Source of the DNA: Bacillus sp. 103mf
Lineage (GTDB): Bacteria; Bacillota; Bacilli; Bacillales; Bacillaceae_G
Assembly: GCF_900116295.1 (NCBI RefSeq)
Contig: NZ_FPAF01000001.1
Span: forward strand, 1,237,160-1,301,159
Direction: 5' to 3'
Length of the DNA stretch: 64,000 bases
Shown: positions 1 to 64,000 of the stretch, in pieces
Position numbering within the stretch: position 1 is the first letter of the stretch
Layout of the letters: the number at the start of each line of letters is the position of its first letter
Program-made: the position numbers and the translations under genes
The notes under the pieces: model-generated
The model's input: the letters and a program-made list of their open reading frames with translations, nothing else
What the model was told of the DNA's origin: nothing
Databases searched by the model: none

Positions 1-78
1 TCCAAACATAGAGCCAAAACCGATAAAGGCTAAATCCAGTAGTGATATTTCTCTTTTAAACTTGCCTTTGTTAGCCAT
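1..78 (-). CDS. APC-family amino acid permease, N-terminus only (cut by window edge)
   Basis: The first 26 codons of a gene running off the left edge. The start ATG (76-78) follows a GAGAGG-type ribosome binding site. The peptide begins MANKGKFKREISLLDLAF and continues IGFGSMFG, the N-terminal cytoplasmic segment and first-helix glycine motif usual for APC amino acid permeases. It lies downstream of, and on the same strand as, the hydroxyproline catabolic genes, so I infer a hydroxyproline or proline uptake permease. The substrate cannot be read from this fragment. A 563-bp gap holding three repeats separates it from the aldehyde dehydrogenase gene, so it may also use its own promoter. Confidence 0.7.
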   Translation of the reverse strand, partial: MANKGKFKREISLLDLAFIGFGSMFG

Positions 79-99
79 CCCTAACCTCTCCTCTCTTGT

Positions 100-128
100 A
101 TCATTTTCTTAATTTTCAGTATTTTCAA
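100..128 (-). promoter_or_regulatory. Possible sigma-A promoter for the permease
   Basis: On the minus strand TTGAAA (123-128) and AATGAT (100-105) are 17 bp apart, 22 bp upstream of the permease ATG. Only a moderate match to consensus. It would allow the permease to be expressed apart from the sigma-54 operon. Confidence 0.35.
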
Positions 129-214
129 GAGAGACTATTGCCATTGTTTCATAATTTTCTAGAAGGACAATATAAATTCCCCTTAACGTTTAGTAGATAG
201 AATACCCTCTAAAT

Positions 215-400
215 ATATAAATTCATTTTAATTTTCTCGACATATAAATCACTGCTATGCAGAACACAACATGCCTGCTACTCGCTTTCTCCCTTTATTT
301 TAAATTTCGCATGTGGCAGGAAAAAGGACCTGGCCGCTTCTACACGCGGCCAGATACTCTCTCCCACATGATAAAGAAAGATTTTTGTCAGTTTTTCAAT
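215..400 (-). repeat. Dispersed repeat family R2, copy 1
   Basis: About 185 bp. It begins with the family's terminal TATATAAATTCATTTT and carries the conserved core (reverse strand GAGAG..ATCTGGCC, then GGCCAG, then TGCCACATGC). Its internal hairpin is a perfect 8-bp stem, CTGGCCGC with GCGGCCAG. It stands head-to-tail with copy 2. No coding function; the short ORF across it (313-522) is a by-product. Confidence 0.75.
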
Positions 401-410
401 TAGCATCTAC

Positions 411-592
411 AGATAAATGCATTTTAATTTTTTCGACATATAAGCTATGCAGAATAAAACATGCCCGCTACTTGCTTTCTCCCTTTGTTTTAAATTTTGC
501 ATGTGGCAGGAAAAGGACCTGACCGCTTCTATGCAGGGCCAGATGCTCTTGCCCACCTAAAAAGAAAGGTTTTTTTATGTCTATTTTCAATT
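411..592 (-). repeat. Dispersed repeat family R2, copy 2
   Basis: Tandem neighbour of copy 1 with the same core and the same orientation (GGCCAGATGCTCT on the plus strand near 537-549). It ends next to a minimal bcr1-like element. With copy 1 it fills the gap between the permease and the aldehyde dehydrogenase gene. Confidence 0.75.
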
Positions 593-597
593 TTTAT

Positions 598-640
598 CCC
601 GCATTAACGGGCAGTAAGCCCCCACTGATGGAAGTTTCAC
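598..640 (-). mobile_element. Minimal bcr1-like element (43 bp)
   Basis: Only the two ends of the bcr1-like repeat remain: CCCGCATTAACGGGCAGTAA on the left and CACTGATGGAAGTTTCAC on the right. It is flanked by TTTAT at 593-597 and 641-645, the 5-bp target duplication known for bcr1. The right duplication contains the stop codon of the aldehyde dehydrogenase gene (642-644). Confidence 0.75.
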
Positions 641-641
641 T

Positions 642-2126
642 TTATTTCAAGTTCACCCAAATGCTCTTTACTTCTGTATAGTTGTCGAGTGCATAAGATC
701 CCATTTCACGTCCAATACCTGATTGTTTATAGCCACCGAACGGCGCTGCAGCGTCTTCTAAGTTATAGTCATTAATCCATACTGTACCAGCTTTTAAGCG
801 ATTCGCCACTTGATGTGCAGTTTTAATATTTTCTGTCCATACACCTGCAGCGAGTCCAAATGGAGTGTTATTCGCTCTTTCAATCACTTCTTCAACCGTA
901 TCGAATGGCAGAACTGCGACTACTGGACCAAATATTTCTTCTTTTGCGATTGTCATCTCATCTGTAACATCAGCAAAAATAGTTGGTTGAACGAAGTATC
1001 CTTTTTCAAACACTTTCTCACCACCAGCTGCAATTCTTGCCCCTTCTTCTTTTCCTTTTTCGATATAACGTAACACACGCTCTTGTTGCTTTTTCGAAAC
1101 AAGAGGTCCCATTTCAGTACCTTTTTCCATTCCTGCACCAAGTTTTACATTGTTCGCGCGTTTCGCTAATTCTTCCACCACTGTTTCATAATGTTTTCTA
1201 TGAACGAACACGCGAGATCCTGCACTGCAGTTTTGACCATGGTTGTACATAATACCGTTAAAAGCACCAGTAATTGCTTCTTCTATATTTGCATCTTCTA
1301 AAATAATATTTGGTGATTTTCCTCCAAGCTCTAACGTCACATGTTTGATCGTTTCAGCTGCTTGGCGCATAATATACTTGCCAGTATCAGTCGAACCTGT
1401 AAAAGCCACTTTTTCAATATCATGATGATTGACAATCGCTGCTCCTGCTGTTTGACCAAATCCAGGGACGAAATTCACGACGCCATCTGGGAAGCCAGCT
1501 TCTTTAAAAAGCTGTGCTGTATATAATAGAGATAACGGTGTTTGCTCAGCAGGTTTTAAGACGATTGTACATCCTGTCGCAAGTGCTGCTCCCATTTTCC
1601 ACGCAGCCATCACTAACGGATAGTTCCATGGAATAATTTGGCCGACAACACCAATCGGTTCATGACGTGTATAGTTTAAATAGTCCTTTGAGATCGGGGT
1701 TGTTTGACCAAGTATTTTCGTTGCCCAGCCAGCATAATAACGGTAATGCTCTACCGTTGCCGGAATATCATCCTCTAGTGCTACTTGATATGGTTTTCCA
1801 TTATCCAGCGCTTCCAATTGAGCTAGTTCTTCTTTATGTTCGTCAATTAAATCAGCCAGCTTGTAAATTAAATGTGCTCTTTCGGCCGCACTAAGTTCAG
1901 GCCACGGCCCTTTTTCAAATGCCCGGCGTGCAGCCTTTACCGCTAAATTAACATCATCTTCCCCGGCTTCACTTACGAAAGCAAGTACTTCTTCTGTTGC
2001 CGGATTATAAGTTTCAAACTTTTTGCCGCTTAGAGCTGATACAAATTTCCCATCGATAAAGAGCTCAATATTCCCTTCTAAAAAAGCTTTCACCCTCGGC
2101 TTTAATTCTATCTGTGCAGTTAACAT
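642..2126 (-). CDS. Aldehyde dehydrogenase, probably alpha-ketoglutarate semialdehyde dehydrogenase
   Basis: A 494-residue NAD(P)+-dependent aldehyde dehydrogenase of normal family length. Visible: the FTGST cofactor-loop motif near residue 242, the general-base Glu266 in LELGGKS and the catalytic Cys300 in GQNCSAGS. In the bacterial trans-4-hydroxyproline pathway the last step oxidises alpha-ketoglutarate semialdehyde to 2-oxoglutarate, and the gene order here (oxidase subunit, epimerase, DapA-like deaminase, then this gene) fits that role. The substrate is inferred from context. An AGGGGAGAGG site precedes the ATG. The stop codon lies inside the target duplication of a minimal bcr1-like element. 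Confidence 0.88.
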   Translation of the reverse strand: MLTAQIELKPRVKAFLEGNIELFIDGKFVSALSGKKFETYNPATEEVLAFVSEAGEDDVNLAVKAARRAFEKGPWPELSAAERAHLIYKLADLIDEHKEELAQLEALDNGKPYQVALEDDIPATVEHYRYYAGWATKILGQTTPISKDYLNYTRHEPIGVVGQIIPWNYPLVMAAWKMGAALATGCTIVLKPAEQTPLSLLYTAQLFKEAGFPDGVVNFVPGFGQTAGAAIVNHHDIEKVAFTGSTDTGKYIMRQAAETIKHVTLELGGKSPNIILEDANIEEAITGAFNGIMYNHGQNCSAGSRVFVHRKHYETVVEELAKRANNVKLGAGMEKGTEMGPLVSKKQQERVLRYIEKGKEEGARIAAGGEKVFEKGYFVQPTIFADVTDEMTIAKEEIFGPVVAVLPFDTVEEVIERANNTPFGLAAGVWTENIKTAHQVANRLKAGTVWINDYNLEDAAAPFGGYKQSGIGREMGSYALDNYTEVKSIWVNLK

Positions 2127-2151
2127 ATTCCTCTCCCCTTTACATTTTATA

Positions 2152-2255
2152 TCCCGCTATTTACGGTCAGTAAAACCCTACCAAATCCTAAGAAGATCGA
2201 TTCGTTCAACTAACTATCAGCGGGGGATGAAGAACCCCCTTACTGATGGATTTTT
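2152..2255 (-). repeat. Degenerate bcr1-like repeat
   Basis: A decayed copy: ATCCCGC..TTACGG.CAGTAA at the left, then ATCAGCGGGGGATGAAGAAC / CCCCTTACTGATGGA, then TTTTTCATTTTA at the right, abutting the stop codon of the DapA-like gene (2260-2262). It occupies the intergenic space inside the hydroxyproline operon, and its hairpin could weaken read-through or stabilise upstream mRNA. Confidence 0.6.
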
Positions 2256-2259
2256 CATT

Positions 2260-3156
2260 TTACACACGTGAAGCAGCCGTTAAACTTGATAAAATATCCT
2301 TAAGTTTTTGATCTTCCTCAAGTGTCAATCCTAAACGAGGATAACGAGAAGGTCCTCCTGCCTGCCCACTTAATTCCATCGAACGTTTCACAATTTGCAC
2401 GTATTTTCCTGACTCCTCAAGGAATGTACAAAGCGGTAAAATACGATCATTGATTTCCCAAGCTTCTTTTAATTCACCCTTTTGGAAATGATTAAACATT
2501 TGCGTAACAAGCTTTGGCACAATATTCCCTGCAACAGAAACCCAACCTGTTGCCCCGACTAAATAAGACTCCATAACTAAATCTTCTGAGCCGCAGAAAA
2601 TTTCAATATCCCCTTTTCCTTGTCTAACAAGATCTCTTGCTTTGCGGATATCTCCACTTGATTCTTTAATGTGAGTAACCCTTTCACATTCTTTTCCGAT
2701 TTTCAGCATCAACTCTGTACTCATATCAACGCCAGATGTAAACGGATTGTTGTACAACATAATCGGTACATTCACTGCATTTGATACTTTTTTAAAGTGG
2801 AAATAAATCTCTTCTTCTTTCGGTTTACAGTAATAAGAATTAATAATGAGTGCACAATCTGCACCATGTGCCTCCGCCTGTTTCGTATATTCAATCGTTT
2901 CTTTTGTTGTTTCAGCTGCTGTGCCTACAATAACCGGAATGCGGCCGTTTACTTCTTTCAATACAGTTTCAACCATTTGGAACTTTTCTTCTTTTGATAA
3001 ACTTACAAACTCTCCAGTACTTCCGTTAATTACAATACCTGCAACGCCTTGCTCTACGAAGTAGTTCACATTATTTTTCACACCGCCCCAATCAATCTCC
3101 TGCGCCTCATTCATTGGAGTAATTAACACTGGATAAGCTCCTCTAATTGTTGTCAT
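2260..3156 (-). CDS. DapA/NAL-family lyase, probably pyrroline-4-hydroxy-2-carboxylate deaminase
   Basis: A 298-residue dihydrodipicolinate-synthase-family (beta/alpha)8 aldolase-type enzyme. The Schiff-base lysine is K164 in THIKESSGD, the proton-relay tyrosine is Y135 in IMLYNNP, and the carboxylate-binding GSTGE is at residues 45-49. In hydroxyproline catabolism a DapA homologue converts delta1-pyrroline-4-hydroxy-2-carboxylate to alpha-ketoglutarate semialdehyde with loss of ammonia. Its position between epimerase and semialdehyde dehydrogenase genes supports that assignment over lysine biosynthesis, which would have lysine or aspartate-pathway neighbours. Start ATG follows AAGGGGGAA. Confidence 0.85.
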   Translation of the reverse strand: MTTIRGAYPVLITPMNEAQEIDWGGVKNNVNYFVEQGVAGIVINGSTGEFVSLSKEEKFQMVETVLKEVNGRIPVIVGTAAETTKETIEYTKQAEAHGADCALIINSYYCKPKEEEIYFHFKKVSNAVNVPIMLYNNPFTSGVDMSTELMLKIGKECERVTHIKESSGDIRKARDLVRQGKGDIEIFCGSEDLVMESYLVGATGWVSVAGNIVPKLVTQMFNHFQKGELKEAWEINDRILPLCTFLEESGKYVQIVKRSMELSGQAGGPSRYPRLGLTLEEDQKLKDILSSLTAASRV

Positions 3157-3181
3157 TTCTATTTCCCCCTTAATATTTTTT

Positions 3182-3373
3182 TACTATATAAATCCATTTT
3201 GATTGTTCAACATACAAGCCGCGGTTGTGCAAAACAAAGCATGACGGCTACTTGCTTTCTCTCTTTGTTTTAAACCTTGCATGTGGCAGAAACAGGCCCT
3301 GACCGCTGCTATGCATGGCCAGATGCTCTCGCCTCCCCTAAAAAAGGGGATTTTCAATTTGTATTTATATAGA
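3182..3373 (-). repeat. Dispersed repeat family R2, full copy
   Basis: Bounded by CTATATAAATCCATTTTGA on the left and the inverted AATTTGTATTTATATAG on the right, so the copy has terminal inverted repeats. The core GGCCAGATGCTCTCGCC is present on the plus strand. It sits between two genes of the hydroxyproline operon. The ORF 3184-3405 across it is not a gene. Confidence 0.8.
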
Positions 3374-3428
3374 CAATCGTTTTTATTAATCTTTAAATCT
3401 CGCATAGAGATACACTGTTATATTCCCA

Positions 3429-4376
3429 TTATTTTAGTAAAAATCCAGCAGGTAACGGATCTGTCGGATCTAATACAAACATCTGCATTCCGGTAATAAA
3501 ACCGCGGCTTTTTAAAGCGAATTTGTATCCATTCTCTGTTTGTTTGGCTACTTGTACGGTCAAAGTGCTACCGAAAATACTTTCATTTACAAATGGCGGT
3601 TCCATATCCAATCTCCCTTTAGCAAGTAAACTTGTATAGCACGCCTTTGTCGATTCAAAGCCGGGAGAGCGAACGATATACTGGTCTTCACGAAACGTGA
3701 TTGTTTTAATTCGGCCCTCGTTTACATGCGAATCATCCATTAAAATGATACCTCTTACTGGAAATTTCGACTCAAGAGCCTGATGCATCGTTTGTCCCCA
3801 TCTCTTCAATTCAGACAGTTCCTCCACACAAATTTCTGCGGCAATATCACCTTTCTCAAACACTGCATATAATTGATCGGCTTGCACGAGGGAGAACTGT
3901 GTATTGAAATTCGGATGAGAGATGTTTGTTTCTACTACTTGACACGCTTCACTTTCTATCATCACCGAAACTACCTCATCATTCTCCATCATAGCGGTGA
4001 CTAAAATCATACCTTTGAGCGTTTCGATTTTATATTCATTTGATGCTCTCGGCTGCAAATGACCACATTCCAGTAAAGTTGTAATTACAGCAACAATGCC
4101 GCCGTAATGAATCGGCACCGTTCCTTCATGATTTAAAAATAATACTGCGGCATCTACTTGTTCGTTAATCGTCGGAACAACAAGACAACCATTCAACCCA
4201 GCAAACCCGCGTGGTTCGTTTAATAAAAGGTAGATATCATCTGCAAACACATGCATAAACTGCTCATTTAACTGCTCCAAATTTTGATAATGAATGAATG
4301 GCACATCTTTAATAACACGAAACGCTTCCCCAGCTACGTGCACATCTGTCGTTGAATACGTCTTCTGAATTTTCAT
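3429..4376 (-). CDS. Proline racemase-family paralogue lacking both catalytic cysteines
   Basis: 315 residues, clearly in the proline racemase / hydroxyproline epimerase superfamily: DVHVAGEAFR near the N-terminus and LLNEPRG at 51-57 match the neighbouring epimerase. The two active-site cysteine positions are changed: PMCGHD becomes PIHYGG (His90), and RSPCGTG becomes RSPGFES (Gly239). The known two-base racemase/epimerase mechanism, and the Ser/Cys or Cys/Thr variants, therefore look impossible. Translation is coupled to the upstream epimerase through a 4-bp ATGA overlap. It could be a partner or regulatory subunit, a dehydratase-like enzyme with new chemistry, or a decaying duplicate. The intact frame argues against simple decay. 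Confidence 0.8.
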   Translation of the reverse strand: MKIQKTYSTTDVHVAGEAFRVIKDVPFIHYQNLEQLNEQFMHVFADDIYLLLNEPRGFAGLNGCLVVPTINEQVDAAVLFLNHEGTVPIHYGGIVAVITTLLECGHLQPRASNEYKIETLKGMILVTAMMENDEVVSVMIESEACQVVETNISHPNFNTQFSLVQADQLYAVFEKGDIAAEICVEELSELKRWGQTMHQALESKFPVRGIILMDDSHVNEGRIKTITFREDQYIVRSPGFESTKACYTSLLAKGRLDMEPPFVNESIFGSTLTVQVAKQTENGYKFALKSRGFITGMQMFVLDPTDPLPAGFLLK

Positions 4377-5410
4377 TTCACGTCCTCCGTTTCATGCTCC
4401 ATTGGCGGAATGAGCAGAAAGCCTTCTTTAAGTGGATCTTCCTCATTGTAGAAGAATCGGTGCATCCCCATTAACCAAGCGGATCCTGTAATTTGAGTTA
4501 CAACAGCCTCAACCCCTTCCACATCTGTCGTTTCCAATACGCGTCCTCTAAATAAAGAACCGACAATGCTTTCATGAACAAATTCTTCGTCAATTGAAAT
4601 TTCTTGATTCGCATATAGGACAGCTAATTTCGCAGAGGTACCCGTTCCACATGGAGAACGATCGATTCCTCCTGGAGGAACAATCACTGTATTTTTCACA
4701 TCTGCTTCCTCATGAGTTGGTTCAGTGAAAAACTCAACATGAGTTAACCCTTTAATAAACGAATATTGCGGATGGACGATTTCAACTTTTTCATTAATGA
4801 TGTTTCTAATGTTAATTGCTGTTTCAATTATGTGAGAAGCATTCTCTGGAATTAACTCCAATCCAACCGATTTCGCATCAATGATTGCGTAAAAATTCCC
4901 TCCGTAAGCAATATCGGCATCTATACGCCCAATTCCCTCAACATCAACGGAAATGCTTTTTAAAAGAAACGCTGGGATATTACAAAAAGACACTTCTTTT
5001 GCTTTTCCATTTTCTATTGAAATATCCACTTCGACGAGTCCAGCAGGCGTATCCAACTTTAAGGAAGTAACGGGCTCTTGAATGGGAATTAATCCAGACT
5101 CAACTAGAGCCGTACACACACCAATCGTGTCATGTCCACACATCGGTAAATATCCACCCGTCTCTATGTAAATCACGCCAATATCAGCCTCTGGATGGCA
5201 AGGATCCGTTAATAAAGCACCAGACATAACATCATGACCGCGTGGTTCATTCATTAACAATTTACGAATCCAATCATATTCCTTTTTCATATGGAGCATT
5301 TTTTCTGACATTGTTTCTCCAACTAATTTTGGAAGCCCGCTAATTAGTGTTCTCGTTGGATTCCCGCCTGTATGTGTATCAATTGTTGTAAAGACTCTTT
5401 GTGCCCTCAT
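4373..5410 (-). CDS. 4-hydroxyproline 2-epimerase (proline racemase family)
   Basis: 345 residues with both catalytic cysteines of the family: Cys91 in LPMCGHDTIG and Cys254 in DRSPCGTGTSA. Also THTGGNPTR at 13-20 and NEPRGH at 54-59. Family enzymes racemise proline or epimerise trans-4-hydroxy-L-proline to cis-4-hydroxy-D-proline. The neighbouring D-amino-acid dehydrogenase, deaminase and semialdehyde dehydrogenase genes favour the epimerase. Overlaps the oxidase-like gene upstream and the cysteine-less paralogue downstream by 4 bp each, a tightly coupled operon. Confidence 0.88.
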   Translation of the reverse strand: MRAQRVFTTIDTHTGGNPTRTLISGLPKLVGETMSEKMLHMKKEYDWIRKLLMNEPRGHDVMSGALLTDPCHPEADIGVIYIETGGYLPMCGHDTIGVCTALVESGLIPIQEPVTSLKLDTPAGLVEVDISIENGKAKEVSFCNIPAFLLKSISVDVEGIGRIDADIAYGGNFYAIIDAKSVGLELIPENASHIIETAINIRNIINEKVEIVHPQYSFIKGLTHVEFFTEPTHEEADVKNTVIVPPGGIDRSPCGTGTSAKLAVLYANQEISIDEEFVHESIVGSLFRGRVLETTDVEGVEAVVTQITGSAWLMGMHRFFYNEEDPLKEGFLLIPPMEHETEDVK

Positions 5411-6582
5411 CTACTCAACATCCTTTCTGTAAATCGGTTAAAGCTAAGCGGATCAACGGGAATAGACGTTTCTTTTTCGTTAATGAGTTCTTCTACTATT
5501 TTCCCTGTTACTGCTGCGAGGCTAATGCCGTCCCCTTCATGTCCCGCCGCAATATAATAATTTGGAATTGTATCCACGCGTGAAACGATTGGCAAATGAT
5601 CTTCCGTCCATGGACGTAATCCTGCATACGAACGAATTACCATCATATCCGCCATTTTCGGATAAAACCGGATTGCTCGGTTAGCGATACATTTAATGAC
5701 TTCATTGTTTACTGCCGTATGAAAGCCAACAAATTCTCTGCTGCTTCCAATTAAAAAGTTTTGACTTTCCGTTGGTTCAAAGACAAGAGCGACTCCGTAT
5801 TTTTCAGTTAGTGGATCAACAACGCGCTTTCCACCAAACTTAGAAATTAGGTAGCCAAACTCCATTACTTTTCGAGATCCTACATGCTGCTGCCTCGAAG
5901 CAACGATAATATGCCCTTTTCTCGGTTCAATCGGTATGGAAAGATCAAGCATCTTGCCTATTCTAGGTGCCCATACTCCAGCCGCATTGACGACATGATC
6001 CGCAGTAAAAACTCCATTTGTCGTTTCTACAACAAATGAACCACTTTCTTCTTTTTTCATTTGTTTCACTTCTGTATGTTTAAAAGCTTTGGCCCCTAGT
6101 TTTTTTGCTTCCTCCAGAAGTGAAAAAGCTAGGAGATAAGGGTTGACCGTGGAATCAGTGGCACATTCTAGTCCCCCTAATAAATCATCCGCAAAAAAGG
6201 GAGACTCATGCCGAATATCCTGCTGGTCCAGCATTCGAAATGGTAAACCGGCGGCTTTTTGACGATCTACCCATTTTTGTGCCGCTTCCATCTCCTCATC
6301 TGTTTCACAAACAAGAATACTTCCCGGAGCACGATATTCAAATGGATGCTCTAACTCTTTACTTAATTCATCCACTAAATTTTGACTAAACAACGACATC
6401 TGACTATCGAAACCTGGATCTTTATCAATCGCCAAAATATTGCCGTCACATCGTGAAGACGTGCCACTAACAAATTCTCCTTTTTCAATTATCGTTACGT
6501 CTCTTCCGTATTTGGATACATAATAAGCAATCGAACAGCCAATAATTCCTCCGCCAATGACTAACACGTCACAATGTTTCAC
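5407..6582 (-). CDS. D-amino-acid oxidase-like FAD subunit, probably D-hydroxyproline dehydrogenase
   Basis: 391 residues from a GTG start at 6580-6582, with GAGAGGAGG 8 nt upstream. The upstream ATG at 6613-6615 is rejected because it lies almost on the expected transcription start of the sigma-54 promoter. The N-terminal VLVIGGGIIG is the dinucleotide-binding motif of DAO/glycine-oxidase flavoproteins, and AGLRPWTEDHLP and AAGHEGDGIS near the C-terminus are typical of the family. The protein resembles the HcnC-type beta subunit of heteromeric D-hydroxyproline dehydrogenases and oxidises cis-4-hydroxy-D-proline to the pyrroline. First gene of the leftward operon. Confidence 0.82.
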   Translation of the reverse strand: MKHCDVLVIGGGIIGCSIAYYVSKYGRDVTIIEKGEFVSGTSSRCDGNILAIDKDPGFDSQMSLFSQNLVDELSKELEHPFEYRAPGSILVCETDEEMEAAQKWVDRQKAAGLPFRMLDQQDIRHESPFFADDLLGGLECATDSTVNPYLLAFSLLEEAKKLGAKAFKHTEVKQMKKEESGSFVVETTNGVFTADHVVNAAGVWAPRIGKMLDLSIPIEPRKGHIIVASRQQHVGSRKVMEFGYLISKFGGKRVVDPLTEKYGVALVFEPTESQNFLIGSSREFVGFHTAVNNEVIKCIANRAIRFYPKMADMMVIRSYAGLRPWTEDHLPIVSRVDTIPNYYIAAGHEGDGISLAAVTGKIVEELINEKETSIPVDPLSFNRFTERMLSR

Positions 6583-6624
6583 ATGGCATTCCTCCTCTCG
6601 ATGAAATGGCCTCATTACCTAAAA

Positions 6625-6641
6625 TGCAATTCGTGTGCCAA
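6625..6641 (-). promoter_or_regulatory. Sigma-54 (-24/-12) promoter of the leftward hydroxyproline operon
   Basis: On the minus strand TTGGCACACGAATTGCA: the invariant GG and GC are separated by exactly 10 bp, as required for RpoN. It lies 43 bp before the GTG start of the oxidase-like gene. A second such element drives the rightward operon, and the gene between them is a sigma-54 activator. Confidence 0.9.
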
Positions 6642-6714
6642 TTCATGTGAAACTTGCAAAATGGATCATTATTTCTTTCCGTGCTGATGAAAACCTCACC
6701 TTATTACGAAACAT

Positions 6715-6743
6715 TTTAAATTTTTTGTAAATAAGTGTATAAT
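6715..6743 (+). promoter_or_regulatory. Sigma-A promoter of the activator gene
   Basis: TTTAAA (6715-6720), 17-bp spacer, perfect TATAAT (6738-6743), 49 bp before the activator ATG. Downstream, TTTACAGTG occurs twice in the leader (6748-6756 and 6767-6775), a possible small operator. Confidence 0.6.
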
Positions 6744-6791
6744 TCCCTTTACAGTGTTAATATTTTTTTACAGTGCGGAAGGGGGATCATT

Positions 6792-8462
6792 ATGTTTTCA
6801 TTGCCGTCAATAAAGGAAATAATAAAACATCTTCTAATAGATACACCGTTCGATACACAGCAGATCGAACAGAAAAACGGGGAATTTTATTATCGTTCAA
6901 CACCAAAAGCGCCTGAACTTCCATGCAAAGTCGTATACGAGGACGATTTATTATTCACCTTACTTCAGGCATTTCGTCATCATTCCACAGCTATTATTCT
7001 TGATACAAACAAAAATCCATTAGGATGTATCACAGCAGCACAAATCATTCATCTTCTTCATAACTCTTACAATCAATTAAAGGCATTTTATGAAACCGTC
7101 ATTCAAACGACAGATTCTTCCGTCACGGTCATTGATGATAAGGAGCGTGTTCGTACATGGACAGAAGGAGCTGAAAAAATATTCTCAGTCAAACGGCAAG
7201 ATATAATCGGACGACCAATTACCGATTTCTTTGACTATAAAAATCTAGAAATCTTACAATCTCTACATAAAGGGAAAAGGATTGTAGGACAGCACCATCA
7301 GCCTCAGTCTGATTTATTTGTCTTAATTAACTCTAACCCCGTTTATTTTAACGATCAGATTATCGGTGCAGTCGTTTCCGAAACGGATATTACAAATCAA
7401 GTTGTACTGAATGAAAAATTATTTAATATGTCCAATGAAGTACACCGTTTAGAACAAGAAGTAGCAAAATATAAGGATTCATCTGATCCCTTTTATTCCA
7501 TTAAAGGAAAAAGTGCCGCTCTGCAAAGAACAGTGGATTTAGCTAGAAGAGTATGTTCTGTGAAATCCACTGTTCTTATATTGGGCGAAAGCGGTGTCGG
7601 AAAAGAGGTGTTTGCCAAAGCAATCCATGAAGCGAGCGAGGAACCAAAAGCACCTTTTATTTCGATTAACTGCGGTGCGATACCAGCATCTTTATTTGAA
7701 AGTGAGTTATTCGGATATGAACGGGGCGCCTTCTCCGGTGCTGACAGTAAAGGAAAAAAAGGAAAAATAGAACTAGCAAAAGGAGGAACATTATTTCTTG
7801 ATGAAATAGGTGAAATGCCGCTCGAAATGCAAGTAAAGCTTCTACGCGTGCTGCAGGAGCGGAAATATTACCGGGTCGGCGGAGAAAAAGAAATCAACAT
7901 CGACTTCCGTATCATCGCTGCCACAAATCGTGATTTACAAGAATTAATGAAACAAGGACTGTTCCGTGAAGATTTATATTACCGGCTAAATGTAGTTAGT
8001 TTGCACATCCCTCCTTTAAGAGAGCGGCAAGAAGATATTATTGAATTAACTCATTATTTTTTACATGATTTTTCTTTGAGTTATCAGCGGCCAATTCATG
8101 AATTCCCGCCAGAAGTCATGCATGAACTGCTTTGTTATAATTGGCCCGGTAATATTCGCGAACTGCGTAATAGCATAGAGCGGCTTATCGTATTTGCAAC
8201 AGATGGTGTAATAAAAAGAGAGTATTTACCCTTCCATACAAAAAGTATTAGATTTGAAGACACACTAAAGACTGCATCTCGTATACTTCTAGAAAATGAT
8301 TGCACCATCTTACCATTGCAAGAAGAAATGAATCAGCACGAGAAAAAAGTAATTGAAAGAGCGTTACATCTATTAGATGGAAATAAATTAGAGTGTGCAA
8401 AACAGCTTGGTATCACAAGAGCCACTTTATATAATCGATTAAAGCGGCTTGGCTTAAATTAA
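6792..8462 (+). CDS. Sigma-54-dependent transcriptional activator (PAS-AAA+-Fis)
   Basis: 556 residues from ATG 6792, which has GGAAGGGGG just upstream; a more distal in-frame ATG at 6735 lacks a ribosome binding site. Order: an N-terminal region, a PAS domain around residues 85-200, a short coiled segment, then an AAA+ domain with Walker A GESGVGKE, the sigma-54-contacting loop GAFSGA (a GAFTGA variant) and Walker B GGTLFLDEIGEMP, and a C-terminal Fis-type helix-turn-helix (AKQLGITRATLYNRLKRLGL). It has no receiver domain, so it is probably ligand-sensing, as in RocR- and PrdR-like activators. Its two flanking operons both carry -24/-12 promoters, so I infer control by hydroxyproline or a pathway intermediate. 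Confidence 0.9.
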   Translation: MFSLPSIKEIIKHLLIDTPFDTQQIEQKNGEFYYRSTPKAPELPCKVVYEDDLLFTLLQAFRHHSTAIILDTNKNPLGCITAAQIIHLLHNSYNQLKAFYETVIQTTDSSVTVIDDKERVRTWTEGAEKIFSVKRQDIIGRPITDFFDYKNLEILQSLHKGKRIVGQHHQPQSDLFVLINSNPVYFNDQIIGAVVSETDITNQVVLNEKLFNMSNEVHRLEQEVAKYKDSSDPFYSIKGKSAALQRTVDLARRVCSVKSTVLILGESGVGKEVFAKAIHEASEEPKAPFISINCGAIPASLFESELFGYERGAFSGADSKGKKGKIELAKGGTLFLDEIGEMPLEMQVKLLRVLQERKYYRVGGEKEINIDFRIIAATNRDLQELMKQGLFREDLYYRLNVVSLHIPPLRERQEDIIELTHYFLHDFSLSYQRPIHEFPPEVMHELLCYNWPGNIRELRNSIERLIVFATDGVIKREYLPFHTKSIRFEDTLKTASRILLENDCTILPLQEEMNQHEKKVIERALHLLDGNKLECAKQLGITRATLYNRLKRLGLN

Positions 8463-8481
8463 TCCTCTTCCTCCTCTATAT

Positions 8482-8497
8482 TGGCACATTTTTTGCA
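8482..8497 (+). promoter_or_regulatory. Sigma-54 (-24/-12) promoter of the rightward operon
   Basis: TGGCACATTTTTTGCA with GG (8483-8484) and GC (8495-8496) separated by 10 bp. It lies 37 bp before the ATG of the [2Fe-2S] gene and so rules out the upstream in-frame ATG at 8481 as the start. Confidence 0.9.
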
Positions 8498-8534
8498 TAG
8501 TATTTTTATGAACGACAATGGAGGAGGAATTCAA

Positions 8535-8807
8535 ATGGGGAACAAAGATAGCATTGTAATTTGCCGTTGTGAAGAAGTTACTTACGGACAACTTCGTAAA
8601 ACAGCAAATCAACATCAATGCACAGCAAGAGAATTAAAATTAAGAACACGAGCAGGAATGGGCTTTTGCGGAGGCCGTACGTGCCGCCTAACATTAGATA
8701 GCATTATCGAAAGCGTCATCCCAAATGTGTCACCTAGTGAAATTCCGTTAAAATACCAGCCCCCAGTTCGGCCGGTGACATTTGGAACAGTAGGTGAAAA
8801 ACAATGA
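8535..8807 (+). CDS. BFD-like [2Fe-2S] protein, dehydrogenase subunit
   Basis: 90 residues from ATG 8535 behind GGAGGAGG. A CRC pair near the N-terminus (ICRCEEVTYG) and GFCGGRTC about 35 residues later form the C-x-C...C-x4-C cluster-binding pattern of BFD-like [2Fe-2S] domains. In HcnB-type dehydrogenase subunits this domain is normally the C-terminal part of the FAD/NAD protein. Here it is a separate gene at the head of the operon and the FAD/NAD protein (9133-10368) ends without it. Likely passes electrons within the D-hydroxyproline dehydrogenase complex. Confidence 0.8.
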   Translation: MGNKDSIVICRCEEVTYGQLRKTANQHQCTARELKLRTRAGMGFCGGRTCRLTLDSIIESVIPNVSPSEIPLKYQPPVRPVTFGTVGEKQ

Positions 8808-9136
8808 CTAGAATTATGAATCATCCCATTTTAGGGAATTTAGATGATAGAGAACGTATTTCTTTTCAATTTGATGGAGTTGAATATGAAGCGTATGAAA
8901 ATGAAACAATTGCCGCTGCTCTCTTAGCAAATGAAGTAAGAACACTACGCGTTCACGAAGATAGCGGGACACCTAGAGGAATTTATTGCAACATCGGCCA
9001 CTGCTTAGAGTGCCGTGTAACTGTCAATCAGCAACCAAATGTAAGAGCTTGCTTAACAGTCGCCCAGCAAGATATGGTCGTTGAAAGCGGGAAACAGCAT
9101 CCGAATATTGTAAGAAGGATGGTGGAAAAGCGATGA
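8804..9136 (+). CDS. Ferredoxin-like [2Fe-2S] subunit (HcnA-like)
   Basis: 110 residues. A plant-type ferredoxin fold is suggested by the cluster ligands in YCNIGHCLEC (C-x5-C-x2-C) and a distal Cys in VRACLTV. The length matches HcnA-like gamma subunits of heteromeric D-hydroxyproline or opine dehydrogenases. It overlaps the previous gene by 4 bp (ATGA) and the next by 4 bp, so the three proteins are translationally coupled and probably made in equal amounts. Confidence 0.82.
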   Translation: MTRIMNHPILGNLDDRERISFQFDGVEYEAYENETIAAALLANEVRTLRVHEDSGTPRGIYCNIGHCLECRVTVNQQPNVRACLTVAQQDMVVESGKQHPNIVRRMVEKR

Positions 9137-10368
9137 TTGATGTAATTGTAATTGGAGCAGGTCCAGCCGGATTAGCAGGAGCTATTGCTGCGGCGGAATT
9201 CGGCCTCAAAGTGACCGTTATTGATGAATTTATAAAGCCAGGCGGCAGATTACTCGGACAACTTCATCAAGAGCCTTCTGGTGAGTGGTGGAATGGAATT
9301 GAAGAATCGAAACGCCTTTATCAAAAAGCACAGCAATTAGCGATCGATATTCGTTGCGGCGTATCTGTTTACAACTTAACGAAAGAAAATAACCTATGGA
9401 ATGTGCATACAAGTGTGGGTACGCTAGAAGCACCATTTGTACTAGTAGCTACTGGAGCCGCTGAGTACCCTATCCCACTGCCGGGCTGGACCCTTCCTGG
9501 TGTCATGTCAATCGGCGCGGCGCAAGTCATGACAAATGTGCACCGCGTCCAAGTCGGCCAAAAAGGAATCATTATCGGAGCGAATATTTTATCATTTGCG
9601 ATTTTAAATGAATTACAATTAGCTGGCATAACAATTGATCGCATTGTCCTTCCGGAAAAAAGCGCCCTTAGTAAACAAGCAGGTGAACCTGAAGAAGTTA
9701 TGAAATCACTCTTACATGCATCACATCTCGCTCCATCGCCGCTGTTACGCATGGGAAGTCGTTTCATGAAAAGTGACTGGATGAGAAAAATCGGCTTAAA
9801 TTTTTATCCAAAAAACGGCATGAAAGTAAATGGTACGCCTCTCCAGCTTCGGAAAGCAGCACTCGAAATTATCGGTAAGGACCAAGTGGAAGGGGTACGT
9901 ATCGCTGATATTGATGCAAACGGCAATATTATTCAGGGATCTGAAACGATTTACAATGCAGACTTCGTTTGCATTGCAGGCGGCCTATATCCGCTAGCAG
10001 AGCTTGCTGCTGTTGCCGGATGCCCGTTTCAATACATTCCTGAACTTGGCGGCCACGTACCTCATCATTCAGAAGCGATGGAAACCCCTCTTGATAGGCT
10101 ATTTGTCGCTGGTAATATTACTGGCATCGAAAGCGGAAAAATTGCCATGGCCCAAGGGACAACGGCTGGATTATCTATCGCTAAACATGCCGGAAAAGGA
10201 CTCGGCACAATTGATCAGAAACTACAACAAGCAATGCAAAATGTCTGGACAATTCGTAAGCAAGCTGCAATCCAATTCAATCCTGAGATTGATAGTGGCA
10301 GAAGCAAAATGAACGAACTTTGGGAACGTCTCTATTCAAATAACAAAGCCTCTAAAAAAATTGTGTAA
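9133..10368 (+). CDS. FAD/NAD(P)-dependent oxidoreductase, alpha (HcnB-like) subunit of D-hydroxyproline dehydrogenase
   Basis: 411 residues. It opens with VIVIGAGPAGLAGAIAAAEFG, an FAD-binding Rossmann motif, followed by VTVIDEFIKPGGRL. A second nucleotide-binding segment is near ATGAAEYPIPLPGWTLPGV, and LFVAGNITGIESGKIAMAQG near the C-terminus is the FAD-binding ATG/GD-type motif. It lacks the BFD-like C-terminal domain of HcnB proteins, which is supplied by the 90-residue protein two genes upstream. Last gene of the sigma-54-driven rightward operon. Confidence 0.85.
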   Translation: MIDVIVIGAGPAGLAGAIAAAEFGLKVTVIDEFIKPGGRLLGQLHQEPSGEWWNGIEESKRLYQKAQQLAIDIRCGVSVYNLTKENNLWNVHTSVGTLEAPFVLVATGAAEYPIPLPGWTLPGVMSIGAAQVMTNVHRVQVGQKGIIIGANILSFAILNELQLAGITIDRIVLPEKSALSKQAGEPEEVMKSLLHASHLAPSPLLRMGSRFMKSDWMRKIGLNFYPKNGMKVNGTPLQLRKAALEIIGKDQVEGVRIADIDANGNIIQGSETIYNADFVCIAGGLYPLAELAAVAGCPFQYIPELGGHVPHHSEAMETPLDRLFVAGNITGIESGKIAMAQGTTAGLSIAKHAGKGLGTIDQKLQQAMQNVWTIRKQAAIQFNPEIDSGRSKMNELWERLYSNNKASKKIV

Positions 10369-10390
10369 CTCTATTTGGAAAAAGGACATG

Positions 10391-10420
10391 GATAGAGGAG
10401 GGCGCTTGCCCTCCTCTATC
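10391..10420. terminator. Strong hairpin between convergent genes
   Basis: Perfect 13-bp inverted repeat GATAGAGGAGGGC / GCCCTCCTCTATC with a GCTT loop. It lies just after the rightward operon and overlaps the last codons of the broken phosphatase gene. It lacks a clear T-run on either side, so it may act as a weak terminator or an mRNA-stabilising hairpin. Confidence 0.55.
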
Positions 10421-11264
10421 TTAAATGTACGGTGCAATTATATAATTCTGAATCCCAACTATTCTCTAATTTAATAAGTTTCGTTAAGGACGTATTTTTT
10501 GGAGATTCTGCCATATGTAAATGAGGGACTAATTCCTTTAGAATGTGTCTAATAAATGCACCATGACTAACAATTAATATATTCTTATTTCCATGTTTAG
10601 ATGCAATCTCTTCAATGACCGAAAGACCTCCCGCTATCACACTATCAGTACTCTCAATCCCTAAATCCAGCTCTCTCCAATTCTTTCCCCATTTTAAAAT
10701 TCTCTCTTCTTCCGTTGTCCCTTCAATTTGCCCTCCGCCTGCTTCACGAAGTCTAGGTTCCAAATAAAGAGGGATATTCGAAATTTCCCCTCCAATAATC
10801 TCAGCAGTTTGCTTTGCTCTTAATAGATCACTAGAATATATGAAATCCCAATTCTCCTTACGCAAACGCCCTGCTAGTTTATCCCGCATTAACGGGCAGT
10901 AATACTCCCACCTCAAAATTCGGCAAAAGCATTGTCCAGCTCCAGTGGCTAGAATGTTCGGTGGCTTCGCTTCTTCCTACGAGGTAAAAAACCCCCTCTA
11001 CGTCAGAAGCTCCATCCCCCTCACATTCTGAACGAGCCACTTCCGCTTTTCTTAAGAAGTTAGGTGGGAGATAAACTGCCCGTAAAAGCCCGATTGGTTC
11101 AACTAATAATCAGTGGGGAATGAAGAACCCCCCACTGATTAAAGTTTCACTTTATATGCATCTGCTATTCCAGCTTGATCAAGGGAAATATCTGAACTCC
11201 CCTGTGCTCTTCCTTCTTTATTCCACGGTGTACTTCCGTGACGAATGATTCCTATTCTAGTCAT
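10416..11264 (-). pseudogene. Histidine phosphatase (phosphoglycerate mutase-like) gene split by a bcr1-type insertion
   Basis: The 5' part (11264 to 11151) encodes MTRIGIIRHGSTPWNKEG..., with the catalytic RHG of the histidine phosphatase superfamily, behind GGAGG. The 3' part (10877 to 10416) begins LAGRLRKENWDFIYSSDLLRA and contains the second histidine in VSHGAFIRH. Between them lies a 268-bp repeat (10883-11150) flanked by TTTAT duplications. Removing the element and one duplication restores GIADAYKLAGRL in frame, giving 191 residues, a normal length. With the element present, the 5' frame stops after three foreign codons and the 3' ORF lacks the catalytic RHG, so the gene is inactive. 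Confidence 0.9.
10883..11150 (-). mobile_element. bcr1-like element with nested module, inserted in the phosphatase gene
   Basis: 268 bp. It has the standard ends (CCCGCATTAACGGGCAGTAA and AAAGTTTCAC) and the CACTGATT/AATCAGTG hairpin arm, and is flanked by TTTAT at 10878-10882 and 11151-11155. The central 130 bp (about 10925-11055) is a second repeat, the R3 module, also seen at 20725-20850 and at the right edge of the window; copies at 24110 and 60862 lack it. Confidence 0.88.
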
Positions 11265-11278
11265 GTGAAAACCTCCAA

Positions 11279-11428
11279 ATTATCAAAATCAGTTTATATC
11301 AGCTGCTTTACAGAATAAAGAATGACCGCTACTTGCTTTCTCCCTTTGTTTTAAAGAAAAAAAGCCCTGATCGCTACTATACACGGCCAGATGCTTTCGT
11401 CCACCTAAAAGAAAAGGGTTTATTTACT
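11279..11428 (-). repeat. Dispersed repeat family R2, shortened copy
   Basis: The core GGCCAGATGCTTTCGTCC and CTACTTGCTTTCTCCCTTTG are recognisable, but the ends have decayed. It lies between the broken phosphatase gene and the next membrane-protein gene. Confidence 0.65.
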
Positions 11429-11838
11429 TAGTTTTCTATTCTCACATAAGGATTTCCTTGCAAAAGCAGCTCCATGAACTTTTCCTTCTCTTTTGGCATT
11501 GTAATCAAATGTACTTCAAAATTATCACCGTACGTAATTTCTAAATTTCTCTTACTTTTTCCAACAAACCGGATCGCTCGAATACTTACAAGCGGAATTT
11601 TCTTCTTTGTTAACCAATGCCCTGTTACGAGCTCACCATTAACGATTTTATGTTGAAACACAAATATTTCAGAAATAGAAATAATCTCGGCAGCTAGAAA
11701 TAATATTCCTACCACAAGTCCTGCTAGCCACCCCTTTTCATTCAGCGTGAATGATATAATAGGAGAGATTACGACAAGTAGCAGCATAATTACAGTAAAC
11801 AGTATTATAATTGGATTTTTTTTCACTTGAAATTCCAT
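11428..11838 (-). CDS. Small membrane protein with PH-like C-terminal domain, function unknown
   Basis: 136 residues from ATG 11838 (AAGGAG 8 nt upstream); an earlier in-frame GTG overlaps that site. Two hydrophobic segments (residues about 8-30 and 35-57) are followed by a soluble C-terminal part rich in beta-strand-like sequence, with IPLVSIRAIRFVGKSKRNLEITYGDNF. This layout resembles bacterial PH-domain (YdbT/YcxB-like) membrane proteins. No catalytic motif is visible. Confidence 0.6.
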   Translation of the reverse strand: MEFQVKKNPIIILFTVIMLLLVVISPIISFTLNEKGWLAGLVVGILFLAAEIISISEIFVFQHKIVNGELVTGHWLTKKKIPLVSIRAIRFVGKSKRNLEITYGDNFEVHLITMPKEKEKFMELLLQGNPYVRIEN

Positions 11839-11887
11839 CTTTATCACTCCTTATCCATATTATACTACTAATTATCGGTAAATTCGG

Positions 11888-11917
11888 AAAAAAGAAGCTC
11901 CCTTCTATACGCTTCTT
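11888..11917 (-). terminator. Terminator of the acetyltransferase gene
   Basis: On the minus strand AAGAAGC...GCTTCTT followed by TTTTCC. The gene's stop codon lies in the loop. Confidence 0.65.
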
Positions 11918-12456
11918 TCCTCCCATTCTCTTGCTAACATACTATACACCGCAATATCATGAAAATAATCATATAACCATTCTCCATCACGCATCATTCC
12001 ATCTAAGTGAAAGCCGAGTCGCTCTGGAATTGCACGGCTCTTTACATTTTTTACCCCGCAATGAATTTCAACTTTATTTAATTTTAATTCTTCAAAAGCA
12101 TAACGGAGCACAGCCTCTACACTTCGTGTCATAATACCTTTTCCGCTTGCTTCTTCTGCAAGATAGTAGCCAAGACTCGCCGCCTTCTTTCCCCAATTTA
12201 CCGGATGAGTACCAACCATCCCAACGAGCTTTCCTTTATACCTTATACCTGCTTGAAAGCCATTTCCATCTGCGAATTGATGCAGCCACATTGAAAAGAT
12301 TTCATTGTACACTTCAGCTGTTTTCGTGCGATCAACCCACGGAAGCCATTCTCGTAAATATTCTCGGTTACTGTCCACTAATTTGTACAGTTCATCTTTA
12401 TGCTGTTTTTCTAACAATTGTAGTTCGATTTCTTCATCGACTCTTAGTGTAAACAT
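11905..12456 (-). CDS. GNAT acetyltransferase, RimL-like
   Basis: 183 residues of the ribosomal-protein-serine acetyltransferase type: DSNREYLREWLPWVD near residue 30, LGYYLAEEASGKGIMTRSV (the acetyl-CoA pyrophosphate-binding region) near residue 95, and IPERLGFHLDGMMRDGEWL near residue 145. RimL-like enzymes N-acetylate ribosomal protein L7/L12 or related small targets; the actual substrate is unknown. ATG with GGGGATGGAG upstream. Single gene with its own terminator. Confidence 0.8.
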   Translation of the reverse strand: MFTLRVDEEIELQLLEKQHKDELYKLVDSNREYLREWLPWVDRTKTAEVYNEIFSMWLHQFADGNGFQAGIRYKGKLVGMVGTHPVNWGKKAASLGYYLAEEASGKGIMTRSVEAVLRYAFEELKLNKVEIHCGVKNVKSRAIPERLGFHLDGMMRDGEWLYDYFHDIAVYSMLAREWEERSV

Positions 12457-12516
12457 TTCTCCATCCCCTTTTTTCTAACTATTCTAACACTTACAGTTAG
12501 AAATTGTTAATGAAAA

Positions 12517-13425
12517 TTAAAGGTTTACACTTTCTTTTTCAGCAATTAATGTGAAAAATCCCGATGAAAGAAGAACACCGCTAATTACCAAAATCATTCC
12601 GAGTACTTGTGCCGAAGTTATATGTACACCATTTAGAAAAGAAATAATCATCGTTACAACCGGAACTAAGTTAAAGAACAATGATGTTTTTGCGGCCCCA
12701 ATTTGAGCCACCCCGTTATTCCACCATAAATAGCCGAATACACTCGTTCCAATAGCCATAAATAAGATGGAAAGCCAAGCGAATAGAGGAACATCCATAA
12801 TAGGCACTATATTTTTCTGTAAAGAAGAACCGCAGAGAAAAGCAATTGCTCCGACAATCATCGTATATGTCGTTGTGTGCATAGGACTTCCACTTTTAAT
12901 AAGCTTTCTACTTAATACACTATATAATCCCCAGCAAACATTACCCAATACAATAAACAAATCTCCTATGGAAAAAGATAAATTCTGTATAACAGAGAAT
13001 GACCCTTGTGTAATAACAAGTATTACACCAATAAATCCAAATGCCATTCCGATTACTTGCCTTCTCACTATTTTTTCTTGTAAAATCAGCCTCGCTAATA
13101 TCGTTGTAACAAGCGGATTCGTAGCCATAATGAGTGAGCCATTTATAGCCTCTGTACTTTTCATTCCTAAAAAGAAACAGAAATTAAACCCAAATACACC
13201 AACTATCCCAAGTAACATGTAGTAACCAATATTCTGTTTACACTCTCCCCATTTTAAATTTTTTCTAATTACTAAAATACCTAACATAACAAATGCCGCT
13301 ATGCCAAAACGCCACGCAGCAATGTGAGCAGTTGAAAAATATTGTACTGCATATTTGGAAACGTTAAATGTTCCACCAGTAAATAATGCAAATCCAAGCA
13401 ACTGTAAATACACTTTATTTTTCAT
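12517..13425 (-). CDS. DMT/EamA-family transporter
   Basis: 302 residues with about ten hydrophobic helices in two EamA halves (first half ending FIGVILVITQG, second ending ILVISGVLLSSGFF). Start at the second of two adjacent ATGs, which has better spacing from GGAGG. It overlaps the upstream merR-type gene, so the two form one operon. EamA proteins export metabolites or drugs; the MerR-type partner suggests induction by the exported compound. Confidence 0.82.
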   Translation of the reverse strand: MKNKVYLQLLGFALFTGGTFNVSKYAVQYFSTAHIAAWRFGIAAFVMLGILVIRKNLKWGECKQNIGYYMLLGIVGVFGFNFCFFLGMKSTEAINGSLIMATNPLVTTILARLILQEKIVRRQVIGMAFGFIGVILVITQGSFSVIQNLSFSIGDLFIVLGNVCWGLYSVLSRKLIKSGSPMHTTTYTMIVGAIAFLCGSSLQKNIVPIMDVPLFAWLSILFMAIGTSVFGYLWWNNGVAQIGAAKTSLFFNLVPVVTMIISFLNGVHITSAQVLGMILVISGVLLSSGFFTLIAEKESVNL

Positions 13426-13828
13426 CATCGTCCTCCAAGTGCTTTTCTCCTAAAAAATCATGATAAATCTCTAATTTTTGTTCTGTAAGTTGAATTACCC
13501 GTTCTAATTGTTCTTTTTGAACTTCTATCTTTTTTAAATGACCTTTTAAAATGGAAATGCGCTTTTTTATTTTCGAAGGCACTTCTTCTTTTCTTTGCTT
13601 AATTTCTTCTAAAATACAACCGTCACTTGCAAACTCTGCAATTTCCTCTAATGACATTCCCGTTTGTTTTAAAGAATATAGAAATTGTAAAAACTGCACA
13701 TCTCCATCTGTATATTGACGAATACCGCGATTTCGTTTTGGCGGCGACACTAATCCTAACTTTTCATAATAACGAAGTGTATAAATACTCATTCCCGTTA
13801 ACTCCGCAACTTTGCCAATTGTATACAT
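13415..13828 (-). CDS. MerR-family transcriptional regulator
   Basis: 137 residues. The N-terminal winged helix MYTIGKVAELTGMSIYTLRYYEKLGL is followed by RNRGIRQYTDGDVQFLQ and a long coiled-coil dimerisation helix. There is no cysteine cluster, so it is not a metal sensor and belongs to the drug/aldehyde-type MerR group. It probably controls its own promoter (19-bp spacer with a palindrome) and the co-transcribed DMT exporter. Confidence 0.85.
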   Translation of the reverse strand: MYTIGKVAELTGMSIYTLRYYEKLGLVSPPKRNRGIRQYTDGDVQFLQFLYSLKQTGMSLEEIAEFASDGCILEEIKQRKEEVPSKIKKRISILKGHLKKIEVQKEQLERVIQLTEQKLEIYHDFLGEKHLEDDDEK

Positions 13829-13857
13829 CATATCTCCCCCTTAATCTCCACAATTTC

Positions 13858-13888
13858 ATCTTACAACCTAGAGTTAACTCTAGGTCAA
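13858..13888 (-). promoter_or_regulatory. MerR-type promoter with 19-bp spacer and palindromic operator
   Basis: On the minus strand TTGACC (-35, 13883-13888) and TAAGAT (-10, 13858-13863) are 19 bp apart, the overlong spacing typical of MerR-activated promoters. The spacer is filled by the perfect palindrome CCTAGAGTTAACTCTAGG (13867-13884). It lies just upstream of the merR-type gene. Confidence 0.85.
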
Positions 13889-13892
13889 TAAT

Positions 13893-13936
13893 AAAAAAGG
13901 TTGTCTAAAAAATTCAGTTTTAGAACAACCTTTTTT
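13893..13936. terminator. Intrinsic terminator upstream of the merR operon
   Basis: AAAAAAGGTTGT...ACAACCTTTTTT with an extended CTAAAA/TTTTAG stem; T-runs on both strands. It isolates the merR promoter from murC read-through. Confidence 0.75.
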
Positions 13937-14151
13937 ATTATTCATATGTGAGCTCAATAAGTACATGCACCTATCAAAACTATAATAACTGTTTAAAAGC
14001 GAAGTCAATTTTCAAATTAACTAGCCTTTGCTGCACATTTCTTCCCTCCCACTTTTCTTACTGCGCAACCTAATTTTATAAAACTATTCCCTCATCTACA
14101 AATCACGTATTACGCAAAATACATATAAAGATTTTTATTTTTCACATACAA

Positions 14152-14182
14152 AAAAGACGTGCATCTCTACACGTCTTTTTCA
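14152..14182 (-). terminator. murC terminator
   Basis: AAAAAGACGTG / CACGTCTTTTT inverted repeat a few bases after the murC stop codon, with a T-run on the minus strand. Confidence 0.8.
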
Positions 14183-14187
14183 TTTTC

Positions 14188-15501
14188 TTATTTCTTCTCC
14201 GCTACTTGCACTTCCTTTACGTAAGCAGCTTCAAACTTTTGAATATCACCAGCGCCCATAAAAATAAGTACGCCGTTTTTATGTTTCTTTAATACTTCTG
14301 TCGTCATAACTGTAACCAGCTCTGCACCATCAATGCGTTGCTGCAAGTCTTGAATTGTTAATTCTCCTCTATTTTCACGCGCAGAACCGAAAATATCACA
14401 TAAATATACTTGATCTGCCTTACGTAAGCTTTCTGCAAATTCATCTAAGAATTTTTGTGTTCTAGAGAATGTATGTGGCTGAAATACTGCTACAATTTCA
14501 CGTTCTGGATGTTTTTGACGAGCTGCTTCAATTGTCACGGTAATTTCTGTTGGGTGATGTGCGTAATCGTCAATAATTACTTGCTCACCTACTACCTTTT
14601 CGTTGAAACGACGCTTTACGCCGCCAAATGTTGTTAACTGCTGTTTCACAACCTCGACATCAATGTTTTCATAATGACAAAGAGCAATAACTGCTAATGC
14701 ATTTAGTACGCTATGATTGCCGTAACCTGTAATGTCAAACGTCCCATAATACGTATTACGAACAAAGACATCAAATCCAGTGCCATCTGTTCGTTTTTGA
14801 ATGTTACGTGCTTGGAAATCATTATCTTCGCCAAATCCATAGAAAATAACTGGTACTTTCGCCTGGATCTTTTGAAGTTCTTCATCATCACCGCACGCAA
14901 TAATCCCTTTCTTCACTTGCAGCGCCATCTCTTGAAACGCACTAAATACATCATTAATGTCCGCAAAGTAATCTGGGTGATCAAAATCAATATTTGTCAT
15001 AATTGCGTAATCTGGATGATATGACAAGAAATGACGGCGATATTCACACGCTTCAAATACAAAATACTTACTATCCTCTACTCCCATTCCTGTTCCATCA
15101 CCAATTAAACAAGATGTAGGGCCCGCTCCTTGCATCACGTGAGATAACAATCCTGTCGTTGATGTTTTTCCGTGAGCACCAGTTACAGCAATGCTCGTAT
15201 ACTTGCTCATAAAATCACCTAAAAAGTGATGGTAGCGATAAATAGGCAAGTTTAGTTCTTTTGCAGCTTCAATTTCCTCATGCGTATCTGGAAATGCATT
15301 TCCTGCAATAATCACTTGTCCTTCTTCAATATTCTTCTTATCAAAAGGTAGGATAGAAATCCCACGATTTTCCAACGCTGTTTGCGTAAAAAAACGTTTG
15401 TCTACATCAGAACCTTGAACAGTGTGCTTCATATCATGTAAAATTTGCGCTAAAGCACTCATCCCTGTCCCTTTAATTCCTACAAAATGGTAAACTGTCA
15501 T
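14188..15501 (-). CDS. murC: UDP-N-acetylmuramate--L-alanine ligase
   Basis: 437 residues. MurC adds L-alanine to UDP-MurNAc using ATP, the first amino acid of the peptidoglycan stem, in the cytoplasm. Visible: the UDP-binding [17 protein letters not shown] at the N-terminus, the ATP-binding [11 protein letters not shown] near residue 108, and [10 protein letters not shown] with FQPHTFSRT in the C-terminal domain. Start ATG follows GGAGGTT. Lies downstream of sftA, as in other Bacillus, but here a nicotinate phosphoribosyltransferase gene stands between them. Own terminator downstream. Confidence 0.95.
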
Positions 15502-15742
15502 CTTAAAGAACCTCCAACATTTCGAACTATTCCAACGGTCTATCTATAAGACAGTATATGATTTTCTTCTTATTTTGGTAATCATCACGGATTTCTTATA
15601 ATCACGTCCAAGCTTCCGTATAAGTCCATAACAAACTTATTATAGCAAAAAACAATCCGTTATACTATGATAACAGAAAAACTGATAGGGTCAATTCCCT
15701 ACCAGTTTTTCCGTTTATTCTACTGTTTAAAATTAGTTATTT

Positions 15743-15816
15743 CCCGTCTTAACATTCAGAGAGAAATAAAGAAGATTGGTGGGGGTGAAGAATTCCCGCG
15801 CTGATGGGAATTTCAC
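15743..15816 (-). repeat. Degenerate bcr1-like repeat
   Basis: CCCGTCTTAAC at the left; GGTGGGGGTGAAGAATTCCC, then CTGATGGGAATTTCAC at the right, followed by TTTAT, which contains the stop codon of the nicotinate phosphoribosyltransferase gene. The central part is missing. Nothing else is seen in the 316-bp gap to murC. Confidence 0.6.
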
Positions 15817-15817
15817 T

Positions 15818-16939
15818 TTATTCCGCGTCTCCTCTTGCTTGTAATTGAACTCGTTCTAAACGCGGATTTGGACGATATTTACGTCCTGCTTTCGCTTCTG
15901 GTTTTCCGTTTAATTCTACGTTATCACCTGTGAAGCCAATGTTCATTTTTAATAAACTGCTGCCGACACCATAAATATCAACAGGAACATTTTGTGCTTC
16001 AAACTCACGAATTCGTTTTTCATCAAAGCCGCCGCTTACTACGATATTCACGTGCTGGAATCCTTCGTCATCTAATGCTTTGCGAAGTGCAAAAATAAGA
16101 GATGGATTCACACCGCGCGGGTCAAATGTGCCAAGTACTTCTGGGTGACGAATGAAGTATTGATCAATCATCGTGCGAGATGTATCTACACGTACTCCCT
16201 TTAGTTCTGATCCGAACTCACGAGCAACACGAAGTGCATCTGTAATTACATCGTTATTGTAATCGATTAGTACGACTAACTCATCTTCTGGAAACTTTTT
16301 ATGATATGCTTTTGCCGCTTCTACAACATCACCATTAAACATTTGAATTAAAGCGTGAGGCATTGTTCCCATTCCGCTTCTGCCCCACCATTCATTCATT
16401 GCATGCGTTGCTTGTGCGCTCATGCCGCCGATATAAGCAGCATAACCATCGCCCGCTTGTTGCGTATAATGATCATCACGGTCGCCCATGAAAATAACAG
16501 GCTTCTCTTTCTGAACGCTGCGCGCAGCTTGTACAACGTTATATACATTTGTTGCCACAGAAGTGCGGCGTCCTAAAATACCATCAATGACACCTTCCAA
16601 ATAGCCGAAATACTCATACGGTCCGCGAATCGTTAATACCGTTTCAAACGGACTTACTTTATCTCCATCTTTTAAAGAGTGAATTTCAAGCTCTTCAGGA
16701 TGCTCCGCAAATGTTTGTAATAAAGCAAGCACTTCATCTGTTCCACATAATACAGCATGTTCCTTTTGGAAAAATTGCATTGTCACAACGCTTCCAGCTC
16801 GAAATTCTTTAATAATATCACGAGTTTTTAAGAAATAAACCGCTGAAAACCATCCTTCGCCAACGCGCTCATCAAACTTGAACGTCTTATTTGTCAGTCG
16901 CTTTATTTCACCTTGTAATTTTAGTTCGATTTCTTTCAT
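15818..16939 (-). CDS. Nicotinate phosphoribosyltransferase
   Basis: 373 residues. Converts nicotinate and PRPP to nicotinate mononucleotide for NAD salvage. Diagnostic segments: FQKEHAVLCGTDEVL, ILGRRTSVATNVYN, the conserved GMGTMPHALIQMF, VLIDYNNDV, KGVRVDTSR and IVVSGGFDEKRI with VDIYGVGSSLL (phosphate-binding region). Shorter than enterobacterial PncB (about 400) but complete. Starts 61 bp after sftA on the same strand and may share its transcript. Confidence 0.88.
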   Translation of the reverse strand: MKEIELKLQGEIKRLTNKTFKFDERVGEGWFSAVYFLKTRDIIKEFRAGSVVTMQFFQKEHAVLCGTDEVLALLQTFAEHPEELEIHSLKDGDKVSPFETVLTIRGPYEYFGYLEGVIDGILGRRTSVATNVYNVVQAARSVQKEKPVIFMGDRDDHYTQQAGDGYAAYIGGMSAQATHAMNEWWGRSGMGTMPHALIQMFNGDVVEAAKAYHKKFPEDELVVLIDYNNDVITDALRVAREFGSELKGVRVDTSRTMIDQYFIRHPEVLGTFDPRGVNPSLIFALRKALDDEGFQHVNIVVSGGFDEKRIREFEAQNVPVDIYGVGSSLLKMNIGFTGDNVELNGKPEAKAGRKYRPNPRLERVQLQARGDAE

Positions 16940-17000
16940 GTCGCTATACTCCCTACTTTACTATCCAACGTTTTCTCTTAGTATACAGCAAAACCTTTTC

Positions 17001-20000
17001 TTATACATGTATATCCTGCATCGCAGCAAATTCATCTTCTGTAATGAGGACATCTCTTGGTTTTGTTCCGCGTGCTTCAGAAATAATTCCTTGCGCTTCC
17101 ATTTCTTCAATAAGACGAGCGGCACGGTTATAACCAATACGGAATCTTCTCTGTACAGAAGACGTGGACGCTCCCCCTTGTTCCACAACAAATTGACATG
17201 CCTCAAAGAACAGCTCATCCTCAGACTCTTGTTGTTCCGTTTTTGCCAATAAGTCTTCTTGCTGGAATAAATAATTTGGCTTCATTTGACGTTTCGCATG
17301 CGCAACAGACTTTTCAATTTCCTCATCTGAAACGTATACCCCCTGCACACGAACCGGTTTTGACGTTCCATTATCTAAAAACAACATATCACCGCGTCCA
17401 AGTAATTTCTCAGCTCCGCCAATATCAATTATTGTACGAGAGTCTACTTGCGATGACACTGTAAAAGCAATTCGCGTTGGAATATTTGATTTAATTAATC
17501 CTGTAATTACATCTACAGATGGACGCTGTGTCGCTACTAATAAATGAATTCCACAAGCTCTTGCTTTTTGAGCAATGCGGCAAATCGCTTCTTCTACATC
17601 CCCTGGTGCAACCATCATTAAATCAGCTAACTCATCAATCACAATGACGATATACGGCAACGTTTCCCCTGGAATTTCTTGTTCATTCATAATTGTATTG
17701 TAACGTGGTAAATCACGCGCACCTGCATGCGCAAACAATTCATAACGGCGTTCCATTTCATCTACTGCCCACTTTAAGGCTGCCGTTGCTGCTTTTACAT
17801 CCGTAATAACCGGTGTAACAAGGTGCGGTACAGAATTATACGGCGCAAGTTCCACCATCTTCGGATCAATTAACATCAGCTTTACTTCATGTGGCTTCGC
17901 CTTATATAAAATACTTGTTAAAATTGCATTAATACATACGCTTTTTCCTGACCCTGTCGATCCAGCAATTAAACCGTGCGGCATTTTTCGAATATCCGTA
18001 ACAATCGGTGTTCCTGAAATATCAAGACCAAGTGCGACTGTAAGTGGTGATTCACTTTTCGTAAAGACTGGACTTCGTAAAATTTCTCGAAGGAATACGG
18101 CTTTACTTTCTTTATTTGGCACTTCAATTCCAACCGCATTTTTACCCGGAATTGGCGCTTCAATTCGAATATCACGAGCAGCTAAGTTCAGTTTAATATC
18201 ATCACTTAAGTTTGTAATTTTATTTACTTTTACACCAGGCTCTGGCTGCACTTCAAACCGAGTAACAGCTGGTCCTTGCGTCACATTCACAACTTTTGCA
18301 CCAATATGGAAATTATGGAATGTCGTATTTAACAGCTCTTTTTGTTCCTCTAACCATTCAGCGGCATTTGTCGCTGGGTGACTTGGGATATTTAAAAGTG
18401 TTAATGGCGGAAACTCGTATGTTGGCGGCGCTTGTAAAACATTACGAACATCTTGCGCTGTTTCTGCAACAACTCGGTGCGTCATTTCTTCTTGCACTGG
18501 CTGCTTTTCTACTGGTGGCTTAATATTTTGTTTTTGCTCAATCACTTGTTGCGTATGAGCGGGTTGCGCCGCCATTGCTACACGACGCTTTTCTTCCAAC
18601 ATACGTTTATCTTGTTTCAACATCACCACATTAAACGGAACGAAACGCTTTTTCTCACGTTTTGGTTCTTCAATCACCTTTTGTTTTTGCTCCATTTTCA
18701 CTTCCGGCTGTTTCCTAGCTACGTCTTGCGTTTCTTCTATTCGTACATTTGCAAAGCTTTGTACAGCTTGTTGTGTTTGCTCATCAGCTTGAACAAATTC
18801 TGCCGTTTGTTCTTGAGTGAAACCTTCTGCTTCCGGTACTTCATCAAACTCTTTGGCAACCGCTTCTTCTGTTTCCACGGATACTTCAGCTTCAAATGTT
18901 TCTTCTTTCGCAGTAAATTCTTCTATCTCTGAAAATCCCTCGGCTACAGATGTTTCCTCTTGAATAACAGATTCTTCTACGATTAAAATTTCTTCTGTTC
19001 GTTCTTCAATTTCAACTGTTTCTTCTTGCATATCAGAGTCTTCCATTGCTGAAGATGTTTCTACCACTAGCTCAAAATCTTTATCTTCTATAGCGGATTC
19101 TTCTATCTCCGCTGATTCCTCTGCTTCCACTGGCGCTTCTTCCATAACTGGTTCTTCTGTTACGAAAGATACTTCACTCATTACTTCTTCCAGTAATTTT
19201 TCTTCAGTTGACTCTTCCATCTCCGCAGATTCCTCTGCTTCCGCTGGCGCTTCTTCCATAACTGGTTCTTCTGTTATGAAAGATACTTCACTCATTACTT
19301 CTTCCAGTAATTCTTCTTCAGTTGACTTTTCTATCTCTGCTGATTTCTCTGCTTTCACTGGCGCTTCTTCCATAACTGGTTCTTCTGTTATGAAAGATAC
19401 TTCACTTATTACTTCTTCTAGTAATTTTTCTTCAGTTGACTCTTCCATCTCCGCAGATTCCTCTGCTTCCACTGGCGCTTCTTCCATAACTGGTTCTTCT
19501 GTTATGAAAGATACTTCACTCATTACTTTTCCCTGTAATTCTTCTTCAGTTGACTCTTCTATCTCTGCTGATTCCTCTGTTTCCACTGGCGCTTCTTCCA
19601 TAACTGGTTCTTCTGTTATGAAAGATACTTCACTCATTACTTCTTCAGTAACAGACTCTTCTATTCTCTCAATTTCTTCATTCATTTCAAAGCTTGTCTC
19701 TATAACAGTAGGTTTTTGTACTTCACTTTCAAATATATGAATTTGCTGAGTAAAATCTTCATTTCGTACGATAACATCTTCAGACATATCCAGCTGTTCT
19801 TCTTCATGGTTATGTAACGTTGCTCCATTTTTCTCTAGCCACGTATCCACAATCGATTTGCTACTTTCTGTTTGTTCTGCATTCGCTTTGACAATGGTAG
19901 GTTCAGCTTGATTTTGTTCTGTTAATCCATCTTGTGATAAACCCGAACTTATATAGCCATTCTTCTCTAACCACGCATCAACAACTGATTTTCCCTCCAT

Positions 20001-20492
20001 TGATATTTCAATATCTTCTTGCTGCTGTTGGTTACTTTCCTCATTTGCTTTTTGTCTTGGTTTTGGACGGTTATATCCAAAAATGGGCGAAACCATTTCT
20101 GATGGACGGAACGGTCTTCGATTACTTTCATCTCTAGAAGTAGATTTTACCTTCTCAATACTTGGTTCCATATATGTCATTTCTTGCACTTCTTCTACTC
20201 GTCTTGATCGGTGCCGTTCTCTGATCGGTCTTTCTTGTATAGCTGGCTTTTCTAGACGAAATGATTCCTGCGTACTCTCGTCAAATCCATCATCAGGAAT
20301 TAACGGAAAACGGAATTTACCACCCGAATATGACTTGGACGTTTGCAGCTCATCTTGTCGTTTATTAGAGTAGTAGTTTACACGAGGGATCTGAGAAGTA
20401 ACTTTTTTCTCTGCAGGTGTTTCTATTGCTCTTAATGCTGGTGCTTCATTTTCTTCCTCTTTTTTAAAAAGCTTTTTCATCCAATCTAACAT
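17001..20492 (-). CDS. sftA: DNA translocase SftA, with expanded acidic repeat region
   Basis: 1163 residues from ATG 20492 (an alternative GTG is 9 bp upstream). The C-terminal FtsK/SpoIIIE motor has Walker A GSTGSGKSV near residue 845, the IVIVIDELADLMMV Walker B and a winged-helix gamma domain (FFEACQFVVEQGGASTSSVQRRFRIGYNRAARL). There are no membrane helices, as for soluble SftA (B. subtilis YtpT), which clears DNA from the closing septum. The N-terminal half is a Glu-rich disordered region with five near-identical repeats of about 39 residues built on SEVSFITEEPVMEEAPVE (bases about 19080-19660), likely variable in copy number between strains. Confidence 0.93.
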   Translation of the reverse strand: MLDWMKKLFKKEEENEAPALRAIETPAEKKVTSQIPRVNYYSNKRQDELQTSKSYSGGKFRFPLIPDDGFDESTQESFRLEKPAIQERPIRERHRSRRVEEVQEMTYMEPSIEKVKSTSRDESNRRPFRPSEMVSPIFGYNRPKPRQKANEESNQQQQEDIEISMEGKSVVDAWLEKNGYISSGLSQDGLTEQNQAEPTIVKANAEQTESSKSIVDTWLEKNGATLHNHEEEQLDMSEDVIVRNEDFTQQIHIFESEVQKPTVIETSFEMNEEIERIEESVTEEVMSEVSFITEEPVMEEAPVETEESAEIEESTEEELQGKVMSEVSFITEEPVMEEAPVEAEESAEMEESTEEKLLEEVISEVSFITEEPVMEEAPVKAEKSAEIEKSTEEELLEEVMSEVSFITEEPVMEEAPAEAEESAEMEESTEEKLLEEVMSEVSFVTEEPVMEEAPVEAEESAEIEESAIEDKDFELVVETSSAMEDSDMQEETVEIEERTEEILIVEESVIQEETSVAEGFSEIEEFTAKEETFEAEVSVETEEAVAKEFDEVPEAEGFTQEQTAEFVQADEQTQQAVQSFANVRIEETQDVARKQPEVKMEQKQKVIEEPKREKKRFVPFNVVMLKQDKRMLEEKRRVAMAAQPAHTQQVIEQKQNIKPPVEKQPVQEEMTHRVVAETAQDVRNVLQAPPTYEFPPLTLLNIPSHPATNAAEWLEEQKELLNTTFHNFHIGAKVVNVTQGPAVTRFEVQPEPGVKVNKITNLSDDIKLNLAARDIRIEAPIPGKNAVGIEVPNKESKAVFLREILRSPVFTKSESPLTVALGLDISGTPIVTDIRKMPHGLIAGSTGSGKSVCINAILTSILYKAKPHEVKLMLIDPKMVELAPYNSVPHLVTPVITDVKAATAALKWAVDEMERRYELFAHAGARDLPRYNTIMNEQEIPGETLPYIVIVIDELADLMMVAPGDVEEAICRIAQKARACGIHLLVATQRPSVDVITGLIKSNIPTRIAFTVSSQVDSRTIIDIGGAEKLLGRGDMLFLDNGTSKPVRVQGVYVSDEEIEKSVAHAKRQMKPNYLFQQEDLLAKTEQQESEDELFFEACQFVVEQGGASTSSVQRRFRIGYNRAARLIEEMEAQGIISEARGTKPRDVLITEDEFAAMQDIHV

Positions 20493-20626
20493 GCTTACCA
20501 CTCTTTCTACTAAATAGTAACACCCTTTATTGTATCAGCATTCAGAAAAAAGTGCAGATGAAATTACTTTCATTTCATTTACAGAAAAATAAAAAATATT
20601 ATCAAATAAAAACTGCCCCATAGAAA

Positions 20627-20896
20627 GTGAAACTTCCATCAGTGGAGAGTTTTTTTCATCTCCCACTGATGGTTAGCCTGCCCAATCAGGCTTCTACGGG
20701 CAGTTATCCCCCACCTATCTTCTTTAGAAAAGCGGAAGCGGCTCGCTCAGAAGCGCAGGACGCCCACGCCCCTGACAAAGAGGTGTATTTTACCTCGTAG
20801 GAAGAAGCGAAGCCACCGAACATTCTAGCCACTGGAACTGGACAATACTCTCTCTGAATCTTGAAGTGGGGGTCTTACTGCCCAAAAATAGCGGGA
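20627..20896 (+). mobile_element. bcr1-like element with nested R3 module
   Basis: Starts GTGAAACTTCCATCAGTGG and ends TACTGCCCAAAAATAGCGGG, opposite in orientation to most other copies in the window. The apex of the long hairpin holds the R3 module (about 20725-20850: AGCGGAAGCGGCTCGCTCAG ... GAACTGGACA). It fills the gap between sftA and the amidase gene; no other feature is seen there. Confidence 0.8.
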
Positions 20897-20918
20897 TGAA
20901 ATGGAGCTAAGAAAAAAT

Positions 20919-21749
20919 TTACCCTTTACTCACTCGATAACTCTCAACACTATCTGCCACACTTTGCAGCAAAGAACGTAAATAATCCACATCTGATAGT
21001 TTTCTATCTTCTTCCGGATTTGACATAAACCCTAGTTCTAATAAAACTCCTGGTACCTCAGCCCAGTTAAACCCAGACAAATCATCACGAAATTTAATTC
21101 CATTTACTTGTATATTGCTATTTTCCTTCACTTTATTCACAATGAACTCAGAAGCGGTTAAACTCTCTCGATAAATGTTTTTTGTAAAAGCATTCTCTCT
21201 TGACGGCGTTAACACCGCAAAACCCTTTTCTGCTGCACTTTCCGAACCATCTGCATGAATTCGTAAAAACAAATTCGCATGATGCTCATTAGCAATTGCC
21301 GCTCGTTCTTTATTACTTATATTCACATCATGCGTTGTTCTTGTCATGACTACTTCAATGCCTTTTGCCTCTAACATCTCTTTTAATAGAACAGCAGCTT
21401 CTAGGTTTAGTTCGTACTCTCGTTTTTTCGTTACAACTCCTGTCGTTCCATCTGTTACTTTATACTTTTGTTTCGTTGCCCCTGGGCCAATTGGCTCTAA
21501 TTCCAAATTCGCTTTTCGTTGATGACCTGGATCAATACATACAATGAACTTTGTTTTTTCCCTGGCAGGAGCAGGTGCTGGCTCTTCTTTCACTTGCTCA
21601 GCTTTCGTTTCATTGTTTTGTACAGGATTTTCAACATGAGGAGGCTGCTTTTCCTCTTGCTTAGTTGATGTTTTAGCAGATTCCTTCGTACATCCTATCA
21701 TACAAAGTGCAGCTATTATCGTTACAAAAACCTTTTTTATGTACTTCAT
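20919..21749 (-). CDS. N-acetylmuramoyl-L-alanine amidase, lipoprotein
   Basis: 276 residues. The signal peptide ends in a lipobox (LCMIGC, Cys20), so the enzyme is anchored on the outer face of the membrane. After a charged, proline-rich linker comes an amidase_3 domain: VCIDPGHQ (first zinc His), E in the ELNLEAAVLLKEML helix, RIHADGS (second His) and LLELGFMSNPEED with the catalytic Glu. It cleaves the amide bond between MurNAc and the stem peptide. Single gene; role in sporulation or cell separation not decidable here. Confidence 0.88.
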   Translation of the reverse strand: MKYIKKVFVTIIAALCMIGCTKESAKTSTKQEEKQPPHVENPVQNNETKAEQVKEEPAPAPAREKTKFIVCIDPGHQRKANLELEPIGPGATKQKYKVTDGTTGVVTKKREYELNLEAAVLLKEMLEAKGIEVVMTRTTHDVNISNKERAAIANEHHANLFLRIHADGSESAAEKGFAVLTPSRENAFTKNIYRESLTASEFIVNKVKENSNIQVNGIKFRDDLSGFNWAEVPGVLLELGFMSNPEEDRKLSDVDYLRSLLQSVADSVESYRVSKG

Positions 21750-21758
21750 ATTATCTTC

Positions 21759-22118
21759 CTATCTATGAAAAGAATTTCTTATTTGCTCTATGATTTCATC
21801 TACATGATTCGCAATACAAGCAGGATTCCAAGTACTCATCCCCCGCTCTGCAGTATACACATGTAAATTCTGTATATCTACAAAAACAGGATCACCAAGA
21901 TCCGTCTCATACCCAATCACAAACCAGCTTTCTTGCCAATTTCCTTCTCTTGCTCCTACTAATGAATTTCCTTTCTTATCATACCGGTAACCAATTTGCC
22001 CACCTTCAAATTCTTGTTTATGAAATAGGTAAATTTCTAACGATTGCAATTCAATATCATGAATACGAGAAGTTTGAATGAGTTGAAACAGTTCGTAAAC
22101 TTTTGGATGCTGCATCAT
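21759..22118 (-). CDS. SMI1/KNR4 (SUKH)-like protein
   Basis: 119 residues. The central NWQESWFVIGYETDLGDPVFVD matches the SUKH/SMI1-KNR4 core (W..IG.... GDP...D). Such proteins are often immunity proteins in toxin systems, but many Bacillus copies stand alone; no toxin gene is adjacent. It starts just upstream of the amidase lipoprotein gene (10-bp gap), so they are probably co-transcribed. Start supported by AGAGGT 7 nt before ATG. Confidence 0.6.
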   Translation of the reverse strand: MMQHPKVYELFQLIQTSRIHDIELQSLEIYLFHKQEFEGGQIGYRYDKKGNSLVGAREGNWQESWFVIGYETDLGDPVFVDIQNLHVYTAERGMSTWNPACIANHVDEIIEQIRNSFHR

Positions 22119-22197
22119 ACAGTATACCTCTTTTCATATTTTTCTAGATTTTACCTAATTCAATCTAGAAATACAATTATTTTCCTGAACAAAACAA

Positions 22198-22285
22198 AAA
22201 ACCTTTTCTTTTTAGGATGAGCGAGAGCATCTGGACATGCATGGAAGTAACTTATCTGTTAAAAAATCCAAATGGATGTATATAT
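22198..22285 (+). repeat. Dispersed repeat family R2, internally deleted copy
   Basis: Keeps the 5' core (AACCTTTTCTTTTTAGG.. GCGAGAGCATCTGGACATGC) and the 3' end (ATCTGTTAAAAAATCCAAAT) but lacks the roughly 100 bp between. Confidence 0.65.
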
Positions 22286-22436
22286 TCCAAAAAAAGAGCT
22301 TATACATAAGAAAAAGTCCGTCTCCCGGACCTTTTCAATACATTTGCGTACAAGCTTTCTCCATATGTTTACGTTTAGGATTAAAGTCACTCTCCCATAT
22401 TTGTGTATCGCGGTTGTAAAGTGTGTCGAACATTGT

Positions 22437-22517
22437 TGAAGAGTCTTTATATTGTGAGAATCGCCGATATATTTTAAAGAACGGTCGATATATTGTGAGA
22501 ATCGCCAATATATCGAT
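22437..22517. repeat. Short interspersed repeat R4 (tandem, imperfect)
   Basis: TTATATTGTGAGAATCGCC followed by A/GATATATT occurs in imperfect tandem here, and a related pair lies at 52616-52712. Together with the deleted R2 copy and the ytpR terminator it accounts for the 479-bp gap between ytpR and the SUKH gene. Confidence 0.5.
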
Positions 22518-22534
22518 GGACATACAAAAAGAAA

Positions 22535-22576
22535 AGCTAACCACAAAAGGTACTTACGTGCCTTTTGTAGTCAGCT
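22535..22576 (-). terminator. ytpQR terminator
   Basis: Long stem AGCT.AC.ACAAAAGG / CCTTTTGT.GT.AGCT followed on the minus strand by TTTTCTTTTTG, 22 bp after the ytpR stop codon. Confidence 0.8.
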
Positions 22577-22597
22577 CTATTTTTTACAATCATATAT

Positions 22598-23203
22598 TTA
22601 AAACTTAAACTCTTGTCCAACTTCGTAGCTGTCTTCAAGTACAAGAATTCCTTTTTCTTGCGGAGCATCTGGAAGCTCTAATTCACGTGCTGAGCAAATC
22701 ATGCCAGAAGATGGAATGCCGCGAAGCTCTGCTGGTTTAATTAACATACCACTTGGCATTACTGCACCGATTTTCGCAACAACTACTTTTTGGCCTGCAT
22801 CAACGTTTGGTGCACCGCATACGATTTGTAATGTTTCTGTACCAACTTCTACTTTACACACATTTAATTTATCCGCATTTGGATGCTTTTCTTTTTCTGC
22901 TACGTAACCAACAACAAATTTTGGAGAAAGATCCGCTTCTACTTTTTCTGTAAAATCGTTCTTCGCTAAAATTTCATTGATCTTTTCAACAAGCTCTTTC
23001 GTTAATGTAAGATTACCTGTTTCTGTTATTTCCATATAAGAAGAAGCATTAAAAATGTTAAATCCTGCTGTTACATTGCTTTCGCGATCGAAAACGCGTG
23101 CTACATCTCCAATACGTTCAAATGTGCGGTTTTCTAATGTAATATCTTGTAGGGCAACAATTAGTGTATCCCCAATACCTTCAAGGTTATAAAAAACGTT
23201 CAC
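22598..23203 (-). CDS. ytpR: YtpR: EMAP/PheT-type tRNA-binding domain protein
   Basis: 201 residues from a GTG at 23201-23203. This start gives an N-terminus (MNVFYN) that matches other YtpR proteins, and the SD AGAAAGG is 9 nt away; the ATG three codons earlier abuts the SD. The C-terminal half is an OB-fold: [25 protein letters not shown], then [24 protein letters not shown] and the PheT-like [17 protein letters not shown]. Homologous to the tRNA-binding domain of phenylalanyl-tRNA synthetase beta subunits; precise role unknown. Follows ytpQ directly. Confidence 0.88.
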
Positions 23204-23208
23204 TTTGT

Positions 23209-24021
23209 TCATCCTTTCTCTTTTTCACTTCGTTCCTTCCGATTTTTCGCCAAAATAAAGATTGGTTCGAAATTACCATCTTCATATACGAATGAAAGTG
23301 ATGTAATCGGAACATGACCTTCTGCAAAAAACTTCATTGTCATTTGTGCAATAATATCATAACCGATTTTGTCCACGATATCAGCAACAATTAATACATC
23401 TTGGTGCGGAACTGCAACAACCATATCACCTGAAATTTGTTTACGCATCTCTCGTAATAATGAATCGTTTAAAATACGGCTTGCATCATACCCGTCATTT
23501 GTATTTAAGAAATAAAACGTATTTCCAGCGACCTCATCTCGTTTAAAATCAGTGCGTAAAGAGCGCACATTGAACAATGCCATTTCACGCACTTGTTCTT
23601 CTGTCATCCCGATTTGCTCCAGCAAACGCTGATCAATAAGGCGGTATGTTTTATCTGAATCTAATGCATAGTAAATACGTGTTTCTGCTGTATGTTCCGT
23701 TATGACAAACGGATTTCCTTTTTCTGCTTCTTTCGGAAAAGAAGTTGAACGGATAACAGGCAAAATTTTCGCCGTACTCGCTACTTCTTTATGCATCGCA
23801 ACGAGGGCTTCTTCTACGTAATAGACAACTTCTTCAATTGCCTTCTCTTTCTTTACCTCCCACTTCGCTACAATACCTGGAAGAGAAACCGTAATTCCCT
23901 TTTTCGTATTTGTTTGCTCAATGCGAAGTGTTTCCTTTTCACTATCGTACTGAAAGCTCCACTCTGCCCTTGCAAGGCGCTTCATCAATTCGTCTTTCAT
24001 CTTTTTACTCGTCATTTTCAT
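23209..24021 (-). CDS. ytpQ: YtpQ (DUF1444) protein
   Basis: 270 residues from ATG 24021, seven bases after GGGAGGT; the longer frame reads back through the upstream terminator. It matches DUF1444/YtpQ proteins: [35 protein letters not shown] and [17 protein letters not shown]. No catalytic motif is evident. Sits directly before ytpR in the conserved ytpP-ytpQ-ytpR order, but here a terminator and a bcr1-like repeat separate it from ytpP. Confidence 0.85.
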
Positions 24022-24045
24022 ATCGTTTACCTCCCTTCCGAAAAA

Positions 24046-24082
24046 AACAACCTCCACATATGAAGATAGAGGTTGTTTTTCG
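24046..24082 (-). terminator. Intrinsic terminator between ytpP and ytpQ
   Basis: On the minus strand CAACCTC...GAGGTTG followed by seven T residues, ending about 25 bp before the ytpQ ATG. It separates ytpP from ytpQR or acts as an attenuator. Confidence 0.8.
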
Positions 24083-24109
24083 CATTCTAATTAACTGGAA
24101 ACAGCTTAC

Positions 24110-24242
24110 CCCGCATTAACGGACAGTAACCCCCACTCAAGATTCAAAGAAGATAGGCGGGGGATAACTGTCCGTAAAAGCCCGATTGGTTCAACTAACC
24201 ATCAGTGGGGATGAAAAAAATCCCCACTGATGGAAGTTTCAC
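24110..24242 (-). mobile_element. bcr1-like element without nested module
   Basis: 133 bp with CCCGCATTAACGGACAGTAA at the left and CCCACTGATGGAAGTTTCAC at the right. TTTAT directly follows and contains the ytpP stop codon (24244-24246). The pairing arms ACGGACAGTAACCCCC / GGGGGATAACTGTCCGT fold the whole element into one long hairpin. Confidence 0.8.
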
Positions 24243-24243
24243 T

Positions 24244-24558
24244 TTATTTTAAACCTTCAATGAACTCTTCAATTTGCTCTTGTGTTTTACGATCTTTGTT
24301 TACGTAGCGGCCAATTTCTTCTCCCTTATTGTAAGCGACAAAGCTTGGAATACCAAATACGTCTAATTTGATGCATAAATCGATGTACTCATCGCGGTCT
24401 ACATAATAGAAAGAGAACTCGCTATATTTTTCTTCCACTTCTGGCATAAATGGATCGATAAAGCGGCAATCTGGACACCAATCTGCTGAGAATAAAAAGA
24501 TCACTTTCTCTTCGTTTTTCAATTCTTGAAATTGCTCCATACTTTCTAATGATTTCAT
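24244..24558 (-). CDS. ytpP: Thioredoxin-like protein YtpP
   Basis: 104 residues. The redox-active motif is WCPDC (residues about 27-31) after IFLFSAD, and the cis-proline is in VFGIPSFVAY. Length and fold match small cytoplasmic thioredoxins; YtpP of B. subtilis is a thioredoxin-like protein in the same gene neighbourhood. Its stop codon overlaps the presumed target duplication of a bcr1-like element. Confidence 0.88.
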   Translation of the reverse strand: MKSLESMEQFQELKNEEKVIFLFSADWCPDCRFIDPFMPEVEEKYSEFSFYYVDRDEYIDLCIKLDVFGIPSFVAYNKGEEIGRYVNKDRKTQEQIEEFIEGLK

Positions 24559-24611
24559 TTATATTTCCTCCCTAAAAAGAAGTATGTATTTACTAATTTA
24601 ATCTTACTTTA

Positions 24612-24735
24612 TATTTAAATTGATTTTGATTTAACCCTTGCATGTGGCAGAAAAAGGCCCTGACCGCTTCAACACACGGCCAGATGCTCTCGCCCCCCTA
24701 AAAAAGGTGGTTTATAAATTGTATTTATATACTAC
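24612..24735 (-). repeat. Dispersed repeat family R2, truncated copy
   Basis: Contains CTTGCATGTGGCAGAAAAAG, CGGCCAGATGCTCTCGCC and the TTGTATTTATATA end, but the opposite third is missing. Confidence 0.7.
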
Positions 24736-24759
24736 CATACATTGCTCGCAGTGCAAGGT

Positions 24760-25269
24760 TTATGCTTTGCTTCTGTCATACATATATTGTCCAACCAATA
24801 GCTTCACAACATGCACAAACAAGTCCGTCCGATCTACATAATTGTTTGTAAAAATACCGATTGCTCCTTCATTGCTGCGGATGTCACGTTGCTTCGTATA
24901 GTCTTCCATCACTTCACTTAATTCTTTTCCTTCTTCAAGAGGCTGAATAAACTCATCTGGCAGTTTCATACGTGCTCCGCCTGCGGTAAATAGCTTACCC
25001 TCTTTCGTCGCTAAAGCACCCCAGTTACACATAAACAAGCCATGGTCTGTATGCATCACGCCGCCTTCTAAACCAATTCCAATATCCGCTTTTCCTTCTG
25101 CTAATGCTAATTTTGCCCGGTTACTTGCACCTTGCAGCGTTTCTTCATCAGAAAATGGTTGCGCGGGCACATGAGACGGGACAGACAATGAAACAATTTC
25201 TGCTTCTGTAAGTACTTGCTGAACCGCATTTACTTTCACTTTGTTTTTTGATCCAACTGCTACTTTCAT
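24760..25269 (-). CDS. DUF84 inosine/xanthosine triphosphatase-like protein
   Basis: 169 residues. VAVGSKNKVKVNAVQQVL at the N-terminus is the nucleotide-binding start of the DUF84/YjjX family; GASNRAKLALA, DIGIGLEGGV and EGAIGIFTNNYVDRTDLF follow in the expected order. Family members hydrolyse non-canonical ITP/XTP to prevent their use in nucleic acids. Lies about 50 bp after the M42 peptidase gene, with a terminator between. Confidence 0.8.
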   Translation of the reverse strand: MKVAVGSKNKVKVNAVQQVLTEAEIVSLSVPSHVPAQPFSDEETLQGASNRAKLALAEGKADIGIGLEGGVMHTDHGLFMCNWGALATKEGKLFTAGGARMKLPDEFIQPLEEGKELSEVMEDYTKQRDIRSNEGAIGIFTNNYVDRTDLFVHVVKLLVGQYMYDRSKA

Positions 25270-25294
25270 GTTTTCACCTCAAAATTTAAAAAGA

Positions 25295-25314
25295 AAAGGC
25301 CGCATTCGGCCTTT
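25295..25314 (-). terminator. Terminator of the M42 aminopeptidase gene
   Basis: AAAGGCCG / CGGCCTTT with a four-base loop, followed on the minus strand by TTCTTTTT. Confidence 0.75.
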
Positions 25315-25319
25315 CCATA

Positions 25320-26393
25320 TTAAACATTTTCTTTAATTGTTTCAAATGTTGTTTTATCTGTTGCTTTTACTAATTGAATCAGCAATTCTTTCGCTGCTGC
25401 ATAATCATCAATATGTAAAATCGAAGCATGTGTATGAATGTAACGAGCACATACACCAATCACAGCAGATGGTACACCAGAGTTACTTGTATGTACGCGT
25501 CCTGCATCTGTACCGCCTTGTGATACGAAGTATTGATACGGAATGTTATGTGTTTCCGCTGTATCTAAAATAAATTCACGAATGCCGCGGTGTGTTACCA
25601 TAGAACGATCATACAAGCGAAGTACAGCACCTTTTCCAATTTGACCAAACTGTGTTTTATCTCCTGATGCATCGTTCGCTGGTCCTGCATCTAACGCGTA
25701 GAAAATATCAGGCTGAATCATATTCGCAGCTGTTTGTGCACCGCGAAGGCCAACTTCTTCTTGTACAGTTGCACCAGAATATAGTGTATTTGGCAATTTT
25801 TCATCTTTTAACTCTTTCAATAACTCAATCGCAAGGCCGCAGCCATAACGGTTATCCCAAGCTTTTGCCATAATTTTTTTTGGATTTGCCATCGGTGTAA
25901 ACGGACAAATTGGCACAATTTGCTGACCAGGTTTCACACCAATTTCATGTGCTTCCTCACGGCTATCTGCACCAATATCAATTAACATGTTTTTTATATC
26001 CATTGGTCTGTTACGTTGTTCATCACTTAATAAGTGCGGAGGAACAGACCCTACTACACCGATAATCGGACCGTTGTCTGTCATAATTTGTACACGCTGT
26101 GCTAGTAATACTTGGCTCCACCAGCCACCTAATGTTTGAAAACGAACCATTCCGTTTTTTGTAATTTGCGTTACCATAAAGCCAACTTCATCCATATGAC
26201 CAGCTACAAGAACACGCGGGCCATTTTCGTCACCCTTCTTTAAACCGAAGATACTCCCTAAACGATCTTGTACAATTTCATCTGAATATTTGCTCAGTTC
26301 TTGCTTCATAAAGCGACGCACATCATGCTCAAATCCTGAAGCACCTTGCAGTTCTGTTAACGTACGAAATAGTTCCATTGTCTCTTTATTCAT
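25320..26393 (-). CDS. M42-family aminopeptidase (YtoP-like)
   Basis: 357 residues. A dinuclear metal peptidase: [12 protein letters not shown] (first metal His and Asp), [15 protein letters not shown] (bridging Asp), [13 protein letters not shown] (catalytic Glu pair), [10 protein letters not shown] and a C-terminal [13 protein letters not shown]. Resembles B. subtilis YtoP and glutamyl aminopeptidases that trim N-terminal residues from cytosolic peptides. Start ATG with AAGGA upstream. Divergent from the PepSY gene. Confidence 0.9.
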
Positions 26394-26535
26394 CGCGGTA
26401 TCCTTCCTTCAATCCAGTAATAGAATCACTCTTTTCATTGTAACGAAATTTTCGAAATCTTTCTAGTTTCTTCTTTTTTTATGTAATTTGATTTATACTT
26501 ATGAAGAGAAACTTTAATAAGATAGAGGTGAATGT

Positions 26536-26847
26536 ATGAACTGGAAAAGCTTATTAGCGGGTGTTGGTTTAGGATTTGCAGCTGGGTATGTTGTTGCAAA
26601 CAAAGTACAAGAACAGTCCCACATTTCTTCTGAAAAAGCATTAAAAATGGTGAAACAAGCATTAAGTCATAAGGGTGAAATTACAGGTTCTTGGGTACAT
26701 ATGGTTCCCGAGACGTTTGAAAAATATGATGTTACTTACGATGTATACCGCGGCGGTATTACAACATTATTACATGATGTACAAGAACGATTTGAATTTT
26801 TAGTAGATGCAAAAACAGGTACAATCTTAGAAGTAAAAGTTGCTTAA
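26536..26847 (+). CDS. PepSY-domain protein (YtzB-like)
   Basis: 103 residues. A short N-terminal hydrophobic glycine-rich segment (LLAGVGLGFAAGYVVA) is followed by a PepSY domain (SEKALKMVKQALSHKGEITGSWV ... FLVDAKTGTILEVKVA). PepSY domains are thought to inhibit or modulate proteases; here one is membrane-tethered beside an aminopeptidase gene. ATG with AGAGGTGA upstream. The stop codon directly abuts an R2 repeat. Confidence 0.75.
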   Translation: MNWKSLLAGVGLGFAAGYVVANKVQEQSHISSEKALKMVKQALSHKGEITGSWVHMVPETFEKYDVTYDVYRGGITTLLHDVQERFEFLVDAKTGTILEVKVA

Positions 26848-27045
26848 TATATAAATCCAAATTAAAAAACCGACATAAAACCTTTCTTTTTAGATGGGCG
26901 AGAGCATCTGGCCATACATAGCAGCGGTCAGGGCCTTTTTCTGCCACATGCGAAGTTCAAACAAAAGGAGAAAGCAAGTAGCAGACTCCTTTTGTTTCTA
27001 CATAGCAGCAATCTATCTGTCAAAAAATCAAAATGGATTTATATA
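26848..27045 (+). repeat. Dispersed repeat family R2, full-length reference copy
   Basis: 198 bp from TATATAAATCCAAATT to the inverted AAATGGATTTATATA, so it has clear terminal inverted repeats. The core reads GGGCGAGAGCATCTGGCC, GGTCAGGGCC, TTTTTCTGCCACATGC and GGAGAAAGCAAGTAGC. It begins at the base after the PepSY gene stop codon. It fills most of the 304-bp gap before the thiolase gene. Confidence 0.85.
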
Positions 27046-27151
27046 GAAAGGGTGCAGATTTATTTCTGCACCCTTTTACTTATAACATCAATGTATCAAC
27101 AGAAAGTCTTTATATATTGGCGAGTTTACAATATACGACATGAATCTATGG

Positions 27152-28303
27152 TTATATTCTTTCAATAATTGTCGCCGTTGACATCCCATGTCCGATACAA
27201 ATCGTAAGTAAGCCGTATTTTCCGTTTCTTCTTTCTAATTCATGAAGCAGGGATGTCATCAATTTCACGCCTGTTGCTCCAAGCGGATGTCCTAATGCGA
27301 TGGCACCGCCGTTCACATTTACTTTATGTAAATCTGCTTCCAGTTCTTTTTGCCATGCAAGAACAACAGAAGCAAATGCTTCGTTAATTTCTACTACGTC
27401 CATATCATGAATTGTTAAGTTTGATTTTTGCAGTACTTTTTTTGTCGCTGGAATGACGCCGTCCAGCATCATTGTCGGATCTGAACCAACAACAACTTGA
27501 TTCACAATCCGCGCCCGCGCTTTCAGCCCTAATTCTTTCGCTTTTTCGCTATTCATTAACAAAATAGCCGCTGCTCCGTCACTAATTTGACTCGCATTCC
27601 CTGCTGTAATCGATCCGTCCTCTTTAAATACAGTTTTTAAATTGGCTAATGCTTCAAGAGAAGTGTCTGCTCTTGGTCCTTCATCATTTATAACAAGTAT
27701 TGCATTGCCTTCTTTATCTATCCCATTTACTGGGACAATTTCCCGCTTAAAGTATCCCGCTTCTATTGCCTGTAGTGCGCGCTGATGGCTTTCATAGGCA
27801 TAGTTATCTAGCTGCTCTCTTGTAATTCCATATTTTTCAGCAATCATTTCTGCTGATACACCTTGATGTACAAATTCATATTTTGCATGAAGACTACTCG
27901 GAATTGTATTCGCATTGCCATCACTTAAAATTGGTACTTTTGTCATATGCTCAACACCAGCAGCAATGGTAATATCCATATCACCAGATTTAATTTCTTG
28001 CGCCGCAAAATGGATCGCTTGTTGCCCCGAACCGCAAAGACGGTTAATTGTTACGGCAGGAACTGTAATTGGAAAATTTGCCTCTAAAGCAGAAAGTCTA
28101 CCAATATTAAAACCTTGCTCAGCAATTGGTGTCACACACCCCATGACAATATCTTCTACCATTTCTTTTTCTATATTTGCACGCTTCGTCACCTCATTCA
28201 GTGCAACTGCTGCAAGTTGCACTGGATGAAGTTCACGAAACGCACCGTTTCTTTTTCCAACTGGCGTACGTACCGCTTCAACAATTACAACTTCTCGATT
28301 CAT
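27152..28303 (-). CDS. Acetyl-CoA C-acyltransferase (thiolase), MmgA-like
   Basis: 383 residues. Catalytic residues of thiolase II: Cys in NRLCGSGQQAI (about residue 88), His in GGAIALGHPLGATG and the second Cys in TICIGHGMS. Cleaves 3-ketoacyl-CoA to acetyl-CoA. Last gene of a four-gene unit; its ATG overlaps the stop of the dehydrogenase upstream (ATGA). Confidence 0.88.
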   Translation of the reverse strand: MNREVVIVEAVRTPVGKRNGAFRELHPVQLAAVALNEVTKRANIEKEMVEDIVMGCVTPIAEQGFNIGRLSALEANFPITVPAVTINRLCGSGQQAIHFAAQEIKSGDMDITIAAGVEHMTKVPILSDGNANTIPSSLHAKYEFVHQGVSAEMIAEKYGITREQLDNYAYESHQRALQAIEAGYFKREIVPVNGIDKEGNAILVINDEGPRADTSLEALANLKTVFKEDGSITAGNASQISDGAAAILLMNSEKAKELGLKARARIVNQVVVGSDPTMMLDGVIPATKKVLQKSNLTIHDMDVVEINEAFASVVLAWQKELEADLHKVNVNGGAIALGHPLGATGVKLMTSLLHELERRNGKYGLLTICIGHGMSTATIIERI

Positions 28304-29172
28304 ATTTTCTCTCCTACTTTCCCTTTTTCATAATGATAGAACCCTTTTCCTGTTTTCCTTCCAAGATGTCCTGCTTCTACAAGTTTTACAAGTGTTTGCG
28401 GAGCGCGGAATCTATCACCAAACGCTTCACTTAAGCCTTGACTTGCAAATAGCATCGTATCTAACCCAACATAATCCGCTAACTCAAATGGCCCCATCGG
28501 ATGGTTCAAGCCAAGTTTAATTGCCTTATCAATTTCCTCTTTACTTCCTATCCCTTCTTCATACATACGCATACACTCTAACAAATGCACCGCAACCGCT
28601 CTCGAGGTAACAAACCCTTGCATGTCTTTCACAACAACGGTTTCTTTTCCAATCTCTTCTGCTAAATCTTTCACTACTTGTATTGTATGTTCCGCTGTAT
28701 CAACTCCTCTCACAATTTCAATCAGTTTCATAACAGGTGCTGGATTAAACCAATGCATCCCTAACACTTGCTCTGAGCGATTTGTCGCACTTGCAATCGC
28801 CGTTACACTTAATTCAGATGTATTTGTCGCAAGAATAGTCGACTCGGAAGCATAGCTATCTAGCTGTTTAAAAATCTCTTTTTTCAACTGCAAATTTTCA
28901 GGAGCAGCTTCAATAATAAGCTCTACATCTTTACATACTTCTTCTAGCGTTATAGTAGACATGATATTTGCAAGCACTTGCTCTTTCTCTTCTTCGCTCA
29001 TCCGCCCAGCTTTCACAAAACGTTCTAGGCTTGTTGTAATCCCTTTATATGCTTTTTGTATACTTTCTTCTGAGACATCATACATTTTTACGCACTTTCC
29101 GCCCATCGCTAATGCCTGAACAATACCACTTCCCATAATCCCAGCACCGATCACCGCAATATTTTGAATCAT
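28300..29172 (-). CDS. 3-hydroxyacyl-CoA (3-hydroxybutyryl-CoA) dehydrogenase, MmgB-like
   Basis: 290 residues. NAD-binding VIGAGIMGSGIVQALAMGG, catalytic Glu-His region GMHWFNPAPVMKLIEIV, ITSR-type segment GFVTSRAVAVHLLECM and NHPMGPFELADYVGLDTML in the C-terminal domain. Oxidises L-3-hydroxyacyl-CoA. The start is taken at the second of two ATGs, 6 nt after GGGGAGG. Confidence 0.88.
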   Translation of the reverse strand: MIQNIAVIGAGIMGSGIVQALAMGGKCVKMYDVSEESIQKAYKGITTSLERFVKAGRMSEEEKEQVLANIMSTITLEEVCKDVELIIEAAPENLQLKKEIFKQLDSYASESTILATNTSELSVTAIASATNRSEQVLGMHWFNPAPVMKLIEIVRGVDTAEHTIQVVKDLAEEIGKETVVVKDMQGFVTSRAVAVHLLECMRMYEEGIGSKEEIDKAIKLGLNHPMGPFELADYVGLDTMLFASQGLSEAFGDRFRAPQTLVKLVEAGHLGRKTGKGFYHYEKGKVGEKI

Positions 29173-29190
29173 CATTTTCCTCCCCTTTCA

Positions 29191-30336
29191 TTACAAACCC
29201 ATACTTTTCGCAATAATATTTTTCATAACTTCATTTGTCCCCGCATAAATAGCGCTTACTGGAATGTCTCGGTATCTTCTTGCAATCTCGTATTCTTCCA
29301 TATACCCATACCCGCCGTGCAGCTGCATACACTCTGCCGCTACCTTCTTTGCAATAGCTGTTATCCACCACTTTGCCATCGACACTTTCGTCACAATATT
29401 TTCGCCTTGCATATGCTCTGTAATACATTCATTCACAAATGTGCGGCCAATTTCAATTTCTGTATACATTTCGGCAAGTCTAAATTGGACAGTTTGAAAA
29501 TCACTTATACTCTTCCCAAATGCTTTTCGTTCTTTTACATAGTCCTTTGTTAAACACAGCATCACTTCCGCTGCTGTTATTGCCGCAATTGCAACAATGA
29601 GGCGTTCTTGCTGTAATTTATCCATTAAATAGTAGAAACCTTTTCCTTCTTCTCCTAGCAAATTCGAAACAGGAACTTTCACATCTTCAAAAATAAGTTC
29701 GGCTGTATCTTGGCTATGCAATCCAACTTTTTCGAGTTTTTTCCCTCTCTTGAACCCTTCCATTCCTCTTTCTAAAACGAGTAAACTAATCCCTTTATGC
29801 GCCGGTTTTACAGTTGTATCTGTCTTACAAACAACAACGACTAAATCCGCATGAATACCATTTGTAATAAATGTTTTTTCACCATTCACAACATAGTGAT
29901 CACCTTCTTTGCGTGCCGCCATACGAATACTAGCTAAATCAGAACCAGCTCCTGGCTCTGTCATCGCAATGGCAGTAATATATTCACCGCTCACACATTT
30001 TGGAAGCCATCGTTTCTTTTGCTCTTCCGTTCCATATGCCGTCAAATATGGAACGACAATATCATTGTGTAAACCGATTCCTACTAAACTTGAACCAACC
30101 TTTTCTAGTTCTTCATTAATTACTACAGAGTATCCGAAATCAGCTTCAGCCCCGCCGTACCTCTCTTCTACCATTGGACAAAGAAAGCCGTTCTCTCCCA
30201 TCTTCCTCCAGAGAGACCGCGGAATGATACCATCTTTCTCCCATTGGTTATAGTGCGGATACGCTTCCTTTTCTAAAAATTTACGGAAAGCCTCACGGAA
30301 AATGTGATGCTCCTCCTCTAAATAGGCATGCTTCAT
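29191..30336 (-). CDS. Acyl-CoA dehydrogenase, MmgC-like
   Basis: 381 residues. AIAMTEPGAGSDLASI and NGEKTFITNG are the FAD/substrate-binding signatures; the C-terminal QLHGGYGYMEEYEIARRYRD and IYAGTNEVMKNIIAKSMGL are typical. FAD-linked first step of beta-oxidation. The stop of the CoA ligase overlaps its ATG by 4 bp. Confidence 0.9.
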   Translation of the reverse strand: MKHAYLEEEHHIFREAFRKFLEKEAYPHYNQWEKDGIIPRSLWRKMGENGFLCPMVEERYGGAEADFGYSVVINEELEKVGSSLVGIGLHNDIVVPYLTAYGTEEQKKRWLPKCVSGEYITAIAMTEPGAGSDLASIRMAARKEGDHYVVNGEKTFITNGIHADLVVVVCKTDTTVKPAHKGISLLVLERGMEGFKRGKKLEKVGLHSQDTAELIFEDVKVPVSNLLGEEGKGFYYLMDKLQQERLIVAIAAITAAEVMLCLTKDYVKERKAFGKSISDFQTVQFRLAEMYTEIEIGRTFVNECITEHMQGENIVTKVSMAKWWITAIAKKVAAECMQLHGGYGYMEEYEIARRYRDIPVSAIYAGTNEVMKNIIAKSMGL

Positions 30337-31895
30337 CGTATTTTTTTCACCTCAGACCCTTGATTACGTAAAATAAACTTTTGAATTTTCCCGCTTGCAT
30401 TTCTCGGCAGTTGCTCCGTAAATACATACATACGCGGGCGTTTATAATCAGCCAGTTTATCGCTTTGTTTACAATATTCATCGAGCATTTCTTCTGTAAG
30501 AGACCCGTCCTTCGAAACAACGTACGCAATGACGCGCTGCCCCCACAGGTCATCCTTCTCTCCAAGCACCGCAACATCTAACACACCTTCATGCGTGTAC
30601 AAAAAGTCCTCTACTTCGCGTGGATAAATATTCTCTCCGCCGCTCACAACCATATCATCAACTCGGTCGGCTACATATAAATATCCATCCCTATCTACAT
30701 AACCTAAATCTCCTGAATGGTACCATCCTTTATATAAAGCCTTTTCCGTCGCCTCTTGATTGTTGTGATAGCCCGCCATCACACATGGGCCTCTCATAAT
30801 AATTTCTCCAATTTCATATGGAGGTAACACATCATCCGGCTCAGACGGCCCATCATCGTTCGGACGAACAACATGAATTTCATGATTATACCCAGCCTTT
30901 CCAGCTGAACCTACTTTCGAAAGCTGCTCATGCTCACGTAAAAATGTAACGGCCGGTCCCATCTCTGTCATTCCATAAGCTTGTACTAATGAAACATTTA
31001 ACTTTTCATCGCAAGCTTTTACAAGTGCAGGTGCCATCGAAGCTGCTCCGTATAAGCCGTATTGAAGCGATGATAAATCATACTGTGATAAATCTTCCTG
31101 CAGCAGCATATTCCACATTGTCGGTGCAGCAAACATAACAGTCACCTTTTCATTTTGAATCGTCTCCAAGACAAGCTTTGTATCAAAATGATGAAGAATG
31201 ATATTTGTCGCACCGCTATGCACCCTCGGAATAAAACAACAATGAAGCTCCGCACAATGAAACATCGGTGCTGCCACAAGGCCGCGGCTATTTTCCGTGT
31301 AATGTAAATAAGCAACGCCTATCAAACTTTGATCAAGAATTTCCCGGTGGCGATGAAGTACACCTTTTGGATGTCCTGTTGTTCCGCTCGTATACATAAT
31401 GGAACAAATATCATCTTCCTTTACTTCTACTGTTTCAAAATGCGGCGTGGCACTACATATTTTTTCTTCATATGAAACAGAAAATGTTGGTTCATTTTGA
31501 TCGATATACCAAAACTGAATGTGAGGAAATTGTGTATGAATGCTTTGTATTTGAGAGGATAGTTGCTGTTCAAAAAGTACGATTTTAGGAGAAGCATCTT
31601 CTAATATATAGGCAAGTTCTTGTGGTTTTAACCGAAAGTTGATGGGATTAAATACAGCTCCAATTTTTGCGCAAGCAAAACATGTCGTCGCTAGTAGTCT
31701 ACTATTAAAAAGAAATGTCGAAACGCAGTCACCTTTTCGGATCCCGCTTTGTTGAAACGCATGAGCCAGTTTATTTACTTGCTCATTCCACTCTGCATAC
31801 GTCCAGCGAATCTGTTTTTCAGGTTCAACAATCGCTTCCTTATTCGGATAACTTCCGGTCGTTAATTCCAATAGTTTCCCAATGGTCATATACAC
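30333..31895 (-). CDS. Long-chain acyl-CoA ligase (AMP-dependent synthetase), YngI-like
   Basis: About 520 residues from a GTG at 31893-31895, 8 nt after GGGGGG; an ATG at 31889 is the alternative. The frame is open much further upstream, but the extra residues do not fit the family. P-loop MYTSGTTGHPKGV, adenylate motif GWYHSGDLGYVDRDGYLY and C-terminal lysine in PRNASGKIQKFILR. Activates fatty or branched acids to acyl-CoA for the three beta-oxidation genes that follow. The order ligase, acyl-CoA DH, 3-hydroxyacyl-CoA DH, thiolase resembles B. subtilis mmgCBA plus yngI, which are mother-cell genes; no sigma-E promoter was verified here. Confidence 0.85.
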   Translation of the reverse strand: MYMTIGKLLELTTGSYPNKEAIVEPEKQIRWTYAEWNEQVNKLAHAFQQSGIRKGDCVSTFLFNSRLLATTCFACAKIGAVFNPINFRLKPQELAYILEDASPKIVLFEQQLSSQIQSIHTQFPHIQFWYIDQNEPTFSVSYEEKICSATPHFETVEVKEDDICSIMYTSGTTGHPKGVLHRHREILDQSLIGVAYLHYTENSRGLVAAPMFHCAELHCCFIPRVHSGATNIILHHFDTKLVLETIQNEKVTVMFAAPTMWNMLLQEDLSQYDLSSLQYGLYGAASMAPALVKACDEKLNVSLVQAYGMTEMGPAVTFLREHEQLSKVGSAGKAGYNHEIHVVRPNDDGPSEPDDVLPPYEIGEIIMRGPCVMAGYHNNQEATEKALYKGWYHSGDLGYVDRDGYLYVADRVDDMVVSGGENIYPREVEDFLYTHEGVLDVAVLGEKDDLWGQRVIAYVVSKDGSLTEEMLDEYCKQSDKLADYKRPRMYVFTEQLPRNASGKIQKFILRNQGSEVKKIR

Positions 31896-32176
31896 GACAT
31901 CTTCCCCCCTATTCATTAAAACGCTTTTATTTCTTAAAATTATCTTCCTATTAAACAAGATAGCTCGAGAAATATTATAACAATTTTCAGAATACTTTAC
32001 AGGTGAATTTTTCGACAAATAGAGACAACTATGATTCGCTTTGATAGTTAGAAAAGATAAACAAATAGCATTTGACTTGTTCATCAAATGCTTCGTTAAG
32101 AAAGAGTTTTAACTCGTATTTATATATAAACAATCCTTGATAAACAAACTCTGAACAGATTTTACACGTGTAAAAT

Positions 32177-33055
32177 TTAAGCTTTCGCTAATTGTCGTTC
32201 TTTTTTCGGAGAATAACTCATTCCCGCAAACACGAGAAAAATACCGAGAAGCTGATACAGATCAGGACGGTAATGTAAAATCGTAACATCTAGTAAGATT
32301 GCGACTATCGGATCAACAAAGACTAAAATAGCAATTGTTTGAGCCTTTAATTCTCGTAAACTACTAAAGAATAAATAAAACACAAATCCTGTATGAATAA
32401 ATCCTGTAACAAGGATATACAACCAATTTTCAGCGGTAAGATGCATAAATTTTGACCAATCCACAAATGGAATCAATAAGATTACACCGAGACTCGTTTG
32501 AATAACGGTTGTTAACAATGGGCTAAGTGTTTGAATTCCCTTTCCTGTGATGGAAGTAAGTGCGTAGAATAATGCTGCAGCAAACGCCCACAGTACACCT
32601 GTAGATAAAAATTCGGAAACGCTTGTATGTTGATGAATCCCTCCAACTAACAATGTGCCTATAAAGCAAATAAAGAAAAAGAACAATCCTGTTCCTGTTA
32701 TTTTTTCTTTAAAGATAACAGAACCGAAAAGAAGTACAATAACAGGTGCTAAATGATAAATCGATATCGCTACAGTAATGGGCATGACTTCAATGGAGCG
32801 AAAGAAAAAGACCCAGTTTATAATAAGGAATAGACCACATAGTAAAGCAAGTACATACTCCCGGCGTGGAATAAAGTTTTCATGCTGCTGTTTTGTTGTG
32901 AATGTGCGAAAAAACCATATCCCCCCTAATAGAATACTTGCACAGAGGCAACGCACAAAAACCAATTCAATTGATGGGAGACCTGTTTTGATTGAAAATA
33001 GACCGATGGAACCAAAGATAGCCATAGAGACGACAAATTTTAATTTCGCGTACAT
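32177..33055 (-). CDS. EamA/DMT-family transporter controlled by the adjacent TrmB-type regulator
   Basis: 292 residues with ten predicted helices in two EamA repeats (SIYHLAPVIVLLFGSVIFKEKIT in the first, LVFVDPIVAILLDVTILHYRP in the second). The leader contains an imperfect palindrome like the one upstream of the regulator gene. Exported substrate unknown. ATG after GGGGGGG. Confidence 0.82.
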   Translation of the reverse strand: MYAKLKFVVSMAIFGSIGLFSIKTGLPSIELVFVRCLCASILLGGIWFFRTFTTKQQHENFIPRREYVLALLCGLFLIINWVFFFRSIEVMPITVAISIYHLAPVIVLLFGSVIFKEKITGTGLFFFFICFIGTLLVGGIHQHTSVSEFLSTGVLWAFAAALFYALTSITGKGIQTLSPLLTTVIQTSLGVILLIPFVDWSKFMHLTAENWLYILVTGFIHTGFVFYLFFSSLRELKAQTIAILVFVDPIVAILLDVTILHYRPDLYQLLGIFLVFAGMSYSPKKERQLAKA

Positions 33056-33071
33056 GTAACCCCCCCTAAAG

Positions 33072-33092
33072 TAGTCATAGTTATAACGACTA
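33072..33092. promoter_or_regulatory. Probable operator of the TrmB-type regulator at the EamA gene
   Basis: TAGTCATAGTTATAACGACTA, an imperfect palindrome about 17 bp before the EamA start codon. It shares the TAGT...AC.ACTA pattern of the perfect palindrome before the regulator gene. Confidence 0.5.
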
Positions 33093-33104
33093 TTGTTTTG
33101 TGCT

Positions 33105-33135
33105 AAAAAAACAGCTTTATACGAAGCTGTTTTTT
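33105..33135. terminator. Bidirectional terminator at the end of the TrmB-type regulator gene
   Basis: AAAACAGCTT / AAGCTGTTTTTT. The regulator's stop codon lies in the loop. Confidence 0.75.
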
Positions 33136-33929
33136 CCTGTCATGACATGAATTAAATCTTCTCTTGTCTTCCATAGACTATCAAGCTTTTCAGGACCGAA
33201 CGCAGTTGTAATTTCTTCTACCATAATGTCGTGCCGAATGTATTCGGTAGCAATTAGAACGAGCGCAGGATCGGTTGACTTCACAGCCCATTCTGAACCT
33301 CTGTCACTAAACTTAGCAATTAAAGCTTCTTCTTCATCTCGAACGAGAATCGTCAAATACCCACCCATCCGTTTACTAACAATGTCCGGTGCCATATAGT
33401 TGTGATGATACGTGTGCCCTAGCGTCTTATCTTCTGCTCCAAATAAAACTGTAAAAATTGGGATTGATCCTTCTTTCTCTCGAACAGCTTTTTCAATGTC
33501 TTTCACAATAGGAGACCAAATCGATAACCAAAGTTCTTTGTTTGCATCCCGAATCATCGAAAGCATTTCTTGAACAATATGTTCATACTGAACAATTCTC
33601 GTTACAACATCTATCTTTTGATCACTTTCTAACGTCGTAAGAAATGATTCTAACACTTCTAATGACGCATCCATCTCTTCTTTCAGACGAGCAAGCAACA
33701 GCTTCGGTTCAACAGGCTTATAAACAATCGGATCAGAAGGAACCGTTTGAATCGCTCCTTTATCAAGCAATTTTCCTAATACCTCATAAATCATAGAGCG
33801 CGGAACACCGGAACGCTTACTTAATTCATAACCAGTGATGGCGGGTGATTTTAATAAACCGATGTAAGCCTTACACTCATATTTTGAAAATCCATGTTTT
33901 TGCAATTCGGTAATTGCTTTTTCTTCCAT
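33117..33929 (-). CDS. TrmB-family transcriptional regulator
   Basis: 270 residues. The N-terminal winged helix HGFSKYECKAYIGLLKSPAITGYELSKRSGVPRSMIYEVLGKL is characteristic of TrmB; the C-terminal part (QKIDVVTRIVQYEHIVQEMLSMIRDANKELWLSIWSP) resembles the phospholipase-D-like sugar-binding domain of that family. It precedes the EamA gene on the same strand, with palindromes before both genes, so autoregulation plus control of the exporter is likely. Ligand unknown. Confidence 0.82.
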   Translation of the reverse strand: MEEKAITELQKHGFSKYECKAYIGLLKSPAITGYELSKRSGVPRSMIYEVLGKLLDKGAIQTVPSDPIVYKPVEPKLLLARLKEEMDASLEVLESFLTTLESDQKIDVVTRIVQYEHIVQEMLSMIRDANKELWLSIWSPIVKDIEKAVREKEGSIPIFTVLFGAEDKTLGHTYHHNYMAPDIVSKRMGGYLTILVRDEEEALIAKFSDRGSEWAVKSTDPALVLIATEYIRHDIMVEEITTAFGPEKLDSLWKTREDLIHVMTGKNSFV

Positions 33930-33940
33930 AAATCCTCCTT

Positions 33941-33968
33941 TATAGTAGTTATTGTATTAACTACTATA
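33941..33968. promoter_or_regulatory. Perfect palindromic operator of the TrmB-type regulator
   Basis: TATAGTAGTTA, 6-bp spacer, TAACTACTATA: 11-bp perfect arms located 12 bp before the regulator's start codon, where binding would block its own transcription. Confidence 0.75.
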
Positions 33969-34017
33969 AAACATTTACATCAAAATGTCTATATTTTCAG
34001 ACACTTATTCAAAACAT

Positions 34018-34049
34018 GAAAAAGTATCAGTCAACATAGACCGATACTT
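34018..34049 (-). terminator. Terminator of the permease pair
   Basis: On the minus strand AAAAGTATC.GTC / GAC.GATACTTTTTC, overlapping the stop codon of the second permease gene. Confidence 0.7.
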
Positions 34050-35096
34050 TTACTCATACGATCTATCTTTTCCTTTGTACAGCGGCTTCATATTTGCAAA
34101 TCGAAAGTTTTCTGCAGACATCACTGCTTTCTTTTCCTCCACTGATGAATCTTGGTTTTTCTGTGGAATAGGCATAAACCTCGTATTATACTGCTCTTTT
34201 ATTCCTTGAATTATAAGATTTAAAACAAAAATCGATATTGTAAAAGCTACTAACGGTGCCAATATAATCCACGGCGCTGTTAACAATTCATTTTTGTTCA
34301 ATCCTATTAATCCCGACCACTCATTTGTAAGGGAAAATGCAGTAGAGGGACCTCCGAAAGGATCCTGCACCATTTTTCTTCCACCAATTAATACTTTAAA
34401 AAAGGCCATATGTATGAGCAGCGTAAATAATTGAACTGCTTGTTGCAGAAAAAGAATAACAAGAATTTCTTTCAATGAGAGCCAAATATGCTTTCGAAAC
34501 ACATGCATTTTTCTACCACCGAGCACAATGGAACTTGTAATATAGTCTTTTTTCATAAAAAGATTAATCTCTTGGCTAATGTAAAGAATGAGATTTGGCA
34601 ATGTAAGAATACAAAGAATTAGAAATTGCTTAATAACAATAGATTCCTGAAAACCTGTCTGCTCGCTTTGGACCATTAGCGGCATCATGAACAAATAAAC
34701 TAAAACAACTGTCGGAACATAGAAATACACCTTACACACTTTTTCAATGAACTTTTGTACTAAAGGTGGTGTATATGCTAGGAAACTTCCTAATAATGTC
34801 CCAAGTACAAGCTGAATCAAACAAATTCCAAATACAAATAAAATCGTAAACTTTGCGCCAATAATAAGTTTAAAGAATAGGTTATATCCACTTCGATCTG
34901 ATCCAAAAGGCGGCATTAATAAAGGGTTAAACGGTGCACTATGCGAAACGTGACCGTCAGCATCTTTTATTAATACTTGCGTCTGAGAATACAGATCTTT
35001 TCCATACCATGTGAATAAAAAACTAGCTAACACAATTCCGCTGAAAAAAGAAAGGCCGATCCAAAAACGTTTCGAACGGAACATGCTATTTTTCAT
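34050..35096 (-). CDS. ABC transporter permease, OppC/DppC-like
   Basis: 348 residues from ATG 35096, 8 nt after GGAGG. N-terminal helix, then an extracytoplasmic segment ending PLLMPPFGSDRSGYNLFFKLIIGAKFT, the usual OppC-type entry to the transmembrane core; several further helices follow. The EAA-type loop is weak. It overlaps the OppB-like gene by 11 bp. No ATPase or binding-protein gene lies nearby, so the pair must borrow these from another locus or work differently. Confidence 0.7.
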   Translation of the reverse strand: MKNSMFRSKRFWIGLSFFSGIVLASFLFTWYGKDLYSQTQVLIKDADGHVSHSAPFNPLLMPPFGSDRSGYNLFFKLIIGAKFTILFVFGICLIQLVLGTLLGSFLAYTPPLVQKFIEKVCKVYFYVPTVVLVYLFMMPLMVQSEQTGFQESIVIKQFLILCILTLPNLILYISQEINLFMKKDYITSSIVLGGRKMHVFRKHIWLSLKEILVILFLQQAVQLFTLLIHMAFFKVLIGGRKMVQDPFGGPSTAFSLTNEWSGLIGLNKNELLTAPWIILAPLVAFTISIFVLNLIIQGIKEQYNTRFMPIPQKNQDSSVEEKKAVMSAENFRFANMKPLYKGKDRSYE

Positions 35097-35943
35097 TTGC
35101 AAGTCCTCCTGTCGTACGTTTTATTTGAAATTGAGCAAGAGTGAACATGGTGTAAAATGGAATGAATAATAAAAAAATCCACCATGCGAACGTGACAGGC
35201 TGTAATGCTAATGGTTTTAAAATGAAAGACATATATCCATTTATATTGAAAGCAGCTTCTACAAGTAGCAGACTTGAAATTATGAATAGAAAAGTAGATT
35301 GTAAATGGTTGAATAGATGATAGATTACATTACGAAATAAATGAACAAATAAAATATATTTTCTGCTTAGGCCCTTTGCCCTTGCAAATTCTACATAAGG
35401 TTTATGTTGTTCTTCTACTAAAAATAAAACCATAATCCGGAAAAAGTGAAGAGCAGGTACAAGGCTCATCGTCACAATTGGTAAGAAATAAGCTTGTTTA
35501 CTACCGAATGCGTAAATATTTACGAAATTAACTCCTGTTTGTTTATATAGCCAAACAAAAAATAGTTGCAGCATAAAAATTAATAACAAATCAGGAATTG
35601 ATTCAATTAACACTAAACATCGTTCAATTGCTTTTTTCACTTTCAAAGAAGAAAGTACGTACCCAAAAGAAAGACCGGTAGCCATCACAACTGTTAAAAC
35701 AGTAGATGCTAGTAAAATAATACCGGAATACATATACGGCTCCCAAATTACGTCCCAAAACGGAACTTGGCGTATAACCATATGGTTATTAATAGCAGGC
35801 CCTGCTGTAAACAGTCTTTGTAAAAAGGTAGTAAAGCTAAGGGAGGCCCTCCCTAAAAAAACAAATGGTACATAACTAATAGCTATAATAACAAGGATAC
35901 AAATGCAGAATTCTATACATTTCTCGATAAAAAACCCCTTCAT
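35086..35943 (-). CDS. ABC transporter permease, OppB-like
   Basis: 285 residues, about six membrane helices. The cytoplasmic loop EEQHKPYVEFARAKGLSRKYILFVHLFRNV is a good permease EAA loop of the Opp/Dpp/Nik class. First gene of the pair (ATG after GAGGAG). Peptide, nickel or other substrate cannot be told. Confidence 0.78.
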   Translation of the reverse strand: MKGFFIEKCIEFCICILVIIAISYVPFVFLGRASLSFTTFLQRLFTAGPAINNHMVIRQVPFWDVIWEPYMYSGIILLASTVLTVVMATGLSFGYVLSSLKVKKAIERCLVLIESIPDLLLIFMLQLFFVWLYKQTGVNFVNIYAFGSKQAYFLPIVTMSLVPALHFFRIMVLFLVEEQHKPYVEFARAKGLSRKYILFVHLFRNVIYHLFNHLQSTFLFIISSLLLVEAAFNINGYMSFILKPLALQPVTFAWWIFLLFIPFYTMFTLAQFQIKRTTGGLANEK

Positions 35944-35987
35944 TTTGAATCTCCTCGCATCATGATTTACAATATTAAATACGTTAA

Positions 35988-36154
35988 CTATATAAATCTA
36001 TGTTAATTTTTTGTCATATAAGCGGCTGCTATGCAGTCTCCCTTTGTTTTAATCCTTGTACGTGGCAGAAAAAGGCCCTGACCGCTTCTATGCATGGCCA
36101 GATCCTCTCGCCAACCCTAAAAAAAGTTCGTTTTTCAACTTGGATTTATATAGT
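35988..36154 (-). repeat. Dispersed repeat family R2, full copy
   Basis: Bounded by CTATATAAATCTATGTTAAT and TTGGATTTATATAG. Core TGCATGGCCAGATCCTCTCG present. Lies between the permease pair and the lactonase gene. Confidence 0.78.
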
Positions 36155-36177
36155 ACTTAATGATTAACAACCTTTCG

Positions 36178-37041
36178 TTACACTTCACTCGTCACTTCTA
36201 TCTCTTTTCGTTCTAACTTTTCTACCATATGCCCTTCTTCATCCCATTTCACCGCACGGTAATAAGCATCATGATAGAACGTAAACCATGCTTCTTTCTC
36301 TACGCCGTATTTCATCCACTTTTGTTTACTTTCAATAGATGTCATCGGATAATCATCATAGGCCATGACCCACAGTACATTTTGATGTGCATGTGTTGGC
36401 AGTAAATCCGCTAAGTGAAGTAACGTTTCATCTTTACTTTGTGCAATGACAGCCGCATGTCCATCACTATGTCCACCTGTATGAACCATTCGAATATCAT
36501 CTGTAATACGTACTTCTTCTGTAAATGTTTGTACTTGATCTACAATTGGCTCCCAATTTTCTTTCCAATATGTATTACGTGAGCGGATATTCGGATTTCT
36601 CATTTCATCCCATTCTGTTTGTGATACATATATTTTTGCATTCGGAAACGCCGGAACAAGCTTTTCACCTTCCCATTTCGTTAAACCAGATGCATGATCA
36701 AAATGAAGATGCGTCATTAATACATACTGAATATCTTCTGCTTTTAGCCCAAGCTGAGCGAGCGATTGTTCAACAGATGACTCTTCTGTCACCCCTTGAT
36801 TTCGCTTCATTTTCTCATTCATCTTGTTGTTACCCATCCCTGAATCGATAAGCATATTTCCATCTTTTGTTTGCAGCAGCAATGGATCTGTTCGTAAATA
36901 AATTTGATTTTTATCATTATGGCTATATTTGCGTGACCAAAGTATTTTCGGTACAACGCCAAACATTGCCCCGCCGTCTAAATGTGTATTTCCTCCTCGC
37001 AGCCATGTTACTTGTATATCTCCAATTTTTAAATGTTCCAT
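36178..37041 (-). CDS. Metallo-beta-lactamase-fold hydrolase, YtnP-like lactonase
   Basis: 287 residues. Zinc-binding [10 protein letters not shown] (HxHxDH motif, about residue 111), a further His in [12 protein letters not shown] and Asp in [11 protein letters not shown]. Same overall layout as N-acyl-homoserine-lactone lactonases and B. subtilis YtnP, which degrades signalling lactones. Start ATG after AAGGGGGA. Divergent from the VOC fusion gene. Confidence 0.82.
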
Positions 37042-37120
37042 TTTCTGTATCCCCCTTTCTTTTTATGTTATCATATAATTCAGAAAAAATAGTCTACAAA
37101 ACGAAAAAGGAGCCATTTTC

Positions 37121-38182
37121 ATGATAAAAGGACTATACGAAGCACATCTTCCTGTCAGTAATCTAGAAATATCTATCGCTTTTTATGAATCATTAGGTTT
37201 AAAACTATATAAAAAAGATGAAACAGTAGCTTTCTTTTGGATTATAGAAGGACAGAGCTGGTTAGGTCTTTGGGAAGGAAGCGAATACCAAACAAAGCAC
37301 CATCCTTCTCTTAGACATATCGCCTTTCAAGTAGATTTACATGATTTAGAACATGCAATGGAGTGGTTAAAAGAAAAGGGAATTCAAGCACGAAAAGATT
37401 TTGGAATGGAGCCTATCGAACCAATCGTATTCCCAAATCAAGCACATGCCTCTGTATATTTCGATGATCCTGATGGCAATAGCTTAGAACTAATTGCTCG
37501 CCTTCCTTTTGAATTAGATCGAACGGATAAAATGTACTTAAGCGAATGGAAGGACATAACAAAAAAAACAGAAAGACACATACCTATGAAACTAACAAAC
37601 GAACAAGATATCATTCAATTAGTACAAAAAGATCCGTGGATGATGGATATATTACAAACTGTTAAACAATTACACTTACCTGATTGGTGGGTGTGTGCCG
37701 GATTTGTCCGCTCAAAAATATGGGACACTCTGCACGGGTTTGAAGAAAGAACGCCCCTTCCAGATGTTGATGTTGTTTATTTTGATGCGGAAAATATTGA
37801 TGAATCCGAAGAGAAAAAATACGAAAAACAGTTGCTAAATATGTCGCCAAATGTACCTTGGTCTGTTAAAAATGAAGCAAGAATGCACATCATTAACAAC
37901 ATGCCGCCCTTTTCTTCTTCAGTAGATGCTATATCAAAATTTCCAGAAACAGCAACGGCGCTAGGTTTGAAATTAAACGAGCAGGATGAAATTGTATTAG
38001 CTGCCCCTTGGGGTGTACAAGATGTCATTAACTTAGAACTACGACCGACTCCTTGTTATGAAGAAACGAAGGAATATGCACACATGTATGAGGAACGTGT
38101 ACTTACGAAGAAATGGCAGGAGAAATGGAGTAAGGTGAAGGTTTTTTATCCTCTAAACGCTATATATATAAATACAAATTGA
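37121..38182 (+). CDS. VOC-domain / nucleotidyltransferase-like (DUF925) fusion protein
   Basis: 353 residues. Residues 1-130 form a glyoxalase/bleomycin-resistance (VOC) domain (GLYEAHLPVSNLEISIAFYESLGL ... ASVYFDDPDGNSLELIA). Residues about 155-350 match the DUF925 nucleotidyltransferase-like family (LPDWWVCAGFVRSKIWDTLHG ... LPDVDVVYFD, with the DxD-type acidic pair). The two are usually separate genes. The last codons and the TGA stop come from the end of an R2 repeat, so the original C-terminus may have been replaced by a few residues. AAGGAG before ATG. Confidence 0.78.
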   Translation: MIKGLYEAHLPVSNLEISIAFYESLGLKLYKKDETVAFFWIIEGQSWLGLWEGSEYQTKHHPSLRHIAFQVDLHDLEHAMEWLKEKGIQARKDFGMEPIEPIVFPNQAHASVYFDDPDGNSLELIARLPFELDRTDKMYLSEWKDITKKTERHIPMKLTNEQDIIQLVQKDPWMMDILQTVKQLHLPDWWVCAGFVRSKIWDTLHGFEERTPLPDVDVVYFDAENIDESEEKKYEKQLLNMSPNVPWSVKNEARMHIINNMPPFSSSVDAISKFPETATALGLKLNEQDEIVLAAPWGVQDVINLELRPTPCYEETKEYAHMYEERVLTKKWQEKWSKVKVFYPLNAIYINTN

Positions 38183-38354
38183 AAAACCGACATAAAAACC
38201 CCCTTTCTTTTTAGGGGAGGGCGAGAGCATCTGACCGTGCATTGAAACGGTCAGAGCTTTTTCCTGCCACATGCGAGGTTTAAAAAAAAAGGAGCAAGCA
38301 AGGAGCGGTCCTGTTATGTTCTGCATAGCAGCGACTTATGTGTCGAAAAATGAA
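38160..38354 (+). repeat. Dispersed repeat family R2, full copy
   Basis: Begins TATATATATAAATACAAATTG inside the end of the upstream gene. The core hairpin is CTGACCGT / ACGGTCAG, differing from other copies by paired changes in both arms. Ends GACTTATGTGTCGAAAAAT. Confidence 0.8.
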
Positions 38355-38355
38355 A

Positions 38356-38383
38356 AACGCTATTCTCTTAAAAAGAATAGCGT
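38356..38383 (-). terminator. SDR gene terminator
   Basis: ACGCTATTCT / AGAATAGCGT followed by TTTTTCATTTTTC on the minus strand, just after the SDR stop codon. Confidence 0.78.
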
Positions 38384-38394
38384 CTTCCATTCTA

Positions 38395-39108
38395 TTAAAT
38401 TAACGTATGCCCACCTTCAATATGAAGAACTGTTCCTGTAACAAATCCGTTCTGCATAGCATATAGTACAGCTTGTGCTACATCTTCTGCCTTACCTACT
38501 CGCCCCGCAGGAAGTTTATTTCCTAAATCAGTATAGAATTTGTTACGTGCTTCTTCTGTCATTTTGCTTCGTGACGGTGTATCAATAATTCCTGGTGAGA
38601 CAACATTCACGCGAATTGGTGCTAGTTCTAGCGCTAATGTTTGACCAAGGTTAGAAACAGCAGCATTGACTGCACCAAGTGTCGCCGATCCAATCATAGA
38701 TTTATAAGCGACAACTCCGGAGAATAAAGTAATTGAACCATTACCAGTAATTTTCGGGGCACCATATTTCGCTGCATAAAATTGTCCCCAAAATTTATTT
38801 TCGAATAACTGACGTGCTGCGGCTGTATCTGTATCAATAAAAGAACCTCCAGATGTTTCTGCTGCGGTAACAACTAAATGATCAATCGTGCCTGTTTGTT
38901 CAAAAAAGGATTGTACTTGTTGTTCTTGCGTTGTATCAAGCACATGAATTGTTACGTTTCCTTTTAACTGATCCTTTGCCCCTTGCAGTTTTTCCTTAGA
39001 ACGACTAGCAATGATGACCTCAGCTCCTTGCATAAGTGCAAGTCTTGCTGTTTCTAAACCAATCCCAGAACTTCCACCGATAATGACAATTTTCTTATTG
39101 TTTAGCAT
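38395..39108 (-). CDS. Short-chain dehydrogenase/reductase
   Basis: 237 residues from ATG 39108 (9 nt after TGGGGG; an ATG two codons earlier is too close). IGGSSGIGLETARL is the NAD(P)-binding motif; the catalytic lysine normally in YxxxK is not found in that form: the segment reads SGVVAYKSMIGSATLGAVNAAVSNL, with the usual Tyr region altered. GTVLHIEGGHTLI ends the protein. Substrate unknown. The promoter region shares a 40-bp element with the HxlR locus at 45.6 kb, so this gene is probably part of the HxlR regulon. Confidence 0.8.
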   Translation of the reverse strand: MLNNKKIVIIGGSSGIGLETARLALMQGAEVIIASRSKEKLQGAKDQLKGNVTIHVLDTTQEQQVQSFFEQTGTIDHLVVTAAETSGGSFIDTDTAAARQLFENKFWGQFYAAKYGAPKITGNGSITLFSGVVAYKSMIGSATLGAVNAAVSNLGQTLALELAPIRVNVVSPGIIDTPSRSKMTEEARNKFYTDLGNKLPAGRVGKAEDVAQAVLYAMQNGFVTGTVLHIEGGHTLI

Positions 39109-39165
39109 GTTCATTTCCCCCAGTTTTTTTGTTTTGTTTTACTGAGGTTATTGTAATCCCAAAGC

Positions 39166-39205
39166 TTCCTTTTTTGAAGTAGTGATATTTAATTCACATA
39201 GTTAC
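39166..39205. promoter_or_regulatory. 40-bp element shared with the HxlR intergenic region
   Basis: The 29 bp AAGTAGTGATATTTAATTCA..TAGTTAC (39177-39205) match 27 of 29 bases of the reverse complement of 45571-45599, and similarity extends leftward through TTCCTTTT. It lies 58 bp before the SDR start codon. Likely operator/promoter for the HxlR-type regulator. In the rest of the 446-bp gap up to the protease gene I see only that gene's terminator. Confidence 0.75.
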
Positions 39206-39455
39206 ATTTTGGAAAGTTCCTTTTTTATAAAGAATGTGCTTCTATCACCATACATACCTATCAACCTAAGGAATTTTAATCCCCCCAAGTACCAAAAAGT
39301 GCGAATTTCTTACGCTAAGGTTTTCTATTTACGGAAAACCTTAAGTTATGAACTTCTTTATAGAGAATCATTGAGGATGGAAACACAAAAATTACACAAT
39401 AATTCAGAGATGAATGGTGTAAGATGAGAATAGATGATCAGAATTTTCATTTTAT

Positions 39456-39506
39456 GAAAAAACGATATTCCTTTTGTAGAAAAGTACAAAAAGAATATCG
39501 TTTTTT
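39456..39506 (-). terminator. Neutral protease terminator
   Basis: AAAAAACGATATTC / GAATATCGTTTTTT with a 22-base loop that can pair further; T-run on the minus strand. Confidence 0.8.
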
Positions 39507-39560
39507 AGCACTATAGAAACTTTTTTATTATTTCAGGGATCTTTTTATGTTAAATAAAAA

Positions 39561-41225
39561 TTATTTAACACCAACAGCATCAAATGCTTTGTTTACAGAG
39601 GTAACCTCAGCTGATTGCGTTCCATATAAATCTGCGGCTGACTGTACAAGGGCTTGTCTTGCTTGAGAAAATGTTGCTGATTCTGTTAGATATTGAGTAT
39701 TTGCGCGATAAAAGATTTTGCCCATTTTATCTTTACCAATACCATTTACAGTTACTCCATAATGAGTACCACCCTCTGCAATGAGATACGCTGTTTTATT
39801 GATAATCCCACTATTTGTGTGTACTAATTGGCTTTGATTCGTTCCTGTATAACGTTTAGAATAATGATCTGGATCACCGTATTTTGTTGGATCACTCATA
39901 GAACGAAGGGCTTGTCCCGATTGGAAGAATAAATCTTCCCCAATTAAATAATCAGGATTTGAGTTATTATAATATTCAACTAATGTGCCGAAAACATCTG
40001 ACATTGCTTCATTAAGTGCGCCAGATTCGTTTTGATAGATTAAATTGGATGATGAATCTGTAACTGCATGTGTTAGTTCATGACCAACAGCATCAATTGC
40101 GGCTGTAAATGAACGTGTTGATCCATCTCCATCTCCATATACCATTTGTTTTAGCTCTGGATCCCAAAACGCGTTTTCATACTGTTGTCCAAAATGAACA
40201 GTTGAAACAATTTTAGAACCGTTTCCGTCATAAGAATCTCTTCCATGAACCTTTTTATAATAATCATATACTTTTCCTGCGTAAGTATGAGCATCTACAG
40301 CCGCTTGTGCATTTTTGCTTATAAAACTGTTCGTGCTATTATTAAAAAGGACACCTGGAAGGACTGAAGTGTCATCTTCGCTTCCTTTATTTTGTGCATC
40401 ATACGTATAAATTCCCTGTCCACGTGTTTTATCTACTAAATAATAAGTATTATTAGATTTTAAGAGATTCAAGCTTCTAGTATTTCCAAATGAATCTTTT
40501 CCTGTCCCAGTTGTTACTGTTCCGGTAATATTTCTTGGATTTTTTGCTGCATGTAAAACTTCAATATGATCTAGGATTTTTCCAGTCTCTGCTTCAACAA
40601 AATAATCATGGCTACCTGGTTGTGGGGATAAAAATCCTAAATGAACATGATATGCATAGGATACTGTGTCATCTTTTGCATATACTACAAGTTCAGATGT
40701 TGGTTCTACAGTATAGTTTGGTTTAAATCCTAGTTCCTTTTCAGCAAGAGACACTGCTTCATTAGCAGAAATTTTTTGATTTGCTTGTTGTAATTTTTGG
40801 TCTAAATCAGGAATAACAGTTCCTGAAAAAACAGTTAATACTCCCTTATTATCAACATGCGCAACTTGTGTAGATCCCCATACTGGAACACCATTATATG
40901 TTTGTTGTAATCGAACAACTTTTGCTCCTAACGTATCATCTTCTTGTTTCTTTACAGTGAATGATTCTTTAGCACTTTTGGTACCCAGTTTATATTTGTC
41001 CTTATTTTCATCAACATATCGAAATACTACATCCTCAGTTTTTGTTGAAGATGGTGTAGTCAGCTGTCCAGAAATAAACTCTGTAGACTTGATAGCCTCA
41101 TTATACTTCTCTGTAGACAGCACATTATTTGATGTAGCTGCATAGCTAGATGTCGGTAAACTAATTGATGTGGCAACAATACCAGCTGACAATAAAACTG
41201 CTAAACTTTGTTTCTTTGTTTTCAT
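39561..41225 (-). CDS. Thermolysin-like neutral metalloprotease (M4, bacillolysin)
   Basis: 554 residues: Sec signal peptide ending SSYAA near residue 30, an FTP/PepSY propeptide (residues about 50-240) and the mature M4 domain. Zinc motif HELTH near residues 378-382 with the third ligand in [12 protein letters not shown]; active-site His in [20 protein letters not shown] region. Secreted, autoprocessed extracellular protease. Start ATG after AAAGGAG; own terminator. Sporulation or quorum control is usual for such genes but no regulator site was identified here. Confidence 0.93.
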
Positions 41226-41522
41226 ATTCCATTCTCCTTTGTTTCTATCTTTTTATTTGACAGAATATTTGAATTTACAGAGAATTATATTTTTAGATGC
41301 ACATAGTGTAAAGGTTGATAATTGTTAAAAATGTAAAATAGTTCATATTATTTCTACTAATTTTATTTCTACAAGCCTTAAAAGTGTTGAGTTTGCTAGG
41401 TTTGTATAATTAATATGCAATTTTGCATATTATATAAATATAAATTGAGAAATAAATATTCTATAAAAAATTCAAATGATGGTTTAAGTGAGAAGGGGAA
41501 TTCATCAAATATCATTTAATAA

Positions 41523-41660
41523 TTATATAAACACAAATTAAAAAATCGACATAAAACCCTCTTTCTTTTTAGGCGGACGAGAGCATCTGGCTGTGCATAG
41601 AAGCGGTCAGGGCCTTTTTCTGCCACATGCAAGGTTTAAAACAAATGGAAGTTTCACTTT
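41523..41660 (+). repeat. Chimeric repeat: R2 copy joined to the end of a bcr1-like element
   Basis: TTATATAAACACAAATTAAA begins a normal R2 copy (core GAGAGCATCTGGCTGTGCAT, TGCCACATGCAAGGTTTAAA). It then switches at about 41645 to TGGAAGTTTCACTTTATAAA, the terminal sequence of bcr1-like elements. Confidence 0.75.
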
Positions 41661-41764
41661 ATAAAAAATCACGAACTTAGTTGTACTTTTAAGAGGGTTT
41701 CCCGTCATTTTACAATTTTCTTAACTAAAATTGGATTTTCTCAACATAATTTCCATTACCTATA

Positions 41765-41857
41765 TGGTAAAATGGATTAAGCAGTTCCCCATAAACTGTT
41801 TTTTCAATAGCAAAGTACGCGAGAACAAACTCTCTACTATGAGGGTTTGTTTTTTTA
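41765..41857 (+). ncRNA. Candidate small RNA or leader: extended -10 promoter followed by two hairpins
   Basis: TGGTAAAAT at 41765-41773 is an extended -10 element. About 30 bp downstream is a small hairpin CAGTT / AACTG with TTTTTT. It is followed by a strong terminator at 41824-41857 (AACAAACTCTC, loop TACTAT, GAGGGTTTGTT, then T-run). No ORF lies between. The next gene on this strand starts 155 bp later. This could be an 80-nt sRNA or an attenuated leader. Confidence 0.4.
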
Positions 41858-42012
41858 TTGCTATTTAAAATTTTATGTGCCATAAAGAGTGTGTAAACAA
41901 ATCTTATTATATAATTAAACTAATGATTTGTTATTCATCTTTACCATACTATAAATGAATCATGTACTTAAAACTTACACTTCATAATTCTGCAGAAAGG
42001 AGATATATCTTC

Positions 42013-42174
42013 TTGAATAAAAATAAACAAAGTGATGCAAAAACGGTAATTGGAATATCTATAGGAATGTGTTTGGGGACAACTTTCGGATTGCTTATTC
42101 ATAACCTTGCTCTTGGTATAATGATTGGTGTTGCTATTGGATTTGGAGTTTCTAAAATAAAACGAAAGAAATAA
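42013..42174 (+). CDS. Small membrane protein, function unknown
   Basis: 53 residues from a TTG start (42013), 10 nt after AGAAAGGAG; the upstream in-frame ATG at 41962 has no ribosome binding site. After a polar N-terminus (LNKNKQSDAKT) come two glycine-rich hydrophobic stretches (VIGISIGMCLGTTFGLLI and LALGIMIGVAIGFGVS) and a basic tail KIKRKK. Glycine-zipper-like; resembles small Bacillus membrane proteins of unknown role. Followed by a strong terminator. Confidence 0.6.
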   Translation: MNKNKQSDAKTVIGISIGMCLGTTFGLLIHNLALGIMIGVAIGFGVSKIKRKK

Positions 42175-42201
42175 CTTTATTTATGATAAATAACAGCAGT
42201 A

Positions 42202-42240
42202 GAATAACCCCTTACCTTTGAAATGGTAAGGGGTTATTCT
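42202..42240 (+). terminator. Terminator of the small membrane protein gene
   Basis: GAATAACCCCTTACC / GGTAAGGGGTTATTC, perfect 15-bp arms, 8-base loop, then TTAT. Confidence 0.85.
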
Positions 42241-42351
42241 TATAAAATTTAGTTACCATAATCTTTGTTACCGGTAATCAAAAAAGGGAAATTCTTATAT
42301 ATGAATAGATAAAAATCGATTCTTTTTTCTATTATTAAATTCTAATTTATT

Positions 42352-42461
42352 CCGCTTTTCTTAAGAAGTTAGGTGGGAGATAGACTGCTGGCATGCGCCC
42401 GATTGGTGAGGGCTGATAATCAGTGGGGGATGAAGAAAACCCCCACTGATTAAAGTTTCAC
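42352..42461 (-). repeat. bcr1-like repeat, left end missing
   Basis: Right end complete (CACTGATTAAAGTTTCAC then TTTAT). The left starts inside the element at CCGCTTTTCTTAAGAAGTTAG, a junction of bcr1 with the R3 module. Confidence 0.7.
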
Positions 42462-42636
42462 TTTATTTACCAAATAGATGATCAACCGAGATACATGTAA
42501 TTTCGAGCCATAGGTTGTATTATGTAAAGTTGACATGAATAGAATATTTATAATGTAACATAGCATTATTTTTGTTAAAATGGAAGTAAAAGGAAGATGC
42601 TATACATCTATGTAGCTAATAAAGGAGATGATTATA

Positions 42637-42831
42637 TTGATAATCTTTTGGTATCTCTTACTCATTATATTAGCTGTTCTGGCTGATTACTATTGGTTAG
42701 ATATGGATAGTAAAAGATGGGGATGGTTTAAAAAGGGAAGTAAAAAACAAAAAGCAATCTTTTTTACCCTTGTTCTTCTTGTAACTTTCATAGGATACAT
42801 ACTTATTGATATTGAATACTTTAAAATCTGA
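42637..42831 (+). CDS. Small two-helix membrane protein, function unknown
   Basis: 64 residues from a TTG at 42637, 10 nt after AAAGGAG; the ATG at 42628 overlaps the SD and is unlikely. Two hydrophobic helices (IIFWYLLLIILAVLADYYWL and AIFFTLVLLVTFIGYILI) are separated by a basic WGWFKKGSKKQK loop. Followed by a bidirectional terminator at 42942-42978. Confidence 0.5.
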   Translation: MIIFWYLLLIILAVLADYYWLDMDSKRWGWFKKGSKKQKAIFFTLVLLVTFIGYILIDIEYFKI

Positions 42832-42941
42832 CACCTTTAGTTAGCTAAGGAAGCCAATTTTTCTTATGGACTCAATAATTAATGTCACACACTTCCAATG
42901 ACAAGAATTATGTGAATTAAAAATATATTAGAAAGAAAATA

Positions 42942-42978
42942 AACAAAACACCGTTTAGGATTCAAACGGTGTTTTGTT
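42942..42978. terminator. Bidirectional terminator
   Basis: AACAAAACACCGTTT / AAACGGTGTTTTGTT, perfect 15-bp arms, between convergent genes. Confidence 0.8.
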
Positions 42979-43102
42979 ATCCTATAACTAAATTCATCAT
43001 TCTCTAAGAAAAGAGGATAGTTAGGAATTTGAATCATATGAAAACCGCTTAAGTTGAGGGACAAATATGGCAATCCCTTCCCAAAAATTTCCTGTATTTA
43101 CA

Positions 43103-44098
43103 TCATCTATTCATTTTATCGACAAACTCACTAACCGACTTCACATATTCATCGTCAAATAACCCTCTTGGGTCAAATATGGATTTCACCGACAAGCCAA
43201 ATTCCGAATTTACATATTGCGGTTTCAACATGGAATGATTTGCTTCTGGTAAATAAGATACTGATAACAACTCTTTCCGTATTTCTTTTTTGTAAACTTC
43301 CATCGTGTTTTTGACATCTACATTTTCATCACGGCCTCCAACAATTAACTTAACAGGCTTTTTTGTTTCTGAGAGATCCTTTGTTGCATCGCTATTTACA
43401 TTCTTTTTAATAAAATTCCATCTTTCTTTAGAGATATCGCCTTTATCATTCGTTAAGTTTTGGTAGTCTTCATAATTACTATTTTTCAAAAGTAATTCTA
43501 AAACTTTTTCATTGTTTTTCATTCGTTGGTTGATTTCTTCTTTTGTTGCGCCAGCACTAGCCATACTTTTTTCCGTATAGTACTTTCCTTGTTCGATCCA
43601 ATTAATCGCAGGTGATACTAAAATACTAAATGAAACATCATCGCTAGCATTTGCTACTTTTGGGACAACCCATCCACCTTGACTTGCTCCCCATAATCCT
43701 ATTTTTTTAGGATCAATATCAAGATTTTTCTTCGCCCATTGAATCACTTCGATTACTTCATTTGCGCGATCTTCCATCGATTGATCTAGCCAATCTCCAG
43801 TTGATTTTCCAATACCAGGCTTATCCCATGCTAGGGAGGCATACCCTTTTTTCGCTAATTCCTCCCATAAAGGTAAATAACCATCATCATATGTTACATT
43901 TACAGATCCATCACCATGAACAAAAATAATTAATCCCGGATTTTCTTTTTCTTTAGGTAAGGCGAGGGCACCGTGTAATGTATTTTTTTTCGTTTGAATC
44001 GTTACTTCTTCTTGCTTCAAATCATAAGAATTTTGGTAGAAAATCCATCCTATCGCTCCCAGTATTACAATTCCTAACACGAGTAAAATCCTTTTCAT
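43103..44098 (-). CDS. Alpha/beta hydrolase, membrane-anchored or secreted
   Basis: 331 residues. N-terminal hydrophobic signal/anchor ILLVLGIVILGAIGWIFY, then an alpha/beta hydrolase: oxyanion region IIFVHGDGSVN, nucleophile elbow GLWGASQGGW (GxSxG serine), acid region LIVGGRDENVD and His in LPEANHSML. Acyl esterase or peptidase-like; substrate unknown. ATG after AAGGAGG. Confidence 0.82.
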   Translation of the reverse strand: MKRILLVLGIVILGAIGWIFYQNSYDLKQEEVTIQTKKNTLHGALALPKEKENPGLIIFVHGDGSVNVTYDDGYLPLWEELAKKGYASLAWDKPGIGKSTGDWLDQSMEDRANEVIEVIQWAKKNLDIDPKKIGLWGASQGGWVVPKVANASDDVSFSILVSPAINWIEQGKYYTEKSMASAGATKEEINQRMKNNEKVLELLLKNSNYEDYQNLTNDKGDISKERWNFIKKNVNSDATKDLSETKKPVKLIVGGRDENVDVKNTMEVYKKEIRKELLSVSYLPEANHSMLKPQYVNSEFGLSVKSIFDPRGLFDDEYVKSVSEFVDKMNR

Positions 44099-44296
44099 TT
44101 TTTCCTCCTTTTGTTATGACATTCTTTTTCTCACCAAATAATATGATAGTTCAATGAAAAAAAGAGAAAGGGTATTGTAAATTTATGCTAAAATTTATTT
44201 AAAGATTGTGAGAATTTGTACTTAAACTGATGAGTCAGATTTGTTGAATAAGAATTAGGTGAATTATTAGGCAATGGGAAAAAGGGAGAGAAAGCA

Positions 44297-44962
44297 ATGT
44301 TACAATCATTGATTTTTGATATGGATGGAACTCTATTTCAAACTGAAAAAATTCTAGAATTATCACTTGATGATACTTTTAACCATTTACGGTCACTAAA
44401 TTTATGGGATACAGTAACCCCTATTGATAAATACCGTGAAATTATGGGTGTACCTTTACCAAAAGTTTGGGAAGCTTTGTTACCTAATCATTCTATTGAA
44501 GTAAGGGAACAAACAGATGCTTATTTTCTGGAAAGATTAGTTGAAAACATAAGAAATGGGAAAGGTGCTTTATATCCTAATGTAGAGGAAGTTTTTAGTT
44601 ATTTAAAAGAAAATAATCGTTCCATTTACATAGCGAGTAATGGTTTAACGGAATATTTACAAGCAATTGTAAGTTATTATAATTTGGATAATTGGGTTAC
44701 CGAAACATTTAGTATTCAGCAAATACAAACGCTCGATAAAGGCGATTTAGTTAAAACAATTATAAAAAAATATGATATAAAAAGGGCAGCAGTAGTTGGA
44801 GACCGTCTATCTGATATAAATGCTGCGAAAGATAATGGTTTAATTGCAATTGGATGTAATTTTGATTTTGCACAAGAAGATGAACTTGCTCAAGCTGATT
44901 TTGTAATAAATGACTTAATAGAATTAAAAACAATATTGCCTGAAATGAAAATAGTTTACTAA
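44297..44962 (+). CDS. HAD-family hydrolase
   Basis: 221 residues. Motif I FDMDGTLFQTE, motif II IYIASNGL, motif III Lys in TIIKKYDIK and motif IV VVGDRLSDINAAKDNG. Helical cap between motifs I and II (subclass I), so phosphoglycolate phosphatase or beta-phosphoglucomutase type; small phosphomonoester substrate unknown. ATG after AAGGGAGAG. Confidence 0.85.
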   Translation: MLQSLIFDMDGTLFQTEKILELSLDDTFNHLRSLNLWDTVTPIDKYREIMGVPLPKVWEALLPNHSIEVREQTDAYFLERLVENIRNGKGALYPNVEEVFSYLKENNRSIYIASNGLTEYLQAIVSYYNLDNWVTETFSIQQIQTLDKGDLVKTIIKKYDIKRAAVVGDRLSDINAAKDNGLIAIGCNFDFAQEDELAQADFVINDLIELKTILPEMKIVY

Positions 44963-45002
44963 ACCAACAGGCGCTTTAACTAAATAGGAGAAATAATAAA
45001 TC

Positions 45003-45036
45003 AACGCTCAGAATGATATAGTTCTGAGCGTTTTTG
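45003..45036 (+). terminator. HAD hydrolase terminator
   Basis: AACGCTCAGAA / TTCTGAGCGTT followed by TTTGTTTG. Confidence 0.82.
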
Positions 45037-45165
45037 TTTGTTATTAGAAATGTTTTGTCGTTTTTCTCTACAATAACGGAACTACCTAAATTAAAAAGCA
45101 TCCTTTTTTATATTATTATATTTCTTTACACATATTCCCTTTTTTAACATGAATCATTATTTCTT

Positions 45166-45504
45166 CTATAACGTTAATCCGAACCGCTTTAATTCAATGA
45201 AAATATGTTCTAAACGTTTCCCCTTCTCAGTTAATGTGTATTCAACGCGCGGGGGAACTTCTGGATATACCGTTCTTTCCACAATTCCATGCACTTCAAG
45301 TTCCTTCAGACGAAGCGAGAGCGTTTTCGGGCTAATTCCATCCATTGATTTTTGCAAGTCACTAAATCGCATCGTTCCTTCAATAAGAAGATCTCGAATA
45401 ATTAAAAACGTCCACTTTGTTCCGATTACATCAAGTGTTTTCGCAATGGGACAAATTTGCCCCGGCGTTCCCTTTGTTAATTCGATTGGCTCCATGTTAC
45501 TCAT
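45166..45504 (-). CDS. HxlR-family transcriptional regulator
   Basis: 112 residues. CPIAKTLDVIGTKWTFLIIRDLLIEGTMRFSDLQKSMDGISPKTLSLRLKELE is a classical HxlR winged helix with the N-terminal Cys (ICPIA) that senses quinones, aldehydes or disulfide stress in YodB/HypR-type members. Divergent from the truncated MFS, lipoprotein and MdaB-like genes; the intergenic region holds a 40-bp element also found before the SDR gene. Probably a repressor of both. Confidence 0.88.
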   Translation of the reverse strand: MSNMEPIELTKGTPGQICPIAKTLDVIGTKWTFLIIRDLLIEGTMRFSDLQKSMDGISPKTLSLRLKELEVHGIVERTVYPEVPPRVEYTLTEKGKRLEHIFIELKRFGLTL

Positions 45505-45570
45505 TGAAACACGCTCCTAAAAAATTTTTTCGATTGATTTTCTTTATGTTATCACAATTCTATCTTTATG

Positions 45571-45610
45571 GTAACTATATGAAATAAATATCACTACTTC
45601 CCAAAAGGAA
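45571..45610. promoter_or_regulatory. 40-bp element shared with the SDR promoter
   Basis: GTAACTATATGAAATAAATA then TCACTACTT (45571-45599), 27/29 identical to the reverse complement of 39177-39205; similarity continues through AAAAGGAA. Orientation relative to the rightward operon equals that relative to the SDR gene, as expected of a common regulated promoter. ATAT..ATAT arms form an imperfect dyad. Confidence 0.75.
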
Positions 45611-45670
45611 TCAACTATACATACAATATCATTAGCGGTTGACGCCATTTACAAAATAAGGAGGTGAGCT

Positions 45671-45871
45671 ATGAATATTAGTTCGTTTAACTTAGCGAAT
45701 ACTGGCGGAGCATTCTTTGGCGGGTGGATTATCGACAATGGACCCGGACTTCATGCAGTACCATGGATTGCTGCTCTTGTTACCGCTGCTGGGCTTTTCG
45801 TTACATTATTGATTTGGTCTTTAGATAAACGAGAAGCCGTATTCACTGCGCAACAGAGTAGAAAAATATAA
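45671..45871 (+). pseudogene. C-terminal remnant of an MFS transporter
   Basis: 66 codons: NISSFNLANTGGAFFGGWII ... GLHAVPWIAALVTAAGLFV, the last two helices of an AraJ/YdhP-type MFS exporter of normally about 400 residues. An excellent ribosome binding site (AAGGAGG) and an ATG stand directly before it. So the start region seems fused to the tail by a large internal deletion. It may be translated but cannot transport. It shares the operon with the lipoprotein and reductase genes. Confidence 0.75.
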
Positions 45872-45890
45872 AAAAATAAAGGAGACTATT

Positions 45891-46499
45891 ATGAGCTTAC
45901 AAAAAAAAATCATGAAAAACATAGCTAGTGTCACAAGCATCTTTGGAGTCATGATTCTGATGGCAGCGTGTCATACGCAAACATCAGAATACAAAACTGC
46001 TGCACCAGCCAAGAAAGATATTCAACTATTGAAGGATTTTCCTCAACCTAAATCGATGACAATCGATCCTTCGTTGGATCAACAAAAAGCTACAGAGATG
46101 GTTCATGCTGCGCAGCGCTTCTATGCATTTTGGAATACTGGAAATAACGCTCTCATCCCGCAAACTGTTACAGACAACTTTTTTGATAACACGTTGCCAA
46201 AAGGGCGTCCTCAAGGACCAAAAGGCTTAACATTTGCCTCAAGCAATTTCCGTAAAGCCTTTCCGGACTTACAGTGTAATATCGAGGATTTAGTAGTAAC
46301 TGGGGAAAAAGTAACAGCTCGTCTATCATTCACCGGAACACATAAAGGGAATTTTGGAGAGAAACAGCCAACTGGCAAAACTGTTAATTTCTTTGCTATC
46401 GATATGTTACGAGTGAAAGATGGAAAAATCGTTGAAGATTGGCACTTAGAAGATAATCTAACGCTTATGCAACAACTCGGCGTTGTACCTGAAAATTAA
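45891..46499 (+). CDS. SnoaL-like (ester cyclase type) lipoprotein
   Basis: 202 residues. Signal peptide with lipobox LMAAC (Cys about 27), then an NTF2/SnoaL-like domain (AAQRFYAFWNTGNNALIPQTVTDNF ... FPDLQCNIEDLVVTGEKVTARLSFTGTHKGNF ... NFFAIDMLRVKDGKIVEDWHLEDNLTLMQQLG). SnoaL-like proteins cyclise polyketides or isomerise small molecules; this exported version may act on a toxic compound. AAAGGAG before ATG. Confidence 0.82.
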   Translation: MSLQKKIMKNIASVTSIFGVMILMAACHTQTSEYKTAAPAKKDIQLLKDFPQPKSMTIDPSLDQQKATEMVHAAQRFYAFWNTGNNALIPQTVTDNFFDNTLPKGRPQGPKGLTFASSNFRKAFPDLQCNIEDLVVTGEKVTARLSFTGTHKGNFGEKQPTGKTVNFFAIDMLRVKDGKIVEDWHLEDNLTLMQQLGVVPEN

Positions 46500-46534
46500 T
46501 TGAAACACATTATAAAATAAAGGGGAAAACTACA

Positions 46535-47086
46535 ATGAAAAATATACTTATTATAAACGGCCATCAAACCTATAGATCAGCAGAAGGAACACTAAATAAA
46601 ACTTTGACAGACAACATGGTGAATGTATTAAGTGCAAATAACAATGTCCAAACAACAGTCGTTCAAAACGGATACAGTACCATGGAAGAACAAAATAAGT
46701 TTTTATGGGCTGATATTGTCATCTTCCAAACACCTATTTATTGGTTCAATGTACCCGGTTTACTAAAGACATATATGGATGAAGTGTATGCTTATGGATT
46801 ATTTTTCAAAGGATCTGAGCAATATGGAAGAGGCGGCTTATTAACTGACAAACATTATATGTTTTCAACTACATGGAATGCTCCGGAACAAGCATTTAAC
46901 GATCCTGCGCAATTCTTTGGAGGAAAGAGTTTAGAAGAAGCACTCAGCCATTTACACCGCACACAAGATTTTATCGGTATGAAACCATTAAAGAGCTTCG
47001 CTTGCTATGATGTAATAAAAAATCCGGATATTGATAAATTTATATTTGAACTGAATACACATCTAGAAGAAGTATTGCCGCTTTAA
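46535..47086 (+). CDS. NAD(P)H-dependent flavin oxidoreductase, MdaB-like
   Basis: 183 residues of the flavodoxin-fold quinone reductase family: ILIINGHQTYRSAEGTLNKTL (FMN/FAD phosphate loop), WADIVIFQTPIYWFNVPGLLKTYMDEVYAYG (family signature), and a TTWNAPEQAF loop. Two-electron reduction of quinones avoids radical formation. Control by the divergent HxlR-type regulator fits quinone or electrophile stress. Last gene of the operon, followed by a terminator. Confidence 0.85.
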   Translation: MKNILIINGHQTYRSAEGTLNKTLTDNMVNVLSANNNVQTTVVQNGYSTMEEQNKFLWADIVIFQTPIYWFNVPGLLKTYMDEVYAYGLFFKGSEQYGRGGLLTDKHYMFSTTWNAPEQAFNDPAQFFGGKSLEEALSHLHRTQDFIGMKPLKSFACYDVIKNPDIDKFIFELNTHLEEVLPL

Positions 47087-47103
47087 TTCATATGTAATGA
47101 GAA

Positions 47104-47138
47104 CAGCCCCTTCATAAAATTGAAGGGGCTTGCAATTT
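47104..47138. terminator. Terminator after the MdaB-like gene
   Basis: AGCCCCTTCA / TGAAGGGGCT, then TGCAATTTT. Lies between convergent genes. Confidence 0.7.
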
Positions 47139-47164
47139 TAATACAAATCTCAGTTGAACATTTG

Positions 47165-48268
47165 TTACTTAATCGTTCCCATCCCACCAATTTTCACACT
47201 TACCTTAACGTTCACATCCCCCTTTGCCAATGCCTTATTCCATTCATTTTGAACTTTTTTCCATTGTGGGTATGTGTAGGTTCTTGCATAAATTCCAAGG
47301 CCAATCGGATCAATTTCAGCAGCTTGTATTTTCTTTATGAGTTGCTTGAAATCAGCCTCCATCTTCGTTTCAATCGCCTTTTGTAATTTTGCTGCGTCCT
47401 TTCTTGTGTTAAATGAAAAAAGTCGTTCTGTAATGCCGATTCTCATCTTTACATCTATATGAAATATAAAATGATTATCATACCTTACCTTTGTCTTTAC
47501 TTTCATACTTTGAGAACTAAAACTTATCCAATCTTTATCCTGGCTATCGGATTTTATCTTAATTGGAATTGTAAATGGAAACTCACCTTTCGTCTCGTGC
47601 TGTAAAATGCGTAACAATTTATTTTCATCAGATTTTAACGTTAATTTGTATCTGCCATTTTCGTCCAACAACGCTGTACCTGTCAGCCATAGTTTCTTCT
47701 TTTTTTTCATCTCAGTAATACTTGCTGTCATCCCTTTATCTATCGTTTGCTCATGCAACTTTTGAAGAGATGTCTTTACTGTGATATTTCTTAAATAGGC
47801 GGTATCAACTAGTTTTGTTAAATATAAAGGAAGCCGTGGCTTATCCTTTGGATTATAAAAGATGACGTCCGAAACAGGCCCATCTACAGCAATAACTCTT
47901 GTAGTGACTGTGTTTTTTGGATCCCGGTAAAATGGATCAAGGTACTTTTCCCAATTTTTCCGTTTCATTAGCCGTTTTCCAACTAAAAAAACCTGTGTCT
48001 TACTTCCCGAGGTTAGCGCCATAACTGTAGCGTCAAATTTATCTCTAGAATTTCGAACTGTAACAGATTTCACGCCGGTATCTTCTTCTTTTCTCTTTGC
48101 TTCTTTACTAAAAACAGGGCTTGACATGTACACCAATAAATTATCATTTTGATCTAAATCTATACCAAGTATAAGAGTCAAGGAAACATCTTCAACATTT
48201 GTTTGATCAAAGCAGCCAGTCATCATAAACACCAATAACAAAATGCAACATAATACTTTTTTTTTCAA
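47165..48268 (-). CDS. Germinant receptor C subunit (GerAC-type lipoprotein)
   Basis: 367 residues. Lipoprotein signal FMMTGC (Cys19) places it on the outer face of the spore inner membrane. LILGIDLDQNDNLLVYMSSPVF and the region VTTRVIAVDGPVSDVIFYNPKDKPRLPLYLTKLVDTAYL are typical of the three-domain GerAC family; YARTYTYPQWKKVQNEWNKA near the end is also conserved. Needed with A and B subunits for nutrient sensing. Overlaps the B gene by 4 bp. Confidence 0.88.
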   Translation of the reverse strand: MKKKVLCCILLLVFMMTGCFDQTNVEDVSLTLILGIDLDQNDNLLVYMSSPVFSKEAKRKEEDTGVKSVTVRNSRDKFDATVMALTSGSKTQVFLVGKRLMKRKNWEKYLDPFYRDPKNTVTTRVIAVDGPVSDVIFYNPKDKPRLPLYLTKLVDTAYLRNITVKTSLQKLHEQTIDKGMTASITEMKKKKKLWLTGTALLDENGRYKLTLKSDENKLLRILQHETKGEFPFTIPIKIKSDSQDKDWISFSSQSMKVKTKVRYDNHFIFHIDVKMRIGITERLFSFNTRKDAAKLQKAIETKMEADFKQLIKKIQAAEIDPIGLGIYARTYTYPQWKKVQNEWNKALAKGDVNVKVSVKIGGMGTIK

Positions 48269-49368
48269 TGTATCCCCCCCTGGCGATACTTCTCATATCC
48301 CCAGCTATACAGCCATAAAATAATAGGTGATATATACGTCAATCCTAATCCAGCATTCGATACTGCCTGCTGCCATGTTTCGGATTGAGTCCAACTAGGG
48401 TGAGTCCAAAATATAAAGCCAATAATCATTAACAGTAAAACAACAACGTGAGAACTGTGGTCTTGTTTTCCTAGTAATTGACTAGAACAAAATACAGCAC
48501 AGTATATACACGGAATCCAGGCTGTAGAAACAACAATTAGATAAACAGCTAATAAAATCATGTCAAAACGCTCTAAAAAACGAAATTCAATTACTTTAAG
48601 TAAGTTCAGTACTGGCTGATTAAATTCTGTGATACTATCAGGACTAAAATAGGAAAAGCAAACAACGGTAGCAAACAAATAAAATAGCATTGTCAAGGTG
48701 TTTGCAATAACAATTCCGTGGACAGCGTACTGTTTTTTTTGTAAAAAGGGATATAAAAAAAACGCAATATCAAACCCTAAATAGGTAAAAATAGTAGTCG
48801 GCACAGCTGTTAATATCGGCTTCCATCCCTCTTTCAGCAATGGAAAGAAAGGAAGCCAACTACTATTATCTTTTAGCGGTATTAAAAAAAACAGTGGAAT
48901 CCAAAGCGTCATATAAAAAACGAGTTCACAGTATCGCCCTATAATACGAATGCCATTACGCACAACCAAAAAAGTAGGAATTGAAAACAAAAATATAACA
49001 ATATAGTCAGGCGTTTTCGGTAGAAGCCACCCTTTAAGATAAAGCATAGCGTTCACAAGAATGATACCGGAATAAAAGACAAAATATATTATGTAAATAA
49101 CAACTAATGCTTTCCCAACTATTTTTCCAAACAATCGTATAAGAATGTCATAAAGCGTGTCCTCTGGATATCTTGCAGATGTTTTCACGATAAAAATACC
49201 GGATATTGTGGAGAATACCCAACCGATAAGTATAGCTATCCATCCATCCGTTCCAGCTTTTTCTGCAAGCACTCGTGGGAGAGATAAAACTCCAGTTCCC
49301 ACCTGCATTCCATTAATTAAAAAAATATACTGCATAAGAGTAATGTCATTATAGGCATACTTTTTCAT
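48265..49368 (-). CDS. Germinant receptor B subunit (GerAB-type permease-like)
   Basis: 367 residues, about ten membrane helices. Begins YAYNDITLMQYIFLINGMQVGTGVLSLPRVLAEKAG, the helix-1 break region of the APC-like spore permease family that binds germinant. Acts in the spore inner membrane with A and C subunits. Four bases separate its start from the end of the A gene. Confidence 0.88.
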   Translation of the reverse strand: MKKYAYNDITLMQYIFLINGMQVGTGVLSLPRVLAEKAGTDGWIAILIGWVFSTISGIFIVKTSARYPEDTLYDILIRLFGKIVGKALVVIYIIYFVFYSGIILVNAMLYLKGWLLPKTPDYIVIFLFSIPTFLVVRNGIRIIGRYCELVFYMTLWIPLFFLIPLKDNSSWLPFFPLLKEGWKPILTAVPTTIFTYLGFDIAFFLYPFLQKKQYAVHGIVIANTLTMLFYLFATVVCFSYFSPDSITEFNQPVLNLLKVIEFRFLERFDMILLAVYLIVVSTAWIPCIYCAVFCSSQLLGKQDHSSHVVVLLLMIIGFIFWTHPSWTQSETWQQAVSNAGLGLTYISPIILWLYSWGYEKYRQGGIH

Positions 49369-49372
49369 AGTT

Positions 49373-50920
49373 TCACCTTTTATTATGATTTTGTCCTTGT
49401 CGAATAGATTGAGCAGCTCCCGTACCCTTAGGACGACTTTTCATTGTCCATAGAGGAAAGCGTACAAAAGCATCCTTCATATCTGCAAAACGAAATGGCG
49501 CTAACGGAGTGCCATAAGGAGTGCCTAGCGATTCAAGACTGATAAGATGCGCAACTAATGTCATCCACCCGATAACAAGTCCGACAATTCCAAATAAAGC
49601 AGCTGATATCATCATAGGAAATCGTAATAATCTGACCGCAGCTCCCATATCATAATTTGGAATAATAAAAGAAGCGATGGCTGTAATTGCAACAACAATA
49701 ATCATAATGTTGCTGACAATTCCCGCTTGAACAGCCGCCTGCCCAATAATAATCCCGCCCACAATTCCAACTGTCTGACCGATCGGCGTAGGCAGCCGCA
49801 GGGCTCCTTCCCTCATCATTTCCAATGTCATTTCCATAAGCAGTGCTTCCATAACTGGAGAAAATGGTACGCGCGTTCTTGATTCCGCAATAGATAAAAA
49901 AAGCTCTACAGGAATGACTTCAAAATTAAAGGAAATAAACGCAACATAACTTGCTGGCAAAAAGAGAGCAATCATAAAAGCTACGAAACGAAGTATCCGA
50001 ATAGACGAGGCAACTAACCAACGTGTCCCGTAATCATCAACTCCTTGAAAAAAGGATATAAAATTTGTCGGAGCAATCAATACATTGGGAGAATGATCCA
50101 CAACAACCACAAATCTTCCCTGAAGAATGTGAGATACAGCCACGTCAGGTCTTTCAGTTAATATAAATTGCGGAAACGGAGAATATGGATTATCTTCAAT
50201 GAATTCGATAAGTTCACCAGCACTAATGACAGCATCCACCATAATATTTTGAATCCGTGTTTCCAATTCCTTCAGCACATCTTCGGACGCTACATCCTTC
50301 AAATATAAAATGGAAATCCTCGTTTTGCCCCGCATACCAATTGTCGTTTCTTTTAACATTAATTCTCGATGAGGAATATATCTTCGAAGCAATGCAATAT
50401 TTAGACTTCCAGTTTCTACAAAGGCTTGATGCGCACCTTTTAGAGATATTTCATTACGAGTATCTTCAATATTTCTTTGCGGCCATCCTTTCGTATCTAA
50501 TTGTTGTGCTGTCGTTCGGCCATGGATAAATAAAACACTATCTCCTCCCAAAATAGCATTTTCAATCTGGCTCCACGTATCGATAATTTCAACCTGTCCC
50601 AGTGTAATTGGAAGTTCCGTATTTGCATCACGGCCGCCATCCATCAAAGGCGTTAGAACATGATTTTGAATCGATTGCTTATCTGTTAATCCAGACAAAT
50701 ACACTAAAGCTGCTTCTAATCCATCTACTGTCATTGGAAACCGACGAATCACTAAATCAGGAGCTTGACGAAAGAGCTTCTGAAGCTCAGCTATGTTTTT
50801 AGATAAATCAGCGTCTAAGAGGGAGTCCTCTATATTTTTTTCCTGAAAATGACTATTACCACGTCTTGAAAACGACTTAGGATTGCCTCTGCTTTTTAAC
50901 CGTTTTAGAAATTTAACCAT
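49373..50920 (-). CDS. Germinant receptor A subunit (GerAA-type)
   Basis: 515 residues from ATG 50920; an upstream in-frame GTG overlaps the SD. A soluble N-terminal domain (residues 1-270; FRQAPDLVIRRFPMTVDGLEAALVYLSGLTD) precedes five or so membrane helices. LTERPDVAVSHILQGRFVVVVDHSPNVLIAPTNFISFFQGVDDY, PVSFSPVMEALLMEMTLEMMREGALRLP-type and GIVGGIIIGQAAVQAGIVSNIMIIVV segments are family hallmarks. GerA-type receptors act as nutrient-gated ion channels. The order A-B-C and overlaps indicate one operon; which of the named B. cereus ger operons it is cannot be told. Confidence 0.88.
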   Translation of the reverse strand: MVKFLKRLKSRGNPKSFSRRGNSHFQEKNIEDSLLDADLSKNIAELQKLFRQAPDLVIRRFPMTVDGLEAALVYLSGLTDKQSIQNHVLTPLMDGGRDANTELPITLGQVEIIDTWSQIENAILGGDSVLFIHGRTTAQQLDTKGWPQRNIEDTRNEISLKGAHQAFVETGSLNIALLRRYIPHRELMLKETTIGMRGKTRISILYLKDVASEDVLKELETRIQNIMVDAVISAGELIEFIEDNPYSPFPQFILTERPDVAVSHILQGRFVVVVDHSPNVLIAPTNFISFFQGVDDYGTRWLVASSIRILRFVAFMIALFLPASYVAFISFNFEVIPVELFLSIAESRTRVPFSPVMEALLMEMTLEMMREGALRLPTPIGQTVGIVGGIIIGQAAVQAGIVSNIMIIVVAITAIASFIIPNYDMGAAVRLLRFPMMISAALFGIVGLVIGWMTLVAHLISLESLGTPYGTPLAPFRFADMKDAFVRFPLWTMKSRPKGTGAAQSIRQGQNHNKR

Positions 50921-50959
50921 GAACTCCCTCACTTTCTACATGCGTTCTATATTATTGTT

Positions 50960-50988
50960 TAGTATGCATTTCTTAAGGAAAAATATCC
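50960..50988 (-). promoter_or_regulatory. Candidate sigma-G promoter of the germinant receptor operon
   Basis: On the minus strand GGATA (50984-50988), 17-bp spacer, CATACTA (50960-50966), 39 bp before the A-subunit start. The -10 matches the forespore sigma-G pattern CATNHTA, and germinant receptors are made in the forespore. Confidence 0.55.
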
Positions 50989-51054
50989 TAATAACTAACA
51001 AGGGGCAATGCCAAAATTATTGTTATAGATGCCCATTAATCAAATCTCCAAAAT

Positions 51055-51106
51055 AAAAAAGTATTTCTTTCTATTAGTCATACAGAAAGAAATACTTTTT
51101 TATTTT
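51055..51106 (-). terminator. Terminator after dsdA
   Basis: AAAAAAGTATTTCTTTCT / AGAAAGAAATACTTTTTT, 18-bp arms, between dsdA and the ger operon. Confidence 0.82.
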
Positions 51107-51121
51107 AGGAATATACCAAAC

Positions 51122-52477
51122 CTATACTTCTAACCCTTTTTTATAATACTCTTCCATAATTTCTTTAGGGACCATACTGCCACCTGTTCCCCACATGACG
51201 TGTGTGGCATTTTCTAATTTGTCTGTTAAACAATGCTTTCTTAAATATTCCTGACCTTCTTTTTCTTTCAATAGCCTAATTGGCCCTGGCACACTTGCTA
51301 CCGCAGAAGGCTCTAAGCTCATATTCTCTGAATCGATCAATGCACTTAATAATTGATACAAATCCTTATCATTCACCGTATAACATCCACTTAATAAAGA
51401 TTCAATGTTTTGACCAACAAACCCTGATGGCTTTCCAACCGCAAGGCCATCTGCCACAGTGATGCTATCAATACCAAAATCTTTTACAGAAACTTTATCA
51501 TGTAATCCTGTGATTAAGCCTATTAACATACTCGGGCAATGAGTAGGTTCTGCCAAAAAGCAATGTACATAGTCTTGATATATTAATTTTAAACCAAATG
51601 CAATTCCTCCCGGTCCACCTCCTACTCCGCATGGAAGGTACACAAAAAGTGGATGATTTTCATCTACTCTTATACTCATATCTTTTAATTGTTGTTGTAA
51701 GCGAGAGGCAGCCACTGCATATCCTAAAAATAAATCATGAGAATTTTCATCATCGATAAAGTAACAGTTTGGTTTGTTGCTCGCATACTTTCGGCCTTCT
51801 TCTACAGCCTTACTATAATCTCCCTTATATTCAATAACTGTTGCTCCCTTACTCTTTAGAAAATCCTTCTTCCATTTCTTTGCATCAGCTGACATATGGA
51901 CCGTTACGTTAAAACCCATTTTAGAACATATAATGCCAACGCTAAGTGCTAAGTTGCCAGTTGAACCTACTGCAATCGAGTATTGTGAGAAGAAGTTTCT
52001 AAATTTTTCACTATCTATCATTGAATAATCATCTTGCAGCGTTAACAGTCGACGTTGAATAGCTAAATTTTCGGCATGTTTAAGAACCTCATAAATACCA
52101 CCTCTCGCTTTAATTGAACCTGCAATCGGAATATGACTATCACATTTTAATAAAAATTGACCAGGGGATGTTAAACCATGAATTTGTTCTAAGTGCTGTT
52201 GCATAGAAGGAATTTTAATAATAGGAGATTCAATAATTCCATTTAACGTTTTTGTTTCTGGAAAGACTTTCGCAATATAGGGAGCAAAACGTTTTAATCT
52301 TTCTTCCGCATCTTTTACATCTTTTTCATTAAATCGCGTTTTTTCAATCCCTGTTTGAAACAATTCGTATTTAGGGTTGGACCAAAATACTTCCTTTGTT
52401 CGTATTAGTTCATGAATTAAAGGATAGTTTTTGATCCAATCTTGTACAGTTGTTCCTTCAATTCGAATGGTTTTCAT
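51122..52477 (-). CDS. dsdA: D-serine ammonia-lyase (D-serine dehydratase)
   Basis: 451 residues from ATG 52477, directly behind AAAGGGGGAG; the longer frame adds nine poorly fitting residues. Fold-type II PLP enzyme: PLP lysine in [14 protein letters not shown], pyridoxal phosphate loop [12 protein letters not shown], cofactor-binding [16 protein letters not shown] and [22 protein letters not shown]. Converts D-serine to pyruvate and ammonia. In a sporeformer it may remove D-serine or D-alanine-related germination modulators; it sits beside germination genes, though this link is only contextual. Confidence 0.9.
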
Positions 52478-52559
52478 CTTCTCCCCCTTTTCGTAGCAAT
52501 TCATCTATAACCGTATTGGATATTAGTTATAATGATTCTTCGGGTATTAAAATATACCC

Positions 52560-52598
52560 AAAAAAGCCACCCCATTTGAGAAAAAGGTGGCTTTTTTG
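52560..52598. terminator. Terminator between cwlJ-type gene and dsdA
   Basis: AAAAAAGCCACC / GGTGGCTTTTTT; T-runs on both strands. Confidence 0.8.
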
Positions 52599-52615
52599 TA
52601 TGTTGATTATCGTCG

Positions 52616-52712
52616 AACGGTCTTTATATTGTGTCGAATCGCCGACAAATGATGCACTTACGCCGATATATCATGAAAATCGCCGACAAATGATGCACTT
52701 GCGCCGATATAT
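52616..52712. repeat. Short repeat R4: two 35-bp direct repeats
   Basis: AATCGCCGACAAATGATGCA followed by CTTACGCCGATATAT (52637-52671) recurs at 52678-52712 with one mismatch. The leader TCTTTATATTGTG also occurs at 22442 and, in part, at 27104. Only two units, no spacers of constant length: not a CRISPR. Confidence 0.6.
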
Positions 52713-52722
52713 TTATCCTGCG

Positions 52723-53154
52723 CTACTTCCCGCTATATACTTTCGGACATTCGTCTCCAGTCGGTTCGTAAAAACAATGATTCTTGTATTGTCCTGCATG
52801 AGGTTGATCCCACCATGTAGGAGGACAATTACCAACCGGACGGAAAAACCATAAAGAATATACACCTGGCCATATACGAGCATAATTCAAACATTTTCTA
52901 GCCATTTCTTTGTCGCTCTCTCTTGCTCTTTGATAGAAATACCCTTTCGTCGTTGCTTCAAATCCGCCTGGTCGCTGATACACCATTTGCGAAATATTTG
53001 TAATTTGTTTAAAGTCTAGACAATCGCACATAACACGATTCACACCAACTGTCCCTACAGCCATCATACCTTGTTGTCCTTCTCCTTCTGCTTCAGCACG
53101 CATGAGACGAGCTAATAAATCTACATCACTTTCTATATACGCAATTCTTGTCAT
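52723..53154 (-). CDS. CwlJ-type spore cortex-lytic hydrolase
   Basis: 143 residues, a bare hydrolase_2 (SleB/CwlJ) domain without signal peptide or peptidoglycan-binding repeats, which is the CwlJ form: LLARLMRAEAEGEGQQGMMAVGTVGVNRV at the start (with the catalytic Glu), QMVYQRPGGFEA, LNYARIWPGVYSLWFFRPVG and CFYEPTGDECPKVYSGK. CwlJ sits in the spore coat/cortex boundary and degrades cortex during germination, triggered by Ca-dipicolinate. No gerQ partner is adjacent, so this may be the second CwlJ of the B. cereus group. Confidence 0.87.
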   Translation of the reverse strand: MTRIAYIESDVDLLARLMRAEAEGEGQQGMMAVGTVGVNRVMCDCLDFKQITNISQMVYQRPGGFEATTKGYFYQRARESDKEMARKCLNYARIWPGVYSLWFFRPVGNCPPTWWDQPHAGQYKNHCFYEPTGDECPKVYSGK

Positions 53155-53228
53155 TTCTATCCCTCCATTCTCACTATAACTATATGCAAAAATAATTATT
53201 TGTTTTAAAAAGACAGGTTCTAAATAAC

Positions 53229-53272
53229 AAAAAAACCGAATAGCGACTTTTTAACTTGTCTACTACTCGGGT
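53229..53272 (-). terminator. Adhesin gene terminator
   Basis: On the minus strand CCGAGTAG / CTATTCGG followed by TTTTTTTG. Confidence 0.72.
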
Positions 53273-53294
53273 TATAGCTTAATAAATAACCTAA

Positions 53295-56200
53295 TTATTT
53301 AACTCTTTGACGAAGGAATAACATTCCACCTAAAACGAACAATACCATACCTCCAACCATTGAAATCATCTCTGCTGGTGTTCCGCCTGTTTTAGGAAGT
53401 AATACTGTCGTATTATCATTTTCTTTAATGGACGGAACTTTTGGATCGTTATTTGGATCATTATTTGTATTGTCCTTAGGAACTTCAGGTGTAGGTTCCT
53501 TAATCTTTGTATTCGTAATGTCATAACCATTCACTTCTGATTTATATCCTGCTACTGGTTGCTCTTTTACTTCATACTTATATGCTTTGCCGTCTACATC
53601 ATATGCTTCTAATCCTGTAAACGCATATTTCCAACCGCTTGCTTCTGTTACTTCTTTCGTGCCAATCACTTGGCCATTTTGTAGTAAGTCTACTTTGATT
53701 GTGATCGGACGACCTGTCGCATTATCGTCTTTCCATGTCTTCGTTCCTTCTACTATTGTCTTTCCTACTTTTGTATTCGTAATGTCATAACCGTTTACTT
53801 CTGATTTGTATCCGTCCACTGGTTGTTCTTTCACTTCATACTTGTACGCTACTCCGTTCGCATCGTACGATTGTAGATTGTCAAACGTGTATTTCCAATT
53901 CTTTGCTGCCGTTACGTCTTTTGTATCAATTACTTGACCATTTTGGAGTAAGTCTACCTTAATTGTGCTTGGACGATCTGTCGCATTATTATCTTTCCAC
54001 GTTTTTGTTCCTTCTACTTTTGTTTGGCCCACTTTTGTATTCGTAATATCATAACCGTTTACTTCTGATTTGTATCCCGTCACTGGTTGTTCTTTCACTT
54101 CATACTTGTACGCTACTCCGTTCGCATCGTACGCTTGTAAATTGTCAAACGTGTATTTCCAATTGTTTGATGCTGTTACGTCTTTTGTATCAATTACTTG
54201 ACCATTTTGGAGTAAGTCTACCTTAATTGTGCTTGGACGATCTGTCGCATTGTTGTCATTCCACGTTTTTGTTCCTTCTACTTTTGTTTGGCCTACTTTT
54301 GTATTTGTAATGTCATAACCTTTCACTTCGGATTGGTATCCTGCCACTGGTTGTTCTTTCACTTCATATTTGTACGCTACTCCATTTGCGTCATAAGCTG
54401 CTAAATCTGCAAATGTATATTTCCAATTATTTGACGCCGTTACTTCTTTTGTATCAATTACTTGGCCATTTTGCAGTAAGTCTACTTTGATTGTACTTGG
54501 ACGATCTGTGGCGCTGTTGTCATTCCACGTTTTTATTCCTTCTACTGTTGTCTTTCCTACTTTTGTATTCGTAATGTCATAACCGTTTACTTCCGATTTG
54601 TATCCGTCCACTAATTGTTCTTTCACTTCATACTTGTACGCTACTCCATTCGCATCGTACGCTTGTAGATTATCAAACGTGTACTTCCAATTTGTTGACG
54701 CTGTTACGTCTTTCGTGTCAATCACTTGGCCATTTTGCAGTAAATCGACTTTAATTGTGCTCGGACGATCTGTCGCATTACTGTCATTCCACGTTTTTGT
54801 TCCTTCTACTTTTGTTTGACCTACTTTTGTATTTGTAATGTCATAACCTTTCACTTCGGATTGGTATCCTGCTACTGGTTGTTCTTTCACTGTATATGTG
54901 TAAGCTACTCCATTCGCATCGTACGCTTGTAAATTGTCAAACGTGTATTTCCAGTTTGTTGCTGCTGTTACTTCTTTTGTATCTACTACTTGACCGTTTT
55001 GTAGAAGGTCTATTTTGACCGAACCTGGGCGATCTGTTGCATTGTTATCGTTCCAAGTCTTTGTTCCTTCTACTTTTGTTTGACCAACCTTTGTATTCGT
55101 AATGTCATAACCACTTACGCTGGATTGATATCCCGCTACCGGGTGTTCTTTCACTGTATATGTGTAAGCTACTCCATTTGCATCGTATGCTTCTAAATCT
55201 GCGAATACATATTTCCAACCCATTGCTGCTGGTACGTCTTGTGTTTGAATTACATTTCCATTTTGTAGTAAGTCCACTTGGATCATTGCCGGACGGTCTA
55301 TTGCATTTCCGTCTTTCCACGTCTTCGTTCCTTCTACTGTCAATTTCGCTACTTTTGTGTTTGTAATGTTGTAGCCATTTACTTCCGATTTATATCCCGC
55401 TACCGGATGTTCTTTTACTGTGTACGTATAAGGAACACCATTTGCATCATATTGTGCTAAGTCTGCAAATGTGTAGTTCCAATTGTTTGCTGCTGTTACT
55501 TCTTGTGTTTGGATCACAGTTCCATTTTGCAGTAGGTCTACTTGGATTGTTGTTGGTCGATCTGTTGCATTGTTATCCTTCCAAGTTTTCGTTCCAGTTA
55601 CTGTTGTTTTGCCTACTTTTGTATTTGTAATGTCATAACCGTTTACTTCTGATTTGTATCCTACTACCGGATGTTCTTTTACTATATACGTATAAGCAAC
55701 ACCATTCACATCATATGCTTCTAGATTTGTAAATGTATATTTCCAATTATTTGACGCTGTTACGTCTTGTGTTTGGATTACATTTCCATTTTGTAGTAAG
55801 TCTACTTGAATCGTTGCCGGACGGTCTGTTGCATTTCCGTCTTTCCACGTCTTCGTTCCTGCTACTGTTGTTTGACCTACTTTTGTATTCGTAATGTCAT
55901 AACCCTTTACTTCCGATTTGTATCCGTCTACTGGTTGTTCTTTCACTTCATACTTGTACGCTACTCCATTCGCATCGTACGCTTGTAGATTGTCAAATGT
56001 ATACTTCCAATTGTTTGATGCCGTTACGTCTTTCGTGTCAATCACTTGACCGCTTTGTAGTAAGTCTACTTTGATTGTGCTCGGACGATCTATGGCGTTG
56101 TTATCCTTCCACGCTTTTGTTCCTTCTACTTTTGTTTGGCCCACTTTTGTATTCGTAATGTTATAACCGTTTACTTCTGATTTGTATCCCGCTACCGATT

Positions 56201-57653
56201 GTTCTCTTACTGTATACGTATACGCATTTCCGTCATTATCATATGCAGGTATATCTGCAAACGTATAGTTCCAGTTGTTTGCCGCTGTTACGTCTTTCGT
56301 GTCAACTACTTGACCGTTTTGTAGTAAATCGACTTTGATTGTTGCTGGACGATCCGTCGCATTGTTATCTTTCCAAGCCTTCGCTCCTAAAATAGATGTC
56401 GATTTCACCTTATTCGGAACCATCAGCTTTACGCCTTTTTCAGCATTTGCATCAATTGTAAAAGGCACTTTTGCTTGTGGATCAAAATCCAAATAGTTTG
56501 GAGCAGTAATCTCTTGTACATAGTAATTGCCTGGATTTAAAGTAGGGACTTCAACCATACCTTGTGCATCCGTTGTATACGTACTGCCAATTTGCTGACC
56601 AGATTCTGTATATAATTTAAACGAGACATTCGGTATGAATTTTGTTTCATCTCCAGCAATGTGTTTTATAATTCTTAGCGTTCCTTTAGGTGGTAAATCA
56701 CCTTGAGCACCGCCGCCCGCGTTTATATTTTTAGTCCAAGCACTATCTGAAAACGTTACTGGTTGCTCATTTAAAATCTGGTAATTAATCGTAAAATCAT
56801 TAAAAAAATTCTCTTGGCTCATTCCATTTTCAGTTATAGTAGCGGTATACCTCAAAATAAAAATCTTACCACTGACCTGATCCTTATAAGCTCTAATTTC
56901 AAAAGAATTACTATTAAAAGTGATTGTTCCATAACCCTTATCAATGAATTGTTGAGGTGTTAACGCTTCATTTCCAACTATTAAAGTAAAACCAGCCTGA
57001 TCAAGTGTTTGGCCTGATTGTGAAGTATCCGACAAAACAATATCAGAACTTAATTGCTCCTTGTTATTATTTATAGGCAGTTCCCACTTCACTTTAGTTG
57101 GAGTATCCGGGTCAATTCTACCTGTTTTGTAGGAAAATGGAGCTGTACTCTCACCACCTTCAGTTGGCCCCTTAATGGTTACCCTTTGCGTTTGTAAATT
57201 TGTACCTAAATTTGTGTCAACTGTTATCGTTTGCCCTGTTGCTACATTCTGAGTCGCTTGAACTTCAAAATAAAAATATCCTCTAATATTTCGAAGTTTC
57301 TCAACTACATCAGTAAATGTACATAAAACATTTGTTGTCGTTACTTGACAAGTTCCAAATGTAACACCAGCATCATTCTTTAAATCAATCTTTCTACTAT
57401 ATCCTTGTAATTCTTGAGGTAACGTTAACGTTAGCGTGTCTCCAGCCTTCATTTTATTTCCAGATTTATCACTAAAATTAACTTTTATTCCCGTTCGTTC
57501 TCCATAACTGAGATCTGTTTTGTCGAACGTAAAGCTATCAACAAATCCACTTGTATTTAACTCTTGTGCTTTCGCTATTATAGGCATCAAACTCTGACCT
57601 ATAGTAAATATAAAGATGATGATAATTGAAAAAATAGAAGTTACTTTCTTCAT
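53295..57653 (-). CDS. LPXTG-anchored adhesin with eleven Cna-B repeats
   Basis: 1452 residues from ATG 57653 (1455 if splicing adds M-H-Y). Signal peptide KKVTSIFSIIIIFIFTIGQS; N-terminal Ig-like collagen-binding/Cna-type domains (residues about 35-330); a SpaA-like domain (GTLRIIKHIAGDETKFIPNV ... YYVQEITAPNYLDFDP); then eleven near-identical Cna-B repeats of about 87 residues (GTKTWKDNNATDRPSTIKVD ... GYKSEVNGYDITNTK, bases about 53510-56390) with the lysine and glutamate used for isopeptide bonds; finally LPKTG, a hydrophobic helix and RQRVK for sortase anchoring. No ribosome binding site precedes ATG 57653: a group II intron ends six bases upstream. Confidence 0.92.
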   Translation of the reverse strand: MKKVTSIFSIIIIFIFTIGQSLMPIIAKAQELNTSGFVDSFTFDKTDLSYGERTGIKVNFSDKSGNKMKAGDTLTLTLPQELQGYSRKIDLKNDAGVTFGTCQVTTTNVLCTFTDVVEKLRNIRGYFYFEVQATQNVATGQTITVDTNLGTNLQTQRVTIKGPTEGGESTAPFSYKTGRIDPDTPTKVKWELPINNNKEQLSSDIVLSDTSQSGQTLDQAGFTLIVGNEALTPQQFIDKGYGTITFNSNSFEIRAYKDQVSGKIFILRYTATITENGMSQENFFNDFTINYQILNEQPVTFSDSAWTKNINAGGGAQGDLPPKGTLRIIKHIAGDETKFIPNVSFKLYTESGQQIGSTYTTDAQGMVEVPTLNPGNYYVQEITAPNYLDFDPQAKVPFTIDANAEKGVKLMVPNKVKSTSILGAKAWKDNNATDRPATIKVDLLQNGQVVDTKDVTAANNWNYTFADIPAYDNDGNAYTYTVREQSVAGYKSEVNGYNITNTKVGQTKVEGTKAWKDNNAIDRPSTIKVDLLQSGQVIDTKDVTASNNWKYTFDNLQAYDANGVAYKYEVKEQPVDGYKSEVKGYDITNTKVGQTTVAGTKTWKDGNATDRPATIQVDLLQNGNVIQTQDVTASNNWKYTFTNLEAYDVNGVAYTYIVKEHPVVGYKSEVNGYDITNTKVGKTTVTGTKTWKDNNATDRPTTIQVDLLQNGTVIQTQEVTAANNWNYTFADLAQYDANGVPYTYTVKEHPVAGYKSEVNGYNITNTKVAKLTVEGTKTWKDGNAIDRPAMIQVDLLQNGNVIQTQDVPAAMGWKYVFADLEAYDANGVAYTYTVKEHPVAGYQSSVSGYDITNTKVGQTKVEGTKTWNDNNATDRPGSVKIDLLQNGQVVDTKEVTAATNWKYTFDNLQAYDANGVAYTYTVKEQPVAGYQSEVKGYDITNTKVGQTKVEGTKTWNDSNATDRPSTIKVDLLQNGQVIDTKDVTASTNWKYTFDNLQAYDANGVAYKYEVKEQLVDGYKSEVNGYDITNTKVGKTTVEGIKTWNDNSATDRPSTIKVDLLQNGQVIDTKEVTASNNWKYTFADLAAYDANGVAYKYEVKEQPVAGYQSEVKGYDITNTKVGQTKVEGTKTWNDNNATDRPSTIKVDLLQNGQVIDTKDVTASNNWKYTFDNLQAYDANGVAYKYEVKEQPVTGYKSEVNGYDITNTKVGQTKVEGTKTWKDNNATDRPSTIKVDLLQNGQVIDTKDVTAAKNWKYTFDNLQSYDANGVAYKYEVKEQPVDGYKSEVNGYDITNTKVGKTIVEGTKTWKDDNATGRPITIKVDLLQNGQVIGTKEVTEASGWKYAFTGLEAYDVDGKAYKYEVKEQPVAGYKSEVNGYDITNTKIKEPTPEVPKDNTNNDPNNDPKVPSIKENDNTTVLLPKTGGTPAEMISMVGGMVLFVLGGMLFLRQRVK

Positions 57654-57659
57654 ATAATG

Positions 57660-58411
57660 GTAATAGGTAAACCTTTGAAGCCATCTCCAGCTTTTCCCCC
57701 ACCCCACACCGTGCGTGCGACTTTCACCGCACACGGCGTTCCATCTAATCAACAAGTTCAGATAGCTTTTGTTATCGCTATCTTTATGTAAGGGACCTGT
57801 TCATTAGACTCGGGGCCTTCCCTCCACTCCTTATTATCAGAGTTTCATTGGTACTACGCCCCTGCTGCCATCCCTATTCATAACTCTTTCACAGCTTAAG
57901 CTGTTCCCCAAGTTATTACTACATCGTTAGGGATTTCTGACGTTCCGAAACTGCTAGGTGTATAACTATACGTAGGCCCTACCTTTGTCCCGATTACCAC
58001 TTCAAGTAAGAAGTTAAAGCAACCCTTTAGCTTTATCCATTACAAACCGTATGATATTGTTTTGGAGATAATATATTGACGCCCATTTCTAGGAACGGAT
58101 ATACGAGACGTACATTCAGCAGTTCGTCATTGATTGCTCAAATCCTGACCATATATAGCTCCCTGTCCGCATCACTTTCGCAGTATGTTTAACCTTTCCT
58201 CAGCTTCACCTGTTAGGGCTACTCGATGCGACTTCACCCCGCTTCACACGCAGTCGTTACCAATTTACGCATGGGGGAGTATTAACAGCCATCTAGTCGT
58301 GAGATTTGTTTGGGTATCCCACCGTGGTCTCACAGTTTCAGTTGTTACTAACAATCGTTAGTCCAGACAATCCCTCGAGCGTGAACCCGATTTCTGCCTA
58401 ACGTCACACAC
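57660..58411 (-). mobile_element. ORF-less group II intron in the 5' end of the adhesin gene
   Basis: 752 nt on the adhesin's coding strand. Domain V (57706-57739) is exactly 34 nt: ACGCCGTG / CACGGTGT (8 bp), 2-nt CG bulge, TGCGGT-GAAA-GTCGCA, with triad CGC. Domain VI follows, with a candidate branch-point A at 57668, eight bases from the 3' end. The 5' end GTGTG fits GUGYG and the 3' end ...CCTATTAC fits the AY rule. No reverse transcriptase or other ORF is present, so it would need a protein from elsewhere to splice or move efficiently. Joining the exons gives ATG-CAT-TAT-ATG-AAG, in frame with the adhesin. Confidence 0.85.
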
Positions 58412-58432
58412 CATACTCTTTATCCGCCTCCT
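58412..58432 (-). promoter_or_regulatory. Exon 1: Shine-Dalgarno and start codon of the adhesin gene, upstream of the intron
   Basis: AGGAGG (58427-58432), 12-base spacer, ATG (58412-58414), immediately followed by the intron. Without splicing this ATG reads VCDVRQKSGSRSRDCLD then stops. After splicing it becomes the adhesin start. The same stretch is the only good ribosome binding site upstream of the adhesin. Confidence 0.7.
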
Positions 58433-58741
58433 AATGAATGATATTAAGATGGCTTCTGGTACAAATGCACGATAAGAACGACTTGATAGTTGCTAGTATT
58501 TTGTCTCTTTCGACCGTTATAAACTTACTTTCTATATATGCCTATCTACTCTTCAAAATCATTAGTTTCTCTAATATAGCTATTAAATCTAATAATTCGA
58601 ATATTGACATACCTAACAACCAATGGTAATATACAAATTGACTAAATTATGTTTTTGCCATCATTTCTATCAAATCATGTAAACTGAAATTGTACCGTAT
58701 TACCATCTCGTGCTGAGCATAAACGCCATTAATTTGTTCAT

Positions 58742-58851
58742 ACTATATAAATCCAATTTAAAAATACGGCATAAATAATTTTTCTCCATGTGAGATTAAT
58801 CAAAAGTAACAAGCTCAGCCATGTCAAAATTTTAATGAGGATTTATATATT
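58742..58851. repeat. Relic of an R2 repeat
   Basis: Only the outer ends survive: ACTATATAAATCCAATTTAA ... and AGGATTTATATATTT; the core is replaced by unrelated AT-rich sequence. Between 58440 and 59050 I see no convincing gene. Confidence 0.45.
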
Positions 58852-59049
58852 TTTTATTATTCATAGATTCATAACATCAATATGTTCAATTTTGACTACA
58901 CATTTTAACACTTCGAAACTTTTTGACTCCCTCCCTTAAAGGCTCTTTCATGCTCTTGCCTAAAATTTTACACTCTTTTGACAATAAAAATAGTTTTTGT
59001 AAGTTTTGTAACTAATTTTGTAATTTTAAAAAGTGTATAGTTGTTCCAA

Positions 59050-59256
59050 AATTAGATATTATATCCATTTCATTTTTCCGACATATAAGTCACTGCTAAG
59101 CAGAATACAACATGACCTTCACCCCCTTTCTTCTTTTGTTTTCAACCTTGCATGTGATAGAAAAAGGAATTGGCCGTTTCTATGCACGGCCAGGTACTCT
59201 CGCCACCTAAAAAGAAAAAGGATTTTATGTCTTTTTTTTACTTGTATATATAATGA
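59050..59256 (-). repeat. Dispersed repeat family R2, diverged copy
   Basis: TTATATCCATTTCATTTTTC at the left; core TGCACGGCCAGGTACTCTCG; hairpin arms CTGGCCGT / ACGGCCAA. Lies just downstream of the catalase gene. Confidence 0.72.
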
Positions 59257-59265
59257 AGGTATCCC

Positions 59266-60732
59266 CTACTTCACGGGTCCTCCCACATACGCTGAAATAT
59301 CAACATGTAATGCTTGTGCTAAACGCATACCATATTCTCGATCTGCACGAAAGAAGTTACAAATCGCAAGCAATTTTGTTTGTTCATTCACATCTTTTAA
59401 ATCATTTGCCAAGTTAGCAATTAAGTTATCTTGTTCTTCTTTAGAGAAGGAACGATAACGCTCACCAGCTTGCCCAAAATCGTTTGGTTTCTCAATTTTT
59501 TCACGAGATACATAACCTTCAAGTTTCATAGTTGAATCTCGATATGCCGAATCTTCACTTGGATTTTCCGCATGGCGACTTGGTTCATAATTAATTGTAG
59601 ACGACTGTTGGTTCGTTTGCATGAAACCATCGCGTTGTTGATTATGCACCGCTGCGTACGGACAGTTTACAGGAATTTGTAAATAATTTGCACCTAAGCG
59701 ATAACGCTGTGTATCCGGATAAGAGAATAAACGTCCTTGTAATAATTTATCCTCAGATGGTTCAATACCAGGCACAGTTGCGCTTGGTGAAAATGCCGCT
59801 TGTTCTACTTCTGCAAAGAAATTTTGCGGGTTACGATTTAGCGTCATTGTACCTACTTCCATTAATGGAAAACGGTCTTCTGGCCATATTTTTGTTGGAT
59901 CTAATGGATCAAACTCTAAGGAATCCATTTCATCTAGTTTCATAACTTGTAGATGAAGATCCCATTTCGGATAATTTCCACGCTCAATCGCATCAAATAA
60001 ATCACGAGTTGCATGGTTAAAATCTTTTCCTTGCATTTGTTCTGCTTCTTTTACGTTAAAATTACGTACGCCTTGTTGTGGCTTCCAGTGATATTTTACG
60101 TATACAATCTTCCCATCTTCGTTTACCCATTTAAATGAATGAACACCGAATCCTTCCATTTGGCGGTAGTTTGCAGGCGTACCGTAATCAGAAAATACCC
60201 AAGTTAACATATGAGTTGATTCTGGTGTTAGCGTCATAAAATCCCAGTAACGATCTGGAGTTTGAATATTTGTATCTGGCGCCGGTTTTAAAGAATGGAC
60301 CATGTCAGGGAATTTGATTGCATCACGAATGAAAAATACAGGTAAGTGGTTACCAACAAGATCATAGTTTCCTTCTTCTGTATAAAACTTCACCGCAAAA
60401 CCTCTTGGATCACGAGCTGTTTCCGGAGAACCTTGCCCATGAATAACCGTTGAGAAGCGAACAAATACAGGTGTTTCTGTTCCTTCTTTCTGTAAGAATG
60501 CTGCTTTTGTATATTCTTTCATACTATTTTTTGTTACGAAAAAGCCATGAGCACCAGCACCACGTGCATGTACAACACGCTCAGGAATACGTTCTCGATC
60601 AAAATGCGCTAATTTTTCTACTAAATGATAATCCTCTAATAATACTGGGCCACGACGACCTGCTGTACGAGAATTTTGGTTATCTCCTACAGGAGCACCT
60701 TGATTTGTTGTTAAGCGATTGTATGGATTCAT
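59266..60732 (-). CDS. katA: Catalase (small-subunit, haem)
   Basis: 488 residues. Clade-3 monofunctional catalase: RVVHARGAGAHGFF with the distal His, FAVKFYTEEGNYDLVGNHLPVFFIRDAIKFPD with the active-site Asn, and the haem-ligand Tyr in GRLFSYPDTQRYRLG. Degrades H2O2 in the cytoplasm; the major vegetative catalase of Bacillus is of this type. ATG after AAGGGGG. The promoter carries a near-perfect PerR box, so induction by peroxide is expected. Confidence 0.93.
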   Translation of the reverse strand: MNPYNRLTTNQGAPVGDNQNSRTAGRRGPVLLEDYHLVEKLAHFDRERIPERVVHARGAGAHGFFVTKNSMKEYTKAAFLQKEGTETPVFVRFSTVIHGQGSPETARDPRGFAVKFYTEEGNYDLVGNHLPVFFIRDAIKFPDMVHSLKPAPDTNIQTPDRYWDFMTLTPESTHMLTWVFSDYGTPANYRQMEGFGVHSFKWVNEDGKIVYVKYHWKPQQGVRNFNVKEAEQMQGKDFNHATRDLFDAIERGNYPKWDLHLQVMKLDEMDSLEFDPLDPTKIWPEDRFPLMEVGTMTLNRNPQNFFAEVEQAAFSPSATVPGIEPSEDKLLQGRLFSYPDTQRYRLGANYLQIPVNCPYAAVHNQQRDGFMQTNQQSSTINYEPSRHAENPSEDSAYRDSTMKLEGYVSREKIEKPNDFGQAGERYRSFSKEEQDNLIANLANDLKDVNEQTKLLAICNFFRADREYGMRLAQALHVDISAYVGGPVK

Positions 60733-60767
60733 TTTTGGATCCCCCTTTTATTATAATAATTTTTTGT

Positions 60768-60782
60768 TTAAAATTATTATAA
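60768..60782. promoter_or_regulatory. PerR box of katA
   Basis: TTAAAATTATTATAA matches the PerR consensus TTATAATNATTATAA at 14 of 15 positions and lies just downstream of the katA -10. A second, weaker match (12/15) is at 60751-60765. Confidence 0.8.
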
Positions 60783-60786
60783 ATTA

Positions 60787-60815
60787 ATTATTATTAAAAT
60801 CTGTTTTTTTGTCAA
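60787..60815 (-). promoter_or_regulatory. katA: katA promoter (sigma-A)
   Basis: On the minus strand TTGACA (60810-60815), 17-bp spacer, AATAAT (60787-60792); the PerR box overlaps the presumed transcription start. Confidence 0.75.
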
Positions 60816-60851
60816 TCATTTATATAAAATTTTTTTATATAAATGATTGAC
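60811..60851. repeat. Perfect 18-bp inverted repeat overlapping the katA -35
   Basis: GTCAATCATTTATATAAA, 5-bp spacer, TTTATATAAATGATTGAC. Its left arm contains the katA -35; the right arm creates a mirror TTGACA directed at the bcr1-like element. Confidence 0.8.
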
Positions 60852-60861
60852 ATGCTATAAA

Positions 60862-61010
60862 GTGAAACTTTAATCAGTGGGGTTTTTCTTCATCCCCCAC
60901 TGATTATCAGCCCTCACCAATCGGGCTTTTACGGGCAGTTTATCTCCCACCTAACTTCTTTGCTTTCGCTGAATTTTGAGGTGGGAGTATTACTGCCCAA
61001 AAATAGAGGG
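60862..61010 (+). mobile_element. bcr1-like element, standard length without nested module
   Basis: 149 bp from GTGAAACTTTAATCAGTGG to AAAAATAGAGGG, flanked by ATAAA at 60857-60861 and 61011-61015 (target duplication). It shows the intact long hairpin (ACGGGCAGTTTATCTCCCAC / GTGGGAGTATTACTGCCC). Of the remaining gap to the response regulator only a terminator is recognised. Confidence 0.85.
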
Positions 61011-61270
61011 ATAAAAAAAGAAAGAGCAGCAAATACGCATACATATCGCTTAAATAAAGGTAATTCAAAAACTGAATTTTCAGTCTTTTTAATTTAAAAT
61101 AGGGAGGTGTTAGCTACTCTCTCTTTGTAATTATAAGTTTAACACTAAAAACACAACCCAACAACAAAGAAATACAATATTCTAAAAAATCCGACATTTT
61201 TCTTCAAAATCTTAAAAATATCTGAATAAAACAAATGCTTTGAATTACAAAAAAACATTCATTTAGTCAA

Positions 61271-61318
61271 AAAAGCTGTCCCAAAAAGCCGTTATTTAAC
61301 GACCTTTGGGGACAGCTT
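61271..61318 (-). terminator. Terminator of the two-component operon
   Basis: AAGCTGTCCC / GGGGACAGCTT with an inner GTCGTTA/TAACGGC stem and TTTTTT on the minus strand. Confidence 0.82.
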
Positions 61319-62025
61319 CATATATATAAATGTATTTTGCTTTCATCAATACAACGCAGTTTGCTTACCGGTCTTCCTACTTGTTGATATACCATTTCAT
61401 TTTCTAAAACTCCAATTTCAATTAAAAATAGGACATACTTTCGAATGGAAACCCTAGAAATTCCAACTAATTGTGCCATCTCTTCTGTTGTAAATGTTTT
61501 CCCTTGAAGCGATTTTATCTGTTTCCAAACTAACTGTAAGGTTTGCTTTGTTAATCCTTTTGGAAGCACTTTGCTTACAGGAGATTCTTTTTTTTCTTTT
61601 TGTAAAATCAATGCATCTAATTCAGATTGATTAATATTGGGCTGCGCCTTCATAAATTCAAATTTTTCGCGATAAGCAGATAATGCTTCCTTAAAACGTT
61701 CAAACGTAAATGGTTTAATTAAATAATCTACAACTCCATATTGCAGTGCTTTTTTAATACTTACCATATCATGCACCGCTGAAATCATCATCACATCAAT
61801 TTCTTTTTCCTTATTGCGAATATGCAATAACAATTCAAACCCAGTATCACCAGGCATAAAAATATCAAGCAATATAAAATCTATGTGGGATTCTTCTAGT
61901 ACTTGCAATGCTTCATCTACAGAATTAGCTATATGAACAAGTTCAAACCCGCCAACTTGTTCTAAGTAATGCTTATTTAGCATGGCTACCATTGGGTCAT
62001 CTTCTACAATTAAAACTTTAATCAT
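61318..62025 (-). CDS. Response regulator, CitB/DcuR family
   Basis: 235 residues from ATG 62025, overlapping the kinase gene by 8 bp; the longer frame adds residues without a good SD. Receiver domain: VLIVEDDPMVAMLN, phospho-acceptor Asp in FILLDIFMPGDTG, conserved Lys in YLIKPFTFERF. C-terminal helix-turn-helix TTEEMAQLVGISRVSIRKYVLFLIEIG. Controls C4-dicarboxylate or citrate uptake genes in relatives; the target transporter is not in the window. Confidence 0.88.
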   Translation of the reverse strand: MIKVLIVEDDPMVAMLNKHYLEQVGGFELVHIANSVDEALQVLEESHIDFILLDIFMPGDTGFELLLHIRNKEKEIDVMMISAVHDMVSIKKALQYGVVDYLIKPFTFERFKEALSAYREKFEFMKAQPNINQSELDALILQKEKKESPVSKVLPKGLTKQTLQLVWKQIKSLQGKTFTTEEMAQLVGISRVSIRKYVLFLIEIGVLENEMVYQQVGRPVSKLRCIDESKIHLYI

Positions 62026-63628
62026 CTTCCATCTCATCCCTACTTTTATATGGTGTTTCAATTGTGATTATTGTTTGCTCTCCTAATACTGAATCAATAT
62101 GGATATTTCCTTTTATACGTTCTATACTTTCCTTTACAAGATATAAGCCATATCCTCGATTTTCTCCTTTTGTAGAGTACCCTTTAACAAATAATTTATC
62201 TATTTCTTCTTGTTTAATTCCATTACCTGTATCTGTAACCTTTACAATTAATTTATCATAATATTTAATTACAACATTTACCTGCTTGTATTTACAATCC
62301 GCTACTGCATCCAAAGCATTATCAATTAAATTCCCTACAATTGTAATGAGTTCATGAATAATGCCCTCATCATCCGGCTGTGGTAAATAAGAATCTTCAC
62401 TGATCGTTAATTCTATTCCTTTTTCTCTTGCATAGCTAAGTTTTCCAAGTAAAAAACCTGCAAACACAGGATTTTTTATCTTCCGCATCACATCTCCAAT
62501 TTCATATTGATGCTCTGATACCATGCTACTAACATATGTTTCTAATTGTTCATAATGCTTCATATGTGTTAGTCCTAATACAACATGCATTTTATTCATA
62601 AACTCATGCGATTGTGCACGCAAAGCCTCTGCATATAGTCGAATACCGGTTAATTGCTCTGCTAATTTTCTTATTTCCGTTTTATCACGAAATGTTGCAA
62701 TTGCCCCAACAATTTCTCCCTTTACGTATAACGGAACTCGATTCGAAACAATTGTAATCCCATGCATACTATGTTCCTCATCAAACTGCGCTACTCCCGT
62801 TTGTAATACTTCTTTTATCCTTGAATTCGGCATATACTTCTTAATGTCTTCACCAATAAACTCTTCTTTGATCCCGCTTTTCTCAATTAACCGCCTGGCT
62901 TCGTGATTAATTAAAGTAATCCGCGCATCCTTATCAATCGCAATAATTCCTTCTTTAACAGATTGTAGCATCGTATTTCGTTCTTCTAAGATTTTTGAGA
63001 TTTCACTAGGTTCGAGGCCAAATAAAATTTTCTTAATATGTCTAGCCAATAAAATAGCCCCTATAACTCCTACTAAAATCCCAACGCTGACACCGATGTA
63101 CATAATATGTCTGCTTTGTTCCACCATCTCTTCTACATTATCAGCTGAAATTCCAACAGCCACAACCCCTATTTGTTTTTTCGTTTCAGAGAAGATTGGT
63201 ACAAATACTCGCACAGACTTTCCTAATGTCCCTTTTGCTGTTGATACATATTCTTTTCCTTTCAGGGCTGTTTCTTCATCGCCCCCAACGAAATGTTGAC
63301 CAATTTTCTTAGGATCCGGATGAGATTTTCGTATCCCATTCATATCCATAACTACAATGAATTGAACATCTGTATTTTTTAAAAGCCGATTCACATTCGG
63401 TTGAATTTCAGATTCATCTTTTCTTCCTGTTAAAGCATCGATTACGAGCGGTGAATTTGCTGTAATGCGTGCAACTGCTTTAGCTTTTTCCATTTGACTT
63501 TCTTCTGTCGTACGCTCAACATGATGACTAATTAAAATATCTGTTACAAGTAAAGCAAATATAACAACAGCACATACAAAAAATGCAATGGTTTTCTGCA
63601 AACTCAAAAACTTCTTTTTTTTCTCCAT
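62018..63628 (-). CDS. Sensor histidine kinase, CitA/DcuS family
   Basis: 536 residues: membrane helix (residues about 13-33), extracytoplasmic sensor domain (about 35-170, PAS-like Cache with GQHFVGGDEETALKGKEYVSTAKGTLGKSVRVFVPI, as in citrate/fumarate sensors), second helix (YIGVSVGILVGVIGAILLA), cytoplasmic PAS (EGIIAIDKDARITLINHEA), His-box LRAQSHEFMNKMHVVLGL with the phospho-His, and HATPase motifs NLIDNALDAV, DTGNGI and GENRGYGLYLV. Senses a di- or tricarboxylate outside the cell. Co-transcribed with the response regulator. Confidence 0.9.
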   Translation of the reverse strand: MEKKKKFLSLQKTIAFFVCAVVIFALLVTDILISHHVERTTEESQMEKAKAVARITANSPLVIDALTGRKDESEIQPNVNRLLKNTDVQFIVVMDMNGIRKSHPDPKKIGQHFVGGDEETALKGKEYVSTAKGTLGKSVRVFVPIFSETKKQIGVVAVGISADNVEEMVEQSRHIMYIGVSVGILVGVIGAILLARHIKKILFGLEPSEISKILEERNTMLQSVKEGIIAIDKDARITLINHEARRLIEKSGIKEEFIGEDIKKYMPNSRIKEVLQTGVAQFDEEHSMHGITIVSNRVPLYVKGEIVGAIATFRDKTEIRKLAEQLTGIRLYAEALRAQSHEFMNKMHVVLGLTHMKHYEQLETYVSSMVSEHQYEIGDVMRKIKNPVFAGFLLGKLSYAREKGIELTISEDSYLPQPDDEGIIHELITIVGNLIDNALDAVADCKYKQVNVVIKYYDKLIVKVTDTGNGIKQEEIDKLFVKGYSTKGENRGYGLYLVKESIERIKGNIHIDSVLGEQTIITIETPYKSRDEMEDD

Positions 63629-63757
63629 CCCTCTCTTTTCACCCCATGTTTTCTATACTCCGTGCGAAATCTATATTACTCATTCTTTACAATGAAAACA
63701 ACTTTTTTTCATAAGTAAGCCTATATATAATATTTTACTTATTGAGATACAAAGAGG

Positions 63758-63933
63758 ACCTATATAAATACAAATTAAAAAATCGGCATAAAACCATCTT
63801 TCTTTTTAGGTGGGCGAGATCATCTGGCCATGTATAGAAGCGGTCAGGGCCTTTTTTTGCCACATGCAAGGTTTAAAACAAAAGGAGAAAGCAAGTAGTG
63901 GTCATGTTGTATTCTGTATAGCAGCGACTTATA
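63758..63933 (+). repeat. Dispersed repeat family R2, full 5' part
   Basis: TATATAAATACAAATTAAAA, core GGGCGAGATCATCTGGCC, GGTCAGGGCC, TGCCACATGC and GGAGAAAGCAAGTAGTGG; its right end is replaced by the R3 module. Confidence 0.8.
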
Positions 63934-63937
63934 AAGA

Positions 63938-64000
63938 AAAGCGGAAGCGGCTCGCTCAGAACAAGAGGGGGATGGAGCTTCTGACATAGAGGCGCTTTTT
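63938..64000 (+). repeat. R3 module, cut by the window edge
   Basis: AAAAGCGGAAGCGGCTCGCT, then GAGGGGGATGGAGCTTCTGA, as inside the bcr1-like elements at 10883 and 20627, but here joined to an R2 repeat instead. Confidence 0.75.

What the first reader, a model, noticed from the sequence alone, without database searches (positions are those of the whole stretch)
57651..58432. A group II intron separates the start codon from the rest of an LPXTG adhesin gene, so translation seems to need splicing
Seen: a complete 34-nt domain V with 2-nt bulge and GAAA loop, a GTGTG 5' end, an ...UUAC 3' end with a candidate branch A eight bases away, and no intron ORF. Upstream of the intron stands AGGAGG-N12-ATG; downstream the gene continues CAT-TAT-ATG-AAG. 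Excision fuses them in frame, while the unspliced mRNA gives an 18-codon peptide and has no SD before the downstream ATG. Known parallels: a c-di-GMP-gated group I intron that rebuilds an SD in C. difficile, and group II introns in C. tetani surface-protein genes. A group II intron used as an on/off gate for an adhesin start codon would be new or rare. Possible pairing of GAGTAT (exon) with ATACTC (58277-58282) and of CGGATA with TATCCG (58096-58101) is weak support, because 6-base matches occur by chance.
Basis: partly seen in the sequence, partly recalled or inferred. Interest (0 to 1): 0.88.

Follow-up and report, generated by a model that had tools for sequence, protein, structure and literature searches.

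The report
Ribozyme intron splitting an adhesin's start
A self-splicing RNA element without any protein of its own, closely related to one found in a DNA helicase gene of another bacterium, sits directly behind the start codon of a cell-wall adhesin gene, so the adhesin can probably be made well only after the element has cut itself out of the messenger RNA.

Summary
The intron is real: minus strand, 58411..57657 (755 nt), with Rfam matches to domain I (51.9 bits) and domains V-VI (57.8 bits) and no reverse-transcriptase ORF. AGGAGG-N12-ATG ends the 5' exon; a 1452-codon collagen-adhesin-like LPXTG ORF continues in phase.

ATACTC is not EBS1: four relatives with other exons have it too. EBS1 is CATAC (58053-58049), pairing with GTATG, i.e. 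with the start codon.

The closest relative found (87% identity) is an ORF-less intron in pcrA of another Bacillales genome, whose 5' exon also ends TATG. [quoted passage not shown] Nothing found supports a dedicated on/off gate (no aptamer, one D5). Splicing, a trans maturase and an intron-free adhesin allele could not be tested; the window's genome is not held. New variant of a known kind.

The parts
57657..58411 (-). ORF-less group II intron, 755 nt (5' GTGTG ... ACCAT 3')
   Evidence: RF02004 and RF00029 matches; 541 of 619 columns (87%) plus 94 of 101 at the 3' end identical to the pcrA intron of G417; junction rule from nine relatives
58427..58432 (-). Shine-Dalgarno AGGAGG in the 5' exon
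   Evidence: sequence; duplex -12.1 kcal/mol
58412..58414 (-). start codon ATG, last three bases of the 5' exon
   Evidence: sequence; its frame is closed by a stop 27 codons upstream
58421..58426 (-). IBS2 (CGGATA), exon -15..-10
   Evidence: pairs with EBS2
58412..58416 (-). IBS1 (GTATG), exon -5..-1, contains the start codon
   Evidence: pairs with EBS1
58096..58101 (-). EBS2 (TATCCG)
   Evidence: 27 bases after the GACGAA motif; in 10 of 16 relatives the best IBS2 match also starts at +27 or +28
58049..58053 (-). EBS1 (CATAC)
   Evidence: motif+75; aligned with EBS1 CGTAGGC of the G417 pcrA intron at motif+73
58156..58346 (-). 5' part of domain I (Rfam group-II-D1D4-5)
   Evidence: 51.9 bits, E 3.3e-8; in a fold of window 58411-57796 with two relatives, 43 of 179 predicted pairs have a both-sided change that keeps the pair
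57706..57739 (-). domain V, 34 nt, CGC triad
   Evidence: RF00029 57.8 bits; sequence; triad read by eye
57657..57704 (-). domain VI with bulged branch A at 57664
   Evidence: RF00029 alignment; bulge assigned by eye
53295..57656 (-). 3' exon: LPXTG adhesin ORF (first internal ATG 57653; 1452 codons before the stop): Big_8, SpaA, 11 Cna_B, LPKTGG
   Evidence: residues 25-265 match collagen-binding adhesin Cbm with 83.4 bits, far below its cut-off of 700

Best explanation
This is a splicing-competent-looking, ORF-less group II intron of the RF02004 type that descends from introns homing to a pcrA helicase motif (Ala-Tyr|Val-Gly-Ile-Thr). It inserted ectopically where an exon offered its recognition bases (IBS2 CGGATA, IBS1 GTATG, then T), which happened to be the ribosome-binding region and start codon of an adhesin gene. 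In the precursor the intron's EBS2 and EBS1 pair with the spacer behind the SD and with the start codon. Two-step splicing, probably helped by a maturase supplied in trans by another intron, joins SD and ATG to the adhesin frame; unspliced RNA can give only an 18-residue peptide from that start. Shown by sequence: intron anatomy, junctions by homology, in-phase exons, EBS/IBS loops, kinship with the pcrA intron. Inferred: splicing in vivo, trans maturase, ectopic origin, masking of the start codon by EBS1.
For: Rfam D1 and D5-D6 hits in order and spacing. Closest relative, 87% and 93% identical in its two aligned pieces, in pcrA of G417, the third of three introns there; a 74% relative with an RT-like ORF sits at the same pcrA site in G675; an uninterrupted pcrA site in G636 shows the empty site. 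Host genes by NCBIfam: RecJ and AddA over the cut-off; PcrA, RecA, RadC, PolC and an SNF2 helicase as fragments below it. Exon ends: G417 ...CCTATG|T, window ...GTATG|T. Over 17 introns the matched exon-loop pairing is reached by 0 of 5000 shuffles for EBS1 and 1 of 5000 for EBS2. EBS1 differs between window (CATAC) and G417 (CGTAGG) so that each fits its own exon. SD duplex -12.1 versus -3.8 kcal/mol for the downstream ATG. Adhesin ORF of 1452 codons intact.
Against: No RNA evidence. The window's own genome is not held, so a trans maturase, a pcrA copy of the intron and an intron-free adhesin allele are untested. The window's EBS1 match alone is weak (13% of random exons reach it; EBS2 1.7%). 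EBS1 mismatches at -6; IBS2 ends at -10, while in 10 of 16 relatives the best match ends at -7. SD-ATG spacing of 12 is long. In G675 pcrA the EBS1 pairing is poor, and in G417 pcrA no good EBS2 was found. L028, left out of the test, has its best IBS1 match in the other loop. The EBS zones were chosen.
Confidence: 0.66

Rival explanations
1. The intron no longer splices well (no maturase, weak EBS1 fit), so the insertion is a recent knock-out of the adhesin gene.
For: No RT seen in the window's ORF lists (by eye); own genome not searchable; EBS1 only 5 bp; RF02004 score of 51.9 is low: 14 of 22 relatives' hits score 89.7 or more.
Against: The other 8 of 22 score 42.6-78.9, among them the pcrA introns at the same site in G417 (56.3) and G675 (51.8), which must splice if pcrA is essential there, as I recall it is in B. 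subtilis; domain V intact; 94 of 101 identical over the D5-D6 end; 43 of 179 predicted pairs with compensating changes among three introns; adhesin ORF intact.
Confidence: 0.17
2. A domesticated gate: splicing of this intron is regulated and switches the adhesin on and off at the level of its start codon.
For: IBS1 contains the start codon and IBS2 abuts the SD, so folding of the intron and ribosome binding should compete (inference); precedents in C. difficile (group I intron, PMC3984707, passage) and C. tetani (PMC3919590). A distant adhesin relative in G037 stands right behind a c-di-GMP-I riboswitch.
Against: No riboswitch family in 57500-58700 up to E 10 nor at gathering score in the window; one D5 only; close relative sits in a housekeeping gene; C.te.I1 itself showed no clear regulation.
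Confidence: 0.12
3. The adhesin is translated from a start inside the intron or from ATG 57653, and the intron is irrelevant to it.
For: The adhesin frame is open back into domain IV (TTG 57755); an SD-like G-rich stretch (-9.9 kcal/mol) precedes ATG 57684.
Against: ATG 57684 is out of frame (31 nt from 57653); TTG 57755 and ATG 57653 have duplex energies of -1.5 and -3.8 kcal/mol; a start in D5-D6 would need the catalytic core unfolded (inference).
Confidence: 0.05

Closest known systems
[quoted passage not shown]
   Same: 541 of 619 and 94 of 101 columns identical, same 5' and 3' ends, 5' exon ends TATG, no RT ORF
   Different: sits inside a conserved helicase motif, not at a start codon; domain IV is about 200 nt longer
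C.te.I1 of Clostridium tetani (PMC3919590; parts 1-3 of 5 read)
   Same: [quoted passage not shown] EBS1-IBS1 fixes the 5' splice site; splicing decides which reading frame follows
   Different: four D5-D6 units joining a long 5' ORF to four 3' ORFs, 5' site shifted 8 nt, no EBS2; here one D5-D6, GUGUG start, EBS2 present, and the 5' exon gives only SD and ATG
c-di-GMP-controlled group I intron of C. difficile (PMC3984707, passage only)
   Same: splicing decides whether a ribosome-binding site stands before the start codon of an mRNA
   Different: different ribozyme class; has a c-di-GMP aptamer, here none found
Group II introns in repair genes: radC of Oceanobacillus iheyensis (O.i.I2, passage in PMC4424553) and recA of Geobacillus kaustophilus (seen only as a reference title there)
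   Same: same kind of host genes as the relatives found here
   Different: O.i.I2 encodes a degenerate maturase in a coding site of radC; here no protein and a start-codon site
ORF-less group II introns of phages, e.g. three of four in Listeria phage LPJP1 (PMC12350094, passages)
   Same: ORF-less; an RT of another intron is proposed to act in trans; LPJP1 also matches the window's D5-D6 end at 80%
   Different: phage genes; only the D5-D6 end matches
B. cereus group introns with a 3' extension (PMC3261151, part 1 of 6 read)
   Same: group II introns in Bacillus
   Different: about 2.7-2.9 kb by the coordinates in Table 1, with a 53-56 nt extension behind domain VI; here the intron ends 7 nt after the branch A

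Membership tests
Group II intron | domain V of 34 nt with 2-nt bulge and domain VI with bulged A | tested here: met
   RF00029 57.8 bits, gathering 40; sequence; bulged A by eye
Group II intron | domain I-IV ribozyme core 5' of domain V on the same strand | tested here: met
   RF02004 51.9 bits, gathering 34.5; consensus fold with 179 pairs, 43 with compensating change (three sequences)
Group II intron | GUGYG 5' end and AY 3' end, EBS1-IBS1 and EBS2-IBS2 pairing | tested here: met
   GTGTG and AT ends; EBS loops by comparison of 17 introns, the window's own EBS1 match being weak on its own
Group II intron | self-splicing or maturase-assisted splicing | not testable with these tools
   needs RNA
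Mobile group II intron (retroelement form) | intron-encoded reverse transcriptase | tested here: not met
   no such ORF in 57657-58411
Bacterial class B (as in C.te.I1) | class B RNA structure and class B intron-encoded protein of relatives | not tested
   only the Rfam D1 model RF02004 was matched; class names come from papers
Regulated splicing switch (C. difficile type) | ligand aptamer or other sensor coupled to splicing | tested here: not met
   no riboswitch family at gathering score in the window nor up to E 10 in 57500-58700; an unknown sensor is not excluded
Alternatively splicing intron (C.te.I1 type) | more than one D5-D6 unit | tested here: not met
   one RF00029 hit in 64 kb
LPXTG (MSCRAMM-like) adhesin | signal peptide, Ig-like/Cna_B domains, LPXTG with membrane anchor | tested here: met
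   Big_8, SpaA, Cna_B x11; LPKTGG near the C-terminus and N-terminal hydrophobic stretch read by eye; binding function not tested

The most novel reading that the evidence does not exclude
The intron has become a translational gate: because its EBS1 pairs with the start codon itself and its EBS2 with the bases next to the SD, the folded intron hides the ribosome-binding site, and ribosome binding and splicing exclude each other. Splicing efficiency (maturase level, magnesium, temperature) would then set or switch adhesin expression.
Probability: 0.12. Interest if true: 0.85.

Novelty: new variant of a known kind. Interest (0 to 1): 0.55.

Why it matters
It would be a bacterial gene whose start codon and body meet only by group II splicing, with the exon-recognition pairings lying on the ribosome-binding region, so splicing and initiation can be tested against each other in one small reporter. 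The kinship with a pcrA intron gives a traceable case of a group II intron leaving a housekeeping site for a surface-protein gene, and the relatives show introns without RT, up to three introns per gene, in repair genes, although ORF-less introns have been called rare in bacteria (PMC4424553, passages).

Tried and rejected
Rejected: 3' end at UUAC (relatives' reading frames); ATACTC as EBS1; CATACT at 58187-58182 as EBS1 (6 bp, but not in the loop that relatives use); start within the intron; c-di-GMP control (no aptamer found). The idea that G417 is maturase-free (0 GIIM hits) was dropped when RVT_1 found one RT there.

Led nowhere: genome-contig scan with the adhesin (59 pattern matches, 0 relatives); adhesin in 19 family genomes (0 of 19), in plasmids (5 records, 28-30%) and in 397 genomes of the order (5 of 397, 26-34%), so no intron-free allele; DNA searches of plasmids and phages (74 and 11 records; the 40 and 11 listed match only around D5-D6).

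Census of RF00029 places in 19 family genomes: 51 of 66 were examined, 15 were not fetched. Seven of 51 have a start codon within 25 nt behind the intron that opens an ORF of 43-189 codons; one is internal to recJ (L032), the other six (L036, L057, L070, L072, L077, L078) were not followed up, so other start-codon insertions are not excluded.

Junctions by reading frame: nine introns resolved (third introns of L089 and L137, second of L137, L127, L032, L028, L034, L038, L130); eight end in AT, L130 in AC. L029 and L037 were not resolved; L030, L031, L033, L035 look intergenic; further introns were not used. Dropped from the EBS test: L028, L131, L133, L134 (two) and the first L089 intron. Zones were chosen after and several introns share a site, so the shuffle counts overstate the evidence.

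Slips mended: and notebook entry 1 use 57655 for the internal ATG; the right base is 57653. The first two attempts to hand in this report were returned (a check request, then for the format).

Full report
WHAT IS THERE. On the minus strand the Rfam group II models hit in the right order: D1 (RF02004, 58346..58156, 51.9 bits) and D5-D6 (RF00029, 57741..57657, 57.8 bits); they are the only two matches at gathering score in the 64 kb. Within the intron no ORF exceeds 58 aa except the adhesin frame that runs back to 57755. Upstream stand AGGAGG (58432..58427) and, 12 nt on, ATG (58414..58412), followed at once by GTGTG. Read on without splicing, that ATG gives 18 codons and a stop. Downstream the ORF from 57653 to 53295 (1452 codons and a stop) has Big_8, SpaA and eleven Cna_B stretches and an LPKTGG end, and is weakly like collagen-binding adhesins Cbm and Cnm (83 and 79 bits, cut-offs 700).

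WHERE IT SPLICES. I used relatives to fix the ends. In nine introns whose two exons belong to one recognisable gene (pcrA: third intron of G417, second and third of G675, one of G636; recJ in G417 and G457; polC in G318; an SNF2 helicase in G672; a CHAP-like gene of an E. faecalis plasmid) frame and expected residues are kept if the intron starts at the G of GTRYG and ends two bases after the domain VI helix: AT in eight, AC in one (L130). The expected residues are from my knowledge of these proteins; names were checked by NCBIfam on fragments for all but the CHAP-like gene and the G457 recJ. An uninterrupted pcrA motif in G636 shows the empty third site. As that is one codon, the phase is unchanged: the ATG closes the 5' exon and the first base of the 3' exon, 57656, is in phase with ATG 57653. 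The bulged A of domain VI (57664) is then the eighth base from the end.

EXON RECOGNITION. Scanning introns of this type showed a loop about 27 bases after a conserved GACGAA that pairs with exon bases around -12..-7 and a loop 73-97 bases after it that pairs with exon bases up to -1. With 17 introns the matched pairing sum was 94.0 for EBS1 (shuffled mean 65.9, sd 4.7; 0 of 5000 shuffles reach it) and 83.0 for EBS2 (68.1, sd 3.7; 1 of 5000). In the window EBS2 is TATCCG (58101..58096) with IBS2 CGGATA, and EBS1 is CATAC (58053..58049) with IBS1 GTATG. The second pairing covers the start codon. Taken alone the window's EBS1 match is weak (13% of random exons do as well; EBS2 1.7%); the position in homologous loops carries the argument. 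The zones were chosen after and some introns share a site, so the shuffle figures are generous; G675 pcrA pairs poorly at EBS1 and G417 pcrA at EBS2.

WHERE IT CAME FROM. Of 397 genomes of the order, 5 had a match to domains I-IV at E 1e-6 and one, G417, a near-complete one: 541 of 619 columns, plus 94 of 101 for the D5-D6 end. That intron is the third of three introns in pcrA, none of which holds an RT; G417 has seven RF00029 hits and one RVT_1 hit, inside its addA intron. Of 24 genomes of G417's family one more, G675, had a relative (74%): it sits at the same pcrA site and there holds a 631-codon ORF with a YADD box. The pcrA exon ends CCTATG|T and the adhesin exon GTATG|T. The window's EBS1 with its next base, CATACG, would pair over six bases with a pcrA site that uses the alanine codon GCG; that is inference, no such pcrA was seen. 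Among the three introns, 43 of 179 predicted pairs have both-sided changes that keep the pair. The likeliest history is that an ORF-less intron of a pcrA-homing lineage landed on a start codon that offered its recognition bases.

HOW IT MOST LIKELY WORKS. The exon ATG has an SD duplex of -12.1 kcal/mol, the downstream ATG 57653 has -3.8, and 35 hand-picked gene starts of the window have a median of -10.2. The ribosome can therefore start well only on the 5' exon, and only spliced RNA carries the adhesin frame behind that start. Splicing probably needs a maturase in trans, as is held for nearly all ORF-less bacterial introns (PMC4424553, passages; C.te.I1 is named there as the exception). In the precursor EBS1 and EBS2 bind the start codon and the bases beside the SD; I infer that intron folding and ribosome binding compete. 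None of this was seen in RNA.

GATE OR ACCIDENT. Nothing found here speaks for a sensor: no riboswitch in the window at gathering score, none up to E 10 in 57500-58700, one D5 only. A distant adhesin relative in G037 does follow a c-di-GMP-I riboswitch, but none was found before the window's gene. C.te.I1, the nearest published parallel, was mostly unspliced and not clearly regulated (PMC3919590, part 3). I therefore favour an ectopic insertion tolerated because it splices, and give the gate 12%.

NOVELTY. Paper searches for group II intron with start codon and adhesin, with ORF-less and surface protein, with pcrA, with recA and Geobacillus and with translation initiation listed, by titles and abstract starts, no bacterial group II intron placed directly behind a start codon; these cover an open-access library only, and most listed papers were not opened. 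From recall, chloroplast petB and petD have very short first exons before group II introns, so the arrangement as such is not without precedent. ORF-less introns are also reported from phages (PMC12350094, passages). I file it as a new variant of a known kind.

LIMITS. The window's genome is not held. By MurC the nearest of the genomes searched are 83-86% identical; the genus is unnamed. No intron-free adhesin allele was found.

Noticed in passing
L089, L126, L127, L128 (G417); L130, L129 (G636); L137 (G675); L131, L132 (G547); L134 (G404); L135 (G478); L032 (G457): Group II introns recur in recombination and repair genes of Bacillales: pcrA (three introns in one gene in both G417 and G675), recJ, recA, radC, addA. 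Several lack an RT; G417 has seven D5 hits and one RT. NCBIfam matched L089, L126, L127, L128, L130, L131, L137; the others are named by eye.
   Followed up: partly
G417, G636: The Pfam GIIM maturase model finds nothing in two genomes in which RVT_1 does hit, at introns of this kind (1 and 5 hit rows), so searches by GIIM can miss this class.
   Followed up: yes
L138:4449-4536 minus, ORF as listed from 4442: A distant adhesin relative (26% over residues 3-320 of the query) in G037 stands directly behind a c-di-GMP-I riboswitch (67.5 bits).
   Followed up: no
L030:3714-4034: An intron without RT in G457 carries in its domain IV a 106-aa ORF that looks like an HNH endonuclease by eye.
   Followed up: no
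window 53506-56375: Array of 10.9 copies of a 264-bp unit, 81% matches, coding for the Cna_B repeats of the adhesin.
   Followed up: no
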